From NCBI GenBank assembly GCA_009924135.1, contig RFSE01000002.1:26005-90004 (forward strand): a DNA stretch of 64,000 nucleotides. Direction: 5' to 3'. The notes under the pieces are model-generated. The model worked only from the letters and a program-made list of their open reading frames with translations. It was not told the origin of the DNA and searched no databases. Positions 1-64,000 of the stretch are shown in pieces. Source of the DNA: Pseudomonadota bacterium. GTDB taxonomy: Bacteria; Verrucomicrobiota; Verrucomicrobiia; Limisphaerales; SXTU01. Position numbers and translations under genes: made by a program. Position 1 is the first letter of the stretch. Every line of letters begins with the position of its first letter.

Positions 1-572
1 TTGAACAGGATGAAGTTGGGGAAGCGCGCCGCGAGTTCGGCCACCGTTTCCGGCGTCATCTCGTTTTGCGTGACCTGGGGGAGCTGGTAGAGCGCGGTGG
101 GAAAGCCGAGTTCGAGAATGCCGGCGAGCGCGTCGCGGATGGCTTCCTGCGGCAGGTCCGCGCCTTTCGGCGGGCAGACGGTGAAGGCAGTAGTGTTTCG
201 GGTTTCGGGTTTCGGGTTTCGGGCAGAAACTTCCCGGCCCCAATCACGTAAGACGGAATACGCATCACGCGCCTCCGTCTTCAGCACTCCGATGAGCAGA
301 TGCAGCCCCAATTGAGTTGTTTGCTCCAGCGCGAGTCCGAGCAGCTCCCGGATTTCCGCATCGGACATTTCCCAGCCGTCACCTGTGGAGCCGGGGATGA
401 GAAAGCCCTTCACATGCGGCGCGAGATGGCGCAGGTGAGCGGTGATGCGGGCGTGATCGAGGGAACCGTCGTCCCGATAGTGCGTGAGCAGCGGACACCA
501 GAGCGGCGGGATGCCGCGTGGGAAGAGGCGGGCGTGCCAGTCGGCGCGGGTCGCTGGAGGTTGCGGGCTCAT
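1..572 (-). CDS. Dihydrodipicolinate synthase/N-acetylneuraminate lyase family protein (3' end beyond window)
   Basis: Open frame from ATG at 572 running off the left edge, so absent from the ORF track. Reads MSPQPPATRADWHARLFPRGIPPLWCPLLTHYRDDGSLDHARITAHLRHLAPHVKGFLIPGSTGDGWEMSDAEIRELLGLALE...FTVCPPKGADLPQEAIRDALAGILELGFPTALYQLPQVTQNEMTPETVAELAARFPNFILF, with DapA-like GSTGDGWEMS and ALYQLP motifs. Confidence 0.8.
   Translation of the reverse strand, partial: MSPQPPATRADWHARLFPRGIPPLWCPLLTHYRDDGSLDHARITAHLRHLAPHVKGFLIPGSTGDGWEMSDAEIRELLGLALEQTTQLGLHLLIGVLKTEARDAYSVLRDWGREVSARNPKPETRNTTAFTVCPPKGADLPQEAIRDALAGILELGFPTALYQLPQVTQNEMTPETVAELAARFPNFILF
196..223. repeat. Heptanucleotide tandem repeat (TTTCGGG)x4 inside the DapA-like CDS
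   Basis: tttcggg tttcggg tttcggg tttcggg read directly at 196-223. Confidence 0.95.
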
Positions 573-589
573 CGTAGAAAAAGCATTTC

Positions 590-711
590 AGCCACAGATA
601 CACACAGATGAGCACAGATGGTAAACACTTTGGGCAGCTTGCTGCTGTCATCCGGCAGGTGAAGCCCGCTCACCGCGCAAAATCTGTGTCCATCTGTGTT
701 CATCTGTGGCT
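590..711. repeat. Imperfect inverted repeat (CCACAGATNNACACAGATG family)
   Basis: Left arm agccacagatacacacagatgagcacagatgg (590-621); right arm aatctgtgtccatctgtgttcatctgtggct (681-711) is its approximate reverse complement. Confidence 0.8.
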
Positions 712-789
712 TCCTGATTTGGCCGCGTTCCCACCTGCCGCCCTAAGGCTCGCGGGTCAATCCGCCTCCTGACCTCGGCGGCCGCGGGT

Positions 790-2502
790 TTAGTGCTTCT
801 CCTCGGCGGGCGGTTCGGGGAGCAGGAAGCTCAACCCCAGACCGATGGCGTAAACACCGGTACCGGTGATGGCGGCGGCCAGGGCGACTTGTTCGAAGGT
901 GTTGCCGGGCAGTTGCGGGGCGATGATGTTAGCGGTCAGGAACGCCGCTGAAGTGCCGATCATGCGGCCGCCCACGTTGGTGGCGAAGCTGCCACCGGTG
1001 CCCCGCAGGTGGATTGGGAAAATCTTCGGCAGGTATTCGCCGAAGTAGCTGAACTGCGCCACGGTAAGAAAGCCTGCCGCCGCCATGCCGAACTGGAACA
1101 GCCCCGGCTGGTCGCGGAAAAGCCATACGTAGGTCAGCGGGAAAATCAGCAGTCCCGGCACCTGGAACAGGCGCAGGAGCTTGCCCCGGCTCATCGCCAC
1201 CACGAGCAAGGCCGCGAGCACGATGCGCCCGCCCAAGCCACCCAGTTCCTGCCAGAGCTGCACGGTATTACCACGGGCCTTGATCGCCGTGTCGAACGGT
1301 TCTTGTTTCGCGCGGTTGTCACCGATGAGCTTAAGAATCTTCTCGCGCTCGATGATCGCCTTCTTTGTATCCGGTTTGCCTTCCGTAAGCTTGGTCAGGC
1401 TGGCGTCCAGTTCGGCGAATTTGTTGGTCGAGGCGGCAAACTGGGTTTTCAACTCCGCCTTCTTCTCGTCCGGGGTCGCCGGGTTTTCGATGCCGTTCCG
1501 CAGGCCGCGCTGGGCGATGCGCAGCTTCGCCCGGTTCGCGGCGAGTTCCAGCAGACCGGGGACTTCGCCGGTAACCTTGCGGAAGTCCACCATCGCGGTG
1601 TCCAGCTGCCTGTTGAGTTCCCTGGCCTCATCCTGCAGGGGCTTGAGCGACTTGCGCTGCTCGGCCAGATCGGCCAGGCCGGGGGCGACGCGCAGCGGAG
1701 TCATCTGCAACGCGCCAAAGGCCGCGCCGTAGGCACAGGCGGACAAGCCGGCTGTCACGAGCGTGATCTTGCGCAGACCGGGAGAGAAAAGTTCGCCGAA
1801 GCTCGGGCGTTTGAGCGTGCCGGACGCGCGGCCCTCGCGCCACACCTTCGATTCCGGCACGAACGGCAGCAACAGCGCGATGGGAATCGCCGGCAGGAAA
1901 CCGGTGAGCAGGGTGTACCGCCAGGTGGCGTGGGTGTTGAAGATCTCCGGCACGGGCAGCGCCGGCAGGTCGTTCGCGTGCGCCACGATCCAGACGTTGA
2001 TGCCCGTCACCACCAGGCCGCCGACGGACGCGAAAGCCTGCGTGTAGCCGAGGGCCATTTCCTTCATCCGCTTGTCCGGGAACAGCTCCGCCAGCCACGT
2101 GATCGCTGCAATGAACTCAACGCACACGCCGATGAACGTGGTGCAGCGGAAGAAGATGAAGACCGGCAGAGTGGTCGCAAACGCTGCCGCGCACGGCGAG
2201 AAGGCGTAGAGGAAGATGCTCGCCGCCATGATGGTCTTGCGCCCGAAGCGGTCGATGAGCCAGCCCCCCAGCAGGCCGAACGTGCCGCCACAGAGGGCGG
2301 TGAGCCACAGCAGGTTGCCGGTCCATTGCGTGACGACGGGATTGTTCGGCGGCAACGAGAGCAGCTCCGCAATCGCGGGGACGGCGACGAGGGGCGTCAT
2401 CAGCAGCTCGTAGGTGTCGAAAAGAAAGCCGATGCTGGCGATGGTGAGGATCAGCCACTCGGTCAGGCCGAGCTTCGGAGCGGGCGTCTGCGGAGAACTC
2501 AT
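790..2502 (-). CDS. MFS transporter with large hydrophilic/coiled-coil central insert
   Basis: 570 aa. N-terminal half shows MFS signature GGWLIDRFGRKTIM and hydrophobic helices; about 150 aa of charged sequence (LADLAEQRKSLKPLQDEARELNRQL...) lies between hydrophobic halves. Confidence 0.85.
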   Translation of the reverse strand: MSSPQTPAPKLGLTEWLILTIASIGFLFDTYELLMTPLVAVPAIAELLSLPPNNPVVTQWTGNLLWLTALCGGTFGLLGGWLIDRFGRKTIMAASIFLYAFSPCAAAFATTLPVFIFFRCTTFIGVCVEFIAAITWLAELFPDKRMKEMALGYTQAFASVGGLVVTGINVWIVAHANDLPALPVPEIFNTHATWRYTLLTGFLPAIPIALLLPFVPESKVWREGRASGTLKRPSFGELFSPGLRKITLVTAGLSACAYGAAFGALQMTPLRVAPGLADLAEQRKSLKPLQDEARELNRQLDTAMVDFRKVTGEVPGLLELAANRAKLRIAQRGLRNGIENPATPDEKKAELKTQFAASTNKFAELDASLTKLTEGKPDTKKAIIEREKILKLIGDNRAKQEPFDTAIKARGNTVQLWQELGGLGGRIVLAALLVVAMSRGKLLRLFQVPGLLIFPLTYVWLFRDQPGLFQFGMAAAGFLTVAQFSYFGEYLPKIFPIHLRGTGGSFATNVGGRMIGTSAAFLTANIIAPQLPGNTFEQVALAAAITGTGVYAIGLGLSFLLPEPPAEEKH

Positions 2503-2727
2503 GGTGCGGAATTGGACACGAGCCGGGCAGGCCGGACAAGGGTTTTGTTACGCACCCGTATTATTTTGCCGGGGCGCGGCTGGGGCGCGGAGACCAGCCG
2601 CAGCGGCTGCGCCTGGCTGGAGGCGTTAAGTCGTTATGCGCCCGCTCGGCGTTCCGACGTTGCTGCGGCTGATCCCGCGCCGAGCGGGACACAGCCGCGC
2701 TCCGGGAAAAAGCCGTCGTTCGTCCGT

Positions 2728-3876
2728 CTATTCTGCCGCCCGGGTGCGCTTGCGCAGACCGATGGCTACGGCGAGTTCCCGGTGGATGGTGGCGACGCGC
2801 TCGGTCTGGCCCTTGGCCGGGAAACGGGCGTAAAAGCCCTCGCTGAGGAAGCTGTCCGTCAGTTCCAGCCACGGGCTCAGCCGCTGTGCCCAACGCTCGG
2901 CCCGACCCTCGACCGGCAAGGGGTCTTGTGCGGTGAGTTCGGCGGCCACCCGGATGAGCGCCTTGAGCGTGACGGGCTTGGTGATCATCCAGTCCTTCTG
3001 GCCCCACTGGGCGCTCCACGTCTGGGCGGCGGCCCTGAGCAGGTCGCGCAGGGCGAGGTAGTAGCAGTACGCGTGATGCTTGGTGGCCCCGGCTTTCTGG
3101 ATGCCCGGCCATTCCTGGCGCACCCAGCGGTGGACTTCGTTGAACAGCTCGGCCTGGAGAATCCACTTCTCCTGCCGGCTGCGCCCGCCGAGGCGATTGA
3201 TGCGGTACCGCAGCGGGCTGTCCTCGGCGCGGTAGAGCTGTTCGGTGATGTCGGCGGCGAAACGGCGGTCCGGATCAGCCCAGGAGACCTTTTCGTAGAG
3301 GTCCACGAGATGGCTCTTGTTGATGCGGGTGGGCGTGGAATTGATGATGACGAACATCTCGGTGGCGAAGTCCTCGCTGCGGCCGTCGAAGATGATGCAG
3401 GGGACGCGGATGTTCTTCGCCTCCTCCGGGTGCGTGCGGGCGTAGAACTCCAGCGCGGCCAGGCGGTGCTGGCCGTCGATGATGAGATATTTCTCGTCCG
3501 GCTCGGTCAGTTGCCCGACCCCGCTGCCGTCCGACCAGGCAGTGAAAGGCAGGGACTGCGGGGTGAACAGCAGCACGGTGCCGGGAATAAGCGGTTGCGT
3601 GACGGCGGTCTCGTAGAAATTTCGGATGGCCTTGACCTTGGCGTGAGATAGATCGCGCTGGAAGGCCTGGTCGCTGCGTTCGACGCGGCCGATGAATTGG
3701 GCGACATCATCAGGATGCTCCGGAGGCGGCTCGGCGGCAATGGAGCCGGCTTCGTCGCCGTAATAACGGCTGATGAACCGGACCTTTTGGAGGAGCTGCT
3801 CTGGGGAGTAGGAGGCGAAGTAGAACAGGGCGTCCTTCTGGCGGATTTGGGTGGCGATCATGGTAAGCGAGTTCAT
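2728..3876 (-). CDS. DGQHR-domain (DndB-like) protein
   Basis: Contains LIIDGQHRLAALEFYAR and FVIINSTPTRINKSHLVDLYE, typical of DGQHR/DndB-family proteins. Confidence 0.85.
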   Translation of the reverse strand: MNSLTMIATQIRQKDALFYFASYSPEQLLQKVRFISRYYGDEAGSIAAEPPPEHPDDVAQFIGRVERSDQAFQRDLSHAKVKAIRNFYETAVTQPLIPGTVLLFTPQSLPFTAWSDGSGVGQLTEPDEKYLIIDGQHRLAALEFYARTHPEEAKNIRVPCIIFDGRSEDFATEMFVIINSTPTRINKSHLVDLYEKVSWADPDRRFAADITEQLYRAEDSPLRYRINRLGGRSRQEKWILQAELFNEVHRWVRQEWPGIQKAGATKHHAYCYYLALRDLLRAAAQTWSAQWGQKDWMITKPVTLKALIRVAAELTAQDPLPVEGRAERWAQRLSPWLELTDSFLSEGFYARFPAKGQTERVATIHRELAVAIGLRKRTRAAE

Positions 3877-4023
3877 GTGAGCGTTCAGGTTACGCTCCTA
3901 CTCTGACTGCTAGTGCGGCGGACCAGTAAAATCAACGTAAATTCAACGTTGAAAACGTGAAATGATTGGGGCCGGCGGATGCACGGGATGAATGAAGGCC
4001 GCCGTGGGCGGCTCGTCAGCGAC

Positions 4024-4091
4024 AGTATTCAGTGTTCAGTCATCGGTTCGATAACGACTGATGACTGATGACTGATGACTGAACACTGATT
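4024..4091. repeat. Heptamer repeats in two opposing orientations forming a hairpin
   Basis: agtattc agtgttc agtcatc (4024-4044), then actgatg x3, actgaac, actgatt. Arms tcagtgttcagtcat (4029-4043) and atgactgaacactga (4075-4089) are perfect reverse complements. Confidence 0.85.
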
Positions 4092-4104
4092 GCTTTCCCT
4101 CCGG

Positions 4105-5439
4105 TCACTTCATCCCCGGCATCCCGCCCATCTTGCCCATCATCTTCTGGAACTTGGACATCTTCTTCATCATCTGCTGCATCTGGGCGAACTGCTGGAG
4201 CAGCGTGTTGACCTCGGTGACAGTCACGCCGCTGCCCTTGGCGATGCGCTGACGACGTTTCGCGTTGAGCAGGTTCACGTTGCGGCGCTCCTGGGGAGTC
4301 ATGGCGCAGATGATGCCTTCCTTGCGGCGGAAGTCCTTCTCGGCCTTGCTGAAATCGGTGCCCTTCGCCATTTCGGCTCCGCCGGGCAGCATGCCCATGA
4401 TGTTCTCGAGCGGTCCCATTTTCTTCATTTCGCGGAGCTGCATGAGGAAGTCCTCCAGGTTGAACTGCCCCTTGCGCATCTTCTCTTCGAGCGCCATCGC
4501 GGAGTCCTGGTCAATCCGTTCGGCGGCTTTCTCGACGAGCGACACCACGTCACCCATGCCCAGGATGCGCTGGGCCATGCGCTCGGGATGGAACGGCTCG
4601 AAGTCATCCAGCTTCTCGCCCACACCCATGAACTTGATGGGCTTGCCGGTGACCTCCCGCAGGCTGAGGGCCGCGCCACCGCGCGCATCGCCGTCCAGCT
4701 TGGTGAGGATGGAGCCGGTGAGTTTGAGTGCCTGATCAAAATGCGTGGCGACGTTGACCGCCTCCTGGCCGGTGGCGGCGTCCAGTACGAGGAGAATTTC
4801 CTGCGGCTGGATGAGGTCACGGAGCCGGACGAGTTCCTGCACGAGCACCTCATCGATTTGGAGGCGGCCGGCGGTGTCGAAAATGATGACGTTGCGGCTC
4901 GTGAGCTTGGCGAGCTGCTGGGCGTCGCGCGCGATTTTCAACACGTCCGTCTCGCCGCGTTTCAGGAAGACCGGGACTTCGAGCTGTTTGCCCAGCGTCT
5001 CGAGCTGATCCATGGCGGCGGGCCGGTAAACGTCGCACGCCACCAGCAAGGGCTGGCGGCCCTGCTTTTTGAGCCAACTGGCGAGCTTGCCGGAGCTGGT
5101 GGTTTTGCCGGCACCGTGCAAACCGACCATCATGATGCACGTCGGACTGGCGGACAGATTGAGGGCGGAATTCTGCGAGCCGAGCAATGCGACCAGCTCG
5201 TCGCTGATGAGTTTGATGATCTGCTGGCCGGGATGGATGCTCTGGATGACCTGCTGGCCAAGGGCCTTTTCCTTCACGCGCTCGATGAAGTCGCGCGCGA
5301 CCTTGAAGTTTACGTCGGCGTCAAGCAGCGCCAGCCGCACGTCGCGAAGGGAGTCGCTGACGTTGGACTCGGAAATCTTGCCGAGGCCGCGGAGGTTGCG
5401 GAAGACGTTCTGGAGTTTGCCGGACAGCGAATCAAACAT
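4105..5439 (-). CDS. ffh: Signal recognition particle protein Ffh
   Basis: MFDSLSGKLQNVFRNLRGLGKISE..., GLHGAGKTTSSGKLA, DTAGRL, TKLDGDARGGAALS, and M-domain GSGVTVTEVNTLLQQFAQMQQMMKKM. The ORF-track N-terminal extension was trimmed. Confidence 0.97.
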   Translation of the reverse strand: MFDSLSGKLQNVFRNLRGLGKISESNVSDSLRDVRLALLDADVNFKVARDFIERVKEKALGQQVIQSIHPGQQIIKLISDELVALLGSQNSALNLSASPTCIMMVGLHGAGKTTSSGKLASWLKKQGRQPLLVACDVYRPAAMDQLETLGKQLEVPVFLKRGETDVLKIARDAQQLAKLTSRNVIIFDTAGRLQIDEVLVQELVRLRDLIQPQEILLVLDAATGQEAVNVATHFDQALKLTGSILTKLDGDARGGAALSLREVTGKPIKFMGVGEKLDDFEPFHPERMAQRILGMGDVVSLVEKAAERIDQDSAMALEEKMRKGQFNLEDFLMQLREMKKMGPLENIMGMLPGGAEMAKGTDFSKAEKDFRRKEGIICAMTPQERRNVNLLNAKRRQRIAKGSGVTVTEVNTLLQQFAQMQQMMKKMSKFQKMMGKMGGMPGMK

Positions 5440-5467
5440 GGCGTGGATTCTGGTAAGCGGCGGGAAA

Positions 5468-5830
5468 ACTGCCAGCCCTTTCGCGCGGGCGGCAGGTTTT
5501 GGTTTGCGGGACCGGTGGATTTTGCATCCTTCCGGCCATGCATGTGCTGCCGATCTTTTCCGGCGTCTTCCACATCTTCTCCGGTGGTCATTTGTTGCTG
5601 GCCGGGGCTGCCCGCCTGAAATCGACAAGGTGCTGACGCAGCGCGGGCTCAAGGCCCCCAATGTCATCCTGCTGCCCGACCGGCCGCCAAGCCCCGGCGA
5701 GTCGCAGGCCGAAGTATAATCTCCGCTCTACCACCACCGCTCCTTCGGCGGAAAACAAGACAAGGAAGAGCCGCTCCTCCTGCTGGCCAATGCCCGCCGT
5801 GTCCAAGCTGCACGGGACCCCCTTGAGCGG
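5468..5830 (+). pseudogene. Decayed partial duplicate of the 5' region of the MBL-fold/cNMP gene at 9163
   Basis: gcaggttttggtttgcggg...atgcatgtgctgccgatctttt...cagcgcgggctcaaggcccccaatgtcatcctg closely matches 9100-9450, but has frameshifts and a stop (gaagtataatctccg). Confidence 0.85.
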
Positions 5831-5913
5831 CGAACTACGTGATCAACGGAGCCTGCTACTTCAAGCACGACCTGAACTTCGAGCGCCCTGGTGACGCCGT
5901 CGATTAACTGCGT

Positions 5914-6864
5914 TCAGGCCGGGACCGTATTGCCACGTGTGGAGAGGGCGGCGAAGGATTTGAGCTTCTGGCGGAACGAGGCAACGACTTCCTCGATGAG
6001 CGGGTTGCCAAACCGCCGGGCCATGGTGATGGCGTAAAATCGCTCGGCCAGCCCGGGCACACGGATGAGCGTGCGGAGCTGGGGCGATTGCAGTTCCCGC
6101 TCGACGACGATGCTGGGCACCAGGGCCAGTCCGTGACCGGATAGTGCCAGCAGACGCAGCAGCGCCATGTCGTCCACCTCGGCCCGGATGTCGGGCTCGA
6201 GCCGCGCCCCGGCCAGCAACTGGTCGAAATCCGCGCGCACATGACTCTGGCGGGTGGGCAGCAACAACGGCACGCCCCGGAGCCAGGCCGGGAATTTGCT
6301 GCGGCCCGGGCGGACTTTCGTGCTGCCCGCCAGAAAGACCGGGGCCTCGCCGAGCAGATGGTTGTGAATCGTGTGTTCCTGGTCGGCTCGCAGCGGGATG
6401 TTGGAGAGCACCAGATCGAGCTTGTGCTCGTGCAACAGGCGCACCATTTCGGCCAGCCCGCCCGCCAGCACCGTCACCCGCGTGTCGCCGCGTTCCAGCA
6501 GCGGCTGGATGAAATCAAACTGGAGGTTCTTGGACAGCGGCCCGATGGCGCCGATGCGCAACTGCTTTTTCTCCTTCCCCGTCTGCCGGAGCCGGTCCAG
6601 CAATTCACGGTCGGTGGCGAAGATGGACTCGGCATGCTCGAAGGCGATGCGCCCGGCTTCGGTCAGGTGCAGTTGCCGGCTGCGTCGCTCGAAGAGCGGC
6701 TGGCCCAGCCAGCCTTCCAGTTCGCGCACCTGCTCGCTCAGGGTGGACTGGGAGACCCGCAGCACCTCTGCCGCCTGCGTCATGCTGCGATGCCGGGCGA
6801 TGACCCAGAAATGGCGCAGGTGGTGGTAGTTCAGCCAGGTCTGGCTGGGCTCTTCGTTTTTCAC
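5914..6864 (-). CDS. LysR-family transcriptional regulator, NhaR-like
   Basis: LNYHHLRHFWVIARHRSMTQAAEVLRVSQSTLSEQVRELEGWLGQPLFERRSRQLHLTEAG is a LysR HTH. GTG at 6864 is preferred over the upstream start because an inverted repeat lies at 6868-6884. Confidence 0.9.
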   Translation of the reverse strand: MKNEEPSQTWLNYHHLRHFWVIARHRSMTQAAEVLRVSQSTLSEQVRELEGWLGQPLFERRSRQLHLTEAGRIAFEHAESIFATDRELLDRLRQTGKEKKQLRIGAIGPLSKNLQFDFIQPLLERGDTRVTVLAGGLAEMVRLLHEHKLDLVLSNIPLRADQEHTIHNHLLGEAPVFLAGSTKVRPGRSKFPAWLRGVPLLLPTRQSHVRADFDQLLAGARLEPDIRAEVDDMALLRLLALSGHGLALVPSIVVERELQSPQLRTLIRVPGLAERFYAITMARRFGNPLIEEVVASFRQKLKSFAALSTRGNTVPA

Positions 6865-6867
6865 ATG

Positions 6868-6884
6868 GTTCGGAATAACCGAAC
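6868..6884. promoter_or_regulatory. Candidate LysR-type operator (T-N11-A inverted repeat)
   Basis: GTTCGGAATAACCGAAC: 6-bp arms, 5-nt spacer, T-N11-A core, between a divergent LysR gene and the carbonic anhydrase gene. Confidence 0.5.
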
Positions 6885-6944
6885 GATAGCATCGCAACAA
6901 TCTATTTTTCCATTCCTCCAACCAGACCTAGGTTGCGGCCGCAT

Positions 6945-7676
6945 ATGAAACAACTCATGCAAGGATTGACACCTCCTACCGGGGCGGCCCTGTTGCTCGC
7001 CCTCTCACTCCTGACCGCCGGCTGCCAGACCGGCGGGCACCCATCCGCCGTCGCACCGCCCACGCGAACCGAACAACAGGCAAGCACGCCCACCCAGGTG
7101 CGACAACGCCTGGCGGACGGCAACGCGCGCTACGTCGCAGGCACGCCGTTGGCGCGGGACTGGGCCACGGCCCGCACCGCCACGGCGGGCGGACAATTCC
7201 CCTACGCCGCCGTCTTAAGCTGCCTGGACTCCCGGACCTCGGCCGAAATCATTTTCGACCAGGGACACGGTGAGATTTTCAACGCCCGCGTGGCTGGCAA
7301 CATCCTGAATGACGATATCCTCGGCAGCTTGGAATTCGCCTGCCAGGTCGCGGGCGCGAAGCTCATTGCCGTGATTGGGCATACGGAATGCGGGGCGGTC
7401 AAGGGTGCGTGCAGCGGGGTACAGCTCGGGCATCTTACGGGCCTGCTGGAGCGCATCAAACCGGCTGTGACCGAGGTCAGCGGCGGGCAGTCGGTGGAGC
7501 CAGCCACCCAGCCACAGCTCGTCAACGCCGTGGCCGAGGCCAACGTCCGGCTCGTTTTGCGGCAGATTCGCGAGCGCAGCCTCGGGCTGCGCGCCCTGCT
7601 GGACGCCGGCAAAATCGGCCTCGTGGGCGGCCTTTATGAGCTGCACTCCGGCCGGGTCAACTTCCTGAACGAATAA
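6945..7676 (+). CDS. Beta-class carbonic anhydrase with lipoprotein signal peptide
   Basis: Lipobox-like LLTAGCQTG; beta-CA motifs CLDSRTSAEIIFDQGHGEIFNARVAGN and GHTECGAVKGA. Confidence 0.92.
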   Translation: MKQLMQGLTPPTGAALLLALSLLTAGCQTGGHPSAVAPPTRTEQQASTPTQVRQRLADGNARYVAGTPLARDWATARTATAGGQFPYAAVLSCLDSRTSAEIIFDQGHGEIFNARVAGNILNDDILGSLEFACQVAGAKLIAVIGHTECGAVKGACSGVQLGHLTGLLERIKPAVTEVSGGQSVEPATQPQLVNAVAEANVRLVLRQIRERSLGLRALLDAGKIGLVGGLYELHSGRVNFLNE

Positions 7677-7684
7677 GCACCACC

Positions 7685-8665
7685 ATGGACCTCCTGCACG
7701 CCCTCAGTTCGAACTTGCTCTCGCCCGCCGTCCTGTTCTTCGCGCTCGGCCTGCTCGCCGCGCTGCTGAAGACCGACCTCAAATTCCCCGAAAGCCTGTA
7801 CGCCAGTCTGACGATTTACCTGCTCGTCGCCATCGGGTTCAAGGGCGGCGTCGCCATCAACGAAGCCGGCATTGGCAAGGTCTGGCTCCCGGCGCTGGCC
7901 GCCATGACGCTCGGTGCCCTCATCCCCCTCTGGACTTACCCGCTGCTGCGCTTCGGCGGGAAGTTCACGCCCGTGGACGCCGCCGCCATCGCAGCCCACT
8001 ACGGGTCCGTAAGTGCCGTGACGTTCATTGCAGCTACGAACTATCTGAAAGCCGTCAACCAGCCCTACGAAAGCTACGCCACGGCCTTTCTCGCCGTGAT
8101 GGAATCCCCCGCCATCCTGGTAGGCGTGGTGCTGGGCAAACTGGCCACCAGCCAGAGTGGACCGCCGGACCGGGCCGCCTTGAAGGCCGCGCTGCACGAA
8201 GCCATTTTCGGACGCAGCATCTTCCTGCTCGTCGGCGCGCTGGTCGTCGGAGCCTTGTGCGGCAAGCCGGGCATGGACAAGGTGGAGTCCTTCTTCGTCA
8301 CGCCCTTTCAAGGTGTGCTTGCGCTGTTTCTGCTGGAAATGGGGCTGGTCGCCGGACGGCGACTGGACGACCTGCGGAAGGTCGGGCCTTTCCTGCTCGG
8401 TTTTGGCGTGGTGATGCCGCTGCTACACGGTGCCCTGGGCGTGTATCTGGGCCGGTGCGCAGGCTTGGAACTCGGCGGCGCAACCTTGCTCGGCGTGCTC
8501 GCCGCGAGCGCCAGTTACATTGCCGCCCCGGCGGCCATCCGCATGTCGCTGCCGGAGGCGAACCCGACCTACTACCTCACCGCCTCGCTGGCCATCACCT
8601 TCCCGTTCAACATTACGCTCGGAATTCCGGTTTACTTCGCCCTGGCCCGCTGGCTTTACTCATGA
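7685..8665 (+). CDS. sbtA: Sodium-dependent bicarbonate transporter, SbtA family
   Basis: MDLLHALSSNLLSPAVLFFALGLLAALLKTDLKFPESLYASLTIYLLVAIGFKGGVAI is an SbtA-family N-terminus; multi-TM; followed by an SbtB-like gene. Confidence 0.9.
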   Translation: MDLLHALSSNLLSPAVLFFALGLLAALLKTDLKFPESLYASLTIYLLVAIGFKGGVAINEAGIGKVWLPALAAMTLGALIPLWTYPLLRFGGKFTPVDAAAIAAHYGSVSAVTFIAATNYLKAVNQPYESYATAFLAVMESPAILVGVVLGKLATSQSGPPDRAALKAALHEAIFGRSIFLLVGALVVGALCGKPGMDKVESFFVTPFQGVLALFLLEMGLVAGRRLDDLRKVGPFLLGFGVVMPLLHGALGVYLGRCAGLELGGATLLGVLAASASYIAAPAAIRMSLPEANPTYYLTASLAITFPFNITLGIPVYFALARWLYS

Positions 8666-8970
8666 ACATGACCACGCACCCGATGAAACTAGTTACCATT
8701 GTCTGCGAATCCCACGCCCGCGAGGCCGTCACGAAACTCCTCCGGGAGACCGGTGCTCACGGGTGGACACTCTTCCCCGTGGAAGGTGACGGCGCGCATG
8801 GCAAACGTCCGGCGGACATCCCGGAGTTTGCCAATGTACAGATCGAAGTCATCGTGCCGCCGGAGGTGGCCAACGCCCTGATCGAACGGTTGGGCTGCGA
8901 ATTTTTCCCGCGCTATGCGATGATTGCCTTCGAGTCCGACGTACGCGTGCTGCGCCCGGGGAAGTTTTAA
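8662..8970 (+). CDS. sbtB: PII-like signalling protein, SbtB family
   Basis: ATGA overlap with sbtA; MKLVTIVCESHAREAVTKLLRETGAHGWTLFPVEGDGAHGKRPADIPEFANVQIEVIVPPEVANALIERL is PII-like. Confidence 0.82.
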   Translation: MNMTTHPMKLVTIVCESHAREAVTKLLRETGAHGWTLFPVEGDGAHGKRPADIPEFANVQIEVIVPPEVANALIERLGCEFFPRYAMIAFESDVRVLRPGKF

Positions 8971-9162
8971 CCCAAAGCAGGCGAGGGTGGCACGTGCCCG
9001 TGGCCTGAGCCACCCACCGGCTTCACCGGTTCTCCCGCAGAGTTCGGGTTTTGCAAACCTTGTCCACAGTGGTAGCAACACCTGCAAGCAACTGGGCTGC
9101 GCACTTTTGCGCGGCGGCTGGTTTTGGTTTGCGGGTCCGGCGAATTTTTGCATCCTTACCTC

Positions 9163-11298
9163 ATGCATGTGCTGCCGATCTTTCCCGGCGTCTTCTACAT
9201 TTCCACCGGCGGCCACTCATTGCTGGCCGGCTGTCCGCCTGAAATCGTCAAGGTGCTGATGCAGCGCGGGCTCAAGGCCCCCAATGTCATCCTGTTGCCG
9301 GACCGGCCGGTGAGCCACGGCGAGTCACAGGTCGCCGTGGAGTTTCCGCTCTACCATCACCTCTTCTTCGGCGGCAAACAGCGCAAGGAGGAGCCGCTCC
9401 TGCTCCTGGGCAACGCCCGCCGCGTCCAGGCTGCGCGGGACCTCCTAGAATTGACGCTGTTCGGTCCCGACGCGAAACAGATGGAAGCGTGGGGCATGAC
9501 CGCGCAACAGGCGGATGAGCTGTCGAAGGAAACGCGCTCGTTCCAGCTCAAGGACAAGCAAGGCAAGGTCCTGCCCTTGGACGCCATGGTCACGACGCAG
9601 GTGCTGGGCGAGGAGGCGGTGAACCTGGGCTGGTGCATCGTCCGGCGCGTCGAGCCGAACCGGTTTGAAATCGCCGCTGAAGGCCACACCAAGATCATTG
9701 ATCTCACGCTGGATCAAGAACAGTCGCCGCCCTATCCGGTCAACACCGACCTGACGCCCGGCACGCTGATCAAGCTCGGCTTGGAAGTGCTCGGCGGCTC
9801 GACCGGCTTCAGCGCCACCCAGGCGTCGTCGGGCTTCGCGCTGTGTCACAACGGCAATTACATGCTGGTGGATGCCATCCCGTACATGAACGCCCACCTC
9901 CGGGCCCGGGGCATCGCCCGCAACCAGATCCACTCGATCTTCCTGAGCCACATCCACGACGACCACTGCAACCTGCTTTCCCTGCTCCAGTACAGCCGCC
10001 GGATCAACCTGCTGACGACCCCGCTCATCTACCGCATGATGCTGCGGAAGCTCGCCCTGTCGATGGATCACCCGGAGGAAAGCCTTCAAGAATACTTCAA
10101 CTTCATTCCCCTGGAGCCGGGTCGTGAGGAAAACTTCTTCGGTCTCCGGATCACCCCCTTCTATTCCAGCCACAGCATTCCGACCATTGGTGCGTATTTC
10201 GAGACGACGCACTCCGGGAAGGACTGCCGCATCATCTTCACCAGTGACACCCAGGCCCTGGCCGACCTCAAACGCCTCGAACGCAGCGGGGTCATCACGC
10301 AGGAACGTTACCAGCAGATCGCTGAACTCTACCGCCAGCCTGCCCAGCTCCTCCTGGCGGACGGCGGCGAAGGCTTGATCCACGGAAACCCGAATGACGC
10401 CAGCAATTCGCCGGCCGACCGCATCGTCTTCCTGCATCTGGACAGCCTCTCGGAGAAATTCCAGGCCCACTTCGGCACGGCAACCAGCGGCAAACGGTTC
10501 AACCTCCTGCACGGGGAAACGGATTACAACCTCACCCACACCATTGAATTCCTGCTCGAATACTTCCCGAGCATGCCGCCGATCTGGATTTCCAACCTGC
10601 TGGCCAACCAGCGCGTAATGAAGTACAACGCGGGGGACATCATCATCCGTGAAGGCATCCGGTCCGAGGGCTACGTTTACATGATTCTCACCGGCTACGC
10701 GCAGGTGATCCACCACGACGGCGAGCGTCGTCACCTGCTGGCCCAGATGGAAGCCGGCGAACTGATCGGTGAAATGGCCGTCATCATGGGCCACGGTCAA
10801 CGAAATGCCTCCGTGGTGGCGCTCAGCCCCATGACGGTCACGGCCTTCGCAGAAAGCTCCTTCCGCGAATTCATCCGCCACCAGCGGTGTGAAGCCCAGC
10901 TCCGGGCGCTCTGGCAAAAGCGCGAGCTACTGCAATCCTTCGCCTGCGTCCGCACGCTCCAGCAGCCGGTGCTGCGCGAGCTGGCGCGACTGGCCTCCTT
11001 GGAGAGCCTGCCCTCCGCCAACGGGCCGCGAAAATTCTCCACCTTCTGCCCGCCCGGCAGCCTCATGCTGCCGCTGGGCGAGGGGTTGGAAATCCAACGC
11101 GGCGGCGAGATCGAGATCGTCGAGCCCAACACCACGCCGGTGCATTGCGCGGCGGACATGGTGCTGCTGACGGAGGCGGAACTCCAATTCCTGCTCCTCG
11201 GTCCCGAGGCGGCAACGGAACTGCGGCAACGCATTCCCGCCTTCCGGTTCTTCTGGGAAGAAACGCTCGGACTGCCGCTGCCGCTGCCAGGCGCGTAG
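9163..11298 (+). CDS. MBL-fold metallo-hydrolase with C-terminal cyclic-nucleotide-binding domain
   Basis: SHIHDDHCNLL matches the MBL HxHxDH motif; MKYNAGDIIIREGIRSEGYVYMILTGYAQVIHH...AGELIGEMAVIMGHGQRNASVVALSPMTV is a cNMP-binding fold. Confidence 0.88.
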   Translation: MHVLPIFPGVFYISTGGHSLLAGCPPEIVKVLMQRGLKAPNVILLPDRPVSHGESQVAVEFPLYHHLFFGGKQRKEEPLLLLGNARRVQAARDLLELTLFGPDAKQMEAWGMTAQQADELSKETRSFQLKDKQGKVLPLDAMVTTQVLGEEAVNLGWCIVRRVEPNRFEIAAEGHTKIIDLTLDQEQSPPYPVNTDLTPGTLIKLGLEVLGGSTGFSATQASSGFALCHNGNYMLVDAIPYMNAHLRARGIARNQIHSIFLSHIHDDHCNLLSLLQYSRRINLLTTPLIYRMMLRKLALSMDHPEESLQEYFNFIPLEPGREENFFGLRITPFYSSHSIPTIGAYFETTHSGKDCRIIFTSDTQALADLKRLERSGVITQERYQQIAELYRQPAQLLLADGGEGLIHGNPNDASNSPADRIVFLHLDSLSEKFQAHFGTATSGKRFNLLHGETDYNLTHTIEFLLEYFPSMPPIWISNLLANQRVMKYNAGDIIIREGIRSEGYVYMILTGYAQVIHHDGERRHLLAQMEAGELIGEMAVIMGHGQRNASVVALSPMTVTAFAESSFREFIRHQRCEAQLRALWQKRELLQSFACVRTLQQPVLRELARLASLESLPSANGPRKFSTFCPPGSLMLPLGEGLEIQRGGEIEIVEPNTTPVHCAADMVLLTEAELQFLLLGPEAATELRQRIPAFRFFWEETLGLPLPLPGA

Positions 11299-11386
11299 CG
11301 TCCGGTCCAATTGCCGCCCAGCAATTGGCAAGTCCCGGCGAGCCCGGCCCGGCGAACGTGAATGACGTTGGCGCAGAGGCCGGAAT

Positions 11387-12400
11387 ATGAATGCTACGCC
11401 TAACTTGACCGCCCCAACCTTGATGGACCACCGGGTGGATACGATTGCGCCTCCGATCCGGCTCCGCCGGTTGCTGGTACCGTTGGATTTTTCCGCCGCT
11501 TCGCTCCGGGCGTACCAATACGCGGTGGCGCTGGCCGGGTGTTTTGGCGGGGAACTGACCCTCCTCCACGTAGTGCCCCCGCCCGTGCTGCCCGAATGGG
11601 GATATGCCCACCTCGCGCACCGGGATGAGCTGCTCAAATCCGCCGCGGTTCGCAAGCTGGAGGATTTCGTGCGCACCCAGGGTCCAGCCGGTGAATGCGT
11701 CGGCGAGTTGCTGGTCCGCGCTGGTGACCCGCATTTGCAAATCCCCGAGGCAGCCCGGCAACTGCACGCCGACATTTTGGTCATCGCGACGCATGGAGAT
11801 TCCCCTTTGCCCCATTGCCTGCTCGGCAACACGGCGGAGGAGGTTGTCCGCCGGGCTCCCTGTCCCGTCTGGGTGGTGCCGGGCGTGACCAGCGAGGAAG
11901 CCGAACTTCAGCCCGCATTGTTTCCCCTCCGCCGCATCCTGGTGGGGACAGATTTCTCGGCCGAGTCCCGCAAGGCGCTGCGTTATGGCATTGCGCTGGC
12001 GCGGGAGTTTGATGCCACGCTGCATGTTGTCCATGTAGTGCCCACCGTGCTGCCGGCGGATGTCAGCCACCTCGCCGTGATCCTTCAGGAAGCCACCATG
12101 AAGGAAACAGCCCACCGTGAGCTGGCCCGGATGTATGCGGAGGAACTGCCCGCCGATGTGCCGGTGGTGATGACTGCGCTCTGTGGCAACCCGTTCCTCG
12201 AAATCGACATGGAAGCCCTGCGGGTCCGGGCGGGCTTGGTGGTTGTCTCCACGCACGGCCACACGGGGTTGCGCTACCTGCTGCTGGGCTGTACCGCTCA
12301 ACGGGTTGTACAGCACACTTCCGTCCCCGTGCTCGTGGTCCGCGATCAGGAACCGGAGTTCATCCCGTTGGGCAAGGTTGAAAAAGCGCTCCCGCAGTAA
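11387..12400 (+). CDS. Universal stress protein with two UspA domains
   Basis: Two repeats: RRLLVPLDFSAASLRAYQYAV...VVRRAPCPVWVVP and RRILVGTDFSAESRKALRYGI...HGHTGLRYLLLGCTAQRVVQHTSVPVLVVR. Confidence 0.93.
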   Translation: MNATPNLTAPTLMDHRVDTIAPPIRLRRLLVPLDFSAASLRAYQYAVALAGCFGGELTLLHVVPPPVLPEWGYAHLAHRDELLKSAAVRKLEDFVRTQGPAGECVGELLVRAGDPHLQIPEAARQLHADILVIATHGDSPLPHCLLGNTAEEVVRRAPCPVWVVPGVTSEEAELQPALFPLRRILVGTDFSAESRKALRYGIALAREFDATLHVVHVVPTVLPADVSHLAVILQEATMKETAHRELARMYAEELPADVPVVMTALCGNPFLEIDMEALRVRAGLVVVSTHGHTGLRYLLLGCTAQRVVQHTSVPVLVVRDQEPEFIPLGKVEKALPQ

Positions 12401-12435
12401 CCGGCAGTCACCCCTGAAAACAGCGGTTCATCGCC

Positions 12436-13749
12436 CTATTTCGCCGTGGGCTTCTCCGCCACCAGTTCAAAGCCCAGCAGGCTGGCCAACCGTTGCTCCC
12501 GCACGCCGTAACATACCGCGAGGTTCCTCACCCGGGCGGCCAGTTCCCCAAGATCCCCGCGCACCCGGCGCTTCACGGCGGCGATCATCAGGTTCTTCGC
12601 CGTGTGCTCGTTCGAAATGAATTCGAACACCTTTGTGTCGTAACCGGCCCATTCCAGCAAGGCGGCGCGCAGGGCGTCTGTCACGAACTCCGCCTCGCGC
12701 TCCAGCAGGATGCCATGGCGCAACGCAGCAGCCAGCGCGGGCGGCGGTACAAGTTGCGGCCGGAGTTCCCGGTGACAGCAGGGCGAGACCAGCAGCAGGC
12801 GCGCACCGGCTCCGATGCCTTGGGCCAGGGCGTCATCCGTCGCGGTGTTGCACGCGTGCAGGGCGATGAGCGCATCGGCCGCCTGGAGTTCAGTGCTGGC
12901 AATGGTGCCGGCCTGAAAGTGCAGATGCTCGAAATGGCACGCCCTTGCCACGCGGTTGCACTCCTCGACCAGTTCCGGGCGGGCCTCAATGCCTACCACC
13001 CGGCTGCCGGTGAAGAACAAATGTTCGAGCAACTGGCTCACCGCAAAGGTGAGGTAACCCTTGCCACAGCCCATGTCCACGATGGCCAGCGGGCGCTGGA
13101 TCAGCACAGTTTCGGACCGTTCCAACTCCGTCTGGCGACGCGCCCGGCGTTTCAGCCGCGCCTCTTCATCCAAGTCATCGCCGCCTTCCTCGGCCGCCAG
13201 CGGCACCATGGCGCCCTGGCCAAAGGCTTCCACCAGCAGCGGTCGCAGGACTTCAACGAACTGATTGATCTGGCGGAACTTGTCCGTCATCGCCTCCCGC
13301 ACCCGGCCGTCCGGCAGGGTTACGCCCAGTTCACGCAACCAGGGCTCGGAAGGCAGGATGCTGCGCGGCTTGGCGCGATCGTGTTCGAGGGGCGGCGCTT
13401 CTCCGTGGACGGGTTTGTGCAGCGAGATGCGGGCGGAACCGTCCTCGCGAAGGGTCAGTTCGGCTGTCCGCTCGGTGGTGAACAGGTTGGCACACAGAAA
13501 GGCGTCACTGAGCAGGTTCGCGATTTCCGTCAGGGTTTCCTCGTGTGTCAGGTTCTTGAAGATGTCCTTCGTTGCGTGCCGGTAGGTGAAGGAGACCCGC
13601 ATCCCGGCCTTCAACTGCACGGGCCGGAGGAACACGTTCTTCAAATCCGTCGAGGCATCGCGTGGCCGGCTGAGGGTGAGCTTGACGAAGATCCCACGCG
13701 AAAGCGCATCACGGAACAGGTCGAAGAGTTTGTCTTGGGCGGCAATCAT
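12436..13749 (-). CDS. SAM-dependent methyltransferase
   Basis: IVDMGCGKGYLTFAVSQLLEHLFFTGSRVVGIEARPELVEECNRVA is a class I methyltransferase motif; LVSPCCHREL follows. Confidence 0.85.
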   Translation of the reverse strand: MIAAQDKLFDLFRDALSRGIFVKLTLSRPRDASTDLKNVFLRPVQLKAGMRVSFTYRHATKDIFKNLTHEETLTEIANLLSDAFLCANLFTTERTAELTLREDGSARISLHKPVHGEAPPLEHDRAKPRSILPSEPWLRELGVTLPDGRVREAMTDKFRQINQFVEVLRPLLVEAFGQGAMVPLAAEEGGDDLDEEARLKRRARRQTELERSETVLIQRPLAIVDMGCGKGYLTFAVSQLLEHLFFTGSRVVGIEARPELVEECNRVARACHFEHLHFQAGTIASTELQAADALIALHACNTATDDALAQGIGAGARLLLVSPCCHRELRPQLVPPPALAAALRHGILLEREAEFVTDALRAALLEWAGYDTKVFEFISNEHTAKNLMIAAVKRRVRGDLGELAARVRNLAVCYGVREQRLASLLGFELVAEKPTAK

Positions 13750-13911
13750 GGTGGGGAGGCGGATTAAGTTTTAGAGCAAGATCAAGAGCAGGATGCGGAA
13801 GCCGTTCTTCTGGCCGGAATCCCACACCAAAGGCTACCCCTAATTTTAATCTCCGCCAAATTCCGGCGAAAGGCTGGCAGCTTGCACACCGAGTTGTTAC
13901 ACCTAGCCGCG

Positions 13912-15081
13912 ATGAAATTGAAGCACGGACTCCATCTGGCCTATTGCACCAACATCCACCGGGGTGAATCGTGGGGCCAGACCTTTGAATCGCTTCAGAA
14001 ATACGTCCTCGCTGTCCGCAACCGGCTGGGCACGAAATCACCCTATGCCATCGGCCTGCGGCTCGGGGCGGATGCGGCCCGGGAGCTGAGTGAACCCGCG
14101 ACGCTCACAGGGTTCCAGCGTTGGCTGGAGGCCGAGAACTGCTACGTTTTCACGATCAACGGCTTCCCCTACGGTCGCTTCCACGGAACCCGCGTTAAGG
14201 AGCAGGTCTATGCGCCGGACTGGACCATGCCGGAACGCGTGGCCTACACGAACCTGCTCTTCGACCTGCTCGGCGAAATCGTTCCGGCAGGCGTCGAGGG
14301 CAGCGTCAGCACCGTGCCGGTGTCGTTCAAGGAGTTCATCAAGAGCCCGGCGCAGGTGCGGGCGGCGCGCGAGAACCTTTGGAAGAGTGTCGAGCACATC
14401 GAGCGGGTCTCCCGGCGCACGGGCCGGACCCTCCATCTCGGGTTGGAACCGGAGCCGCTGTGCTATCTGGAAACCAGCGCGGAAGCCGTCGAGTTCATCG
14501 AACAGATGCGGGCTGACCGGCCGGGCGACCTGCGGCTTGATGAACATCTGGGGGTCAACTACGACTGCTGCCACCTCGCCCTTCAATACGAGTCGCCGCG
14601 CGAGGCATTGGGCCGCCTGCGACAGCACAAGATCAAGGTGAGCAAGCTGCACCTGAGCAATGCGCTCAAGGTGAAGCCTACCGCCGAGGTACGGCAGGCC
14701 CTGCGGTCCTTCGCGGATGAGGTGTATTTCCACCAGGTGCTGGCCCGTTCCGCCGACGGCACCATCAAGCGGCACAAGGATTTGGACGATGCGCTGGCCT
14801 TGCACAACCACCTGCCACCGGCGTTGACCGACGAGTGGCGCATCCACTTCCACATTCCGCTGCACTGTCCGCCCACGCCGCTGTTTGGCACGACGGCCGA
14901 CCACGTGCAGGGAGTGTTGGACGTGCTGAAGGAGACCCCGTCACTTTGTTCGCATCTGGAGATGGAGACCTACACCTGGGAAGTCATGCCGGCGGAGATG
15001 AAGAAACGCAACGTGGTGGACCAGCTCGTGGACGAATATCTCTGGACCATCGCTGAACTCGGCAAGCGCGGGCTGGCGTAA
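13912..15081 (+). CDS. eboE: EboE-like TIM-barrel protein (xylose isomerase-like)
   Basis: MKLKHGLHLAYCTNIHRGESWGQTFESL...FTINGFPYGRFHGTRVKEQVYAPDWTMPERVAYTNLLFDLL matches the EboE family pattern. Confidence 0.82.
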   Translation: MKLKHGLHLAYCTNIHRGESWGQTFESLQKYVLAVRNRLGTKSPYAIGLRLGADAARELSEPATLTGFQRWLEAENCYVFTINGFPYGRFHGTRVKEQVYAPDWTMPERVAYTNLLFDLLGEIVPAGVEGSVSTVPVSFKEFIKSPAQVRAARENLWKSVEHIERVSRRTGRTLHLGLEPEPLCYLETSAEAVEFIEQMRADRPGDLRLDEHLGVNYDCCHLALQYESPREALGRLRQHKIKVSKLHLSNALKVKPTAEVRQALRSFADEVYFHQVLARSADGTIKRHKDLDDALALHNHLPPALTDEWRIHFHIPLHCPPTPLFGTTADHVQGVLDVLKETPSLCSHLEMETYTWEVMPAEMKKRNVVDQLVDEYLWTIAELGKRGLA

Positions 15082-15154
15082 GCCGGTGCCCTGCGGCCGG
15101 AGCACGGGTGGTTTCCCATCTTGTTCATCCTGTCAAAGCTTCAGCACCCGGGTT

Positions 15155-15180
15155 GGCAGGGGAATTTGGGGCAAATAATT
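15155..15180. repeat. Copy of a dispersed GGCAGGGGAATTTGGGGCA repeat
   Basis: ggcaggggaatttggggcaaataatt; related sequence at 42353-42415. Confidence 0.5.
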
Positions 15181-15211
15181 GAACCAGCGTGAACGCCGCG
15201 CTCCTTGCGCC

Positions 15212-15598
15212 TCAGCGCAGGCCGCCCATCACCACGACTTCGAAGATCACCAAGCCGGCCAACGCGAGCCAGAACAGCGATTCGCGCAACCGGTTGTTGG
15301 ATTGCCGGACCTCGCCCAGCCAGAACTGCAGCTTGGCCGCCCCGAGATCAATCACATCGCCGTTTCGCAGGACCAGTTCGTCAAACTCGGTACCGTTGAC
15401 GCTGGCCCGGCCCTGGCCGAGCCGGCGGAGCCGGAAACCATCGGGTACTTGAAAGTCGAGCTGGAGATGCTGTTCCCAAACGCCGGGATCGATGACCTGG
15501 AAGTCATCGCCACCGGCCCGGCCAATCGTGATCGGAAACCGGCTCGCCACAAACGCCGTTCCCGCCCGGCTGCCGTTGAGGACGCGGAGCTGGACCAT
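15212..15598 (-). CDS. FHA-domain protein with C-terminal transmembrane segment
   Basis: MVQLRVLNGSRAGTAFVASRFPITIGRAGGDDFQV...GRASVNGTEFDELVLRNGDVIDLGAAKLQFWL, then a hydrophobic tail. Confidence 0.82.
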   Translation of the reverse strand: MVQLRVLNGSRAGTAFVASRFPITIGRAGGDDFQVIDPGVWEQHLQLDFQVPDGFRLRRLGQGRASVNGTEFDELVLRNGDVIDLGAAKLQFWLGEVRQSNNRLRESLFWLALAGLVIFEVVVMGGLR

Positions 15599-16206
15599 CA
15601 GAAGAAACGACGCGGGACGTAGATGCGGTCGCCCGGGAAGAGCGCGCGATCCAGCGACGGATTGTCAATGGCCGCCTTGCAATCCATCGTTTCCTTCAGG
15701 TCCCCCGTACGGGTGATCGTGACCTTGGTCTTGTCGCCGAACTCGCTGAAGTCACCGGCGGCAGCGATGGCTTTCAAAACGGTCAATCCCGGCGTATAAG
15801 GGTAGCGATTGGGCAGCTTCACAAAGCCGCCGACGTACACGAAACGTTCATCCTGTTTCACCGTCACCGTTATCTTCGTGTAATAATTCGGCACGTAGCG
15901 GGCGCGGATTTCCGCTTCGAGTTTCGACCGGGTCTTGCCAGCCGCGACAAAACTCTGGTCCAGATGCAGGGTGATTTTTCCGTCCTCGGAAATGACTGGA
16001 TCAGCCACCATGGGGCCGCCGGGAATATCAGCGAGGATCACCTGGATTTTTTCCCCCACGCGCAAAATATCGACGGAGTCAGCAGCGCCTGCCGCTGCGG
16101 CCGCGCCGCCAGCCGCCGACCGACCGCCCCCCGCAGAGGGGGTGTCGCACGCCATGGCGAAGCAGCAGGCGAACGCGATGGCGAGTAGTTTCCAAACGTT
16201 CTTCAT
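15598..16206 (-). CDS. Polysaccharide export lipoprotein (Wza-like)
   Basis: MKNVWKLLAIAFACCFAMACD lipoprotein signal; DILRVGEKIQVILAD...FVYVGGFVKLPNRYPYTPGLTVLKAIAAAGDFSEFGDKTKVTITR is Poly_export/SLBB-like. Confidence 0.9.
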   Translation of the reverse strand: MKNVWKLLAIAFACCFAMACDTPSAGGGRSAAGGAAAAAGAADSVDILRVGEKIQVILADIPGGPMVADPVISEDGKITLHLDQSFVAAGKTRSKLEAEIRARYVPNYYTKITVTVKQDERFVYVGGFVKLPNRYPYTPGLTVLKAIAAAGDFSEFGDKTKVTITRTGDLKETMDCKAAIDNPSLDRALFPGDRIYVPRRFF

Positions 16207-16242
16207 GTTCAATACGGTGTCGGGTCGCAGCGGACGGGGCAA

Positions 16243-18432
16243 TCAGTATTTCGACTTAATCGACGCCGGGGCGTCGGTCGATACCGATGACTTGCGGCGT
16301 TCGGCCTTGCCGGTCGGCGCGCCGTTGGTGGGCGGCTCGTCGGCGTTGTTGTTACTGTGGTAGTGATAGCCGCTGTAGTAGTAGTACGACGAGTCGCTCG
16401 CGAGGTTGATGTTGTTGAGCACCACGCCGAGCAGGCGGCCGCCGACCTTGTCCACCATCTGGCGGGCGCGAATGGCCAGCGTCTGCGGGTACTTGCGGTA
16501 TTGGATGACGAGCAGGGAGAGGTCGGCACCGCTGGCCAGCACCGTGGCATCGCTGACACCCATGATGGGCGGGGCATCGAAGAAGACGAAGTCGTAGCGG
16601 CTCTTCGCGTCGGTGATGAAGTTCTTCATCTGGGCGGAATTCAGAATGCCCAGTGCACTGCTGGGCAGGCGACCGCTGGGGAGGAAGTGGAGGTTCGGCA
16701 GTGCGGTGGTCTGAACCACTTCCTCGAGCTTGTTCTGGCCGAGCAGGTAGTTGGTGAGTCCGAGCGAATTGGACAGGCCAAGGCGTTTGTGGAGGCTGGG
16801 GCGGCGGAGGTCGGAATCCACCAGCAGGACTTTGCTGCCGTTTTGTGCGAAGATGGTGGCGAGGTTTAGAACGGTGGTGGACTTGCCCTCGCCCGCACCG
16901 CCGCTGACCACGGTGATGGCGTTGGCATTCTCGTCCTTGCGGGTGAAGAGAATGTTCGTGCGCAACACGCGATAAGCTTCCGCATGCGGACTGTCCATGC
17001 CTTCTTCCAGCAGGGCGCCCACGTTCTGCGGGATCACGGCGAGGACCGGGGCCTGGAGGGCGCGTTCCACGTCGTCGATCGTCTTTACACTGGTATCGAG
17101 GTATTCGATGAAGAAGGCCAGTCCAATGCCCAGTATCAGCCCGACCAAGGCCCCCAGGGCGACATTGAGCTTCATCTTCGGGTAGGCGGCTTTGACCGCA
17201 GCCTCGGCAATATCGATGATGCGGACGGCGGAACTGCGTTTGATGACCTTGTCGATCTCCTCGACCTTGATCTTGGTATCCACGGTTTCGCGCAGGCGCA
17301 TCTGCCGGTCCAACTCTTCCCGGGCCTGCTGGTAGAGGCGTTTGTTGACGGCGAAATCAAGGTTTTTCTTCTTCTCCTCCTCCAGCTTCTGCGTGCGCTC
17401 GTCCACGGTCTTCTGTGTGGCTTTCAAGTCAGCCTCCAAGCCGAGCATGACTGCGGCGGTGCGTTTGTCCACCTGGTCGGAAAGTTCGGTGATCCCATCC
17501 TTCATGCGGACGTATTCCACGTTCAACGGTCCCAAATCCTTGCTCTTGCTGATAAATTCCTGGCGGGCCACGTTGAGTTTCTCCAGCCCGCGGTCCAGCA
17601 ACTCGTCCTTCTGGATGACGCCGATGGCATTGCGCAAATCCTCCTGCTTGAGCTTCTTCAATTCATCGAACCGGGTTTGCTGTCGCGTGAGCACGGTGCG
17701 TAGTGAGACCAGTTCATTATCGAGCTGGCGCAAAGTCTCGACATCCAGCGAGGTCATGCTGTTGCCACCTTCAAAAGTTACGACGATGCCCTTGTCCTTG
17801 AGCACCCAGTTGACATTGCTCTTGGCCAGCTCAACAAAACCGTCGTGTTCGGCCAGCTTGATTTTCAAGGTCTTGATGCCCTCGTCCACCAAGCGGGTGC
17901 GCAACTCGTCCCGGTTGGTCTTGTAAACCTCGGCGATCTTGTTGGCGATTTCCGCCGCCTCGGCCTTGTCCTTGCTGTAAACGTTGATCTCGATGATGCT
18001 GGTGTTACGGACATTTCGGGGATCAATGATCTTCTGGAGCATCTCAAAGGCCTTGAGCTTGGATTCGCCCAGCAGGTATTTCTGATTCCAGCGTTGCACC
18101 AGCTTCAGGTCGTCAATCACCTTGTAGAGCACTTCCTTCGATTGGATGATCTCAAACTGGGTCATCACGAAGTAGGGATCGTAGCCCATCTGGATTTGCT
18201 GCGGCGCGAGCGGGGAGATGTCGCTGGTGTCCTTCTGCACGTCCATGCGGACGGTGCTCATGAAGGTCGGCTCGATCCACTGGGTCAGGAGGGTGGTCGT
18301 GGTGACGACCAGCACGAACACCATGAAGATGATGAGCTTGCGCATCCGGATGATGCGCCAGTAGTCGAGGAAATGGAGTTTGTTCTCCGGGGTCCCGGAG
18401 CCTGAGTCAGCGTAAGAGGCAGCTGCGTCCAT
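16243..18432 (-). CDS. Polysaccharide co-polymerase/tyrosine autokinase (Wzc/BY-kinase)
   Basis: N-terminal Wzz-like TM region, Walker A GGAGEGKSTT, LLVDSDLRRPSLHKRLG, FFDAPPIMGVSDA, and C-terminal tyrosine cluster SSYYYYSGYHYH. Confidence 0.95.
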   Translation of the reverse strand: MDAAASYADSGSGTPENKLHFLDYWRIIRMRKLIIFMVFVLVVTTTTLLTQWIEPTFMSTVRMDVQKDTSDISPLAPQQIQMGYDPYFVMTQFEIIQSKEVLYKVIDDLKLVQRWNQKYLLGESKLKAFEMLQKIIDPRNVRNTSIIEINVYSKDKAEAAEIANKIAEVYKTNRDELRTRLVDEGIKTLKIKLAEHDGFVELAKSNVNWVLKDKGIVVTFEGGNSMTSLDVETLRQLDNELVSLRTVLTRQQTRFDELKKLKQEDLRNAIGVIQKDELLDRGLEKLNVARQEFISKSKDLGPLNVEYVRMKDGITELSDQVDKRTAAVMLGLEADLKATQKTVDERTQKLEEEKKKNLDFAVNKRLYQQAREELDRQMRLRETVDTKIKVEEIDKVIKRSSAVRIIDIAEAAVKAAYPKMKLNVALGALVGLILGIGLAFFIEYLDTSVKTIDDVERALQAPVLAVIPQNVGALLEEGMDSPHAEAYRVLRTNILFTRKDENANAITVVSGGAGEGKSTTVLNLATIFAQNGSKVLLVDSDLRRPSLHKRLGLSNSLGLTNYLLGQNKLEEVVQTTALPNLHFLPSGRLPSSALGILNSAQMKNFITDAKSRYDFVFFDAPPIMGVSDATVLASGADLSLLVIQYRKYPQTLAIRARQMVDKVGGRLLGVVLNNINLASDSSYYYYSGYHYHSNNNADEPPTNGAPTGKAERRKSSVSTDAPASIKSKY

Positions 18433-18498
18433 GTGTCAAAAATAAAAGGAGGCCAGAGTTCGCGCTCCAGCCTCCCTCGCGATTCAGCAAATCGTCAA

Positions 18499-19785
18499 TC
18501 AGTAAGATGCCCTAAGGCCGAGGTAAACCCGGTTGCGGTAGTAGCTCCGGCCCGCGAGGTCGGAATCCAGCCGGTCGTAGTTGTATCCGGCTTCCAAGGT
18601 CAAGAACTGCTGGAACTTCCACTCCAGATTGAAACCGGTGGTGAAGAGATTGTCAGACGCCGAGGGGCTGCGGTAATCCGAATGCTGGAATTGGGCCAGC
18701 AGGCTGCCTTTGAGGTCGGGCACGAACTCGTGGTTGAGCGAGCCATAGATCGTGGTGGCTTGCGCGTCCGCTGAAGTGGAAATGTCCGTGGTGATGCGGG
18801 CCACGCGGACGCCGAGTTGAAGGGAGCTGTTCGGCAGATAATCCCATGTACCGTTGGCATCCACATACGGACTGACTTGGGAACGCTGGAACGGAGCCTC
18901 TGCGGGCACCAGCGCAGCCAGCGCGGCGTCGGCCGATGCGGCATTGGGATACTCGACATACTGGAGACCAACGCGCCCGTTCACCCGCAACTCCTGGGTG
19001 AACTTGTGGCTCATACCGGTGAAGAAATAGTGTGACTGGCTGTCGCGCGCTTCCGGCAGCACCGTTCCCACGATGTAATCCTTGCTGGTGGACTCGGTCA
19101 TGCCGAAGGAATAGCCCAGCAACAGCTCCGTCCCCGTTTCATCAAAGATCCGGTAGCGACCAACCAGGCTGAAAAGGTGTTCAACCCGGTCAAGCAAGGC
19201 GGACCGGGACCCCACTCCACCCTTGCTCGAGTTGTCCTCCTGGTAATCGTAGTAGGTGTTCGCGTAACTCGCTTCACCGGACCAGCGTTCAATAATGTCG
19301 TCCCAAGTATGCTTCACCTGAAAGTTGTTACGGAGGTTGGTGCCATCCGTGCGGCTGAAAGTGGAGGCCAGTCCGGGGTCCAGCACGCCGGGTTCCTGGG
19401 CAACGGCGAAGGAGTCCGTCACGTTCAAGGTCTGCTTTTCGGTAAAACGATGCGTGAAATCAGCCCCGAAATCGAAGCTGTGGTCAGCCGACCCGGACGT
19501 GCGATCCTCATAGTAGCGCATCCCGTAGCGCGAACTGAGGTTTAGCGACGTCTGGCCCCAGTCCAGCTTGTAGAAACCGGACGGGCTGAGTTCCAAGCCC
19601 CAGCTCGACCGCTTGGTCGGGGCACCCGGTGCCACCGCCTGGGACGGCGAAGTGGTGTAGTTGTCGTCGTAAAAGGTACGAACGCTTGCCGTGACGTTCC
19701 ATGGCTTGCCATCCTGTGCCAGCGCGGGCTGCACAGCTACCGCACCCAGCACAGCCGCTCCCGTTGTCGCAATGATCCGATTCAT
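18499..19785 (-). CDS. Outer-membrane beta-barrel protein of the exopolysaccharide locus
   Basis: Signal peptide; repeated amphipathic strands; C-terminal YYRNRVYLGLRASY with terminal aromatic residue. Confidence 0.75.
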   Translation of the reverse strand: MNRIIATTGAAVLGAVAVQPALAQDGKPWNVTASVRTFYDDNYTTSPSQAVAPGAPTKRSSWGLELSPSGFYKLDWGQTSLNLSSRYGMRYYEDRTSGSADHSFDFGADFTHRFTEKQTLNVTDSFAVAQEPGVLDPGLASTFSRTDGTNLRNNFQVKHTWDDIIERWSGEASYANTYYDYQEDNSSKGGVGSRSALLDRVEHLFSLVGRYRIFDETGTELLLGYSFGMTESTSKDYIVGTVLPEARDSQSHYFFTGMSHKFTQELRVNGRVGLQYVEYPNAASADAALAALVPAEAPFQRSQVSPYVDANGTWDYLPNSSLQLGVRVARITTDISTSADAQATTIYGSLNHEFVPDLKGSLLAQFQHSDYRSPSASDNLFTTGFNLEWKFQQFLTLEAGYNYDRLDSDLAGRSYYRNRVYLGLRASY

Positions 19786-19869
19786 AAGACCTTAGTGCCC
19801 GTGTTTCCCACTGAAATTTCGCCGCCTTGGTAAGGGATTACCCCCCGCAGGTCAACGCTATTCTCAACC

Positions 19870-20733
19870 TCATTTCGTAAAAACCGCCCGCCGTCGGGCC
19901 GCCTCGCGTACCCGTTCCAAAATCACCTCGGCCAGCAACGGCTCGGTGCCGATGCTGGCAGCGTACCAGAGGCGTTTTCCCTGCTTTTCAGTGGGATTCC
20001 GCCAGGTCGGCTGGCCGCTGCGGAAGCGCGCCTGCACCACGTCCGCCGGCTCGCCCAGCATCATCGGGATGTCTTCGTAGGAATGCAGGCCGTCGCTGAT
20101 GAAGAAAGGCACCATGATGAGATTCCGCACGGCGGCAATGTTCCAGCAACCGCCGATCCGGGGCTCTTCCTCCATGAAAGCCGGGTGCACCTCCGCATAA
20201 ACGCCCTGCGCCCGGATCAATTCCACCTGCCGTTCGATGGCCTTGCGGGAGTTTTCATTGTTCCCGGTGCCATGCCCGGCGATGAACAGTGCCGTGTCCG
20301 CCGGACGCGGCGCGGCGGGAAACGGATGGCGTTCCACCACCTCCCGGGCGCGGGCCAGAAGCACGTTGGGCATGCTCGGATGCGTCCCGACCGGTCCGCA
20401 GTAGTGCAGGGTCTGCCCGCCGCGCTGCTGGATGCGGGGGAAGTCCGCCTGGCCGTTCTGACAGAAGCCCAGTTCGCGGGGAATGACCTGTTCGGTGAAG
20501 TAGCCTTCACTAATGAACAGCGGCACGATGAACACCCGGGGAGCAAAAACTCCGCGCAGCACCCCGCTCACGCCCGGTTCTTCCTTCCAGAAGCATTCGA
20601 CCACCTGCGCGAACCCGCCCCGGCGACGCAATTCGTCGGCGTGTTGGTGGGTGGGGGCGGCGGATTCCGCGTTCAACGTCGAGCCGTGCCCCACGAGCAC
20701 CAGTGCCGCGTCTTGATAAGAGTCATTTGCCAC
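19870..20733 (-). CDS. CbiX/sirohydrochlorin cobaltochelatase-like protein
   Basis: From GTG at 20733: VANDSYQDAALVLVGHGSTLN...VFIVPLFISEGYFTEQVIPRELG...TALFIAGHGTGNNENSRKAIERQ...LIMVPFFISDGLHSYEDIPMMLG; two-lobed chelatase fold. Confidence 0.85.
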   Translation of the reverse strand: MANDSYQDAALVLVGHGSTLNAESAAPTHQHADELRRRGGFAQVVECFWKEEPGVSGVLRGVFAPRVFIVPLFISEGYFTEQVIPRELGFCQNGQADFPRIQQRGGQTLHYCGPVGTHPSMPNVLLARAREVVERHPFPAAPRPADTALFIAGHGTGNNENSRKAIERQVELIRAQGVYAEVHPAFMEEEPRIGGCWNIAAVRNLIMVPFFISDGLHSYEDIPMMLGEPADVVQARFRSGQPTWRNPTEKQGKRLWYAASIGTEPLLAEVILERVREAARRRAVFTK

Positions 20734-20817
20734 GCCCCATGAGTAGCGTGAAAACCCGCGAAGCCAAGTGCGAACCGGTCTTCTTTCGCCTTGCCAACCC
20801 GCCACCCCCGCCGCGAA

Positions 20818-21792
20818 ATGGGCGCAACCGTGACTCCTCCGCCGCTGCTCGCCGAAACGAAACGCCCCGCTGTCCGGCTCACGAACGTCACCAAGACCTT
20901 CGGCCCGCACACGGCGGTCAACCAGCTCTCCCTGTCCGTCCCCACCGGCTGCACCTACGGCTTCATCGGCCCCAACGGCTCCGGCAAGACCACCACCATC
21001 CGCATCCTCCTCCATATCTTCCACCCGGATTCCGGCGAGGTGGAGGTGCTGGGCGAGCGGAGCACCCGGGCGGCCAACGACCGCATCGGCTACCTGCCCG
21101 AGGAACGCGGCCTCTACAAGAAGATGACCGTCCGCCGCGTGCTGGCCTACTACGCCGCGCTCAAGGGCATGAGCGGGGCCGATGCCGCCGGCGAGATCAA
21201 GAGGTGGCTCGCAAAAATGGGCCTCACCGAATGGGCCGACAAGAAGGTCGAGGCGCTCTCCAAGGGCATGGCGCAGAAGATCCAGTTCATCGCTGCCGTC
21301 ATCGCCCGGCCCCAGCTGCTGATTCTCGACGAACCGTTTTCCGGCCTCGACCCAGTCAATCTTGAGGTCCTGCGGGCCGCCATCCTCGAACTGCGCGCGG
21401 CGGGCACCACCGTCATATTCAGCACGCACGACATGGCGATGGCTGAGACCATGTGTGACTTCATCTTCATGATCTACCGGGGCAACAAGGTGCTCGACGG
21501 CACGCTGGCCGACATCCAGCGGAGCTACGGCGAAGACACCGTGCGGGTGAACTGCACCGGTGGCGCGGACCTCCTGCGCAGCCTGCCGGGTGTCGAGCTG
21601 GTGCGCGATCTCGGCCAGTCCCAGGAACTGCGCCACCCCGATCCTCAGGCCCTGCTGCGTGAGCTGGCGGCCCGCTCGACCGTCCGGCACTTCGAGGTCT
21701 GCCAGCCCTCGCTGCACGACATCTTCATCCGCATCGCCAAGCCGGACTTGCAGGAGATGAAACTGCCGAAAACGACGGGAGGCGGGTCGTGA
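20818..21792 (+). CDS. ABC transporter ATP-binding protein (NatA/DUF4162 type)
   Basis: GPNGSGKTTTIRILL, LSKGMAQKIQFIAAVIARPQLLILDEPFSGLDP, and C-terminal DUF4162-like region. Confidence 0.95.
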   Translation: MGATVTPPPLLAETKRPAVRLTNVTKTFGPHTAVNQLSLSVPTGCTYGFIGPNGSGKTTTIRILLHIFHPDSGEVEVLGERSTRAANDRIGYLPEERGLYKKMTVRRVLAYYAALKGMSGADAAGEIKRWLAKMGLTEWADKKVEALSKGMAQKIQFIAAVIARPQLLILDEPFSGLDPVNLEVLRAAILELRAAGTTVIFSTHDMAMAETMCDFIFMIYRGNKVLDGTLADIQRSYGEDTVRVNCTGGADLLRSLPGVELVRDLGQSQELRHPDPQALLRELAARSTVRHFEVCQPSLHDIFIRIAKPDLQEMKLPKTTGGGS

Positions 21793-22508
21793 TGGATTAC
21801 CACGTCGAACCGCATGGGTTTGCATTCTGCCGACAGGTAATGGAACCGCCGGGGTTGAACCGGTTTACCGAGCTGCTCGGCCCGGTCACGGGCGCAGGCC
21901 GGCGCGGGCTGCTGCGCGAAGCTGCCGTCGCGGAATTGGCCCGTTCGGAAGGGTTGCTTGCCCTGGTGCGCCCGCACGTCCCGGCTGAACCCTTGCCGGT
22001 GCGGGCCATTTACTTCGACAAAAGTCCCGAAGCCAACTGGCTTGTCGCCTGGCATCAGGACCTGACGCTCGCGGTCCGCGCGCGCGCCGAAGTGCCTGGG
22101 TTTGGTCCCTGGAGCACCAAGGAAGGTGTGCCGCACGTCCAGCCGCCCATGGCGTTGCTCGAACAGATGCTCGCCGTCCGTCTGCACTTCGATGACGCGG
22201 ACGAGGTCAACGGTGCCTTGCGGGTGATGCCGGAGACGCATCGTCTGGGCCGGCTGTCTGCTGAATCCATCCAAACCTTCCGATCAAGCCGGCCTGAAGT
22301 CCTGTGTGCGGCGGCCGCCGGGGATGCGCTGCTGATGCGTCCGTTGCTGCTGCATGCGTCGGGGCGTTCCACCAGCCCCCGACACCGCCGGGTGCTGCAT
22401 TTGGAATACGCCGGGTTTCAGTTGCCGCCGGAACTTGAGTGGAACGAAGCCGCCGTGCCGGATCGCCGCGCTAACTCGTTGAACAAGCCGACGGGAGGCG
22501 AATCGTGA
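21792..22508 (+). CDS. Phytanoyl-CoA dioxygenase (PhyH)-family protein
   Basis: WLVAWHQDLTLAVR, NGALRVMPETHRLGRL and DALLMRPLLLHASGRS give an HxD...H Fe(II)/2OG pattern. Confidence 0.8.
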   Translation: MDYHVEPHGFAFCRQVMEPPGLNRFTELLGPVTGAGRRGLLREAAVAELARSEGLLALVRPHVPAEPLPVRAIYFDKSPEANWLVAWHQDLTLAVRARAEVPGFGPWSTKEGVPHVQPPMALLEQMLAVRLHFDDADEVNGALRVMPETHRLGRLSAESIQTFRSSRPEVLCAAAAGDALLMRPLLLHASGRSTSPRHRRVLHLEYAGFQLPPELEWNEAAVPDRRANSLNKPTGGES

Positions 22509-22528
22509 GCCGGCCCGATCAAGCCACG

Positions 22529-22954
22529 CTATTCTCCGGCCGGCAGGACCAGCCGGAATCGTTCGTGTCCATTGAAGCGGAACGTCGAAAAGCCCCGGCA
22601 GTCCAGCGTCAAAAAGTCGGCCACGTCAGTTTGTTGCGCCAGCAGGACGAGCGTGGCATCCGCAACGTCCATCGGGGTGTCTGCATATTTGCGCATCAGG
22701 AACGCGGCCAGTTCGAGATCAGGCAAGTCGGTGCATTCATGGATCTGCGTCTGGCTCTGGCGGAGAAAGCGGACCAGCGCATCCGGGCCGCCGACAGTAT
22801 CCTGTACGAAGTGCATGACTTCCACGATCACCGCGCTCGTTTTGCGCAATTGGCCGTCAAATGCCTCCAACATGTCCGCACACCGCTCATGGTTTGGGTC
22901 GGCCGTGTCGAGAAAGGCAATCAGCGGCCCGGAATCCAGCAGCCGGCAGGTCAT
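22529..22954 (-). CDS. PIN-domain toxin (VapC-like)
   Basis: MTCRLLDSGPLIAFLDTADPNHERCADML...MDVADATLVLLAQQTDVADFLTLDCRGFSTFR. Confidence 0.85.
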   Translation of the reverse strand: MTCRLLDSGPLIAFLDTADPNHERCADMLEAFDGQLRKTSAVIVEVMHFVQDTVGGPDALVRFLRQSQTQIHECTDLPDLELAAFLMRKYADTPMDVADATLVLLAQQTDVADFLTLDCRGFSTFRFNGHERFRLVLPAGE

Positions 22955-23184
22955 GGTCGCCAGTTTCGTTCCCGGATTTTTTCACGCCAGGGATCGTCAC
23001 ACGTGCGGGGCAGGCGCAGCACGCCACGCAAGTTGGCGATCCGCTTGCCGAACGGCTCGGGATTCACCTCGCGGTTGAGGGCCTGCCTGACCACTTCCGC
23101 TTCTGACACCTTTAGCGCCACGGCCCGCGCCCGCAGTTTCCGGCGCAGCGCGCCATCCAGTCGCAACGTCAAAGTGGCATCCAT
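22951..23184 (-). CDS. Ribbon-helix-helix antitoxin partner
   Basis: MDATLTLRLDGALRRKLRARAVALKVSEAEVVRQAL is RHH-like; overlaps the PIN start by 4 nt. Confidence 0.8.
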   Translation of the reverse strand: MDATLTLRLDGALRRKLRARAVALKVSEAEVVRQALNREVNPEPFGKRIANLRGVLRLPRTCDDPWREKIRERNWRP

Positions 23185-23231
23185 GACTCCAGTGTAAGAC
23201 AAGACGTGCCGTCTGCAAGACCTCTCTCCCC

Positions 23232-24578
23232 ATGAACAAAGTCCGGCGCGTCGCCATCACCGAATATCTCAACGCCGTGCGCAGCAAGGCGTTCATCATC
23301 GGCGTGCTGATGCTGCCCGTCATCATGGCCGCCTCGGTGGCCGTGCAGGTTTTCGCCCAGAAGAAGACCGATCTCACCCCGCGCCGTTTTGCCGTGCTCG
23401 ACCGCTCCGGCCAGCTCTATGCAACGCTCGCGGCCAAGGCCCAGGCGCGCAATGCCTGGCTCCACACCAACGAGGCCTCCGTTTCCGTGGAGATGAAAGG
23501 GCAACGGCTGAAGATGGACCTGCCCAAGCAGCCTGAGTTTGTGCCCGAGGAATTCAAACCCGCGGGCGACGATGACAAGTCCGCCGAACTCCAGCTCTCC
23601 GAACGGGTGCGGCGGAAGGAGCTTTTCGCCTTCGTCATCATCGGAAAGAACGTGCTCACGCGCGGGGCCACCAACCAGACGGAACTGCTCTACCACACCC
23701 AGACGCCGACCTTCCAGGAGCTGCCCAACTGGCTCGACAACACGCTCAACGCGGAGATTCGCGAGCGCCGTTTCACCGCTGCCGGCGTGGATTCCCAGCA
23801 GGTCCGGCTCCTCTCGCAGGCCGTCCCCTTGCAACGCCTCGGCCTCGCGGAGAAGAAGACCAGCGGCGAAGTCGTCGCGGCCAAGCGTGACAATCCCATC
23901 GCCACCCACGCCGTGCCCATCGGCGCGATGATGCTCCTCTTCATGACCGTGATGAGCAGTGCGCCCGCGCTGCTCAATACCGTGCTGGAGGAGAAGATGG
24001 CCAAGATTTCCGAGGTGCTGCTCGCCAGCGTGTCGCCCTTCCAGCTCATGCTCGGCAAGCTTTTGGGCACCGTGATGGTTTCCTTCACGCTCTCGACCAT
24101 TTACCTCGTGGGAGTGTCGTGGATGCTGTGGAAGTTTGACCAGCTCGATAACGTGCCGGTCCATCTCTTCGCCTGGTTCTTCGTGTTCCAATTGCTGGCC
24201 CTGCTGATCTTCGGCTCCATGTTCATTGCCGTGGGGGCGGCGTGCAGCGAAATCCGGGACGCGCAAAACCTGATGATGCCGGTGATGATGACCATCATGC
24301 TCCCGATGATGACCTGGATGGCGGTGCTGCAATCCCCCACCAGCACGTTCTCCCGCGCGCTCTCGCTGTTCCCGCCGGCCACGCCGCTCATCATGTTCCT
24401 GCGCCTCGCCATTCCGCCCGGTCCGGCCTGGTGGGAAGTGGCGCTGGGCATCGTCCTGACCACGCTCTTCATGCTCGGCTGCGTCTGGGCCAGCGCGAAG
24501 ATCTTCCGCATCGGCATCCTCTCGCAGGGTCAGGCTCCGAGCCTGCCGAAGCTGGTGACGTGGGTCTTTTCCAAATAA
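23232..24578 (+). CDS. ABC-2 type transporter permease (NatB-like)
   Basis: MNKVRRVAITEYLNAVRSKAFIIGVLMLPVIM...NTVLEEKMAKISEVLLASVSPFQLMLGKLLG, multi-TM. Confidence 0.92.
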   Translation: MNKVRRVAITEYLNAVRSKAFIIGVLMLPVIMAASVAVQVFAQKKTDLTPRRFAVLDRSGQLYATLAAKAQARNAWLHTNEASVSVEMKGQRLKMDLPKQPEFVPEEFKPAGDDDKSAELQLSERVRRKELFAFVIIGKNVLTRGATNQTELLYHTQTPTFQELPNWLDNTLNAEIRERRFTAAGVDSQQVRLLSQAVPLQRLGLAEKKTSGEVVAAKRDNPIATHAVPIGAMMLLFMTVMSSAPALLNTVLEEKMAKISEVLLASVSPFQLMLGKLLGTVMVSFTLSTIYLVGVSWMLWKFDQLDNVPVHLFAWFFVFQLLALLIFGSMFIAVGAACSEIRDAQNLMMPVMMTIMLPMMTWMAVLQSPTSTFSRALSLFPPATPLIMFLRLAIPPGPAWWEVALGIVLTTLFMLGCVWASAKIFRIGILSQGQAPSLPKLVTWVFSK

Positions 24579-24625
24579 CGAACCAGCCTTGGCCTGAACC
24601 CTCCCTTGCCCTACTCTGCGCCCAC

Positions 24626-25405
24626 ATGAAACGCCGCGACTTCTTGAAAACCTCTGTCACTGCTTCCGCCACGGCCGCCACGACCCTCGCCGCCTCCGCT
24701 GCCGCCCCGTCCGGCCCGGAGTATTACGAACTGCGCACCTGGTCGCTCAAGGCTGCCAAACAGGCCTTGCTCGACACCTACCTGCGTCAGGCCTTGCTGC
24801 CCGCGCTGATCCGGTTCGGTCTGGGGCCGGTGGGTTGCTTCGTTGAACTGCAGCCCAACGACGAGGTGAAGGTGCATGCGCTCATCACCTACTCCTCGCC
24901 CGAGCAGTTCGCCACGCTCTCCGCCCGCCTCGCCGGGGATGCCGCCTACCAGCAGGCTGGTGCGGAATATCTGAACGCCAAGGCCAGCGACCCGGTTTAC
25001 TCACGCATCGAAAGCTCGTTCATGGCCGCCATCGAAGGCCTGCCCAAGCTGGTGAAGCCCGACCCAACCAAGTCGCGCCTGTTCAACCTCCGCATCTACG
25101 AGAGCCACAACGAACGCGCCGGCAAGAAGAAGATCGAGATGTTCAACCGCGGCGAGCTGGCCATCTTCAAGCGCACCGGCCTCACGCCGGTGATGTTTGC
25201 CGAGACCCTGAGCGGCACGCTGATGCCGAACCTCACCTACCTGCTCGTCTTCCCCGATGACGACACCCGCAAGAAGGCCTGGGACACGTTTCGTGCGGAC
25301 CCCGAATGGCTCAAGCTCAAGGCCGTCCCGGAATACGCCGACAAGGAAATCGTCCTGAAAGTGACCAACCGCCTGCTCACGCCGACACCGTATTCGGAGC
25401 TTTAA
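24626..25405 (+). CDS. NIPSNAP-family protein with Tat signal
   Basis: MKRRDFLKTSVTASATAATTLAASAAA Tat-like signal; YYELRTWSLKAAKQ and RLFNLRIYESHNERAGKKKIEMFNRGELAIFKRTGLTPVMF are NIPSNAP repeats. Confidence 0.9.
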   Translation: MKRRDFLKTSVTASATAATTLAASAAAPSGPEYYELRTWSLKAAKQALLDTYLRQALLPALIRFGLGPVGCFVELQPNDEVKVHALITYSSPEQFATLSARLAGDAAYQQAGAEYLNAKASDPVYSRIESSFMAAIEGLPKLVKPDPTKSRLFNLRIYESHNERAGKKKIEMFNRGELAIFKRTGLTPVMFAETLSGTLMPNLTYLLVFPDDDTRKKAWDTFRADPEWLKLKAVPEYADKEIVLKVTNRLLTPTPYSEL

Positions 25406-25479
25406 TCCGCAGGGCTAACAAATCAGCTCGAACATCGAAGTCGGGATCACGGGCAGAGTGGCCGAAGCACCGCACCGGA

Positions 25480-25519
25480 GTTCCCTCTCCCCTCAACGGG
25501 AAGAGGGTTAGGGGTGAGG
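25480..25519. repeat. Degenerate palindromic element related to 39418-39470
   Basis: gttccctctcccctcaacgggaagagggttaggggtgagg shares the CCCTCTCCC...GGG(A)AGAGGG...GGGGTGAGG organisation. Confidence 0.5.
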
Positions 25520-25828
25520 AGCAGCGGGCGGACGCGTTCGTGGATTTGACCACGCAATCCGAACGGCGAAGGCGAGTGGAGTCTCCTCTTCCACCACTTC
25601 AAAATCTCCGTCGTTCACAGTGATGGGCGCAAAAACTTCCGGTTCAGTTTTTTGGCCGGCTGCCGATGACCTGCATGGCAGCGCTTTGCCGTCGGCATCG
25701 TTTTGGTGTATGGGTCAGATGGTCCCGGCGACGAACGGCCACCCCGCGCGGGGTGAACCGGGGTCACGGTTTTCTGGGTTGCACCGGGTCAAGCAGCCAG
25801 TGGACAGTCCAGTCAGTAAGGATTCGCA

Positions 25829-26389
25829 ATGTACGGAATGGTAAACAAAGCGGTGGAAGAAATGGTCGTCCTGCATCACGGCGAGGCCGTGTGGGAACAG
25901 ATCAAGACCAAAGCCGGCGTGGACGTGGAAGTCTTCATGAGCAACGAAAGTTACTCGGATGACATCACGTACAACCTGGTCGGCGCGGCGAGCGAGGTGC
26001 TCAAGGTGCCGGCCGAGCAAATCCTCATCGGCTTTGGCGAGCACTGGGTGCTGCACACGGCGCAGGAGGGCTATGGCGGGCTGATGTCGGCGGCGGGCAA
26101 GTCGCTCCCCGAGTTTCTCCAGAACCTGCCGGACTTTCATTCGCGGGTCTCGATGATTTTCCCGCATTTGCAACCGCCGCGCTTCCGCTGCACCGATTAC
26201 ACGGACCGGTCCCTGAAGCTCCATTATTACTCGCACCGGCCGGGGCTGGCTCCGTTCGTGGTGGGGTTGATGCAGGGGTTGGGCAAGATGTTCCGGACGC
26301 CAGTTACGGTACGTCTCGTCGAAGCCAAAGCCAGCGGGGCCGACCACGATGTCTTTGAGGTGACCTGGCAGGCGGCCCCGGCTCCATGA
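25829..26389 (+). CDS. H-NOX (haem NO-binding) sensor protein
   Basis: MYGMVNKAVEEMVVLHHGEAVWEQI; NLPDFHSRV candidate proximal His; LHYYSHRPGL contains YxSxR. Confidence 0.92.
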   Translation: MYGMVNKAVEEMVVLHHGEAVWEQIKTKAGVDVEVFMSNESYSDDITYNLVGAASEVLKVPAEQILIGFGEHWVLHTAQEGYGGLMSAAGKSLPEFLQNLPDFHSRVSMIFPHLQPPRFRCTDYTDRSLKLHYYSHRPGLAPFVVGLMQGLGKMFRTPVTVRLVEAKASGADHDVFEVTWQAAPAP

Positions 26390-29300
26390 GCGCGGCGGAC
26401 CAACCAACAGTCCCGGTCATCAGCCTGCCACCCGGGCAGTTCGCGGAGGCATTTCCGTTTCACCTCGCGTTTGATCGGGAGCTGAAACTGATCCAGGCCG
26501 GTTCAACCCTGCGGCGCCTATGTCCGGATGTTCAACCCGGCGCGGCACTGGCCCAAACTTTTCGTCCCCTCCGGCCCGAAGGGCAGATCACACTGGCGTG
26601 GGTGCTGGACCACCGGCTCCGATTCTTCCTGCTGGAACACCAATCGACCAACCTCAAATTGCGGGGCCAGTTCATTTTGCTGCCCGGTGAGGAGACGCTG
26701 CTGTTCCTCGGCTCACCGTGGTTTACTGACGCCTCGGAAATCGCCGAGCGGGGGCTGCGCTTCGAGGATTTTGCCATCCACGACCCGGTCGTGGACATGC
26801 TGCAGGTGTTTCAGGCGAGCAAGGTGGCCCTGGCGGACGCGAAAAAGCTGGCGGCCAAGCTCACCAACCAGCGTGCAGAACTGCGTTCCGCGAACGAACG
26901 GCTGCAGGTGCAGGACGCCGAAGCCCGCAAACTGGCGCTGATTGCAGCGCGCACCGACAACGCGGTGGTCCTTACCGACGCCGCCGGTGTCATCGTATGG
27001 GTAAACGAAGGGTTTACCCGCCTGACCGGCTATTCACCGGAGGAGGTGACCGGCAAAAAGCCGGGCACAGTCCTGCAAGGACCCGGCACCGATCCCGACA
27101 CGGTGCGCCGCATTGGCGAACGGCTCCGTCACGGTCTGGGGTTCAGCGAGGAAATTCTCAATTACCGCAAGGACGGCAGCAGCTACTGGCTGTCCGTCGA
27201 GGTGCAGCCCATCTACGACGACCAGGGGAAGCTGACCAACTTCATGGCGATCGAGACGGACATCACCGCCCGCCGGGCGACGCAGCACAGCCTGGCCATG
27301 AAGCTGGAAGTTTCCCACGTGCTGACGGAGGCCAACAATCTGGCGACCGCCATGCCGCGCATCCTGCAGGCCGTCTGCGAACACCTCGACTGGCACGTGG
27401 GCTTGCTGTGGCGCGTCACGGGCCGGCGGCTTCGTTTCGTGGATGTCTGGCACCCGCCTACCATCAGCGTGGCGAACTTTGTCAGCCATAGCCGGTCCCT
27501 GCAGTTTGACCGGGACACGGGCTTGCCAGGCCGGGTCTGGACAACGGGCAAGCCGGTCTGGATTGCCGACCTGGAGCGGGATATCGATGCGCCTCGCAGT
27601 TCCGTGGCGGGGAAGGCGGGGCTGCGGGCTGCCTTTGCTTTCCCGGTGATGGTCCATGGGGAGGTGTGGGGCGTAATGGAGTTCTTCAACCGCAACATCG
27701 AGGAGCCGGACCGGACGTTGCTGCAAACCTTCTCCGCGATTGGCGACCAGCTTGGGGAATTCATCGTCCGGCGCGAAGCGGAGGAGACGTTGCGGGCCAC
27801 CAGCACGCTCCAACGCGCCATTCTGGAGGGCGCGAATTATGCCATCATCTCCGCCTCACCGCAGGGGATCATTCAGACGTTTAATTCCACTGCAGAACGA
27901 TTGCTGGGCTATTCGAGCGAAGAACTGGTGGGAAAACTGACTCCCGCCTTGTTCCACGATCCCGCTGAAGTGGCCGCACGGGCGGCGGAACTTTCGCGCG
28001 AACTGGGACGCACTATCGAGCCCGGATTCGAAGCGTTTGTGGCCAAGGCACAGTTGGGCAAACCCGATGAGCGCGAGTGGACTTACATCCACAAGGACGG
28101 CAACCGATTCCCGGTATTGTTGTCCATCACGGCGTTGTTCAACGAGCAGAACCGGGTGACCGGTTATCTGGGGGTGGCCTCGGATATCACGGTGCGAAAA
28201 CAGGCCGAGCGCGAGGTCAAATTGCAAAAGACCTATCTGGAACTGCTGCTGGACCAATCCCCCGTGGCGGTGGCGGTGCTGGACAATGAGGATCGCGTCC
28301 TGCGAATCAACCACGCCTTCTCCCGCCTGTTTGGATACGAATTTAGCGAGGCGGCGGGACGCCCGATCAATAATCTGGTGGCTCCCCCCACCATGCGGGA
28401 GGAAGTGGCTCAAGTTTCAGCCCGGGGACTGGCGGGTGAGCGGCTTGATTTTGAGACGATCCGCCAAGCAAAGGACGGAAGCCTGCGCAACGTGCGGCTG
28501 CTCGGCCAGCATATCGTGGTGGACGGAAAGAAAGTGGCCAGTCTGGCGACCTACATTGATGTCTCCGCCCAAAAGCAGGTGGAAGCGGACCTGATCAAAG
28601 CCCGGGAAGCAGCCGAGGCCGCCAACCGCGCCAAGAGCGAATTTCTGGCGGTCATGAGCCACGAAATCCGCACGCCCATGAATGCCGTCCTGGGCATGAC
28701 CAGCCTGCTGCTGGAGACCCGGCTGGACAAGCGGCAGAGCGAACTGGCCCACGCCGTGTCCCGCAGTGGCGCGGCGCTGTTGGAGATCATCAATGACATA
28801 TTGGACTTCTCCAAAATTGAAACCGGAGAGCAGTTCGAAATTGAAAACCTGGCGTTCCACATGCCTGACCTCGTCAACGGCGTGCTGCAGATGCTCCGCC
28901 CGCGCGCGGAGGACAAGGGCATTGGTCTGACCGTCGCGGTGGCCCCCGAGGTGGCCGGCACCGTCCTAGGTGACGCGGGCCGGTTGCGGCAGGTGCTGGT
29001 CAATCTGGTCAGCAACGGGATCAAATTCACGGACAAGGGCAGTGTCACCATCAAGGCCCGGCGTCTGGGCTCTGAGTCACAACAGGTACGGGTGCGCTTC
29101 GAGGTCACCGACACGGGCATTGGCATTGCGGCAGCTAATCAGGGACGGTTGTTCCAGCCCTTTGTGCAGGTGGATAGCAGTGCCACCCGGCGACGGGGAG
29201 GCACCGGTCTGGGGTTGGTGATCTCCAAGCGGATCGTGGAACGCATGGGCGGGACCATCGGCGTGGATTCGGAACTCGGACGCGGCGCAACCTTTTGGTT

Positions 29301-30168
29301 CGAACTCAACCTGGGAGCCGGACTTTTGGTGGAGGCGGCTCCGAGCGAACCGGCACCGCCGCCTGCGGGACTGATCAAACCGCCCGGGTCCTTGCGGATC
29401 TTGGTGGCCGAAGACCATGAGACCAACCGGCAACTGGTGGCAATGATGCTGGAAAGCCTGGGCTATCTCCCCGCCTTTGTCGGCAACGGTCTGGAAGCGG
29501 TCGAGGCCGCCGAAAATCCGGGTTACGAGATCATCCTCATGGACTGTCAGATGCCCGAAATGGACGGTTTCGATGCCGCCCGGGAGATCCGGCGGCGCGA
29601 AGTCAGCCGCGGCGTGCCGGCAAGCCAGCGGGCTCGCATCATCGCCCTTACCGCAAATGCCTTGAAGGGGGACCGGGAGCGCTGTCTGAGCGCCGGCATG
29701 GACAGTTACCTCAGCAAACCCTTCACCCGGAAGGAACTCCTCGAGTGCATTACTGCCGTGGTGCAGGCAAAGCCGCAGGAGCACCCGGCTGCAACCCCCA
29801 AGCCGGTACCGACGGAACGCATCCTGGATGTGGGCCGCATCAACAATCTTTGCGCGGAGATCGGCGTGCGCGGAGTGTTGGGGGTCGTCAACGATTTCAC
29901 GGCCAGCCTGCCAGCGCGGGTGGCGGAGATCGAAGCCCACGCCAAGGCCGGAAGGCTGGAAGAACTGGCCCGGATTGCCCACTCGGTTCAAGGCGTTGGC
30001 TATTCCCTCGGGCTGGCAAGCTTCGCCACCCGGTTGCTGTTTTTGGAACAAGATGCCCGGGCGGGCGACACGGCGGCGGTGGCCTCGGCCCTTGGCCCGT
30101 TGCGACGGAGCTTGGAATCGGCCCTGACGGCGCTAAGACAGTGGGCAGTTGAACACAAGAACAAGTGA
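26386..30168 (+). CDS. Hybrid sensor histidine kinase: HNOBA-PAS-GAF-PAS-PAS-HisKA-HATPase-REC-HPt
   Basis: N-terminal HNOBA-like FPFHLAFDRELKLIQAGSTLRRLCPDV; H-box MSHEIRTPMNAVLGM; GTGLGLVISKRI; REC ILMDCQMPEMDG; HPt-like IAHSVQGVGYSLGL. ATGA overlap with H-NOX gene. Confidence 0.93.
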   Translation: MSAADQPTVPVISLPPGQFAEAFPFHLAFDRELKLIQAGSTLRRLCPDVQPGAALAQTFRPLRPEGQITLAWVLDHRLRFFLLEHQSTNLKLRGQFILLPGEETLLFLGSPWFTDASEIAERGLRFEDFAIHDPVVDMLQVFQASKVALADAKKLAAKLTNQRAELRSANERLQVQDAEARKLALIAARTDNAVVLTDAAGVIVWVNEGFTRLTGYSPEEVTGKKPGTVLQGPGTDPDTVRRIGERLRHGLGFSEEILNYRKDGSSYWLSVEVQPIYDDQGKLTNFMAIETDITARRATQHSLAMKLEVSHVLTEANNLATAMPRILQAVCEHLDWHVGLLWRVTGRRLRFVDVWHPPTISVANFVSHSRSLQFDRDTGLPGRVWTTGKPVWIADLERDIDAPRSSVAGKAGLRAAFAFPVMVHGEVWGVMEFFNRNIEEPDRTLLQTFSAIGDQLGEFIVRREAEETLRATSTLQRAILEGANYAIISASPQGIIQTFNSTAERLLGYSSEELVGKLTPALFHDPAEVAARAAELSRELGRTIEPGFEAFVAKAQLGKPDEREWTYIHKDGNRFPVLLSITALFNEQNRVTGYLGVASDITVRKQAEREVKLQKTYLELLLDQSPVAVAVLDNEDRVLRINHAFSRLFGYEFSEAAGRPINNLVAPPTMREEVAQVSARGLAGERLDFETIRQAKDGSLRNVRLLGQHIVVDGKKVASLATYIDVSAQKQVEADLIKAREAAEAANRAKSEFLAVMSHEIRTPMNAVLGMTSLLLETRLDKRQSELAHAVSRSGAALLEIINDILDFSKIETGEQFEIENLAFHMPDLVNGVLQMLRPRAEDKGIGLTVAVAPEVAGTVLGDAGRLRQVLVNLVSNGIKFTDKGSVTIKARRLGSESQQVRVRFEVTDTGIGIAAANQGRLFQPFVQVDSSATRRRGGTGLGLVISKRIVERMGGTIGVDSELGRGATFWFELNLGAGLLVEAAPSEPAPPPAGLIKPPGSLRILVAEDHETNRQLVAMMLESLGYLPAFVGNGLEAVEAAENPGYEIILMDCQMPEMDGFDAAREIRRREVSRGVPASQRARIIALTANALKGDRERCLSAGMDSYLSKPFTRKELLECITAVVQAKPQEHPAATPKPVPTERILDVGRINNLCAEIGVRGVLGVVNDFTASLPARVAEIEAHAKAGRLEELARIAHSVQGVGYSLGLASFATRLLFLEQDARAGDTAAVASALGPLRRSLESALTALRQWAVEHKNK

Positions 30169-30250
30169 ACCTTCCCCCCACTGACTGGTTGCCGACCACC
30201 GCACGCGCAAGCGCCCCGACGGAGGCTGCACTTTCATTTTCCATCCACGC

Positions 30251-32168
30251 ATGAGCTCCGAAACCCCACCACCACCGGCCGCGCCAACAAAGGTGCGCCT
30301 GGAATTCGTCATTGCCCTGCTGGGAGGTTTTGCGGCGGCCTTGATGTTCTACTCGCTCAGTTCCGTGCGCGGACAGGACGAGCGGCATCTGGAACTCCTC
30401 ACTCATGCCAGTGAAATTCAACAACGCATCGTCGTGGCCCATCTTTGGATGGAGCAAAAGGCCGCCAACAAGGCTTCGGCCCGCCCTGATCGGGAGACGC
30501 TGGCCAACCTGGACGAAGCGATCAAACTCGCAACCGGACTCCGGGACGAACCCCAGATGTGGGGTGTCCCTTCATTCGGCTGGCTGGCGGGGGGGGAAGA
30601 CGGTCCGCATGGAACTGGGGGGATTCGTGGACCGGATCGCGGAGCTGCGCAAGCTTGCCGAGCTGCGGCTGCAGCAACCCCGGGACATCGCGGCGAGCGC
30701 TGATGCAACGGTGAAATTCGACGAGGCCTTGACGGTCATCTTGAAGGAGGCGCATGACATCAGCGACTCCGTCCAGGCCGTGGTGGACCGCGACCGGGTC
30801 AGTTCAGCGCGCCTGCAACTGGTGGTGCTCATCGTACTGCTGGTGCTCTTCGCCGGGATCATTCTGCTCGTGCTTCAGAAGCGCCAGGCGGACCGGGTTC
30901 GCCAGGCGGAACTGGAGCAAAATGTCGCGGACCGCACCCTGCAGTTGAGCGATGCGAACGAACAGCTGGCGCGGGCCACATGGCTGCTCCGTGAAGCCAA
31001 CACCAAGCTGTCCAGCGCCGCCCGGCACAAGGACGAATTCCTGGCTTCCATGAGCCACGAACTGCGTACGCCGCTCAACGCCATTCTCGGTTTCACGGAA
31101 TTGATGCTGGAAGGTGTCCAGGGCCCGGTGAATGAAAAGCAGGCCAAATCATTGCAGGCGGTCGATGAAAGCGGCCGGCATCTGCTGGCCCTCATCAACG
31201 ATATTCTGGATCTGTCCAAGATTGAGGCCGGCCAGGAAAAGCTGGCCATCGAAAGCACGGTCATCGCCGAGGTGTGCGAAGGTTCCCTGCGATTCGTCCG
31301 CCAGACGGCGTCGAAAAAGAAGATCAACATCAGCACCCGCATCGATCCCGCTCTCGACGCTTTGCCGGCGGATGAACGGAGGCTCCGGCAGATCCTCATC
31401 AACCTGCTCGGCAACGCGGTGAAGTTCACCCCGGATGGCGGGCGGGTAGGCCTCGAAGTCGCTCACGATGCGGATGGCATGGTGCGATTCACGGTGTGGG
31501 ACACAGGCATCGGGATTTCCGATGAAGATCAGGCCAAGCTCTTCAAGTCGTTCGTGCAAATCGACAGCAAGTTGACCCGCCAATACGGCGGGACCGGTTT
31601 GGGCCTCGCGCTGGTGAAACGGCTCACCGAGATGCATGGCGGCCGGGTGGCTTTGGAAAGCGAGCCGGACAAGGGCAGCCGTTTCTCGGTGTTTTTGCCT
31701 TTGAAGCAAAGTCCGCCCGCCGAATCTGGGGCGTCTGAGCTGATCGGGGTGGATGGATTGAATTATCCGGAGCTTCGTCTGCGGAACCCGCTCGTCCTCG
31801 TCGTCGAAGACCGCCCGGTCATGCAGGCCATGGTGTCGGAATTCCTGTCAGCCCTGGGCTGCCGGATGATCTTTGCCGGGGATGGTGAGGCGGCGCTGAC
31901 CGAGGCGGCGAGGTCCCGGCCCGCCATTGTACTCATGGATGTCAAACTGCCCGGCAGCATTGACGGGCTTGAAACTACCCGGCGGCTGAAAGGCTCCCTC
32001 GCAACGACCGGCATCCCGGTCTTCGCCTTGACCGCCCAGGCCATGTCAGGTGACCGGGAGAAATGCCTGGCGGCCGGTGCCGACGAATATTTAAGCAAGC
32101 CCGTGAACCTCAAGGAATTGGCCGGACTGATTGAGCGCTACGTCGTCCGCAGTGGTAATGCCCCATGA
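30251..32168 (+). pseudogene. Membrane hybrid histidine kinase split by a frameshift at a G8 run (or assembly error/contingency locus)
   Basis: N-terminal part in frame of 30251 (TM1 plus sensor), rest in frame of 30405 (TM2-HisKA-HATPase-REC). Frames join at gcGGGGGGGGaaga; removing one G restores a single ORF. Confidence 0.8.
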
Positions 32169-33634
32169 CTCCGGCGCCCCCCAATATTTCTGAACGCACC
32201 AGCCCGCTCGTCCTGATCGTGGATGACGAACCCCGCGGCCGCGATCTGCTGGAGGCCTTGCTCCGGCCACTGGGCTGCCGCCTGGAGTTTGCCACTGATG
32301 GCCGGCAGGCCTATAACCGGACCGTGGCGCTTCAGCCGGACCTGGTGCTGCTTGACGTGATGATGCCGGAGCTGGACGGGTTCGAAGTCTGCCGTCTGAT
32401 CCGGGCCAATCCGCTGGTGGCGGAAGTGCCCGTGGTGATGGTGACCGCCCTGGATGATCGGGGCTCCCGGCTGGCCGGGATTCAGGCCGGAGCTGACGAC
32501 TTTCTCAACAAACCCATCGAGGGTGTGGAGGTCCGGGCCCGGGTGACCACCATCACCCGCTTGAACCGTTACCGCCGGCTCCAGACCGAGCGCAACAAGT
32601 TCAGCTTCATCGCCGAGACCTCGCCGGATGGTTATTGCGTTGTGAACCATGACGATGAACTGACCTATGCCAATGCGCAGGCGCGCCGCCGCCTTGGGCT
32701 GACGCCTGAGGATTCGCTGGCGGGAAAGTTCTTCACCAAACTGGCCCACGAACACTACCGGCTGGAACCGGTCAGCAACTGGTCAAACTGGGCCCGGCAA
32801 AAAGCAGCTTCCCCGCTGTACATGGTGCGGACCACTGCGGCCGGAGAAGCGTTGCTTTGGCTGGAGGTGGATGAGCTGCCGTTACCCGACGGCCAGGGCC
32901 GGCTCTTGCGCCTGCACGACATCACCGAGCCGCTCACCAACCAACGCGATATCTGGAAATTCCACAAGGCGGTGTCGCACAAACTCAGGACTCCATTGAA
33001 CGGCCTGTGCGGGCCGCTGGAGTTGCTGGTGACAACGGAGGCTTCCGTACCCTTCGCCGAGGTCACGGACCTGGCCCAAATAGCGCTGGAGTCGGCCAAT
33101 CGGTTTGAGAAGCAGATCAGTGAAGTCCTGAATTTCGTGGCCCCGCCGGCCACGGTCCGCGCCCCCAGCACCACGGCGATGGCCAGCCTGCCCACACTGC
33201 TGCGGCCGATTCAGGTGAACCTGGGCATCCTATTTGTGGACCTGGACCTGCCGGCGGAACTGCGAACCCACTGTGTGCCGCTCCCGGAAGCCGCCTTGGA
33301 AGTAATCCTGGCGGAACTGCTCGAAAATGCCCGGAAATTCCACCCGCGTCACCAGCCCAAAATCACGATCAAGGTGACCCGCGGTGACGGCGGGTGGCTG
33401 GCGATTCAGGTGGCCGATGATGGCCTGACGTTGAGTCCCGGCGAGCTGGAATTGGTCTGGACGCCTTACTATCAGGTCGAGAAAAACCTCACCGGCGAAG
33501 TGGACGGCATGGGCTTGGGCTTGCCGATGATCGCCTCCCTGATCTGGGAGGCGGGCGGTTCATGCCGCATGTCAAACCGCCCGGCGGGGGCTGGAGTAAT
33601 CGTGGAATTAGTTTTACCCTCTGTCCCGCAATGA
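32165..33634 (+). CDS. REC-PAS-histidine kinase protein
   Basis: LVLIVDDEPRGRDLLEAL...LVLLDVMMPELDGFEVCR; SHKLRTPLNGL H-box; LENARKFHP and GMGLGLPMIASLI ATPase motifs. ATGA overlaps both neighbours. Confidence 0.88.
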   Translation: MTPAPPNISERTSPLVLIVDDEPRGRDLLEALLRPLGCRLEFATDGRQAYNRTVALQPDLVLLDVMMPELDGFEVCRLIRANPLVAEVPVVMVTALDDRGSRLAGIQAGADDFLNKPIEGVEVRARVTTITRLNRYRRLQTERNKFSFIAETSPDGYCVVNHDDELTYANAQARRRLGLTPEDSLAGKFFTKLAHEHYRLEPVSNWSNWARQKAASPLYMVRTTAAGEALLWLEVDELPLPDGQGRLLRLHDITEPLTNQRDIWKFHKAVSHKLRTPLNGLCGPLELLVTTEASVPFAEVTDLAQIALESANRFEKQISEVLNFVAPPATVRAPSTTAMASLPTLLRPIQVNLGILFVDLDLPAELRTHCVPLPEAALEVILAELLENARKFHPRHQPKITIKVTRGDGGWLAIQVADDGLTLSPGELELVWTPYYQVEKNLTGEVDGMGLGLPMIASLIWEAGGSCRMSNRPAGAGVIVELVLPSVPQ

Positions 33635-35519
33635 ATACCGCCCCCAGCACCATCCTCGTGGTGGATGACGAGCCCCGTGGCCGCCAATTGCTCGAGGAAC
33701 TCCTCACACCTCACGGATACCGGCTCCTGTTTGCGAGCAACGGTCAGGAAGCCCTCGCCCTGGCGACCGCCCACACCCCGGATCTGGTCCTGCTGGACGT
33801 GATGATGCCCGGCGTGGACGGGTTTGAAGTGTGCCGGCGGTTGCGCGCGAACCCGCAGCTCCGCGAAATCCCGGTCATCATGCTCACGGCCTTGGATGAT
33901 CGTGAATCCCGCCTGCAGGGCCTGGCCGCCGGGGCGGACAATTTTCTCACCAAGCCGTTTGATCAAATCGAGCTGCGCACCCGCGTGGCCACCATCACCC
34001 GGCTCAACCGCTACCGGCTGCTGCTGGCGGAACGGGAACGCTTCGCCCAGGCAATCGACGGTGCGCCCGACGGCATCCTGATCGTGGATGACAGTTTTCA
34101 AATCCGGCTGGCGAACCCGGCCGCCCAGCAGATGTTCCGGGCCGAAGCCACGCGGCCCTTGCTGGATGAACCGCTCGCAAAACGGGTCAGCCTGGACGCG
34201 GCCGTGCTCGAACAGTTGAAGGAATTGATGCGCGGAGGCCTGGCGCCTTTCCAGTTTGTCGCCAACGGCCTCCAACCCAATTCCGTACGGTTTCCAATCG
34301 AGGCCTCAGCCAGCCGGTTACCTGGGCGGATAAACCGGCGCTGCAAATCCACTTGCGCGACGTCACCGAGAAGCGACAGTTGGAGGAGCAGTTTCTCCGG
34401 GTCCAGCGGCTGCAGGGGTTGGGCACCCTGGCGGGCGGGGTCGCCCACGATCTGAACAACATCCTCGCGCCCATGCTCAACATCGCGGACCTCCTCGAGG
34501 ATGTGCTGGCGGACCGGCCGGAGGCGAAGTTCCTGAAGCTGATGAAGAACTCGGTCCAGCGCGGCTCCGGGCTGGTCAAACAGATTCTCGCTTTCGCGCG
34601 GGGAACGGGCGGGGAGCGGCAGCCCATTCCTCCACGCTACGCATTGAATGAAATCCGACGCATCCTGAGCCAGACCTTGCCGAAGAACATTATCATCCGC
34701 ACGGACTGCCCGCCCGAGACTCCCCCGCTGTTTGCCGACCCCACGCATCTGCATCAGATGTTGATGAACCTCTGCGTCAACGCCCGCGACGCCATGCCCC
34801 AGGGTGGACAACTCAAGATTTCCGCCGCCGTCCGCGAAGTGTCCCCCGACCAAGCCGCCCAGTGGACCGATGCCAAACCCGGCTCTTGGGTGGTGTTGAG
34901 CGTCTCGGACACCGGCACGGGAATCCCTCCTGAAGTTCAACGCCGGCTCGGCGAGGCCTTCTTCACCACCAAACCAGTGGGCCTGGGCACCGGCCTTGGT
35001 TTGTCCACCGTGTTCAGCATCGTGAAAAGTCACGGTGGCTTCTGACGGATGCACACCAAACCGGGCGAAGGCACCACCTTCGAACTCTATCTGCCGATCG
35101 CCGCCGAGAGCGTGGTCGCCACGATGCCGACTCTCCGGGAACCTCCCCGCGGTCAGGGCGAACTGATCCTGGTGGCCGATGACGAGGCCGCCATCTTGGA
35201 AATCAACCGCGCCACGCTGGGTTGTTACGGGTATCGGACCGTATGCGCCCGTGATGGAGCGGAGGCGGTAGCGCTGTTCTGTCAGCAGCCCGATGACATC
35301 AGTCTCGTGATCATCGATTCCCAGATGCCCTTCATGGATGGCCCCGCCGTTTTGCAGGCGCTCCGCAAAGTGCGGCCCCATGTGAAATGCGTGCTCACGA
35401 GCGCGAGTGAAATCAAATCAGCCTTCCCCACGGACGGCCCCCTGCCGCCATTCCTGGCCAAGCCCTTTACCAGCGGCCAACTGCTAGAAGTCCTGGATCG
35501 GGAATTGCACAGTTCCTGA
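33631..35519 (+). pseudogene. REC-PAS-HisKA-HATPase-REC hybrid kinase broken by a frameshift (~34310) and an in-frame TGA (35043-35045)
   Basis: Three ORF pieces (33631-, 34353-35045, 35049-35519) concatenate to a canonical architecture: TILVVDDEPRGRQLLEEL, DVTEKRQLEEQFLRVQRLQGLGTLAGGVAHDLNNILAPML, HGGF*RMHTKPGEGTTFELYLP, LILVADDEAAILEINRATL. Confidence 0.8.
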
Positions 35520-35641
35520 GCGCTGATCAACGGCTCAGGATACGTGCTCGCCTGACCATTGAGCGCAGGAATAACGGAGTCCGAACAACTGTAGCCGAAA
35601 CCTTTAGGTTGCGGCGTGCAGGCAAAGGTTTTGCCAGGGGC

Positions 35642-36499
35642 CTACTTGGCCGCATTGGCCGCCAGTGCCGCCTGAGCTTTGGCCTTCGCCTCCTCCGCGC
35701 GACGCATGATTTCCTCGGGCGAGGGCAGGCTCATCAGGACTTCCGCCGGAATGTCACCGGCGGCGCTGGCGAGCTTGGTGAGGCACTTCTGGCGCTCGGC
35801 CAGGGCCTTCTTGTCGTCGCGCTCCTTGCTGAAGCGGGCCTTGGCGGCGTCACTGCGCAGGCGGAGCTGGGAATAGACATCGCCGCCGAGCAGCGAGGAG
35901 ATGTCGATCTTCATCTTCTCCTTGCCCATGTCCGAGTCCTGCACCACGTCGCCGTTGATGGGGCCGGCCTTGTACTTCGGGAACATGATCGCGGCCTCGG
36001 GACAGACGCGCGAGCAGGCGGGACAGTTGGTTTTGCAGTTGTCGTGGTTCTGCGCCTGAATCTTGTTCTGCTCGTCCACGCCATAGACGCCGAAGAGGCA
36101 GAAGCTCAGGCACTGCATGCAGTTCGTACAGCGGTCGTAATCGATGACCGGGAACCACGGCTTCCACTCGCCGTGCCGCGCGGCGCCGGTCTCGGCCTGC
36201 ACGGCTTCGGCGGTCCGGGCAATGCGCGTGGCATCAAGCCCGGTGATGTCTTGAAACCGCACGCTGGTCCCGGCGGTCACACCCTCCGCTTCCGGGGTGC
36301 GCCCGGCGAACTGCCCGAGCACGAGCAACGACCCGCGCTCATGCGGCGCGACGCGTCCCCCCGCGACGGCGCGGGTGACGGCAAAGCCCTTCTCCAGCAA
36401 CGCCGTCAGCGCGGCGAAGCGGTCGGTGTCAGCGAGCGGCGGGGCATCGGCGCCCTCGTAGAGGACGACGCGGAGGGTGGAGGAGGATGTGAGCGACAT
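35642..36499 (-). CDS. 4Fe-4S dicluster ferredoxin-like protein
   Basis: CTNCMQCLSFCLFGVYGV...CKTNCPACSRVCPEAAIMFP. Confidence 0.88.
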   Translation of the reverse strand: MSLTSSSTLRVVLYEGADAPPLADTDRFAALTALLEKGFAVTRAVAGGRVAPHERGSLLVLGQFAGRTPEAEGVTAGTSVRFQDITGLDATRIARTAEAVQAETGAARHGEWKPWFPVIDYDRCTNCMQCLSFCLFGVYGVDEQNKIQAQNHDNCKTNCPACSRVCPEAAIMFPKYKAGPINGDVVQDSDMGKEKMKIDISSLLGGDVYSQLRLRSDAAKARFSKERDDKKALAERQKCLTKLASAAGDIPAEVLMSLPSPEEIMRRAEEAKAKAQAALAANAAK

Positions 36500-36505
36500 G
36501 GCGGA

Positions 36506-36540
36506 AGTGTTCAGTAATTAGTGTTCAGTGTCCAGTTACT
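36506..36540. repeat. Heptamer repeat AGTNNNN x5
   Basis: agtgttc agtaatt agtgttc agtgtcc agttact. Confidence 0.85.
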
Positions 36541-36549
36541 CGCCACGCG

Positions 36550-36910
36550 TCAAGGTTCGTAGAAGCGGGCAAACCCCTTGGCTCGCAAGCCTTGTTTCAG
36601 TTCCAGATCTTCTGTCCACAAGCGACCGCCAAGGTGGAGCGTGAGTGCGACGTAAGGAGTATCCTTCTCATCCACACCTAGACAAAGCTGCTGGGCTTCC
36701 ATCCAGGTACCGATGGCGATGTTGGCTTCGGCGATAAACTCAATGCGGGTCACCAGCGTGTGCAGGGCCTCCAGCAATTCGTCTTCGCCCACGCGGGCTG
36801 TAAAACAGAACGACCGCCGAGGGACTTAGCCGGTCACGCAAATCACCACGCCCGGCGGCCAGCGCTTTGAAGGCGAGATTGGCGTCCACCACGACGCGCT
36901 CCGCTTTCAT
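36550..36910 (-). pseudogene. PIN-domain toxin with internal deletion/frameshift
   Basis: MKAERVVVDANLAFKALAAGRGDLRDRLSPSAVVLFYSPR in one frame, VGEDELLEALHTLVTRIEFIAEANIAIGTWMEAQQLCLGVDEKDTPYVALTLHLGGRLWTEDLELKQGL in another. Confidence 0.75.
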
Positions 36911-37125
36911 GGCGCGGTCTTGATAAACCGATCCTTGTTTGCCGCCCACCAGTCCGACTTGATTTCCTCCGCCAGCCGCCCGGCCTCCGCTTCGTCCAAC
37001 CCGCTCCGGCGGGTGATGGCTTCCAACCGCAACCAGTCCAAAAACGTGTTAAGCCGGTCGGCTGGCACATCATCCTTCGGGATGGTGACGCACACGGCTT
37101 GGTCGGTGGCCTCGACGGTTATCAT
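36907..37125 (-). CDS. Antitoxin-like protein upstream of the PIN gene
   Basis: 72 aa; MITVEATDQAVCVTIPKDDVPADRLNTFLDWLRLEAITRRS; overlaps the PIN start by 4 nt. Confidence 0.6.
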   Translation of the reverse strand: MITVEATDQAVCVTIPKDDVPADRLNTFLDWLRLEAITRRSGLDEAEAGRLAEEIKSDWWAANKDRFIKTAP

Positions 37126-37129
37126 GAGA

Positions 37130-37363
37130 TTAAGCTCCGCTGTTCGCGGCTTGAAAGCAAGGCTCCGTTCCCATCTCCGTGAGCACGGCCAGCACTTGCG
37201 AGCGTTTTACGCTGGGAAAGCCGTCCAAAAAAAACTCGATGGAATCACCCGCCTTGAGGTGATCGAATAAACTCTGCACCGGCACGCGCGTACCCTTGAA
37301 AACCAGCGTGCCGCCTAGAATCTCCGGATCGGAATGATAGGCGCGGTCTTTTTTCATGCGCAC
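37130..37363 (-). CDS. DUF433-family (VapB45-like) protein
   Basis: SDPEILGGTLVFKGTRVPVQSLFDHLKAGDSIEFFLDGFPSVKRSQVLAVL. Confidence 0.85.
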   Translation of the reverse strand: MRMKKDRAYHSDPEILGGTLVFKGTRVPVQSLFDHLKAGDSIEFFLDGFPSVKRSQVLAVLTEMGTEPCFQAANSGA

Positions 37364-37420
37364 AAGGTAGTCTCCAACCCGAGACCAAGCAATACTGGCA
37401 ACTCAAAGGGCTGAGGACTC

Positions 37421-37488
37421 ACGAACGACGGGGCATCGGTGCCCTCGCAGTAAAGAACGTGGAGAGCGGAGGACGAGGTCAGGCTCAA
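37421..37488 (-). pseudogene. Remnant copy of the 5' end of the ferredoxin gene (35642-36499)
   Basis: Translates (L)SLTSSSALHVLYCEGTDAPSFV versus MSLTSSSTLRVVLYEGADAPPLAD; ungapped nucleotide similarity to 36432-36499. Confidence 0.85.
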
Positions 37489-37509
37489 GGGATAAAAACG
37501 TTTACCCAG

Positions 37510-37902
37510 TCAAGCGGCGGCCTTCGGGGCATCGGTGGCGGTGACTTTCCCTCTCGGCAAGTTCGCCTTCACCTCACCATCGAAGAGCGAGGTGCAGACT
37601 TCGTCGGCGCTTTGCACGCGCATGTTGAGGACTTCGGCGGTGTCGAGCGGCAGGTCGGCCTTGGCGGTGTGGAAAAGCCACTTCACGGCGCGCGGGAAAC
37701 AGGCGGCGATCTTCACCGGTCCACCGTCCGCCAGTCGCTTGAGCGACGGGTCCTGCCGGGCGCTCATCTCGCAGAGGTCGGCCACGGCGTCGAAGGCCAC
37801 ACCGGAGTCGGAAAGCTTTTGCAGGACCGCCGCCTTGACCTCCGGCGGGACGACCTGGGCGTACTGGCAGTGACAATAAAGAATGCGCGGTGCGGCTGAC
37901 AT
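37510..37902 (-). CDS. Conserved hypothetical protein with N-terminal YCHC, functionally linked to the Fe-S gene by position
   Basis: MSAAPRILYCHCQYAQVVPPEVKAAVLQKL...VKIAACFPRAVKWLFHTAKADLPLDTAEVLNMR. Confidence 0.6.
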   Translation of the reverse strand: MSAAPRILYCHCQYAQVVPPEVKAAVLQKLSDSGVAFDAVADLCEMSARQDPSLKRLADGGPVKIAACFPRAVKWLFHTAKADLPLDTAEVLNMRVQSADEVCTSLFDGEVKANLPRGKVTATDAPKAAA

Positions 37903-37922
37903 GTTGCTGGCGGGTGGTAGGG

Positions 37923-37964
37923 TCTTGGGTCTGAGGTCTGGGGTCTGGGGTCTGGCGTCTGGGG
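37923..37964. repeat. Heptamer tandem repeat (GTCTGGG)x6
   Basis: gtcttgg gtctgag gtctggg gtctggg gtctggc gtctggg. Confidence 0.9.
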
Positions 37965-38000
37965 AGGAGGGAGACGCCTTGCGGCGTGTCCGGCGTGGGG

Positions 38001-39212
38001 TTACTTGCCGCTTACGTCCACGGCGAGCAGTTCGCCCGGGGTGTTGCGCACGTAGATGTGGCCGTTGGCCAGCACCGGGGCGGTCCAGCACTTCTTGCCG
38101 AGGACCTGCGCACGGGCGAGGGCGTTAAAGCCTTTCGGCGAGGCCGCGACGATGACCAGCTCGCCGGTCTCGCTGAACACGATCAGCTTCCCGTCCGCCG
38201 CCGTGAGCGAGCCAATGCCGAGGCCTTTCTGCGACCACTTGGTCTCGCCGGTCTGCCAGTCGAGGCAGCGCAGTTCGCCGCCCGCTTTGCCAGCCTGGCC
38301 GTGGAAGGTGTAGAGATGTCCGCCCAGCACGACGCCCGCGTTGAACTGCGTCCAGGTCTCGGTTTTCCACGCGGCAACTGGTTCGCCGTCGCGGAGGTTC
38401 AGCTTCGTGGCGAGCGTGTTCTCACCGGAAAGCAGGACGGCTCCGTCCTGGATCAGCGGCGCACCGGCGTTGGTGTCGTAGCTGGAAGTGAACTTACGGG
38501 TCCAGCGCACCTTGCCGGTCGCCACCTCCACGGCAGCACACTCGCGATGGCTGAGGATGGCGACGCACCGGGTGCCGTCGAGATCGAACGGGATCGGTGT
38601 GGCGTAGGCGGCGGAGGCCTTGCCGTTCTGCCAGACGACCTTGCCCGTGGCCTTGTCGAGCGCGGTGCCCTGGCTGCCAACATTGAGAATGACGAGCTTG
38701 CCCTCAACGAGCGGCGACCCGGCGAAACCCCACTCGGGCACTTCGACGCCGAGTTCGGCGACGAGCTGCTTCTGGTAAACGACTTTGCCCGTCGCCAGTT
38801 CGAGGCAGAAAAAGTCGCCCTGCCGGCTGAGCTGATAAACGCGGTCACCGTCAATCGTCGGCGTGCCGGTCGTGCCGCCTTCGAAGTACTTGTTGCCCAG
38901 CGGGGCGGCATAACTGTGCTTCCACAATTCCTTGCCGGTCGCAGCATCCAGACAGACGAGCGTGTCCTGACCCTTCGCGTGACCGTCGTGTCCGGTGGCG
39001 ATGACCTTGCCGCCACTGACCACGACGGAGGAAAAACCCAGGCCCACCTTGGCGCGCCACGCCACCTTTGGACCGTCCGCAGACCAGGTGGAGGACCAAC
39101 CGGTTTCGCGGGAAGCACCGTTCAAGTCCGGGCCGCGAAACCTCGGCCAGTCGACGGCCTGAGTGGTGACAATGGTGGCGGCGAGCAGTGAAAGGCAGAG
39201 GACGGAACGCAT
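38001..39212 (-). CDS. Secreted PQQ-like beta-propeller repeat protein
   Basis: Signal peptide MRSVLCLSLLAATIVTTQA; DWPRFRGPDLNGAS; repeated CLDAATGKELWKH / CLELATGKVVYQK / ALDKATGKVVWQN. Confidence 0.92.
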   Translation of the reverse strand: MRSVLCLSLLAATIVTTQAVDWPRFRGPDLNGASRETGWSSTWSADGPKVAWRAKVGLGFSSVVVSGGKVIATGHDGHAKGQDTLVCLDAATGKELWKHSYAAPLGNKYFEGGTTGTPTIDGDRVYQLSRQGDFFCLELATGKVVYQKQLVAELGVEVPEWGFAGSPLVEGKLVILNVGSQGTALDKATGKVVWQNGKASAAYATPIPFDLDGTRCVAILSHRECAAVEVATGKVRWTRKFTSSYDTNAGAPLIQDGAVLLSGENTLATKLNLRDGEPVAAWKTETWTQFNAGVVLGGHLYTFHGQAGKAGGELRCLDWQTGETKWSQKGLGIGSLTAADGKLIVFSETGELVIVAASPKGFNALARAQVLGKKCWTAPVLANGHIYVRNTPGELLAVDVSGK

Positions 39213-39257
39213 GTTCTGAGCTTGGCCGGAAGCAATACGGAGTCAAGGCAGGCGTCG

Positions 39258-39590
39258 TGAACCACCGAGGCACAGAGAACACAGAGAAGGAATCAGGAAA
39301 GCAGGAAAGAAGGAATAAAGGACCGCTTTGACTTCTGGCGCAGCTTTGTCTCTTGTAGGCGTAATGCTAACAGCGGAACAGGTTAGGTAAAATTCAGCGT
39401 GCTGAAAAGGGTAGCCGTTCTCCCTCACCCCGGCCCTCTCCCAGCGGGAGAGGGCCGGGGTGAGGGAGAAATCGTTCATTGGTTCAAATCGGGGATTCCG
39501 CCAGAGCGTTCCAGTAATTGGTCTGAGGTTTCATTACTGCCTTCCTGCCTTCCTGATTCATCTCTGTGTCCTCTGTGCCTCTGTGGTTCA
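39258..39590. repeat. Long imperfect inverted repeat flanking a perfect palindrome
   Basis: Left arm 39258-39316 tgaaccaccgaggcacagagaacacagagaaggaatcaggaaagcaggaaagaaggaat; right arm 39533-39590 attactgccttcctgccttcctgattcatctctgtgtcctctgtgcctctgtggttca is its near reverse complement. Confidence 0.88.
39418..39470. repeat. Perfect 25-bp-stem palindrome with 3-nt loop (REP-like)
   Basis: ttctccctcaccccggccctctccc agc gggagagggccggggtgagggagaa. Confidence 0.97.
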
Positions 39591-40784
39591 CCCCTTCACC
39601 ACGAGCCGCGCGATTTCCTCACCGATGGCCAGCGAAGCTGTCGCGGCCGGGCTGGGAGCGTTGAGGACATGGAGCGCCCGAGGCCGCGCGACCAGGCAGA
39701 AATCCTGCACGAGCGTGCCGTCCGGCGACATCGCCTGCGCCCGCACTCCCGCACCGCCCGGCTCCAGATCGTCCTCCCGGATTTCGGGGACCAACCGTTG
39801 GAGGGACTGGCAGAACAGCTCTTTGCTGAAACTGCGTTTGATCTCCTCCCAGCTCATGCGCTGGTGTTTGCCGAGGAAGTTCCACAGGCCCTCGAAGGTC
39901 ACCGCGTCCAGCAGGTCGGCAACATTCAGGTCCGTCTTCGTATAGCCCTCGCGGGCGAAGGCCAGCACGGCGTTGGGGCCCGCCTCGATGCCCCCATGGA
40001 TCATCCGCGTGTAATGCACGCCGAGGAACGGGAACTGCGGATCGGGCACCGGATAGATCAGGTGGCGCACGAGCGACTCACGTTCTTTCTTGAGCTGATA
40101 GTATTCGCCGCGAAAGGGGACGATCCGCACGTCGCGCTGCTCGCCGGCCAGCTCGCTCACCCGGTCACTATACAGGCCGGCGCACGTCACGAGATACGTG
40201 CCTTCAAATTCGCCGGCCGTCGTCTCCGCCACCCAGCCGGTGGAACTCTCGCGCAAGGCCGTGACGCGTGCGGAAGTCACCACCCGGTTCCCCGCCTTGG
40301 TAATGAGTTCCAGCATCGTGGCGCAGACCCGCGCATAGTCCACGATGCCTTCCTGCGGCACGTGCAACGCGGCGACCCCGCCGACATGCGGCTCGATCTC
40401 ACGCATCTGCTCCGGCCCCAGCCAGCGCAGACCAGCCAGCCCGTTCTGCGTGCCGCGCTCCTGCAAATTTTTCAGCCGCGCAACCTCAGTCTCGTCCACG
40501 GCCACCACGAGCTTGCCGCAAACGTCATGGGGAATCGCGTGCTCGTGGCAAAACTCGGTCATCTCCGCGACCCCGCTGACGGCGAGGCGGGCCTTGAGCG
40601 AGCCGGGTTTGTAGTAAAGTCCGCAGTGGAGCACGCCGCTGTTGTGCGTGCTCTGGTGACGGCCCACGCCCGGCTCCTTTTCGAGGACGGTGATGCGCGC
40701 GTCAGGGAGCTTGCGCGCGAGTTTGATGGCGGTCGCCATGCCCACAATGCCGCCGCCGATGATGAGAAAGTGTTGGTCAGCCAC
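39588..40784 (-). CDS. lhgO: L-2-hydroxyglutarate oxidase
   Basis: FLIIGGGIVGMATAIKLARKLPDARITVLEKEPGVGRHQSTHNSGVLHCGLYYKPGSLKA is LhgO-like. Confidence 0.92.
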   Translation of the reverse strand: MADQHFLIIGGGIVGMATAIKLARKLPDARITVLEKEPGVGRHQSTHNSGVLHCGLYYKPGSLKARLAVSGVAEMTEFCHEHAIPHDVCGKLVVAVDETEVARLKNLQERGTQNGLAGLRWLGPEQMREIEPHVGGVAALHVPQEGIVDYARVCATMLELITKAGNRVVTSARVTALRESSTGWVAETTAGEFEGTYLVTCAGLYSDRVSELAGEQRDVRIVPFRGEYYQLKKERESLVRHLIYPVPDPQFPFLGVHYTRMIHGGIEAGPNAVLAFAREGYTKTDLNVADLLDAVTFEGLWNFLGKHQRMSWEEIKRSFSKELFCQSLQRLVPEIREDDLEPGGAGVRAQAMSPDGTLVQDFCLVARPRALHVLNAPSPAATASLAIGEEIARLVVKG

Positions 40785-41027
40785 AACGCGTGAAGGGTGA
40801 GAGTACGCGGGCAGGCTGGCAAGTGCTCACCCGGCAGATTCATCGATCCCCTGCCCTGCTTCTCGGCCTCACCCGTCGGGCATCTTCGTCAGACACGATT
40901 GTTCACGTGTCTGGCATCTCCCTCGCTTTCGCGGTGCCAGTGACCGCGGGCGGAGGGATCGCACTTAGTCCAAGCTAACGCGGACTGCCACTTGAAGGGA
41001 CGCGTCGCACCCAAGACCAGACTCGAT

Positions 41028-42323
41028 TCAAGCAGCGGACCGCAATTCCGACAGCGCCCCCGTGCTGCTGCCAAAGCGGGCCGTCTCGATACCGGCGTGT
41101 TGCAGCATGCGCACAAACAGATTCGACATCGGAGTGTTTTTCTTCCGGTCGAAGGCGAGATGGCCGGGATGCTTGAAGCCGCCACCGGCGAAGATGACAG
41201 GCAGATTGTCAGACGAGTGCGCGGAGGCATCGCCAAGATTGCTGACGAAGAGGATCTGGGTGCGGTCTAGGAGCGGGCGGCCGTTTTCATCCGCAGCGAC
41301 CAGCTTGTCGAGGAAGCCGCCGAAGTTCCGGTATTCCTTCTCTTCGTAGCGCGCGAGCTGCTCGATCTTCGCTGGGTCCTTGCCGTGGTGTGAGGCGTCG
41401 TGATGGCCGATGGCGAGGTCAGGCTGGTTGGTCTGGTTGTGCTCGCCCAGACCGAGCACGACGAGGCGGGTGGAATCGGTCTGCAAGGCGAGCTGCACCA
41501 GCATGAACCATTGTTGCTGGCCGGCGACCCAGTGATCGGCCTTCTCGAACTCGCGCACCATCGCGGGAACTTTGGGCTTCGGTTTCGCCGCCCAGGCCTG
41601 ATCCTGCTGCAGGAAGCCCTCGGCCTCGCGGATCGAGTTGGTGAGCAGGTCCAGGCGGTCGCGGTCGGCCCCGCCGAGTTCACGGTTCAAAGATTTCAAC
41701 TGGCCGCGCACGCCATCAAGGATGCTCTGACCGTTCGCCAGGCGCTTCATCTCGCGGGTGACTTCCTCGGGCGTGCCATCCATGAAGAGGCGCCGGAAGA
41801 GCCGGGCACGGTTGTTCTCGAACGGCGTAGGCACACCCTTCTCGTTCCACGAGAGCGAGGCGCAGTTTGCCGTGTTGAGCACGAGGTGCGGTACCCGCGT
41901 CTCCGCCCCGATGCGCTGCGCGACGAACTGGTCGAGCGAGATGCTGTTGTGAATGTCGTCCGCGCGCTTGATGCCCTCCGGCGCGACGCCGGTAAAGATG
42001 GCGGACTCGGTGTGGTGCGAGTTCGGATAGCCCACATGCCCCATGCCGGAGATGACGGTGAAACGTCCCCGATGCGGCTCCAGCAACTTCAGGTAGCGTG
42101 TGGCCTCATAGTCGGGACCAGCCTTTTCCGGAAACAGGAAGGGGTAATAAGTCCCCAGCGGCCGGTGGATGAGCACCATGCGCTGCGGCTGGAGCGCCTT
42201 CGCCAACGCCTTGGACTCCGCACCAACGACCACCGGCAGCATGGCATCGAGAAGCGGCAGCGAAAGCGACACGGCGCCCGCACGGAGGAACGTACGGCGA
42301 TCAAGACAACGCGCGTTAAGCAT
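41028..42323 (-). CDS. DUF1552 domain protein with Tat-like signal
   Basis: MLNARCLDRRTFLRAGAVSLSLPLLDAMLPV; MVLIHRPLGTYYPFLFPEKAGPDYEATRYLKLLEPHRGRFTVISGMGH; paralog of 49649-51001. Confidence 0.9.
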   Translation of the reverse strand: MLNARCLDRRTFLRAGAVSLSLPLLDAMLPVVVGAESKALAKALQPQRMVLIHRPLGTYYPFLFPEKAGPDYEATRYLKLLEPHRGRFTVISGMGHVGYPNSHHTESAIFTGVAPEGIKRADDIHNSISLDQFVAQRIGAETRVPHLVLNTANCASLSWNEKGVPTPFENNRARLFRRLFMDGTPEEVTREMKRLANGQSILDGVRGQLKSLNRELGGADRDRLDLLTNSIREAEGFLQQDQAWAAKPKPKVPAMVREFEKADHWVAGQQQWFMLVQLALQTDSTRLVVLGLGEHNQTNQPDLAIGHHDASHHGKDPAKIEQLARYEEKEYRNFGGFLDKLVAADENGRPLLDRTQILFVSNLGDASAHSSDNLPVIFAGGGFKHPGHLAFDRKKNTPMSNLFVRMLQHAGIETARFGSSTGALSELRSAA

Positions 42324-42352
42324 GGGGAATGGATGGTAGAGGTGGAGGATTT

Positions 42353-42415
42353 GGCAAGGGAATTTGGGGCACAAGAATGGGAGGACAAAATTCCATTGCC
42401 CTAAATTCCTCTGCC
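42353..42415. repeat. Inverted repeat GGCAAGGGAATTTGGGGCA / TGCCCTAAATTCCTCTGCC
   Basis: Arms 42353-42371 and 42397-42415, 3 mismatches in 19. Confidence 0.75.
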
Positions 42416-42452
42416 CAATCTCGGGTAGAATTGTGTCCAGTTGATTCTGTCT

Positions 42453-44957
42453 TCATTTGCTGAGAAATACCGGGCTTTGCACCACGGCATGGACGAGCGC
42501 ACGGAAGCCGTGGTGCTGCTGGCGTACGTCAGTCACAATTGGTTCGACCACGGCGCGGTCGGCGAACTGGATGTCCGCGCCGGTGGCGTAGGTGAGGAGT
42601 TTTTGTGCCAGGTTGCGAGTGAGCTGGTCTGGGTCGCGCAAGAGCAGGCGCTTGTAGTCGTCAATGTTGGCAAAGGCCTGGCCGGCGGCGGTTTCGCCGG
42701 CGGGCTCGACGGGCCGGGCGAGCCAGACTTTCTTGCCCGGATAATTGGCCAGTTCCGCGTAGTCGCCCCCCTTGGGCGGCGGCTGCTTCACGCGGTAACG
42801 CTCGCGCCAGCCACCCACGACATCGAAGTTCTCCAGAGCAAACCCCGGCGGGTCGATGTGGACATGACACGAGGCGCACACGGCCACGTTCTTGTGCTTG
42901 TCCAATTGCTCACGTAGCGTCGTCGCGCCGCGAATGTCTGGCTCGATGGCGGCCACATCGGCGGGCGGAGGCGGAGGCGGTTTGCCGATGATCCGTTCCA
43001 ACATCCACGCGCCGCGCTTCACGGGCGAGGTGTAGGTGGCGTTGGTGGTGAGCTTGAGCAAGCTGGCGTGCGTGATGAGCCCGCCACGATGCGAACCAGA
43101 CGGGAGATTCACGCGGCACAGCTCCAGCCCAAGCACACCGGGCAGGCCGTAATGCTTCGCCAGCCGGGCGTTGAGGAAGGTCCAGTCCGAGTGAACGAAC
43201 GCGCTGGTGGGCAGGTCGTGGGCGAGCACCTCGGCAAAGAACTTCGTCGTCTCCAGCGGCATGGACCACGCGAGCAGGTCGTCGTATTCCAAGTAGAGCG
43301 CGTCGGGTTTCATGTCCTGAAACTTGCGCAGATCCAGCCACTGGCCGGTGAAGCCGGTGATGAACCGTTGCGCCTTCGGGTCCTTGAGCAACCGCTCCGT
43401 CTGCGCCCGCAGGTTCGCCGGCTTGAGCAACTCGCCCTTCGCCGCGAGCGCGGTCAGTTCGTCATCCGGGAGCGAATTCCACAGCAACCGCGCCAGTCGC
43501 GCCGCCACGGCAAAGTCATCGAGCCGCCCGGGCTTCTCGACGTAGAGCAGGAAGTGCGGCGAGCAAAGCGCGGCCTTGTACCCGGCGCGCATCGCCTCGC
43601 CGAAGCGCTCGCCCTGATCGAGCTGCTCGTGGACGAAGCGCACGAAGTAAGCCACGGTATCCTCGCTCACCGGCCGGCGAAAGGCGCGCGGCAGGAAGGC
43701 GCGCAACAGCCGCTCCGCATCGGCTTTCGGTTCCCGCGAGACGGGCGAGAGCGGGTACTTGGAATACTCGCCGGGGACGGACCATTTCTTCCAGTCGTCG
43801 CGGACCGGCTTGCCGGCGAGCGTGTCATCAAGGTAGCGGGAGGGCACCTGCGGCAGATCACCGAAGAGGCGCGCATAACCCACGCCCGCATCCAGCGGAC
43901 CTTCAAGTTCGATCCAATCCACCGCCAGTCCGGGGCCTTTGAAGTCGTCGCCGACCGGTTCGCCGTTGCGCTGCTTTTTCAGATCCTGAAAAAAAGTCAG
44001 GTCCAGGCCTTCGAGATAGACCTGCTCACCCGCCGGAAGCGCAGCCTCCACTTCCACGACCCGCGCACGGTCCGCTGGCGCATCGAAGTGGTCGAGCACG
44101 TGCTGGAGTTTTTCGTGGGCGAAACGGTCGGAACTGATTTTACCAACCAGCATCGGGATGGACTTGCCGTCGGTGTTCACCGCCCGGACGGACGCGCGGA
44201 TGCGATAGCGGCCCGGCGCGGGCGTGGGCGGCGTGGTGACACTGCCATGTTTGTAGAGCCGCGCGCATAACACGATGGTGTCTCCTTCGAACCGCACGAA
44301 CGGCGCGGTGCCCTCGCGATTGGGCTTGGGCCGGCTGTCGAGGAACTGCCGGCCAGTCCAGCGCCGCACGGCATTCGTCAGCGGCCACGCGGGCAGCGCG
44401 GCTGCCAGCGCCCGGTCTGCCGCCTCCTGATAACGCACCAGATGCGTGGCGGAAGTCTCCAACGCGCTGCTGACCTTATCGAAGCCCGCCGCCCCGTTGT
44501 CTTCCGGCAACAGATCTTTGAGCGGCGCGGTGATGCCGAGCAGGTCATGCACCGTGTGCTCGTATTCCGTGCGGTTCATCCGCCGCACCACGACGCGGCC
44601 CGCCGCCTGCTGGCGGGCGGCGGACGCCGTGTGAAGTTCCGTGCCGAGCGATTTTAAGAACGCGCCGCGTTCCTCCGGAGCAGGCTGCGTACTTTTCTTC
44701 GGCGGCATCTCGCCCTTCGCCAGGCGGTCGAACAACTTTTCCCAGATTGCGAAGGACTTGGGCGTGCTCCAGTTGGGTTGAAGCGCAACCAGGTCCAACC
44801 CGCCCTTCTTGGTGTCCGCGTCATGGCACTCGATGCAATGCGCTTTAATAAACGCGGCCGGTGTTGCCGCAGCAGAAGCGGTACAGACGACCGCAATCAA
44901 GACGAAGCAATTTAGGGCAAAGCGCTTCATGTATTTCCAAATTTCGTGCATCCTCAA
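42453..44957 (-). CDS. DUF1592-type (DUF1587/1592/1588/1585) secreted protein with c-type haem motifs
   Basis: CIECH near N-terminus; MNRTEYEHTVHDLLG; RRPVSEDTVAYFVRF; SPHFLLYVE; SDWTFLNARLAKHYGLPGV; CASCHVHIDPPGFALENFD. Confidence 0.92.
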   Translation of the reverse strand: MRMHEIWKYMKRFALNCFVLIAVVCTASAAATPAAFIKAHCIECHDADTKKGGLDLVALQPNWSTPKSFAIWEKLFDRLAKGEMPPKKSTQPAPEERGAFLKSLGTELHTASAARQQAAGRVVVRRMNRTEYEHTVHDLLGITAPLKDLLPEDNGAAGFDKVSSALETSATHLVRYQEAADRALAAALPAWPLTNAVRRWTGRQFLDSRPKPNREGTAPFVRFEGDTIVLCARLYKHGSVTTPPTPAPGRYRIRASVRAVNTDGKSIPMLVGKISSDRFAHEKLQHVLDHFDAPADRARVVEVEAALPAGEQVYLEGLDLTFFQDLKKQRNGEPVGDDFKGPGLAVDWIELEGPLDAGVGYARLFGDLPQVPSRYLDDTLAGKPVRDDWKKWSVPGEYSKYPLSPVSREPKADAERLLRAFLPRAFRRPVSEDTVAYFVRFVHEQLDQGERFGEAMRAGYKAALCSPHFLLYVEKPGRLDDFAVAARLARLLWNSLPDDELTALAAKGELLKPANLRAQTERLLKDPKAQRFITGFTGQWLDLRKFQDMKPDALYLEYDDLLAWSMPLETTKFFAEVLAHDLPTSAFVHSDWTFLNARLAKHYGLPGVLGLELCRVNLPSGSHRGGLITHASLLKLTTNATYTSPVKRGAWMLERIIGKPPPPPPADVAAIEPDIRGATTLREQLDKHKNVAVCASCHVHIDPPGFALENFDVVGGWRERYRVKQPPPKGGDYAELANYPGKKVWLARPVEPAGETAAGQAFANIDDYKRLLLRDPDQLTRNLAQKLLTYATGADIQFADRAVVEPIVTDVRQQHHGFRALVHAVVQSPVFLSK

Positions 44958-44961
44958 TTGA

Positions 44962-46113
44962 TTACCGGTCCTCCATGAACTTCACCCGCTCCTCAGAGGG
45001 GATGGTCACGAATTTCCAAGTGTCGCACTTCACGCGGATGATGCGGCCGGGGCGGTAGCCGTCGAGCAGTTCGGCGAACTTCATCCGGATCTGGATGCCG
45101 CTGCTGCCGGGCGGCGGGTTCGGCGTTTCCTTCCACTCGACCACCTGGCCGATCTTCTTGTCGCTGCGATGAAACCAAGTGCGCAGGGTCTTCTCGGCGA
45201 CCGCCACGCCGTAGCCTTTGTCCTGCGTGGTCTTGAGGTCGTCGTAGAGCGATTGATCCATGCCGCCGAAGAGCGTGAGGGTGACGAGGCCGCCGCCAAA
45301 GTCGAAGTTCTCCACGGCATCAATCCAGCCGGGCAACCAGCGTTGACGTTGGAAGAGTACGTGCCGACGCCGCTGGTGTTCCGTGGCGGCCTGGCGGGCC
45401 GCATCATCCAGCCAGAGGTCGGAGACCGTGAACTCCTTGTCGCGCCAGCCCTGCGACCAGGTGAGATTGAGCTGGACCGTGGTGTCGGGCGCGACGTCCT
45501 TCAACTCGACCCGCGTGCGGCCTTTCCAAACCCGGGTGACATTGTCGATGTCGATGATGTAGGGCTTGTTGATGCCATCCTTCGCCATGGTTCCCGTCGG
45601 GGTCACGTTCAACTTGCCCTTGGCTTCATCGACCGAAACCACCTTCCAAGCCTGGCCCCGGCGCTGGTAAAAACTGAAGTCATCTTCGAGCGAGAGGCCG
45701 TGGTTGTATTTGATTTCATATTTCTCCTGGCTCTTGGGCAACGGCGGGATGGTCTTCTCCTCACCCGGCGGCGGCACGAAAAAGTATCCGTGCAGGTGCG
45801 TGCCGATGGGAATGTCGCGCAGCTCCGCAGGTGCGCCGTTGAACCAGCACATGGCATACGGCAGCAGGGCGAACGAATGCAGCGCGCCGGATTGATAACG
45901 GTCGTGCGGCTCATTGCCATCAATGCGCAACGCGCCGCGCCGGTTGGCGGGATCAAGCACCACCAGTTCGCCGGACAAGTAGTGACCTGAGTCGGGCGGC
46001 GGAAACTGGCCGGGCTGGGGAATGTGGTCGGCGGCGGAAACGGAGTGTGCCAGCGGTGACATGGCAGCACCGAGACCAAGCAGATGGAGGAACTGGCGGC
46101 GGGAAAGTTTCAT
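44962..46113 (-). CDS. Unassigned exported family X, copy 1
   Basis: Tat-like MKLSRRQFLHLLGLGAA; PQPGQFPPPDSGHYLSGELVVLDPANRRGALRIDG...APAELRDIPIGTHLHGYFFVPP...SLEDDFSFYQRRGQAWKV. Clear paralog of 48510-49652. Confidence 0.85.
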   Translation of the reverse strand: MKLSRRQFLHLLGLGAAMSPLAHSVSAADHIPQPGQFPPPDSGHYLSGELVVLDPANRRGALRIDGNEPHDRYQSGALHSFALLPYAMCWFNGAPAELRDIPIGTHLHGYFFVPPPGEEKTIPPLPKSQEKYEIKYNHGLSLEDDFSFYQRRGQAWKVVSVDEAKGKLNVTPTGTMAKDGINKPYIIDIDNVTRVWKGRTRVELKDVAPDTTVQLNLTWSQGWRDKEFTVSDLWLDDAARQAATEHQRRRHVLFQRQRWLPGWIDAVENFDFGGGLVTLTLFGGMDQSLYDDLKTTQDKGYGVAVAEKTLRTWFHRSDKKIGQVVEWKETPNPPPGSSGIQIRMKFAELLDGYRPGRIIRVKCDTWKFVTIPSEERVKFMEDR

Positions 46114-46136
46114 TTCTTGATGTGCTCGGAACGGAC

Positions 46137-48470
46137 CTACCTTTTCTGAAACAACTCAGACAGCACCAGCCGTTCGATGACCGGCTTGAGGCGGTAGTCC
46201 TCCGCTTTGCAATCGCGGGCAATGGTGCGCAACGCCGTTGCATCGTCCGAAGTCATCGCACGGCGCAGGGCGAAGGTGGCGAGCTGCTCGACAAACGCCT
46301 CGGAAAAGCGGTCAAGGTCCTGCACGAGCAACTGCTTGAAGGATTCCGGGCCGTCATAGGCACGACCATCGGGCAGCTTGCCGCTCGCGTTCACGGGAGG
46401 ATTTGCGCCCTGCCCGGACTTCATGGCCTCTTCCGTGCGCCAGCGCCCGATGGCGTCAAAATTGTCGAAAGCAAAACCGAGCGGGTCGATGCGCTGGTGG
46501 CAGGCGGCGCAGTTGGCGTGGGTCGAGTGCGCCTCGAGTTGCTGGCGGATGGTCGCCTTGGGTTTGTTGCTGGGCGTGGGTTCCAGCGGATCGACATTGG
46601 GCGGCGGTGGCGGCGGCGTTTTGGCAAAAACGGCTTCCGACACCCACACGCCACGGTGCACCGGCCGATGCCGCGTGCCGTCAGAGGTAAGCATGAGCAC
46701 GCTGGCGTGCGTGAGCAGGCCGCCCCGATGATCCTCCGGACGCAAGGTCACGCGCTGGAACGAAGACGCTGCGGGAGGCGGCATCTGGTAATGCATGGCG
46801 AGCCGTGCGTTCAACATGGTCCAGTCCGACGCGAGGAATTCACGCAGGGACAAGTTCCGCGCGAAGACCTCCGTGAAATAGCTGACCGATTCCAGCACCA
46901 TGCTTTGTTCAAGCCACTTGTCGTAGTCGGGGAAAAGCTCGGTATCCGGCGGAAAGACGCCGACCTTGTGAAGCTGCAGCCATTGCTTCGGGAACGCGTC
47001 GGTGAACCGCTTGATCTTCGGGTCGGCAAACATGCGGGCGACCTGGGCTCGCAGCACCGCCGGTTCGTGGAGCTTGCCCGCTTGTGCGGCGGCAGCCAGT
47101 TCGCTGTCCGGCATCGAACCCCAGAGGAAGTAGGACAGGCGCGAGGCGAGTTCCCAGTCGTTGACCTGGGCGCGGCGCTGCTTGGCTGAGCCTTCTTCGA
47201 GGTAATAAAAGTTCTTCGCGGTAAGCACCCCGATCATGCCGGCGAGATACGCGGAACGGAACTTTTCGCCCGCCGCCAGCTCACCCGCGATGACCTTCAT
47301 GAAGCGCTCGATATCCGCATCTGCAACTGGCCGCCGCCAGGCGCGCGTGGCGAACTGTTTCAGACATTCGCGCGCTTCGGCGAGGTCGCCGGCCTTGGTG
47401 GGAAAGAGGCCTTCGCGCTTTTTCTGATCGGCTTCGGTGAGAATGGGGCCCTCCCACTCCACCCAGTCCACGATCAGGAGCGGAAAGATCGAACGACCTT
47501 CCTCGTCGAGCAGCTTGTAGGTCTTTGGCGCGACGTTTTTAAGGTCGTTCAGACTGGAGAACGGCATGGAGCTGATGTTCGGGGTCTGACCGTCGGAGAG
47601 CATGCCCGGGGCTTCGTTCAACAGGTCGAGGCTGCCCTCGGGGAGAAACGTCTCGATCTCCACGACGGTCGGCTTGCCCTCGGGGGCCTGCACGTCCTGG
47701 CCGGTGATGGAACGTTTCAATCCGTGATGCCATACGGCCAGATGCGGCAACCGGCCCTTGAACGAAGGCACGGCACTGAGCTGGACGCGGATGCGATAAA
47801 GTCCCGGTGCCGTGGCGCGCAAGTTGCCGCGCCGATGCCCCGGCGCGATCAACCAGCGGGTGCCAGGCGCAGCTTCGCTCCGACCCTTGCCCGCCTTCGC
47901 CGGCGACTCGGGGAAGGCCCGGTCCAGCACGGTCTCGGCGGCCTTGAAGTAGCGGTCCACATGCGATGGCGAGAGCGACAACATCGAGCCGATGCGCTCG
48001 AAGCCGTGCCAGCGCGGGTCTTCGTTGAAAGCACCAGGCGCATCCACATCGAAGTAAACGCCAAGCAGGTCGTAAACCGTGTGGCCGTATTCCTCGCGGC
48101 TCAACCGGTAGTGCGCCACTGGCCCGCGCTTGGCCATGCGGGCCGCCTCGCCCTCCTTGAGACGCGAGGAAATCCAGTCCACGACCGGCCCCAGCTCGAC
48201 CGCCTTGGGCTGCGGTTCCTTCTTGGGCGGCATCTCGCGGGTGCTGATGCGGAACAAAACCTCGGCCCAGCGCTGGGCCTCCACCGGGTCCGTGAAATCT
48301 GCCGACAGCTTGTCCACGCGGAACTCGCCCTTCTGCTGCTTCTCGCCGTGGCAACGGAGGCAATGGTCGGCGAAGAAAGCCTTGGTCGGGGACTCGGCGG
48401 CGAATGCTGGGGCGGCCCAGCCGAAACCGGCGGCCAGACCGACGGCAAACCAACGTAACTTTAAGTTCAT
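46137..48470 (-). CDS. DUF1592-type secreted protein with c-type haem motifs
   Basis: CLRCHGEKQQKGEFRVDKL; LSREEYGHTVYDLLGVYFDVDAPGAFNEDPRWHGFERIGSMLSLSPSHVDRYFKAAE; CAACHQRIDPLGFAFDNFD. Confidence 0.92.
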   Translation of the reverse strand: MNLKLRWFAVGLAAGFGWAAPAFAAESPTKAFFADHCLRCHGEKQQKGEFRVDKLSADFTDPVEAQRWAEVLFRISTREMPPKKEPQPKAVELGPVVDWISSRLKEGEAARMAKRGPVAHYRLSREEYGHTVYDLLGVYFDVDAPGAFNEDPRWHGFERIGSMLSLSPSHVDRYFKAAETVLDRAFPESPAKAGKGRSEAAPGTRWLIAPGHRRGNLRATAPGLYRIRVQLSAVPSFKGRLPHLAVWHHGLKRSITGQDVQAPEGKPTVVEIETFLPEGSLDLLNEAPGMLSDGQTPNISSMPFSSLNDLKNVAPKTYKLLDEEGRSIFPLLIVDWVEWEGPILTEADQKKREGLFPTKAGDLAEARECLKQFATRAWRRPVADADIERFMKVIAGELAAGEKFRSAYLAGMIGVLTAKNFYYLEEGSAKQRRAQVNDWELASRLSYFLWGSMPDSELAAAAQAGKLHEPAVLRAQVARMFADPKIKRFTDAFPKQWLQLHKVGVFPPDTELFPDYDKWLEQSMVLESVSYFTEVFARNLSLREFLASDWTMLNARLAMHYQMPPPAASSFQRVTLRPEDHRGGLLTHASVLMLTSDGTRHRPVHRGVWVSEAVFAKTPPPPPPNVDPLEPTPSNKPKATIRQQLEAHSTHANCAACHQRIDPLGFAFDNFDAIGRWRTEEAMKSGQGANPPVNASGKLPDGRAYDGPESFKQLLVQDLDRFSEAFVEQLATFALRRAMTSDDATALRTIARDCKAEDYRLKPVIERLVLSELFQKR

Positions 48471-48509
48471 CTCGGAGAAAAATGCAGGCATGGCAAGCGG
48501 CCCCGTTGA

Positions 48510-49652
48510 TTAACGGTCATCGAAGTTCTTCACGCGTTCCTCGGGCGGCAGCTTCACATTGGGAAAGCCGCTGGGGCGAAAGCGGACGATCCGGCCGGGG
48601 CGAAATCCCTCCAGCAGTTCGTTCAGTTGCACCCGCAGTTGCAGGCCGCTGCTACCGGATGGCGGATTCGGCAGATCCTTGACCCCGACCACCGAGCCGC
48701 CCTTGTTATCATGCTCCTGCCACCAACTACGCAGGGTCGGTTCTGCGGCAGCGATGGCGGCACTTTTGGCCGTCCGCGCCCGCTCGTATAACGTCGGGTC
48801 CATGCCGCCAAAGAGCGTGACGGTGACGATGCCCTTGCCGCCGGGCTGATGCTCGACGTTATCCACCCACCCAGCCAGCCACCGGTGCAACTGATGCCGG
48901 ATGTGAATCTGTCGCTGCTGCTCCGTGGCGAGCTTGCGGCTGTCCTCGTCGAGCCAGACATCCGCCACCTGAAGCTGGCCGTTCTTCCAGTCGGGAGCCC
49001 ACGTGAAGTTCAACTGGACGGACTGGTCCGCAGCGAGGTCTTCCAGTTCGCCCGCCGCCCGGCCCTTCCACACACGGGTGGAGCGGTCCATTTCAAAAGT
49101 CTGCTCGCCTTTTAACCCGTCGGCATCCGCCTTGCCCGTCGCCACGATCCTGAGCTTGCCCGCCTTCACGTCAGCCGACGTGATTTTCCAAGCCCGGCCG
49201 CGTCGCAGATAAAAGCTGAAGTCATCCTCCAGCGAGAGCGCATGGGTGTATTTGACCCCATACCGCGAATTCTTCTCCGGAGGCGGGATCGATTTGTCAT
49301 CTGCCGGCGGCAGGACGAAATACCCGTGGAGCAAAGTGCCGATGGGAATGTCCCGCAGCTCCGCCGGTGCGCCGTGATGGCTGATCGTGCCGTAGGGCAG
49401 GAGCGCGAAGCGGTGTGATGGTGCCGAGTGATACCGGTCGTCCACGCCATCACCCACGAACCGGATGGCCCCGCGGCGGTTCACGTGATCCACGGAGATC
49501 AGTTCACCGGCGAAATAATGGCCAACATTCGGCGGGGGAAACTGGCCGGGCTGCGGAACGAACTCAGACTTCTCCTGTCCGCCCGCATAATGTGCGAGCA
49601 GACAAACCGTGAACGTCAGAATGCAGCGCAGGTCTTGAGCAACCGCCCTCAA
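48510..49652 (-). CDS. Unassigned exported family X, copy 2
   Basis: PQPGQFPPPNVGHYFAGELISVDHVNRRGAIRFVGDG...APAELRDIPIGTLLHGYFVLPP...SLEDDFSFYLRRGRAWKI...VTLFGGMDPTLY; TTG start overlapping the preceding stop. Confidence 0.85.
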   Translation of the reverse strand: MRAVAQDLRCILTFTVCLLAHYAGGQEKSEFVPQPGQFPPPNVGHYFAGELISVDHVNRRGAIRFVGDGVDDRYHSAPSHRFALLPYGTISHHGAPAELRDIPIGTLLHGYFVLPPADDKSIPPPEKNSRYGVKYTHALSLEDDFSFYLRRGRAWKITSADVKAGKLRIVATGKADADGLKGEQTFEMDRSTRVWKGRAAGELEDLAADQSVQLNFTWAPDWKNGQLQVADVWLDEDSRKLATEQQRQIHIRHQLHRWLAGWVDNVEHQPGGKGIVTVTLFGGMDPTLYERARTAKSAAIAAAEPTLRSWWQEHDNKGGSVVGVKDLPNPPSGSSGLQLRVQLNELLEGFRPGRIVRFRPSGFPNVKLPPEERVKNFDDR

Positions 49653-51001
49653 GCCGACACCTCCGAGACGATGCCCAGGCTGTCGGCGAACTTCTCGGTC
49701 TTCACGTTCATTTTTTGCGCCATCGTCAACAGCAGGTTGCTCAGGCGCGCCTTTTCGTTCACCGGCTTGAAGTGGATGGCCGGGTGTTTGTCGTAGCCTT
49801 TAAACTCGGGCACGAGGTTGAAGTCCACATGCCGTCCATGTTTGAGCCCGAGCTTGGTGCCGCCCGCGAGGATGAGCGGCAGGCTGGCGTTGCCGTGGCT
49901 GTGCCCGTAGGCCATGCCGCTGCCGTAGAGCGCCATGGTCGTGTTGATCAGCGGGCCGTCGGCGTCCGACACTTCCTTCAAACGGCCGATGAAGTAGCTG
50001 AACTGCGCGATGTTGAACGCGTCGCTCTCCATGAGCTGGCGCATCAGATCGGGGTTGCCGTTGTGATGCGAAAGCGAGTGGCGGTCCTGCTTGATGCCGA
50101 TTTCCGGCACCGCCGGCCCCTGCCCTTCCAAGCCGGTGGCAAAAGTAGCCACGCGCGTCATGTCCGTCTGGAACGCCAGCACAATGATGTCGTACATCGT
50201 ACGGAGGTAGTCGCCGAGCATCTGGAGTGAGATGTCGCGGTTGAGCTTCGAGTGGATGGACGGCTCGATCTTCGGGCGCGGCGTATCGAGCCACTTGTCT
50301 GAACGTTCGGTGCGGATTTCCACCTCGCGCACGGCGGTGAGGTATTGTTCCAACCGGCCCTTGTCTTCGTTGCCCAACTGGCCGCTGAGACTGCGTGCCT
50401 CGTCCAGAACGGCGTCAATGATGCTGCCGCGCCGTTGATAACCCCGGCGTTGCTTGGCGATGCCACCCTTCGGATCTTCGAACAACTCGCGGAAGGCCAG
50501 GCCGGGGCTGAACGTGGCCGGCAATTGGATGCCATCGGGATTCACCGCCAGCGAGCCCCCCTGATTGCTCAGTTCCAGGGAGGAATAACGGGTGATCGGC
50601 GCGGTCACCTGGGCCATGAGCTGATCGACGGAAATGGTGTTGCGCACCGACTGCCCGATCTTGCCACCCGTCAGCCAGATGCTCTGGCAGTTGTGATGGT
50701 TGCCCAGGCCGTTGGGATGGTGCAGGCCGCTGAACGGCGTGACGACGTCACGATGCGGCTCCAACGATACGAGCGGCTTGGATAACTTGTAGTCGGGACC
50801 GGCCTCCTTGATCTGGTAGTCGGCGGTGCAGACGCCGTTGGGCAGATAGATGAAAACACTGCGCCGCGCCTTGAGCGCCGGGTCTGCCGTCGCCGCGCGG
50901 AGCGGTTGCATGCAGTCCAGAAACGGCAGGGCCATCGTGACGCCGAGGCCCTTGAGCGCATGCCGTCGGGTAAGCAACCAGTTTTGGCGGGGAACATTCA
51001 T
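49649..51001 (-). CDS. DUF1552 domain protein
   Basis: WLLTRRHALKGLGVTMALPFLDCMQPL; FIYLPNGVCTADYQIKEAGPDYKLSKPLVSLEPHRDVVTPFSGLHH. Confidence 0.9.
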   Translation of the reverse strand: MNVPRQNWLLTRRHALKGLGVTMALPFLDCMQPLRAATADPALKARRSVFIYLPNGVCTADYQIKEAGPDYKLSKPLVSLEPHRDVVTPFSGLHHPNGLGNHHNCQSIWLTGGKIGQSVRNTISVDQLMAQVTAPITRYSSLELSNQGGSLAVNPDGIQLPATFSPGLAFRELFEDPKGGIAKQRRGYQRRGSIIDAVLDEARSLSGQLGNEDKGRLEQYLTAVREVEIRTERSDKWLDTPRPKIEPSIHSKLNRDISLQMLGDYLRTMYDIIVLAFQTDMTRVATFATGLEGQGPAVPEIGIKQDRHSLSHHNGNPDLMRQLMESDAFNIAQFSYFIGRLKEVSDADGPLINTTMALYGSGMAYGHSHGNASLPLILAGGTKLGLKHGRHVDFNLVPEFKGYDKHPAIHFKPVNEKARLSNLLLTMAQKMNVKTEKFADSLGIVSEVSA

Positions 51002-51026
51002 GGCAGTATATTGTCTGAGTTGGACG

Positions 51027-53441
51027 CTAGCGCTTCTGAAAAAAGTCGGACAGGACGAAGGCTTCCAGCGTGGCCTGGAGTTTGTATTCGTTCCGGCCCG
51101 CAGCCGAAGCCACGGCCTTCAACGCAGCAGCATCGTCAATGGTCATCGCGCGGCGGAGAGCAAACGTGGCGAGTTGCTCCACAAACGCCTCGGCGAACCG
51201 GTCCAGGTCCTGCACCAGCAGTTGTTTGAACGCCTCCGGCCCGTCGTAGGCACGGCCATCCACCAGCTTCCCGCCGGCGTTCACCGGTGGATTGGCTCCC
51301 TTGCCCGCCGTCACCCGTTCCTCGGTGCGCCATTGGCCAACCGCATCGTAGTTGTCGAAAGCGAAGCCCAACGGGTCAATCCGCTGATGGCATGCCGCAC
51401 ACGTGGCGTGCGTCGCGTGCGCTTCGAGCTGCTGGCGGACGGTGGCTTTCGGTTTGTCGCTGGGGGTCGTTTCGAGCGGGTCGACATTGGGTGGCGGCGG
51501 TGGCGGCGTTTTGCCAAAGATGGCTTCCGACACCCACACGCCGCGATGCACCGGCCGATGCCGCGTGCCATCGGAGGTGAGCATCAGGATGCCCGCCTGC
51601 GTGAGCAACCCGCCCCGATGATCCTCCGGCCGGAGCGCGACGCGCTGGAAACCCGACGCCTTCAGCGGCGGAAGCTGGTAGTGCTCGGCCAGACGTGGGT
51701 TGACCATGGTCCAGTCAGAACTCAGGAACTCACGCAGCGACCGGTTTTGGTTGAACACTTCGCTGAAAAAGGCGACCGACTCCAGCACCATGCTTTGCTC
51801 CAGCCATTTGTCGTAGTCGGGATACAACTTCGGGTCCGGCGGGAACATCCCGACCTTGTGCAGTTGCAACCACTGGCGCGGAAACGCCCCGGTAAAGCGC
51901 TTGATTTTGGGGTCGGCCAACATCCGCCTGAACTGCGCACGCAAGGTGTCCGGTTCGTGCAACCTGCCCGCTTGCGCCGTGGTGAATAGTTCCTCGTCCG
52001 GCAGTGAGCCCCAGAGTAAGAACGACAAGCGTGCGGCCAATTCCCAGTCGTTCACCCGGTCCCGCCGCTGCGTGGCTGAGCCCTCTTCGAGGTAATAGAA
52101 ATTCTTGGACGTGAGGATGCCCACCATGGCCGCACGGTAGGCCGCGCGGAACTTCTCCCCGGCTGCCAGTTCGCGCTCGATCACCTTCACATACCGCTCC
52201 AACTCGGCCTCGGTCACCGGCCTCCGCCAGGCACGGGTGGCCAGCCGCTGGAGACAAAGGCGCGCTTCCGCAAGGTCGCCGTCCTTCTTGGGCACCAAGC
52301 CATCGCGCTTCTTCAAATCGCCTTCGCTGACAAGCGGACCTTCCCACTCGACCCAATCCACCATCAGCATCGGGTAAAGCGGCTGACGATCGTCGTCGAA
52401 CAACTTGTAGCCGGTCGGGTTCAGGCGGCGCATGTCCCGCGTGCTGGTGAAAACGCTGCCGCCCCCGTTAAGCACGTTGAGCGTGTGGTTGCCGACCTCG
52501 CTGAACACCGGCGGCACCTCATGCACCAGGTCGTACCCACCCGGTGAAAGGTCGGCTTCGAACTCGATCACGATGGGCTGGTCCTCGGGTGCGAGGATGT
52601 CCTGATCGTACACCGAGCGCTTCAACTGCTGATGCCACAGCGAGAGGTGCGGCGTGCGCCCTCCGGGCGGGCGCAGCCCACTCAACTGGATGCGCACGCG
52701 GTATGTCCCCGGCAGCGTGGTGGTCATGGCGTGCCGCCGGTTGGCCGGCCACATGGGCCAGCGCACGCGGTTGGTAACGCCTTGTTCGTCCATCCACTTT
52801 TCGCGCCGTTCGTTGGCGTCCCGCCGGATCTTCGTGGTTTTGACCGGCTGCTCGGGAAACGCCCGCTCCAGCACCGTCTCCGCCGCCTTGAAATACCGGT
52901 CCACATGCGAAGGTGAGAGCGACAACATCGAGCCGATCCGCTCGAAACCGTGCCAGCGCGGGTCCTCGTTGAACGCCCCGGGCAGGTTCACGTCGAAATG
53001 CACCCCGAGAAGGTCAGAGACGGTGTGGGCGTATTCGTCCCGGCTCAGTCGGTAATGGGCCACCGGCCCGCGTTTGGCCATGCGCGTCGCCTCACCTTCA
53101 TTGAGACGGGTGGAAATCCAATCGACGGCCTTGCCCAGTTCAGCGGACGTGGGTTGGGGTTCCTTCTTCGGCGGCATCTCGCGGGAGTTGATGCGGTAGA
53201 GTACCTCACCCCAGCGTTGCGCGTTCGCGAGACCGGCGAAATCGGCGGGCAGTTGGTCCACCCGGAAGTCCCCTTTCGCCTGCTTCTCCCCGTGGCAACG
53301 GACGCAGTGATCGGCGAAAAACGCCTTGGTCGGAAGTTCTGCTGCGAGAGCGACGTACGGAGCGAGGCACGCAAGCATGGCGAGTCCGATCTGCTTGAGT
53401 AAAAAGCTAGGAGAACTGGCCTTCATGCACCCACGAACCAA
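51027..53441 (-). CDS. DUF1592-type secreted protein with c-type haem motifs
   Basis: CVRCHGEKQAKGDFRVDQL; LSRDEYAHTVSDLLGVHFDVNLPGAFNEDPRWHGFERIGSMLSLSPSHVDRYFKAAE; CAACHQRIDPLGFAFDNYD. Very similar to 46137-48470. Confidence 0.92.
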   Translation of the reverse strand: MVRGCMKASSPSFLLKQIGLAMLACLAPYVALAAELPTKAFFADHCVRCHGEKQAKGDFRVDQLPADFAGLANAQRWGEVLYRINSREMPPKKEPQPTSAELGKAVDWISTRLNEGEATRMAKRGPVAHYRLSRDEYAHTVSDLLGVHFDVNLPGAFNEDPRWHGFERIGSMLSLSPSHVDRYFKAAETVLERAFPEQPVKTTKIRRDANERREKWMDEQGVTNRVRWPMWPANRRHAMTTTLPGTYRVRIQLSGLRPPGGRTPHLSLWHQQLKRSVYDQDILAPEDQPIVIEFEADLSPGGYDLVHEVPPVFSEVGNHTLNVLNGGGSVFTSTRDMRRLNPTGYKLFDDDRQPLYPMLMVDWVEWEGPLVSEGDLKKRDGLVPKKDGDLAEARLCLQRLATRAWRRPVTEAELERYVKVIERELAAGEKFRAAYRAAMVGILTSKNFYYLEEGSATQRRDRVNDWELAARLSFLLWGSLPDEELFTTAQAGRLHEPDTLRAQFRRMLADPKIKRFTGAFPRQWLQLHKVGMFPPDPKLYPDYDKWLEQSMVLESVAFFSEVFNQNRSLREFLSSDWTMVNPRLAEHYQLPPLKASGFQRVALRPEDHRGGLLTQAGILMLTSDGTRHRPVHRGVWVSEAIFGKTPPPPPPNVDPLETTPSDKPKATVRQQLEAHATHATCAACHQRIDPLGFAFDNYDAVGQWRTEERVTAGKGANPPVNAGGKLVDGRAYDGPEAFKQLLVQDLDRFAEAFVEQLATFALRRAMTIDDAAALKAVASAAGRNEYKLQATLEAFVLSDFFQKR

Positions 53442-53477
53442 CGACTCAAAAGTTTCGCAAACACCCCGCGCGTTTCG

Positions 53478-54803
53478 TCATCCGAACAGCTCCGTCACGA
53501 GCCGCCCTTCGTCGAGGATGCTCACCGGGCGGCCGTCCGGGGTGTGGATTTCACCGCGCGGGTCGAGGCCAAGACTGTCGTAGATGGTCCACGCCACATC
53601 GGCGGGCTTCACCGGCGTGTCAGTCACGAAGGCCCCGGTGCGGTCCGTTGCGCCCACGACCTTGCCACGCGCGACGCCCGCGCCCGCGAAGAGCAGGCTG
53701 GCCGCCTGGCCCCAGTGATCGCGGCCGGTGTCCTTGTTGATCTTCGGCGACCGGCCGAACTCGCCCATGCACACGACCAGCGTGTCCTTCAGCAGACCAT
53801 GGGCATCCATGTCATGGATGAAAGTCGAGAAACCCTGGTCGAACTCGGGCAGCTTCTTGTCGAGGCTCGTAAATATCTTCGCGTGATGGTCCCAGCCGCC
53901 GTAATTCACGGTCACGAACCGGACCCCGTGCTGCACCAGCCGGCGTGCGAGCAACACGCTCTGGCCGAAGGTGTTGCGTCCGTAGTCGTCGCGCAGTTTG
54001 TCTGTCTCCTGCTCGATGGCAAAGGCGTCCTGCGCATCGCGGGAAAGCACCATCTCGGCGGCGCGCTGCTGGAACTCACCGTAGGTGGCAAGCTGGTCGT
54101 TGCCCTCGACGCGTTTGGCAAGGTTGTCCACGGCGGCCAGCAGGGACTTGCGACGCACCGCGTTCTCGCGCTTCACCTCGGCGGGCAGCGCCAGGTCGCG
54201 GACCTTGAAGTTCTCCGCGTTCGGATCGCCGGCCTTGAAGGATTCGCAACGACCGCCGAGGAACGCGCTCTTGCCCAGTTCCCAGGTGAAGGAGGGATTG
54301 CGCGGCACCGCCACGTAGGGCGGCATCACCCCGCTGAAACCGGTGCGCTGCGCCACCACGGCACCCATCGCCGGATAATCGCCGAAGGCCGAGCCGAACC
54401 GGCCCGAGAGCACCCAGTTGGTGGCGGTCTCATGGTGGTCGTTGTTGTGCGCCCCGGAGCGGACCAGCGTGAGCTTGTCCATCGTCTTCGCCATCTTGGG
54501 CAGCAACTCGCCCACGTGCAGGCCGGGGACGTTCGTGGGAATTTCGGTGTACTTGCCGCGCACCTCGGACGAAGCCTCCGGCTTCAGGTCGAAGCTGTCG
54601 TGATGCGAGAGTCCGCCGCCGAGATAGACGAGCACGACGGACTTGGCGCGGGCCTTCTTGTCCGTGCCGGCCGCCTGCTCCGCTGCGAGAAGCGAGGATA
54701 ACGAAAGACCCAGTGGCGCAAGCGCGCCGACGCGCAGGAAGTCCCGGCGCGCCCAGCCGTTACAAAAGCGGTGCGGATTCGGATTGAGCTGGATGTCGAG
54801 CAT
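53478..54803 (-). CDS. DUF1501 domain protein
   Basis: RRDFLRVGALAPLGLSLSSLLA; SVVLVYLGGGLSHHDSFDLKPEASSEVRGKYTEIPTNVPGLHVGELLPKMA; VCMGEFGRSPKINKDTGRDHWGQAASLLFAGAGV. Confidence 0.95.
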   Translation of the reverse strand: MLDIQLNPNPHRFCNGWARRDFLRVGALAPLGLSLSSLLAAEQAAGTDKKARAKSVVLVYLGGGLSHHDSFDLKPEASSEVRGKYTEIPTNVPGLHVGELLPKMAKTMDKLTLVRSGAHNNDHHETATNWVLSGRFGSAFGDYPAMGAVVAQRTGFSGVMPPYVAVPRNPSFTWELGKSAFLGGRCESFKAGDPNAENFKVRDLALPAEVKRENAVRRKSLLAAVDNLAKRVEGNDQLATYGEFQQRAAEMVLSRDAQDAFAIEQETDKLRDDYGRNTFGQSVLLARRLVQHGVRFVTVNYGGWDHHAKIFTSLDKKLPEFDQGFSTFIHDMDAHGLLKDTLVVCMGEFGRSPKINKDTGRDHWGQAASLLFAGAGVARGKVVGATDRTGAFVTDTPVKPADVAWTIYDSLGLDPRGEIHTPDGRPVSILDEGRLVTELFG

Positions 54804-55098
54804 GGCGGTAAACTGGCTGGGAAAGTGGACGGGCGGACGGCGCGGTTATTCGCGCGGCCGACGGCACCCTTCGGAGCAAACGGATTTTCCCCTCGGCCAT
54901 CACCCGCTGGGTGAAGACCCTGCGCGCTGCTGATCAGTGCAGGTTAGTGCGGGTCAGCGGTTTAACTGGCGGCCCTTCTGCTTCAATTGCAGAACCCAAC
55001 TTGATTCGCAACCTGAAGGTCGCGACTACGAACCGGCGTGGTTCCGGTGCTTGTCAGAGGGCGAATCCGGAACGCTTTTTCCCAACCAACCGCGCGGG

Positions 55099-56184
55099 CT
55101 ACGGCTCGGCCAATCGCACACGATAAAAGCGACGCGGCAAGGGGAGCGGCGCGGCGTCCAGCACGTCAAACGCACCGTCCGGCGCGCTGTTCGTTGCCAA
55201 GGACGTCCACTGCGTCAGATTCGTCGAGACTTCGATGGCGTTGCTCGTGGCTTGTTCGGCCTGCACTTGGAAGCGCAGTTGTCCGTCTATCTGGCGCGTG
55301 ACGGCGAGCACAGCGGGCACTCCCACGGGGGCCTCGCCACTGATCTGGTAGTTGTCGAAGACCAGGTAATTGTCCCCTGCCTTGCCCACCGTGCGGATGG
55401 CCCAGACGGCGTCGATGTCCCCGAGGTTCAGTGCGTTGGTCTTGGTGGTCAGCGGGAGCGGCGCAGTCAGCGACACGCCATCCAGCGCGGCCATCCAGCG
55501 GTTGCGCCGGATGTTCATGGTGATGGCGAGTTCGTGTACGGCACCGCGCGTGAACTGGTAGCCGGTCGCGACGAAGCCCTGGGCGTCATCCAGATTGTAG
55601 TTGATGCCGGTGGTCGAGTTGTCGAAGTCCAGGGTGAAGAGCCGCGCGCCGTTCGTGTTGTAGATGCTCCAGCGGAAGTCGTCGCGGTTGGTGGAGGTGG
55701 AATCCGCCACGAGCATTGTCACCGAGAACGTGAGCACGGCCAGGTTGGTGGGCACGGGCGCGAGGTTCACAGGCCGCCAGACGTTGAAGAACTCGGTGGC
55801 ATCCGGCGGGGTAAAGCCAATGAAGGCAGACTGTCCAGCCCCGGGGATGAAGTTGGTGACGATGCCATTGCCACCCGTGCCTTCATGCACCCAGTTGTTC
55901 TGTCCGCTCAACGGGGCGTTCGTGGTGTATCCCTCAAACCCTTCGAATCCGGTGCGGTAGATGAGCGTGGCGGCGGAAACGGGCAGCAGGTTCAGCAGCA
56001 TCAGGACCCATAACAATGTTTCCCCGGACAGATGCCGGCCTCTCCCCCGGAGACGAATCCCTTCACCTCTCGACGCGGACAGGGCCAAGTTGAAGGGGGC
56101 GTCCGCCGGTGGCATTCGCCCGCCAACCGGCGCACTCGCCATCCATCCGGACGCTTTCATTGCTTTACCCACATTTGATTTCAT
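55099..56184 (-). CDS. Secreted hypothetical protein (carbohydrate-binding/lectin-like beta-sandwich guess)
   Basis: LIYRTGFEGFEGYTTNAPLSGQNNWVHEGTGGNGIVTNFIPGAGQSAFIGFTPP...YLVFDNYQISGE...STNLTQWTSLATNSAPDGAFDVLDAAPLPLPRRFYRVRLAEP. Confidence 0.55.
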   Translation of the reverse strand: MKSNVGKAMKASGWMASAPVGGRMPPADAPFNLALSASRGEGIRLRGRGRHLSGETLLWVLMLLNLLPVSAATLIYRTGFEGFEGYTTNAPLSGQNNWVHEGTGGNGIVTNFIPGAGQSAFIGFTPPDATEFFNVWRPVNLAPVPTNLAVLTFSVTMLVADSTSTNRDDFRWSIYNTNGARLFTLDFDNSTTGINYNLDDAQGFVATGYQFTRGAVHELAITMNIRRNRWMAALDGVSLTAPLPLTTKTNALNLGDIDAVWAIRTVGKAGDNYLVFDNYQISGEAPVGVPAVLAVTRQIDGQLRFQVQAEQATSNAIEVSTNLTQWTSLATNSAPDGAFDVLDAAPLPLPRRFYRVRLAEP

Positions 56185-56218
56185 CCCCCTGCCCTCCGTG
56201 TATTGAAGGGAGCGGGTA

Positions 56219-57667
56219 TTACGCCGTCGCTTTTGCGGCGGCGAGGTCGTTGCGGCGGTCGGCCATGCTCTTGAAGAACTCGTAGCCTTCGCGGACGCGG
56301 CGGACGCAGACGTCCTTGTCCTCCAGCATCGTCTGAATGATGCGCAGGACGGGCTTGGTCCGCAGGTAGTAGCGGTGGTAGAAGCGCTCGACGCTCTCGA
56401 AGATTTCCTCCTTCGTACAGCCGGGATACGCCAGCGTGCTCTGCTGGAGGCCGTCGTCTTCCACGAGGTCGGTCTTGTCCTTTTTCACGAACCAGCCGTT
56501 GAGCTTGGCCTGTTCGTAGAGTTCGGTGCCGGGATACGGTGCGGCGAGGGAGACTTGCAGGCTGAAGACATCGAGTTCCTCCGCGAACCGGATGGTCTGC
56601 TCGATGGTTTCGCGCGTCTCGACGGGCAGGCCGAGGATGAAGGTGCCGTGAATCACCACGCCCGCCTTGTGGCAGTCCTTGGTGAAGCGGCGCATCTCGT
56701 CGGTGGTGACGCCCTTCTTGATGCGCGTGAGGGTGTCGTCGTTGCCGCTCTCGTAGCCGACGAGGAAGAGGCGGAGGCCGTTGTCCTTGAAGCTCTTGAT
56801 GGTGTCGTAATCGAGGTTCGCGCGGCTGTTGCAGGACCAGTCCACGCTGAGCGGGCCGAGCTTCTTCGCGATCTCGCGGGCGCGCGGGAGGTTGGCGGTA
56901 AAGGTGTCGTCATCGAAGAAGAACTCCCGGACCTGCGGGAAGACCTTCTTCATGTAGGCCATCTCGTCCGCGACGTTTTGCGCGCTGCGGACGCGGTATT
57001 TGTGCCCGCCGATGGTCTGCGGCCAGAGGCAGAAGGTGCACTGCGCCGGGCAGCCCCGGCCCGTGTACATGCTGACGTAGGGATGCTGGAGGTAGCCGAT
57101 GAAATACTTCTCGATGTCGAGGTCGCGCTGGTACACGTCGGCCACCCACGGGAGGGTGTCCATGTCGGCGATCATCTCGCGTTCGGGGTTGTGTTTGATT
57201 TTGCCTTCGTCGTCCCGGTAGGAGAGGCCCTTGATGCTGGCGAGGTCGCGGCCTTCGGCGACTTCCTTGCAGGTGAAGTCGAACTCCTTGCGCCCGACCC
57301 AGTCAATGGCCCACGAGGCCTTGAGCGTCTCGGCGGGCAGGACCATCGCGTGCGCGCCGACGAAACCGATCTTCGTGGCGGGCTTCTGCTGCTTGATGGC
57401 CTCGGCGACGCGGCAGTCGTTCTTCAGCGAGGGCGTGGAAGTGTTGATGATGACATGGTCGTAGCCCTTGGCGATGCGCAGGCATTCCTCGACGCCGATG
57501 TTGTGGGGCGGGCAGTCGAGCAGCCGCGAGCCGGGCACGAGGGCGGCGGGCTGGGCGAGCCAGGTGGGATACCAGTAGCTGGTGACCTCGCGCCGGGCCT
57601 GGTAGCGCGCGCCGGCACCACCGTCAAAGCCGTCGAAGGAGGGCGGGGAGAGGAAGAGGGTGCTCAT
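56219..57667 (-). CDS. hpnJ: Hopanoid biosynthesis B12-binding radical SAM protein HpnJ
   Basis: MSTLFLSPPSFDGFDGGAGARYQARREVTSYWYPTWLAQPAALVPGSRLLDCPPHNI; CPAQCTFCLWPQTIGGHKYRVRS radical SAM CxxxCxxC. Confidence 0.93.
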   Translation of the reverse strand: MSTLFLSPPSFDGFDGGAGARYQARREVTSYWYPTWLAQPAALVPGSRLLDCPPHNIGVEECLRIAKGYDHVIINTSTPSLKNDCRVAEAIKQQKPATKIGFVGAHAMVLPAETLKASWAIDWVGRKEFDFTCKEVAEGRDLASIKGLSYRDDEGKIKHNPEREMIADMDTLPWVADVYQRDLDIEKYFIGYLQHPYVSMYTGRGCPAQCTFCLWPQTIGGHKYRVRSAQNVADEMAYMKKVFPQVREFFFDDDTFTANLPRAREIAKKLGPLSVDWSCNSRANLDYDTIKSFKDNGLRLFLVGYESGNDDTLTRIKKGVTTDEMRRFTKDCHKAGVVIHGTFILGLPVETRETIEQTIRFAEELDVFSLQVSLAAPYPGTELYEQAKLNGWFVKKDKTDLVEDDGLQQSTLAYPGCTKEEIFESVERFYHRYYLRTKPVLRIIQTMLEDKDVCVRRVREGYEFFKSMADRRNDLAAAKATA

Positions 57668-57675
57668 TGGGAAGG

Positions 57676-57710
57676 AGTCAGGAGTCGGAAGTCAGAAGTT
57701 AGAAGTCAAT
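57676..57710. repeat. Heptamer repeat AGTNNNN x5 upstream of hpnJ
   Basis: agtcagg agtcgga agtcaga agttaga agtcaat. Confidence 0.88.
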
Positions 57711-57732
57711 TGGCGGATGGCGCGGGGAAGAA

Positions 57733-58128
57733 CTACGGGAGGCTTCGCTGAATGAGTTCGATCAGCAGTCCCACATCACGCCGATGCGTGTCGTAATCGG
57801 CTCCCAAGTCGGTCCAATCGCCACCCGGATAATGCTGAGCGAAAAACTCCTGCGTCAGATCGTCGGACACGGTTCGAAACTGCATGAATGCCGGGCCATA
57901 AACAATAGCTTCCTTTAGCAAGTGGACCAAATCGTGAGTTTTCTGAAGCTTCCAGCCACGTGCGATCAGATAGCCCATGAGGTATCGCTCGGCCGCCTCT
58001 TGTAGTAATTCGAGCCCGGATGGGGTGGTGCCTTCCATGGACCAGAGAACATCAGCTGCTCTCAATCGGTCCCCGGCAAGGTAAAACCAGTCCGCCGGAT
58101 CCGCTTCGGAGGACTGTTTACGCTGCAT
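57733..58128 (-). CDS. HEPN-domain protein (toxin of HEPN/MNT pair)
   Basis: DWFYLAGDRLRAADVLW...LELLQEAAERYLMGYLIARGWKLQKTHDLVHLL. Confidence 0.82.
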   Translation of the reverse strand: MQRKQSSEADPADWFYLAGDRLRAADVLWSMEGTTPSGLELLQEAAERYLMGYLIARGWKLQKTHDLVHLLKEAIVYGPAFMQFRTVSDDLTQEFFAQHYPGGDWTDLGADYDTHRRDVGLLIELIQRSLP

Positions 58129-58549
58129 AAACTTCCAGCCCTTTGCCGATGATTTCTTCGTAAAAAGGACTATGCGCCGCAACCCGTTCAGCGATCCGGG
58201 CGGAGGTCTTGGCCAGAATTGTGAAGGCCGGGCGATCCGCTGGCACATCCCAGAGCGAATGCAAAATCTCCTTTGTGCCCCGGTTCTCCGAGGGCATGTC
58301 ATCCCGGACCACGAGGATGTCCACGTCGCTGTCCCAGCGCGGTTCACCGTAAATCTGGCTGCCGAAGATGATGATCTTCCGGGGATGAAACCGCTCGACG
58401 ATATGGCTCAAGTACGGCTCCACGCGATGCGCGATGCGATGCACCGGATAGCGCGGGTCGTGCAAGGCCGGGAAACGCGTCCCCGCCGGGGCCGACGGGA
58501 CGACTGCCGGGCGCACTTCGTTGGTGGCATCGGCGTCCATCGCGCGCAC
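58118..58549 (-). CDS. Minimal nucleotidyltransferase (MNT) antitoxin
   Basis: RKIIIFGSQIYGEPRWDSDVDILVV is a GS...DxD nucleotidyltransferase motif; overlaps the HEPN start. Confidence 0.85.
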   Translation of the reverse strand: MRAMDADATNEVRPAVVPSAPAGTRFPALHDPRYPVHRIAHRVEPYLSHIVERFHPRKIIIFGSQIYGEPRWDSDVDILVVRDDMPSENRGTKEILHSLWDVPADRPAFTILAKTSARIAERVAAHSPFYEEIIGKGLEVYAA

Positions 58550-58557
58550 AGAAGTGA

Positions 58558-60000
58558 CTACTCCGTCTTCGACGTGACCGAGCCGTTGGCCTTGATCTTG
58601 GCCAGCAGGTCGTCGCGCTGGGAAGTGTCACCGGAGCCGCAGCCGCCACCGGCGGCCGGGGTGGCGTGGGTGTGTTCCTCTTCCTTGCGGGAGAAGGCAC
58701 CACGGGCGCTGGCAGCGGGATTGATCGCGGCCTTGGCCTCGGCGAGGTGCCCCTTGCCGATGGTCACGCCGTTGTAGGCGCGCTTCTCCAGCTCCGGGGT
58801 CGCGGCGAAAGGCTTGGGCCGGGCGCCGAAGTTGTACTTCATGTTGATCCAGCTATCGCGCGGCTTGTCGCTGAGCGCGCCGCTCGGATCGTAGCCGCAG
58901 TGGACCATGCAGTGCTCGCAACGCGGGTCGCGTGCCACGCCGTCCACCACGCCGTACTTCTCCCAGACCACCTTGCCGAGCATCTCGGCGTAGGTCGGAT
59001 AATGACCGTCGGTCATCAGGTAGCACGGCGCTTTCCAGCCCTTGACGTTGTAGGTCGGGATGGCCCACGCGGTGCAGGTCAGCTCGCGCTTGCCGGCGAG
59101 GAACTCCTGATACACCGGCGTGCCGAAGATGGTGAAGAGCTGGCCCCATTCCTCGATCTTGGCGAACTTCTTCCGCGTCATGTCGCGGGTGAGGAAGAAC
59201 TCCTTGGGATCGCGGCCGAGGCGCTTGACCATGTCCTTCTTGGCGGCGTCGTAATCGTAGCCGGGCGAAATCGTGTGGCCGTCCACGTCGAGGGAGCTGA
59301 GGAACTTGAACATGTCCTCCAGCTCCTGCACGTCGGTTTCCTTGTAAACGGTCGTATTCGTCGCGGTCTGATACCCGAGAATCTTGGCCATCTTGATGGC
59401 GGCGACGCATTCCTTGAAGACGCCCTCGCGCTCGACGATGAGGTCGTGGGTGAATTCCAGGCCGTCCACGTGGACGTTCCAATACATCCACTTGCTGGGC
59501 TTGATGACCACCTTGGCCTTGGCGGCGGCATCGGCATGGCGGATGGCTTCGGCTTCCTTCTCGGTGATGAGCTTGGCGTCCAGCAGCTTCTGCATGCGCT
59601 TTTCGTGCACGGGATTCGCCGCGTCGTAAACAGTGGCAAAGTACTCGCGCATCTTTTTCCGCATGAAGACGCCGTTGGTGCAGATGTAAATGATGCGGCC
59701 CTGCTCGCGCAGCCCGGCCACCAGCTCCTCGATCTTCGGGTAGATCAACGGCTCACCGCCGCAGATGGAGACCATCGGTGCGTCGCAATCCTGCGCAGCC
59801 CCGAGACATTGCTCCAGCGGCACCATGTCCTTGAGCGAGGTGGAATACTCGCGGATGCGCCCGCACCCGGTGCACGTGAGGTTGCACGTGTGCAACGGCT
59901 CCAACTGGAGGACCATGGCGAACTTGGGAGCCCGCTTGATCATCTTGTGTTTGACGATGTGGCTGGCGATCTTGACCGTCAGCGCGAGTGGGAAGCGCAT
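58558..60000 (-). CDS. hpnH: Hopanoid biosynthesis radical SAM protein HpnH, extended
   Basis: MRFPLALTVKIASHIVKHKMIKRAPKFAMVLQLEPLHTCNLTCTGCGRIREYSTSLKDMVPLEQCLGAAQDCDAPMVSICGGEPLIYP; C-terminal CEHCMVHCGYDPSGAL. Confidence 0.93.
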   Translation of the reverse strand: MRFPLALTVKIASHIVKHKMIKRAPKFAMVLQLEPLHTCNLTCTGCGRIREYSTSLKDMVPLEQCLGAAQDCDAPMVSICGGEPLIYPKIEELVAGLREQGRIIYICTNGVFMRKKMREYFATVYDAANPVHEKRMQKLLDAKLITEKEAEAIRHADAAAKAKVVIKPSKWMYWNVHVDGLEFTHDLIVEREGVFKECVAAIKMAKILGYQTATNTTVYKETDVQELEDMFKFLSSLDVDGHTISPGYDYDAAKKDMVKRLGRDPKEFFLTRDMTRKKFAKIEEWGQLFTIFGTPVYQEFLAGKRELTCTAWAIPTYNVKGWKAPCYLMTDGHYPTYAEMLGKVVWEKYGVVDGVARDPRCEHCMVHCGYDPSGALSDKPRDSWINMKYNFGARPKPFAATPELEKRAYNGVTIGKGHLAEAKAAINPAASARGAFSRKEEEHTHATPAAGGGCGSGDTSQRDDLLAKIKANGSVTSKTE

Positions 60001-60004
60001 GGGA

Positions 60005-60220
60005 TTATTGGACTGAGGCGACCTGTGAGACCTTCAGCTGGCCCGGAATCGCCCCGTCCGCAGGGACAGGCGGGGCGGTCTGGAGCAGCTTCGGAACGCC
60101 CGGCAACAGGAACGTGGCGGGCGATACCGACTGCGAAGTACGGAAACCGCCGCAGCCAGCCGTCCCGATGACCAGCATCGGGAGGATTGCCAACAGCGAC
60201 CGTTTCCAACTAAAACGCAT
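60005..60220 (-). CDS. Small lipoprotein
   Basis: MRFSWKRSLLAILPMLVIGTAGCGGFRTSQSVSPATFLLPG; lipobox GTAGC. Confidence 0.6.
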   Translation of the reverse strand: MRFSWKRSLLAILPMLVIGTAGCGGFRTSQSVSPATFLLPGVPKLLQTAPPVPADGAIPGQLKVSQVASVQ

Positions 60221-60231
60221 TGCAGCAATAT

Positions 60232-61050
60232 ATGGCGCAAGTCCTCCGAATCGCAACGCCTATTTCCGCCCTCGCCGGCGGACTGGCCGTGCTGCTGTTG
60301 GGCCTCGCGTACGGGGCTCGCGCGGCGACGCCGCCCCCCGCCAAGCCACCGGGGGACATTCCGCTGGCCTCGTTCTCCCCCAAGTTTGCCGAATCGGCCG
60401 AGCGCCAGCTCGTCGCCGCCCGGAAGAAGTATCAGGCTGACACCAACGTCGTGACCGCCGCCTGGGAGCTGGGCAAGGCCTGCTTCTGGCGGGGCGAGTT
60501 TGCCGCCTCGGACGAGGAACGCGCCCGGCTGGCCAACGAAGGCATCGCCGTTTGCCGCCCCTTGGTCATCAGTGCCCCAGCCCTGCCCGAGGGCCACTAT
60601 TACCTCGCCATGAACCTCGGCCAGCTCGCCCGGACCAAGTGGCTCGACGCCCTGGGCATCGTCAAGGAACTGGAGCGCAACCTCGAACTCGCCGATGGCA
60701 TGGCACCCCGGCTGGATTACGCCGGCCCGGCCCGCTGTCTCGGCCAGCTCTACCGCGACGCCCCCGGCTGGCCCATCAGCGTGGGTAATCGTACCAAAGC
60801 CCGCAAACACCTGCTACGCGCCCTCGAACTGTCCCCGGAATTCCCCGAGAACCGCCTCAACCTCATCGAGACCTGGATCGAGTGGAAGGAGAAGAAGCTC
60901 CTGCAACCCGAACTCGACGCCCTGGCCGAATTGCTGCCCAAGGCCCGCAAACAATTCACCGGCGAGGAATGGGCCGCCTACTGGGACGACTGGGACCGGC
61001 GCTGGAAAGAGGTGCAAGCCCAGTCCGCTGAATTGTTGCGGAAGAAGTAG
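60232..61050 (+). CDS. TPR-like periplasmic protein
   Basis: Signal peptide then helical repeats ...ANEGIAVCRPLVISAPALPEGHYYLAMNLGQLARTKWLDALGIVKELERNLE...KARKHLLRALELSPEFPENRLNLIE. Confidence 0.65.
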   Translation: MAQVLRIATPISALAGGLAVLLLGLAYGARAATPPPAKPPGDIPLASFSPKFAESAERQLVAARKKYQADTNVVTAAWELGKACFWRGEFAASDEERARLANEGIAVCRPLVISAPALPEGHYYLAMNLGQLARTKWLDALGIVKELERNLELADGMAPRLDYAGPARCLGQLYRDAPGWPISVGNRTKARKHLLRALELSPEFPENRLNLIETWIEWKEKKLLQPELDALAELLPKARKQFTGEEWAAYWDDWDRRWKEVQAQSAELLRKK

Positions 61051-61166
61051 CGTGTCGTGGGGCGGAAGCTGCGATTAAGAGTTAGGATTCATCGCTTATC
61101 CCCCATCCAACGGCAGAAGCCAGGCCGTCGCCGCAGCCTGGCTCCTCGCACTTCACCCGGCCACAC

Positions 61167-62387
61167 TCAGAGCGAGTGCAGGAATTCGAGTAGTTGCTGT
61201 TTCTGCGCCGGCGTCAGTTGCAGGTAGCGGCCCTTGGCGACGGCGGCCTCGCCGTCGTGGGCGCGGATGGCCTGATCCACCGTTTCAGCCCGGCCGTCGT
61301 GCAGGAAGAACGGGTTGCCCCGCAGGCCCCACAGCGGCGGGGTCTTCATCTCCCGCGGGCCGGCGGCGGACTGCGCGATGCCATCACCGAGCGTGCCCAT
61401 GTCGTGCAACAGCAGGTCCGAATAGAGCGGCACGGTCTTGTTGTTGAGCGCGGCCACCGGACTGGTGCCGGTGGTAAACGACGGCGTGTGACAAACCGCG
61501 CAGCCCGCCTGCGAGAACAAGGTCTGGCCCGCCTGCGCCGCCGCCGTCAAAGCCAGCGCGGGCGGCGCGCCCAGCAACCGCATGAAGTCCGCCACGCGAT
61601 CCACGTCCCCCTTGCCGGTCGCATCGACCACGTCTTCCGGGTCCGCCACCGTGTCAAAGAGGTGCAGCACATTCGTGTTGCCGTTGGGCGCGATGTCATG
61701 CGGGAAGAACCGGCTCGTGATGCCCATTTCGTTCAGGTACGCATCCGCCGCGAACGAGAGCAGCGTGGCATGCTGCGCCTTCCAGCCAAACCGGCCCACG
61801 CGGGGCTGGCCGCTGGCCACATCCGTGATGGTGGCGATCTTGCCCTTCACCCCGTCCGGCTTGGCAAGCTGCGCATTCTGCCGGATGACGCTGTCCGGGA
61901 TGGCTTCGATCAACCCGAGCCCGAACAACGGCGTGGTGCGCCGGTGCGCGATGACGTTGGCCTCGGGCGGGATCACTTCACGCACGGCCGGATTGATCGA
62001 GAACTGATGGAGCAGCGTCCCGCCCTTTGCCGTGAGCGGATCGAACACCCCGTTCACGCTGCGGCCGTACCGCGTCACCGTGATCCGGCTGCTGCCCCCC
62101 ACGGCGGGCTCGTGGTGACACGCCACGCACGAGACATTGTTGAACACCGGCCCCAGCCCGCTGGCGATCGTCTCGGGCTGCACGAAATCGTTGCGTCCGT
62201 CCACGAACACCTGCAACTCGGTCAGCGACAGCCCCGGCAGCGGATCGCCGAACTGCGGCACGAGCGGCGGCGGCGGCGGCGGGCCGCCGCGCCGGGGGGC
62301 AGGAAGCTGGGCGGAGGCCGGGAGGCTGCTGGCAACCAGCAACGCGACAGCGAGGGAACGGGCCACGAATAGGAGCGGGTGTTTCAT
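61167..62387 (-). CDS. Di-haem oxidoreductase family protein (c-type cytochrome)
   Basis: CVACHHEPAVGGSSRITVTRYG and CAVCHTPSFTTG haem motifs; LHDMGTLGDGIAQSAAGPREMKTPPLWGLRGNPFFLHDGRAETVDQAI. Confidence 0.92.
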   Translation of the reverse strand: MKHPLLFVARSLAVALLVASSLPASAQLPAPRRGGPPPPPPLVPQFGDPLPGLSLTELQVFVDGRNDFVQPETIASGLGPVFNNVSCVACHHEPAVGGSSRITVTRYGRSVNGVFDPLTAKGGTLLHQFSINPAVREVIPPEANVIAHRRTTPLFGLGLIEAIPDSVIRQNAQLAKPDGVKGKIATITDVASGQPRVGRFGWKAQHATLLSFAADAYLNEMGITSRFFPHDIAPNGNTNVLHLFDTVADPEDVVDATGKGDVDRVADFMRLLGAPPALALTAAAQAGQTLFSQAGCAVCHTPSFTTGTSPVAALNNKTVPLYSDLLLHDMGTLGDGIAQSAAGPREMKTPPLWGLRGNPFFLHDGRAETVDQAIRAHDGEAAVAKGRYLQLTPAQKQQLLEFLHSL

Positions 62388-62656
62388 AACAGACGGAGGT
62401 TTTGTGTTTGTTGATGGACCGACTTTCATTGCCGTGAACTTGGCAGCTGTTTGTTAAGGAATGATTTAGGAAACAGAAAAACTGCTTACCTACAGTAAAA
62501 ACCTGAATGCTCTGCAATTACCTTGGAAAACAGGGCAACGAACCACCTCTGCCGCGGGAGCACCGTTCTGGGGAAAAGCATCCTTCACCGCCTCCAACGC
62601 GTGGACTCATGCCGGACACCTTGCCGGCCAACTGACCCTTGATTCCGGAAGCGAAG

Positions 62657-62732
62657 AACCACGGATAAACACCGATGAACACCGATGAAAACGATGGCTA
62701 ATTCGCCTTTCCCATCCGTGTTCATCCGTGGT
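62657..62732. repeat. Imperfect inverted repeat (CCACGGATNAACACCGATG family)
   Basis: aaccacggataaacaccgatgaacaccgatg (62657-62687) versus catccgtgttcatccgtggt (62713-62732). Confidence 0.85.
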
Positions 62733-62889
62733 CGAACCGAGATTTTGCAGTTTGAAAGGAAATTGTTCCGCCTCGGTACCTGTGACTGGCAGGAACGGCT
62801 GGCTCGACGGCGTTCCAGACCATGTTCAGATGCGGGTGAAAACATGGAACCTGCAGGGAGGCCGACGTGAACCTTCAGTAATTTTCGAG

Positions 62890-62979
62890 TGGCGGAAGGG
62901 GAGGGATTCGAACCCCCGGTAGGGTTGCCCCTACTCCTGATTTCGAGTCAGGTGCCTTTAACCACTCAGCCACCCTTCC
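62890..62979 (-). tRNA. tRNA-Ser(CGA), CCA encoded
   Basis: Reverse complement GGAAGGGTGGCTGAGTGGTTAAAGGCACCTGACTCGAAATCAGGAGTAGGGGCAACCCTACCGGGGGTTCGAATCCCTCCCCTTCCGCCA: class II, long variable arm, anticodon loop CTCGAAA. Confidence 0.95.
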
Positions 62980-63057
62980 TGCCGTTCAGCTACAACGACT
63001 TACGTCGCAAATGGAACCTTCAACTTGACCGTTTGATACTGCAATCTGATACTGGTT

Positions 63058-63947
63058 GCGTGAAACACACAGAGCGCAACCCGGCAACGCCTGCCGCGTC
63101 GAAATCGTGGCAGAAGACGCCGTATGCAAACTTGATCCGTTACGTTCCATCTGGCGCGTATTTTGCGAGGATTCGTGTCGGCGGCAAGCTGATTCGCCAA
63201 AGCCTCAAGACCGAAGTGCTTTCCGTCGCCAAGCTCCGCCTCGGTGATTTGGAAAAACAAGAGCGGTCCAGCCTGGAGGCGCAAGCGAAGCTCGGGGAGG
63301 GCAATGCCGCTGTTCGCGAACTGGTGAACCTGTGGCGCGAGCGGATGGAATCGGACCACTCAGTGAAGCCTCGGACCAAGACCTATTACGAGGAGCGCTT
63401 GGCTGCCCTGCTCAAAAGCTGGCCCAGCCTGTCGGCAATGGACGTGCGAAAAGTTAGCGCGCAGGATTGTGAGCAATGGGCCGGGAAGTATGCCAAGCAG
63501 GCCAGCCCATCGAGCTTCAACAACACGATTGGCCTGCTACGTCGGATGTTCGACTTGGCGATTGAACGCGGGCTTCGCTACGGCAACCCGGCAGCAGATT
63601 TGAAACGGGTGCGCGTGAGGGCCAAGGAACTCACCTTGCCGGGACACGATCAATTCATCGCGCTGGTGGCTGAGATTCGCAGCGTGCCGTTTGGTCCGGG
63701 ACTCGCAAGCGCGGACCTCGTCGAGTTTCTCGCCTATGGCGGGTTTCGTAAAGGGGAAGCGTCGCATGTCACCTGGGCTGACTGCGATTTTAAGCGGAGC
63801 GAAATACTAGTGCGGGGTGACGCGGACACCGGTACGAAGAATAGCGAGATGCGCCGTGTACCGATGATTCCCGACATGGTGCGGCTTCTGGAACGTCTGC
63901 GTGCCGCTCGGCCTGAGGATTCCGTCGAGACTGCTGTGATGCTGTAA
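63058..63947 (+). pseudogene. Tyrosine-recombinase integrase, C-terminally truncated
   Basis: SAM-like N-domain plus YGGFRKGEASHVTWADCDF (catalytic Arg) and TGTKNSEMRRVPM; reading stops before any HxxR/GH/Tyr motifs. Start codon uncertain; the ORF-track start lies inside the tRNA. Confidence 0.82.
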
Positions 63948-64000
63948 GCGGCGGTCGAAAAGTGCGGCGGGTGGCGCTCGAAAAGTGAGACACCTTCCGG
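63943..64000. mobile_element. Probable insertion-sequence terminus (IS21-like guess)
   Basis: TGTAAGCGGCGGTCGAAAAGTGCGGCGGGTGGCGCTCGAAAAGTGAGACACC: TG start and two internal (G)CTCGAAAAGTG-type repeats exactly where integrase similarity ends. Confidence 0.5.

Follow-up and report, generated by a model that had tools for sequence, protein, structure and literature searches.

A candidate accessory family of exported proteins encoded beside one clade of DUF1552 genes

Two exported proteins, X1 and X2, belong to a family that we call X and that marks a three-gene module, DUF1592-DUF1552-X. On balance, we favor a reading in which X serves one DUF1592-DUF1552 clade as a dedicated exported accessory, probably without catalytic activity, and is built from tandem OB-like (CusF-shaped) small barrels. 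These genomes encode many DUF1552 and DUF1592 proteins (the source genome has 31 DUF1552 genes), and neither family has a known function; our search of the literature on both families found none. Since X is locked to one clade, it singles out, from the many pairs, those that make up one functional type.

Organization of the locus

The window, meaning the whole stretch of 64,000 nucleotides that was analyzed, carries the following genes, given in the order of transcription:

DUF1501, 53478-54803, minus strand: same-strand gene upstream; not constantly found near X.
DUF1592c, 51027-53441, minus strand: PSCyt1 + PSD3/5/4 + PSCyt3 + PSD2 with two CxxCH motifs; directly upstream of DUF1552b.
DUF1552b (HXXSHH), 49649-51001, minus strand: member of the clade followed by X; predicted alkaline-phosphatase/sulfatase-superfamily fold.
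X2, 48510-49652, minus strand: 380 aa, TTG start, 52% identical to its paralogue X1; N terminus Sec-like on inspection.
DUF1592b, 46137-48491, minus strand: architecture as in DUF1592c, two CxxCH motifs; between X2 and X1.
X1, 44962-46113, minus strand: 383 aa, ATG start, exported, Tat-like signal SRRQFLHLLGLG; predicted tandem small-beta-barrel fold.
DUF1592a, 42453-44957, minus strand: two CxxCH motifs; goes with DUF1552a, a pair type normally without X.
DUF1552a, 41028-42374, minus strand: shares 29% identity with DUF1552b; not in the X-linked clade.

DUF1592b and DUF1592c are 68% identical, whereas DUF1592a shares only about 32% identity with either of them. The initial annotation had placed each X copy just upstream of a DUF1592 gene and had the second copy overlapping a DUF1552 stop, and we recovered both arrangements. 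The gap is 4 nt from the end of X1 to the DUF1592a ORF (42453-44957) and 18 nt from the end of X2 to the DUF1592b ORF (46137-48491), and the TTG start of X2 overlaps the DUF1552b stop by 4 nt (TTGA). X2 belongs behind the DUF1592c-DUF1552b pair (51027-53441 and 49649-51001), a relation that had been missed from coordinates alone. Elsewhere in the window, positions 56219-60000 hold two radical-SAM-like genes, which we take to be reminiscent of hopanoid biosynthesis.

X1 and X2 as exported paralogues of an unnamed family

The two X ORFs had been described as two copies with a set of shared motifs. Those motifs are present in both proteins, which align over 366 residues with 52% identity (E=1e-132). 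Their signals are of different types, Tat-like in X1 and ordinary hydrophobic in X2 (by inspection), and a twin-arginine pattern was found in only 5 of 55 X homologues. In related genomes, the orthologues of X1 and X2 have dN/dS values of 0.08-0.14, indicating purifying selection, and both copies are therefore maintained.

No Pfam or NCBIfam model reached its cut-off with X1 or X2, no Pfam model did so with the 51 X homologues, and a PDB sequence search with X returned no significant match; searching with the X alignment likewise yielded no hit above cut-off. The profile searches thus did not place X in any characterized family, and its earlier description as an unassigned exported family without a named domain still holds across Pfam, NCBIfam and PDB sequences. 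Judged by sequence, X is a genuine family of exported bacterial proteins that had no name before. The source genome has six copies; within the order, 62 of the 293 genomes searched have homologues, as do 8 of the 289 that sample the phylum Verrucomicrobiota, and the plasmid records that we searched for X gave no match.

Distant, shorter homologues of about 330 aa were also seen (L158:5829-6815, L055:4845-5879, L166:11150-12160 and others); they are not always linked to DUF1552/DUF1592, and the two that were scanned had no Pfam match. Public MAG records that bear the names Klebsiella pneumoniae or Akkermansia muciniphila (L007, L010 and L011) also hold the X module, with 82-87% identity in X. 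These records match contigs from genomes assigned to the genus or order of the window, and their names look wrong.

Gene neighborhood of X

We analyzed 67 X copies in fetched neighborhoods, from loci chosen for containing X and including near relatives, so that copies do not equal independent events; the genomes are MAG-like and fragmented, and some starts given by the simple gene caller are unsure. A DUF1552 gene lay on the same strand within 6.5 kb of X for 63 of the 67 copies, a DUF1592 gene was near 58, and both were near 56. X stood directly behind DUF1552 in 45/67 copies, often with a 4-nt overlap, and directly behind another X in 13. From the position behind DUF1552 and the presence of both partners, X therefore marks a three-gene module, DUF1592-DUF1552-X. 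Another order, DUF1552-X-DUF1592, was observed in L171-L173. In the source genome, five of the six X copies lie with one of the 31 DUF1552 genes (chance about 1e-6).

These results bear on the earlier proposal that X is a candidate partner subunit of DUF1592. The linkage is very strong, and X holds up as a candidate partner; DUF1592 is usually near, upstream of DUF1552. However, the constant neighbor is one DUF1552 clade, and we rejected pairing with DUF1592 as the main rule because X directly precedes a DUF1592 gene in only 11/67 copies.

The source genome also contains an orphan X with no DUF1552 or DUF1592 nearby (L055:7939-9006) and a DUF1552 gene of the clade without X (L168:6962-8341); X is therefore separable. 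In G001, G003, G008 and G010, relatives of the two lie side by side, and the DUF1552-X unit thus seems to have been split in the source genome. As a separate observation, a small exported gene (N terminus FALDPHVEAVIRTVE, leucine-rich-repeat-like by eye) lies directly downstream of X in L069, L070 and L088.

One DUF1552 clade carries X

Since the X loci had been selected for holding X, we ran the reverse search, using DUF1552b as the query in 40 relatives. A clean gap separated the clade (at least 329 bits and at least 48% identity) from all other matches (at most 227 bits). By manual reading of the search lists against X positions, X was beside 28 of the 29 clade genes that were not truncated at the edge of a contig. 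From the same reading, 15 genomes had both X and the clade, 24 had neither, one had X only and none had the clade only (Fisher p=4e-10). Outside the clade, a single X association was found in these relatives. In a maximum-likelihood tree, the X-linked DUF1552 proteins formed one clade with 100/100 support, and the only X-linked row outside it was G038, where X adjoins a pair of the DUF1592a/DUF1552a type. The X tree and the DUF1552 tree contain the same four subfamilies in a compatible unrooted arrangement. In these searches and trees, X is a new and clade-restricted family, and since it is nearly always found with one DUF1552/DUF1592 branch, it probably serves that branch as a dedicated helper rather than partnering DUF1592 alone.

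Such a distribution also has to be weighed against other roles. X could help DUF1552/DUF1592 to fold or to be exported, acting in assembly only and outside the working complex, and its place directly after DUF1552 with a 4-nt overlap, its own export and its non-catalytic-looking fold would all be in keeping with this. We nevertheless judge this role unlikely, because X goes with one DUF1552 clade only although export and haem problems face all members, and because the tandem X duplicates are left unexplained. Lower in our ranking, and doubtful, is the idea that X works independently in the same pathway, as an enzyme or a binding protein that is co-transcribed with the pair but makes no physical contact with it: the orphan X and the distant 330-aa homologues standing alone near other genes speak for it, whereas X lacks a catalytic-looking conserved cluster and is tightly congruent, clade to clade, with DUF1552.

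Partner proteins DUF1552 and DUF1592

The DUF1592 and DUF1552 Pfam matches at the locus are far above cut-off, and a pair of CxxCH motifs, which signal covalent haem binding, occurs in each of the three DUF1592 proteins. The DUF1552b model (pLDDT 91.9) matched 10 PDB structures at E<=1e-3, all of them sulfatases (best E=7.7e-6, prob 1.00, TM 0.42). Across 66 DUF1552 sequences, H63, H268, H272, H329, D86 and D240 (numbering of the modeled stretch) are invariant, and the four His look like a metal site. The formylglycine signature C/S-x-P-x-R was present anywhere in only 9 of the 66 rows and is not conserved.

On plasmid pMSHV of Sphingobium herbicidovorans (L155), the pair opens a DUF1592-DUF1552-cytochrome c-cytochrome b-SDR cluster. 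The cytochrome c and b genes behind this pair favor an electron-transfer role for DUF1592-DUF1552, and the cluster is well suited to working out what the pair does. It lies near a TonB receptor gene and a Rieske-domain gene, and similar DUF1552 genes are found on many Sphingobium plasmids. Outside the X clade, the third genes behind DUF1552 encode cytochromes c/b, ankyrin repeats or DUF1080. One such gene on a Novosphingobium plasmid (L156:13292-14623), behind DUF1592-DUF1552 and X-like by size, was rejected as an X candidate since it is ankyrin-repeat-like by eye.

Predicted structure of X

The AlphaFold/Foldseek check proposed in the initial annotation was run on X1 and gave a confident model, with CusF as the closest fold and no significant sequence relation. 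The model, built with 51 homologues (pLDDT 90.6, pTM 0.89), is mostly strands, with a single long helix preceding the final barrel. It suggests successive small barrels, three by a count based on the order and lengths of the strands and not on coordinates. The CusF match (prob 1.00, CusF-normalised TM 0.66-0.70, E=1.8e-3) covers about 85 columns of 356 residues and points to a likely OB-like barrel. The domains beyond the matched one have no clear structural relative, the viral fold library gave nothing significant with the X model, and a profile comparison of the three domains for internal repeats found no sequence similarity. The CusF family PF11604 matched 2 of the 51 X members, with a best E of 0.16, which is not significant.

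Among the 51 X sequences, conserved Cys and Met are absent, conserved His are few, and conserved positions are mostly Gly, Arg, Leu, Pro and Asp. We rejected X as a CusF member on its ligands, as the weak domain-2 alignment has no Met/His/Trp copper set in register, and a CusF function for X is unsupported. Of the roles considered, the least probable is that X acts in the periplasm as CusF does, as a carrier of metal or a metallochaperone, and supplies the multi-His site of DUF1552. In its favor, CusF is the closest solved fold, the four invariant His of DUF1552 resemble a metal site, and conservation in X reaches 88-96% at H17, H81 and H224. Against it, X lacks the ligands, conserved Cys or Met and significant sequence similarity, is far larger than CusF, and occurs with one clade only, yet the His are common to all DUF1552 proteins.

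Proposed role of X

We return to X as a dedicated accessory of the DUF1592-DUF1552 pair. X would bind the DUF1552 protein in the periplasm, and the translational coupling of the two genes favors their co-assembly; we infer the term subunit from gene linkage. X might then dock DUF1552 to the cytochrome protein DUF1592, or present substrate to DUF1552. Going by its fold and invariant residues, DUF1552 could be the catalytic part and would carry the metal site, with electrons exiting via the DUF1592 haems. The presence at this locus of a second X paralogue and a second related DUF1592 gene suggests that the DUF1592-DUF1552-X unit exists here in parallel or hetero-oligomeric versions. A bolder form of the hypothesis, which we regard as speculative and improbable, posits a new type of periplasmic oxidoreductase. 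In it, DUF1552, an alkaline-phosphatase-fold protein turned metal-dependent redox catalyst, would feed electrons to the di-haem DUF1592, and X would be the enzyme's specificity or docking subunit. As a small and confidently folded protein, X offers a bait for finding complexes and substrates.

Comparison with known systems

CusF, a periplasmic Cu/Ag-binding OB barrel, is the best PDB fold match of X; however, X has about 356 mature residues and several predicted barrels, and the CusF ligands are not conserved in it. DUF5666 was matched by one divergent X homologue (E=6e-4), but at 20.4 bits this falls below the Pfam cut-off of 27. DUF1552 resembles the alkaline-phosphatase/sulfatase superfamily in fold (E=7.7e-6, prob 1.00), but differs from sulfatases in its TM of only 0.42 and in having four invariant His instead of a conserved C/S-x-P-x-R.

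Cbp2D of Cellvibrio japonicus, which combines DUF1587 with the haem domain X183, has had this haem domain studied as an electron donor for polysaccharide monooxygenase (LPMO) (PMC8981238). As described there, it is like the DUF1592 proteins of our locus in being an exported c-type cytochrome protein with DUF1587 (PSD3), whereas the passage on Cbp2D makes no mention of a DUF1552 or X partner (PMC8981238). Among the PSCyt/PSD genes of freshwater Verrucomicrobia, PSCyt3 is usually beside one unknown gene family, to which no function was given (He et al., 2017, PMC5615132). The locus described here has the same pair, with full Pfam matches, as the DUF1592-DUF1552 pairs (PSCyt3/PSD + HXXSHH) of Planctomycetota, Verrucomicrobiota and others, but its module adds a third, dedicated gene, X, found with one DUF1552 clade only.
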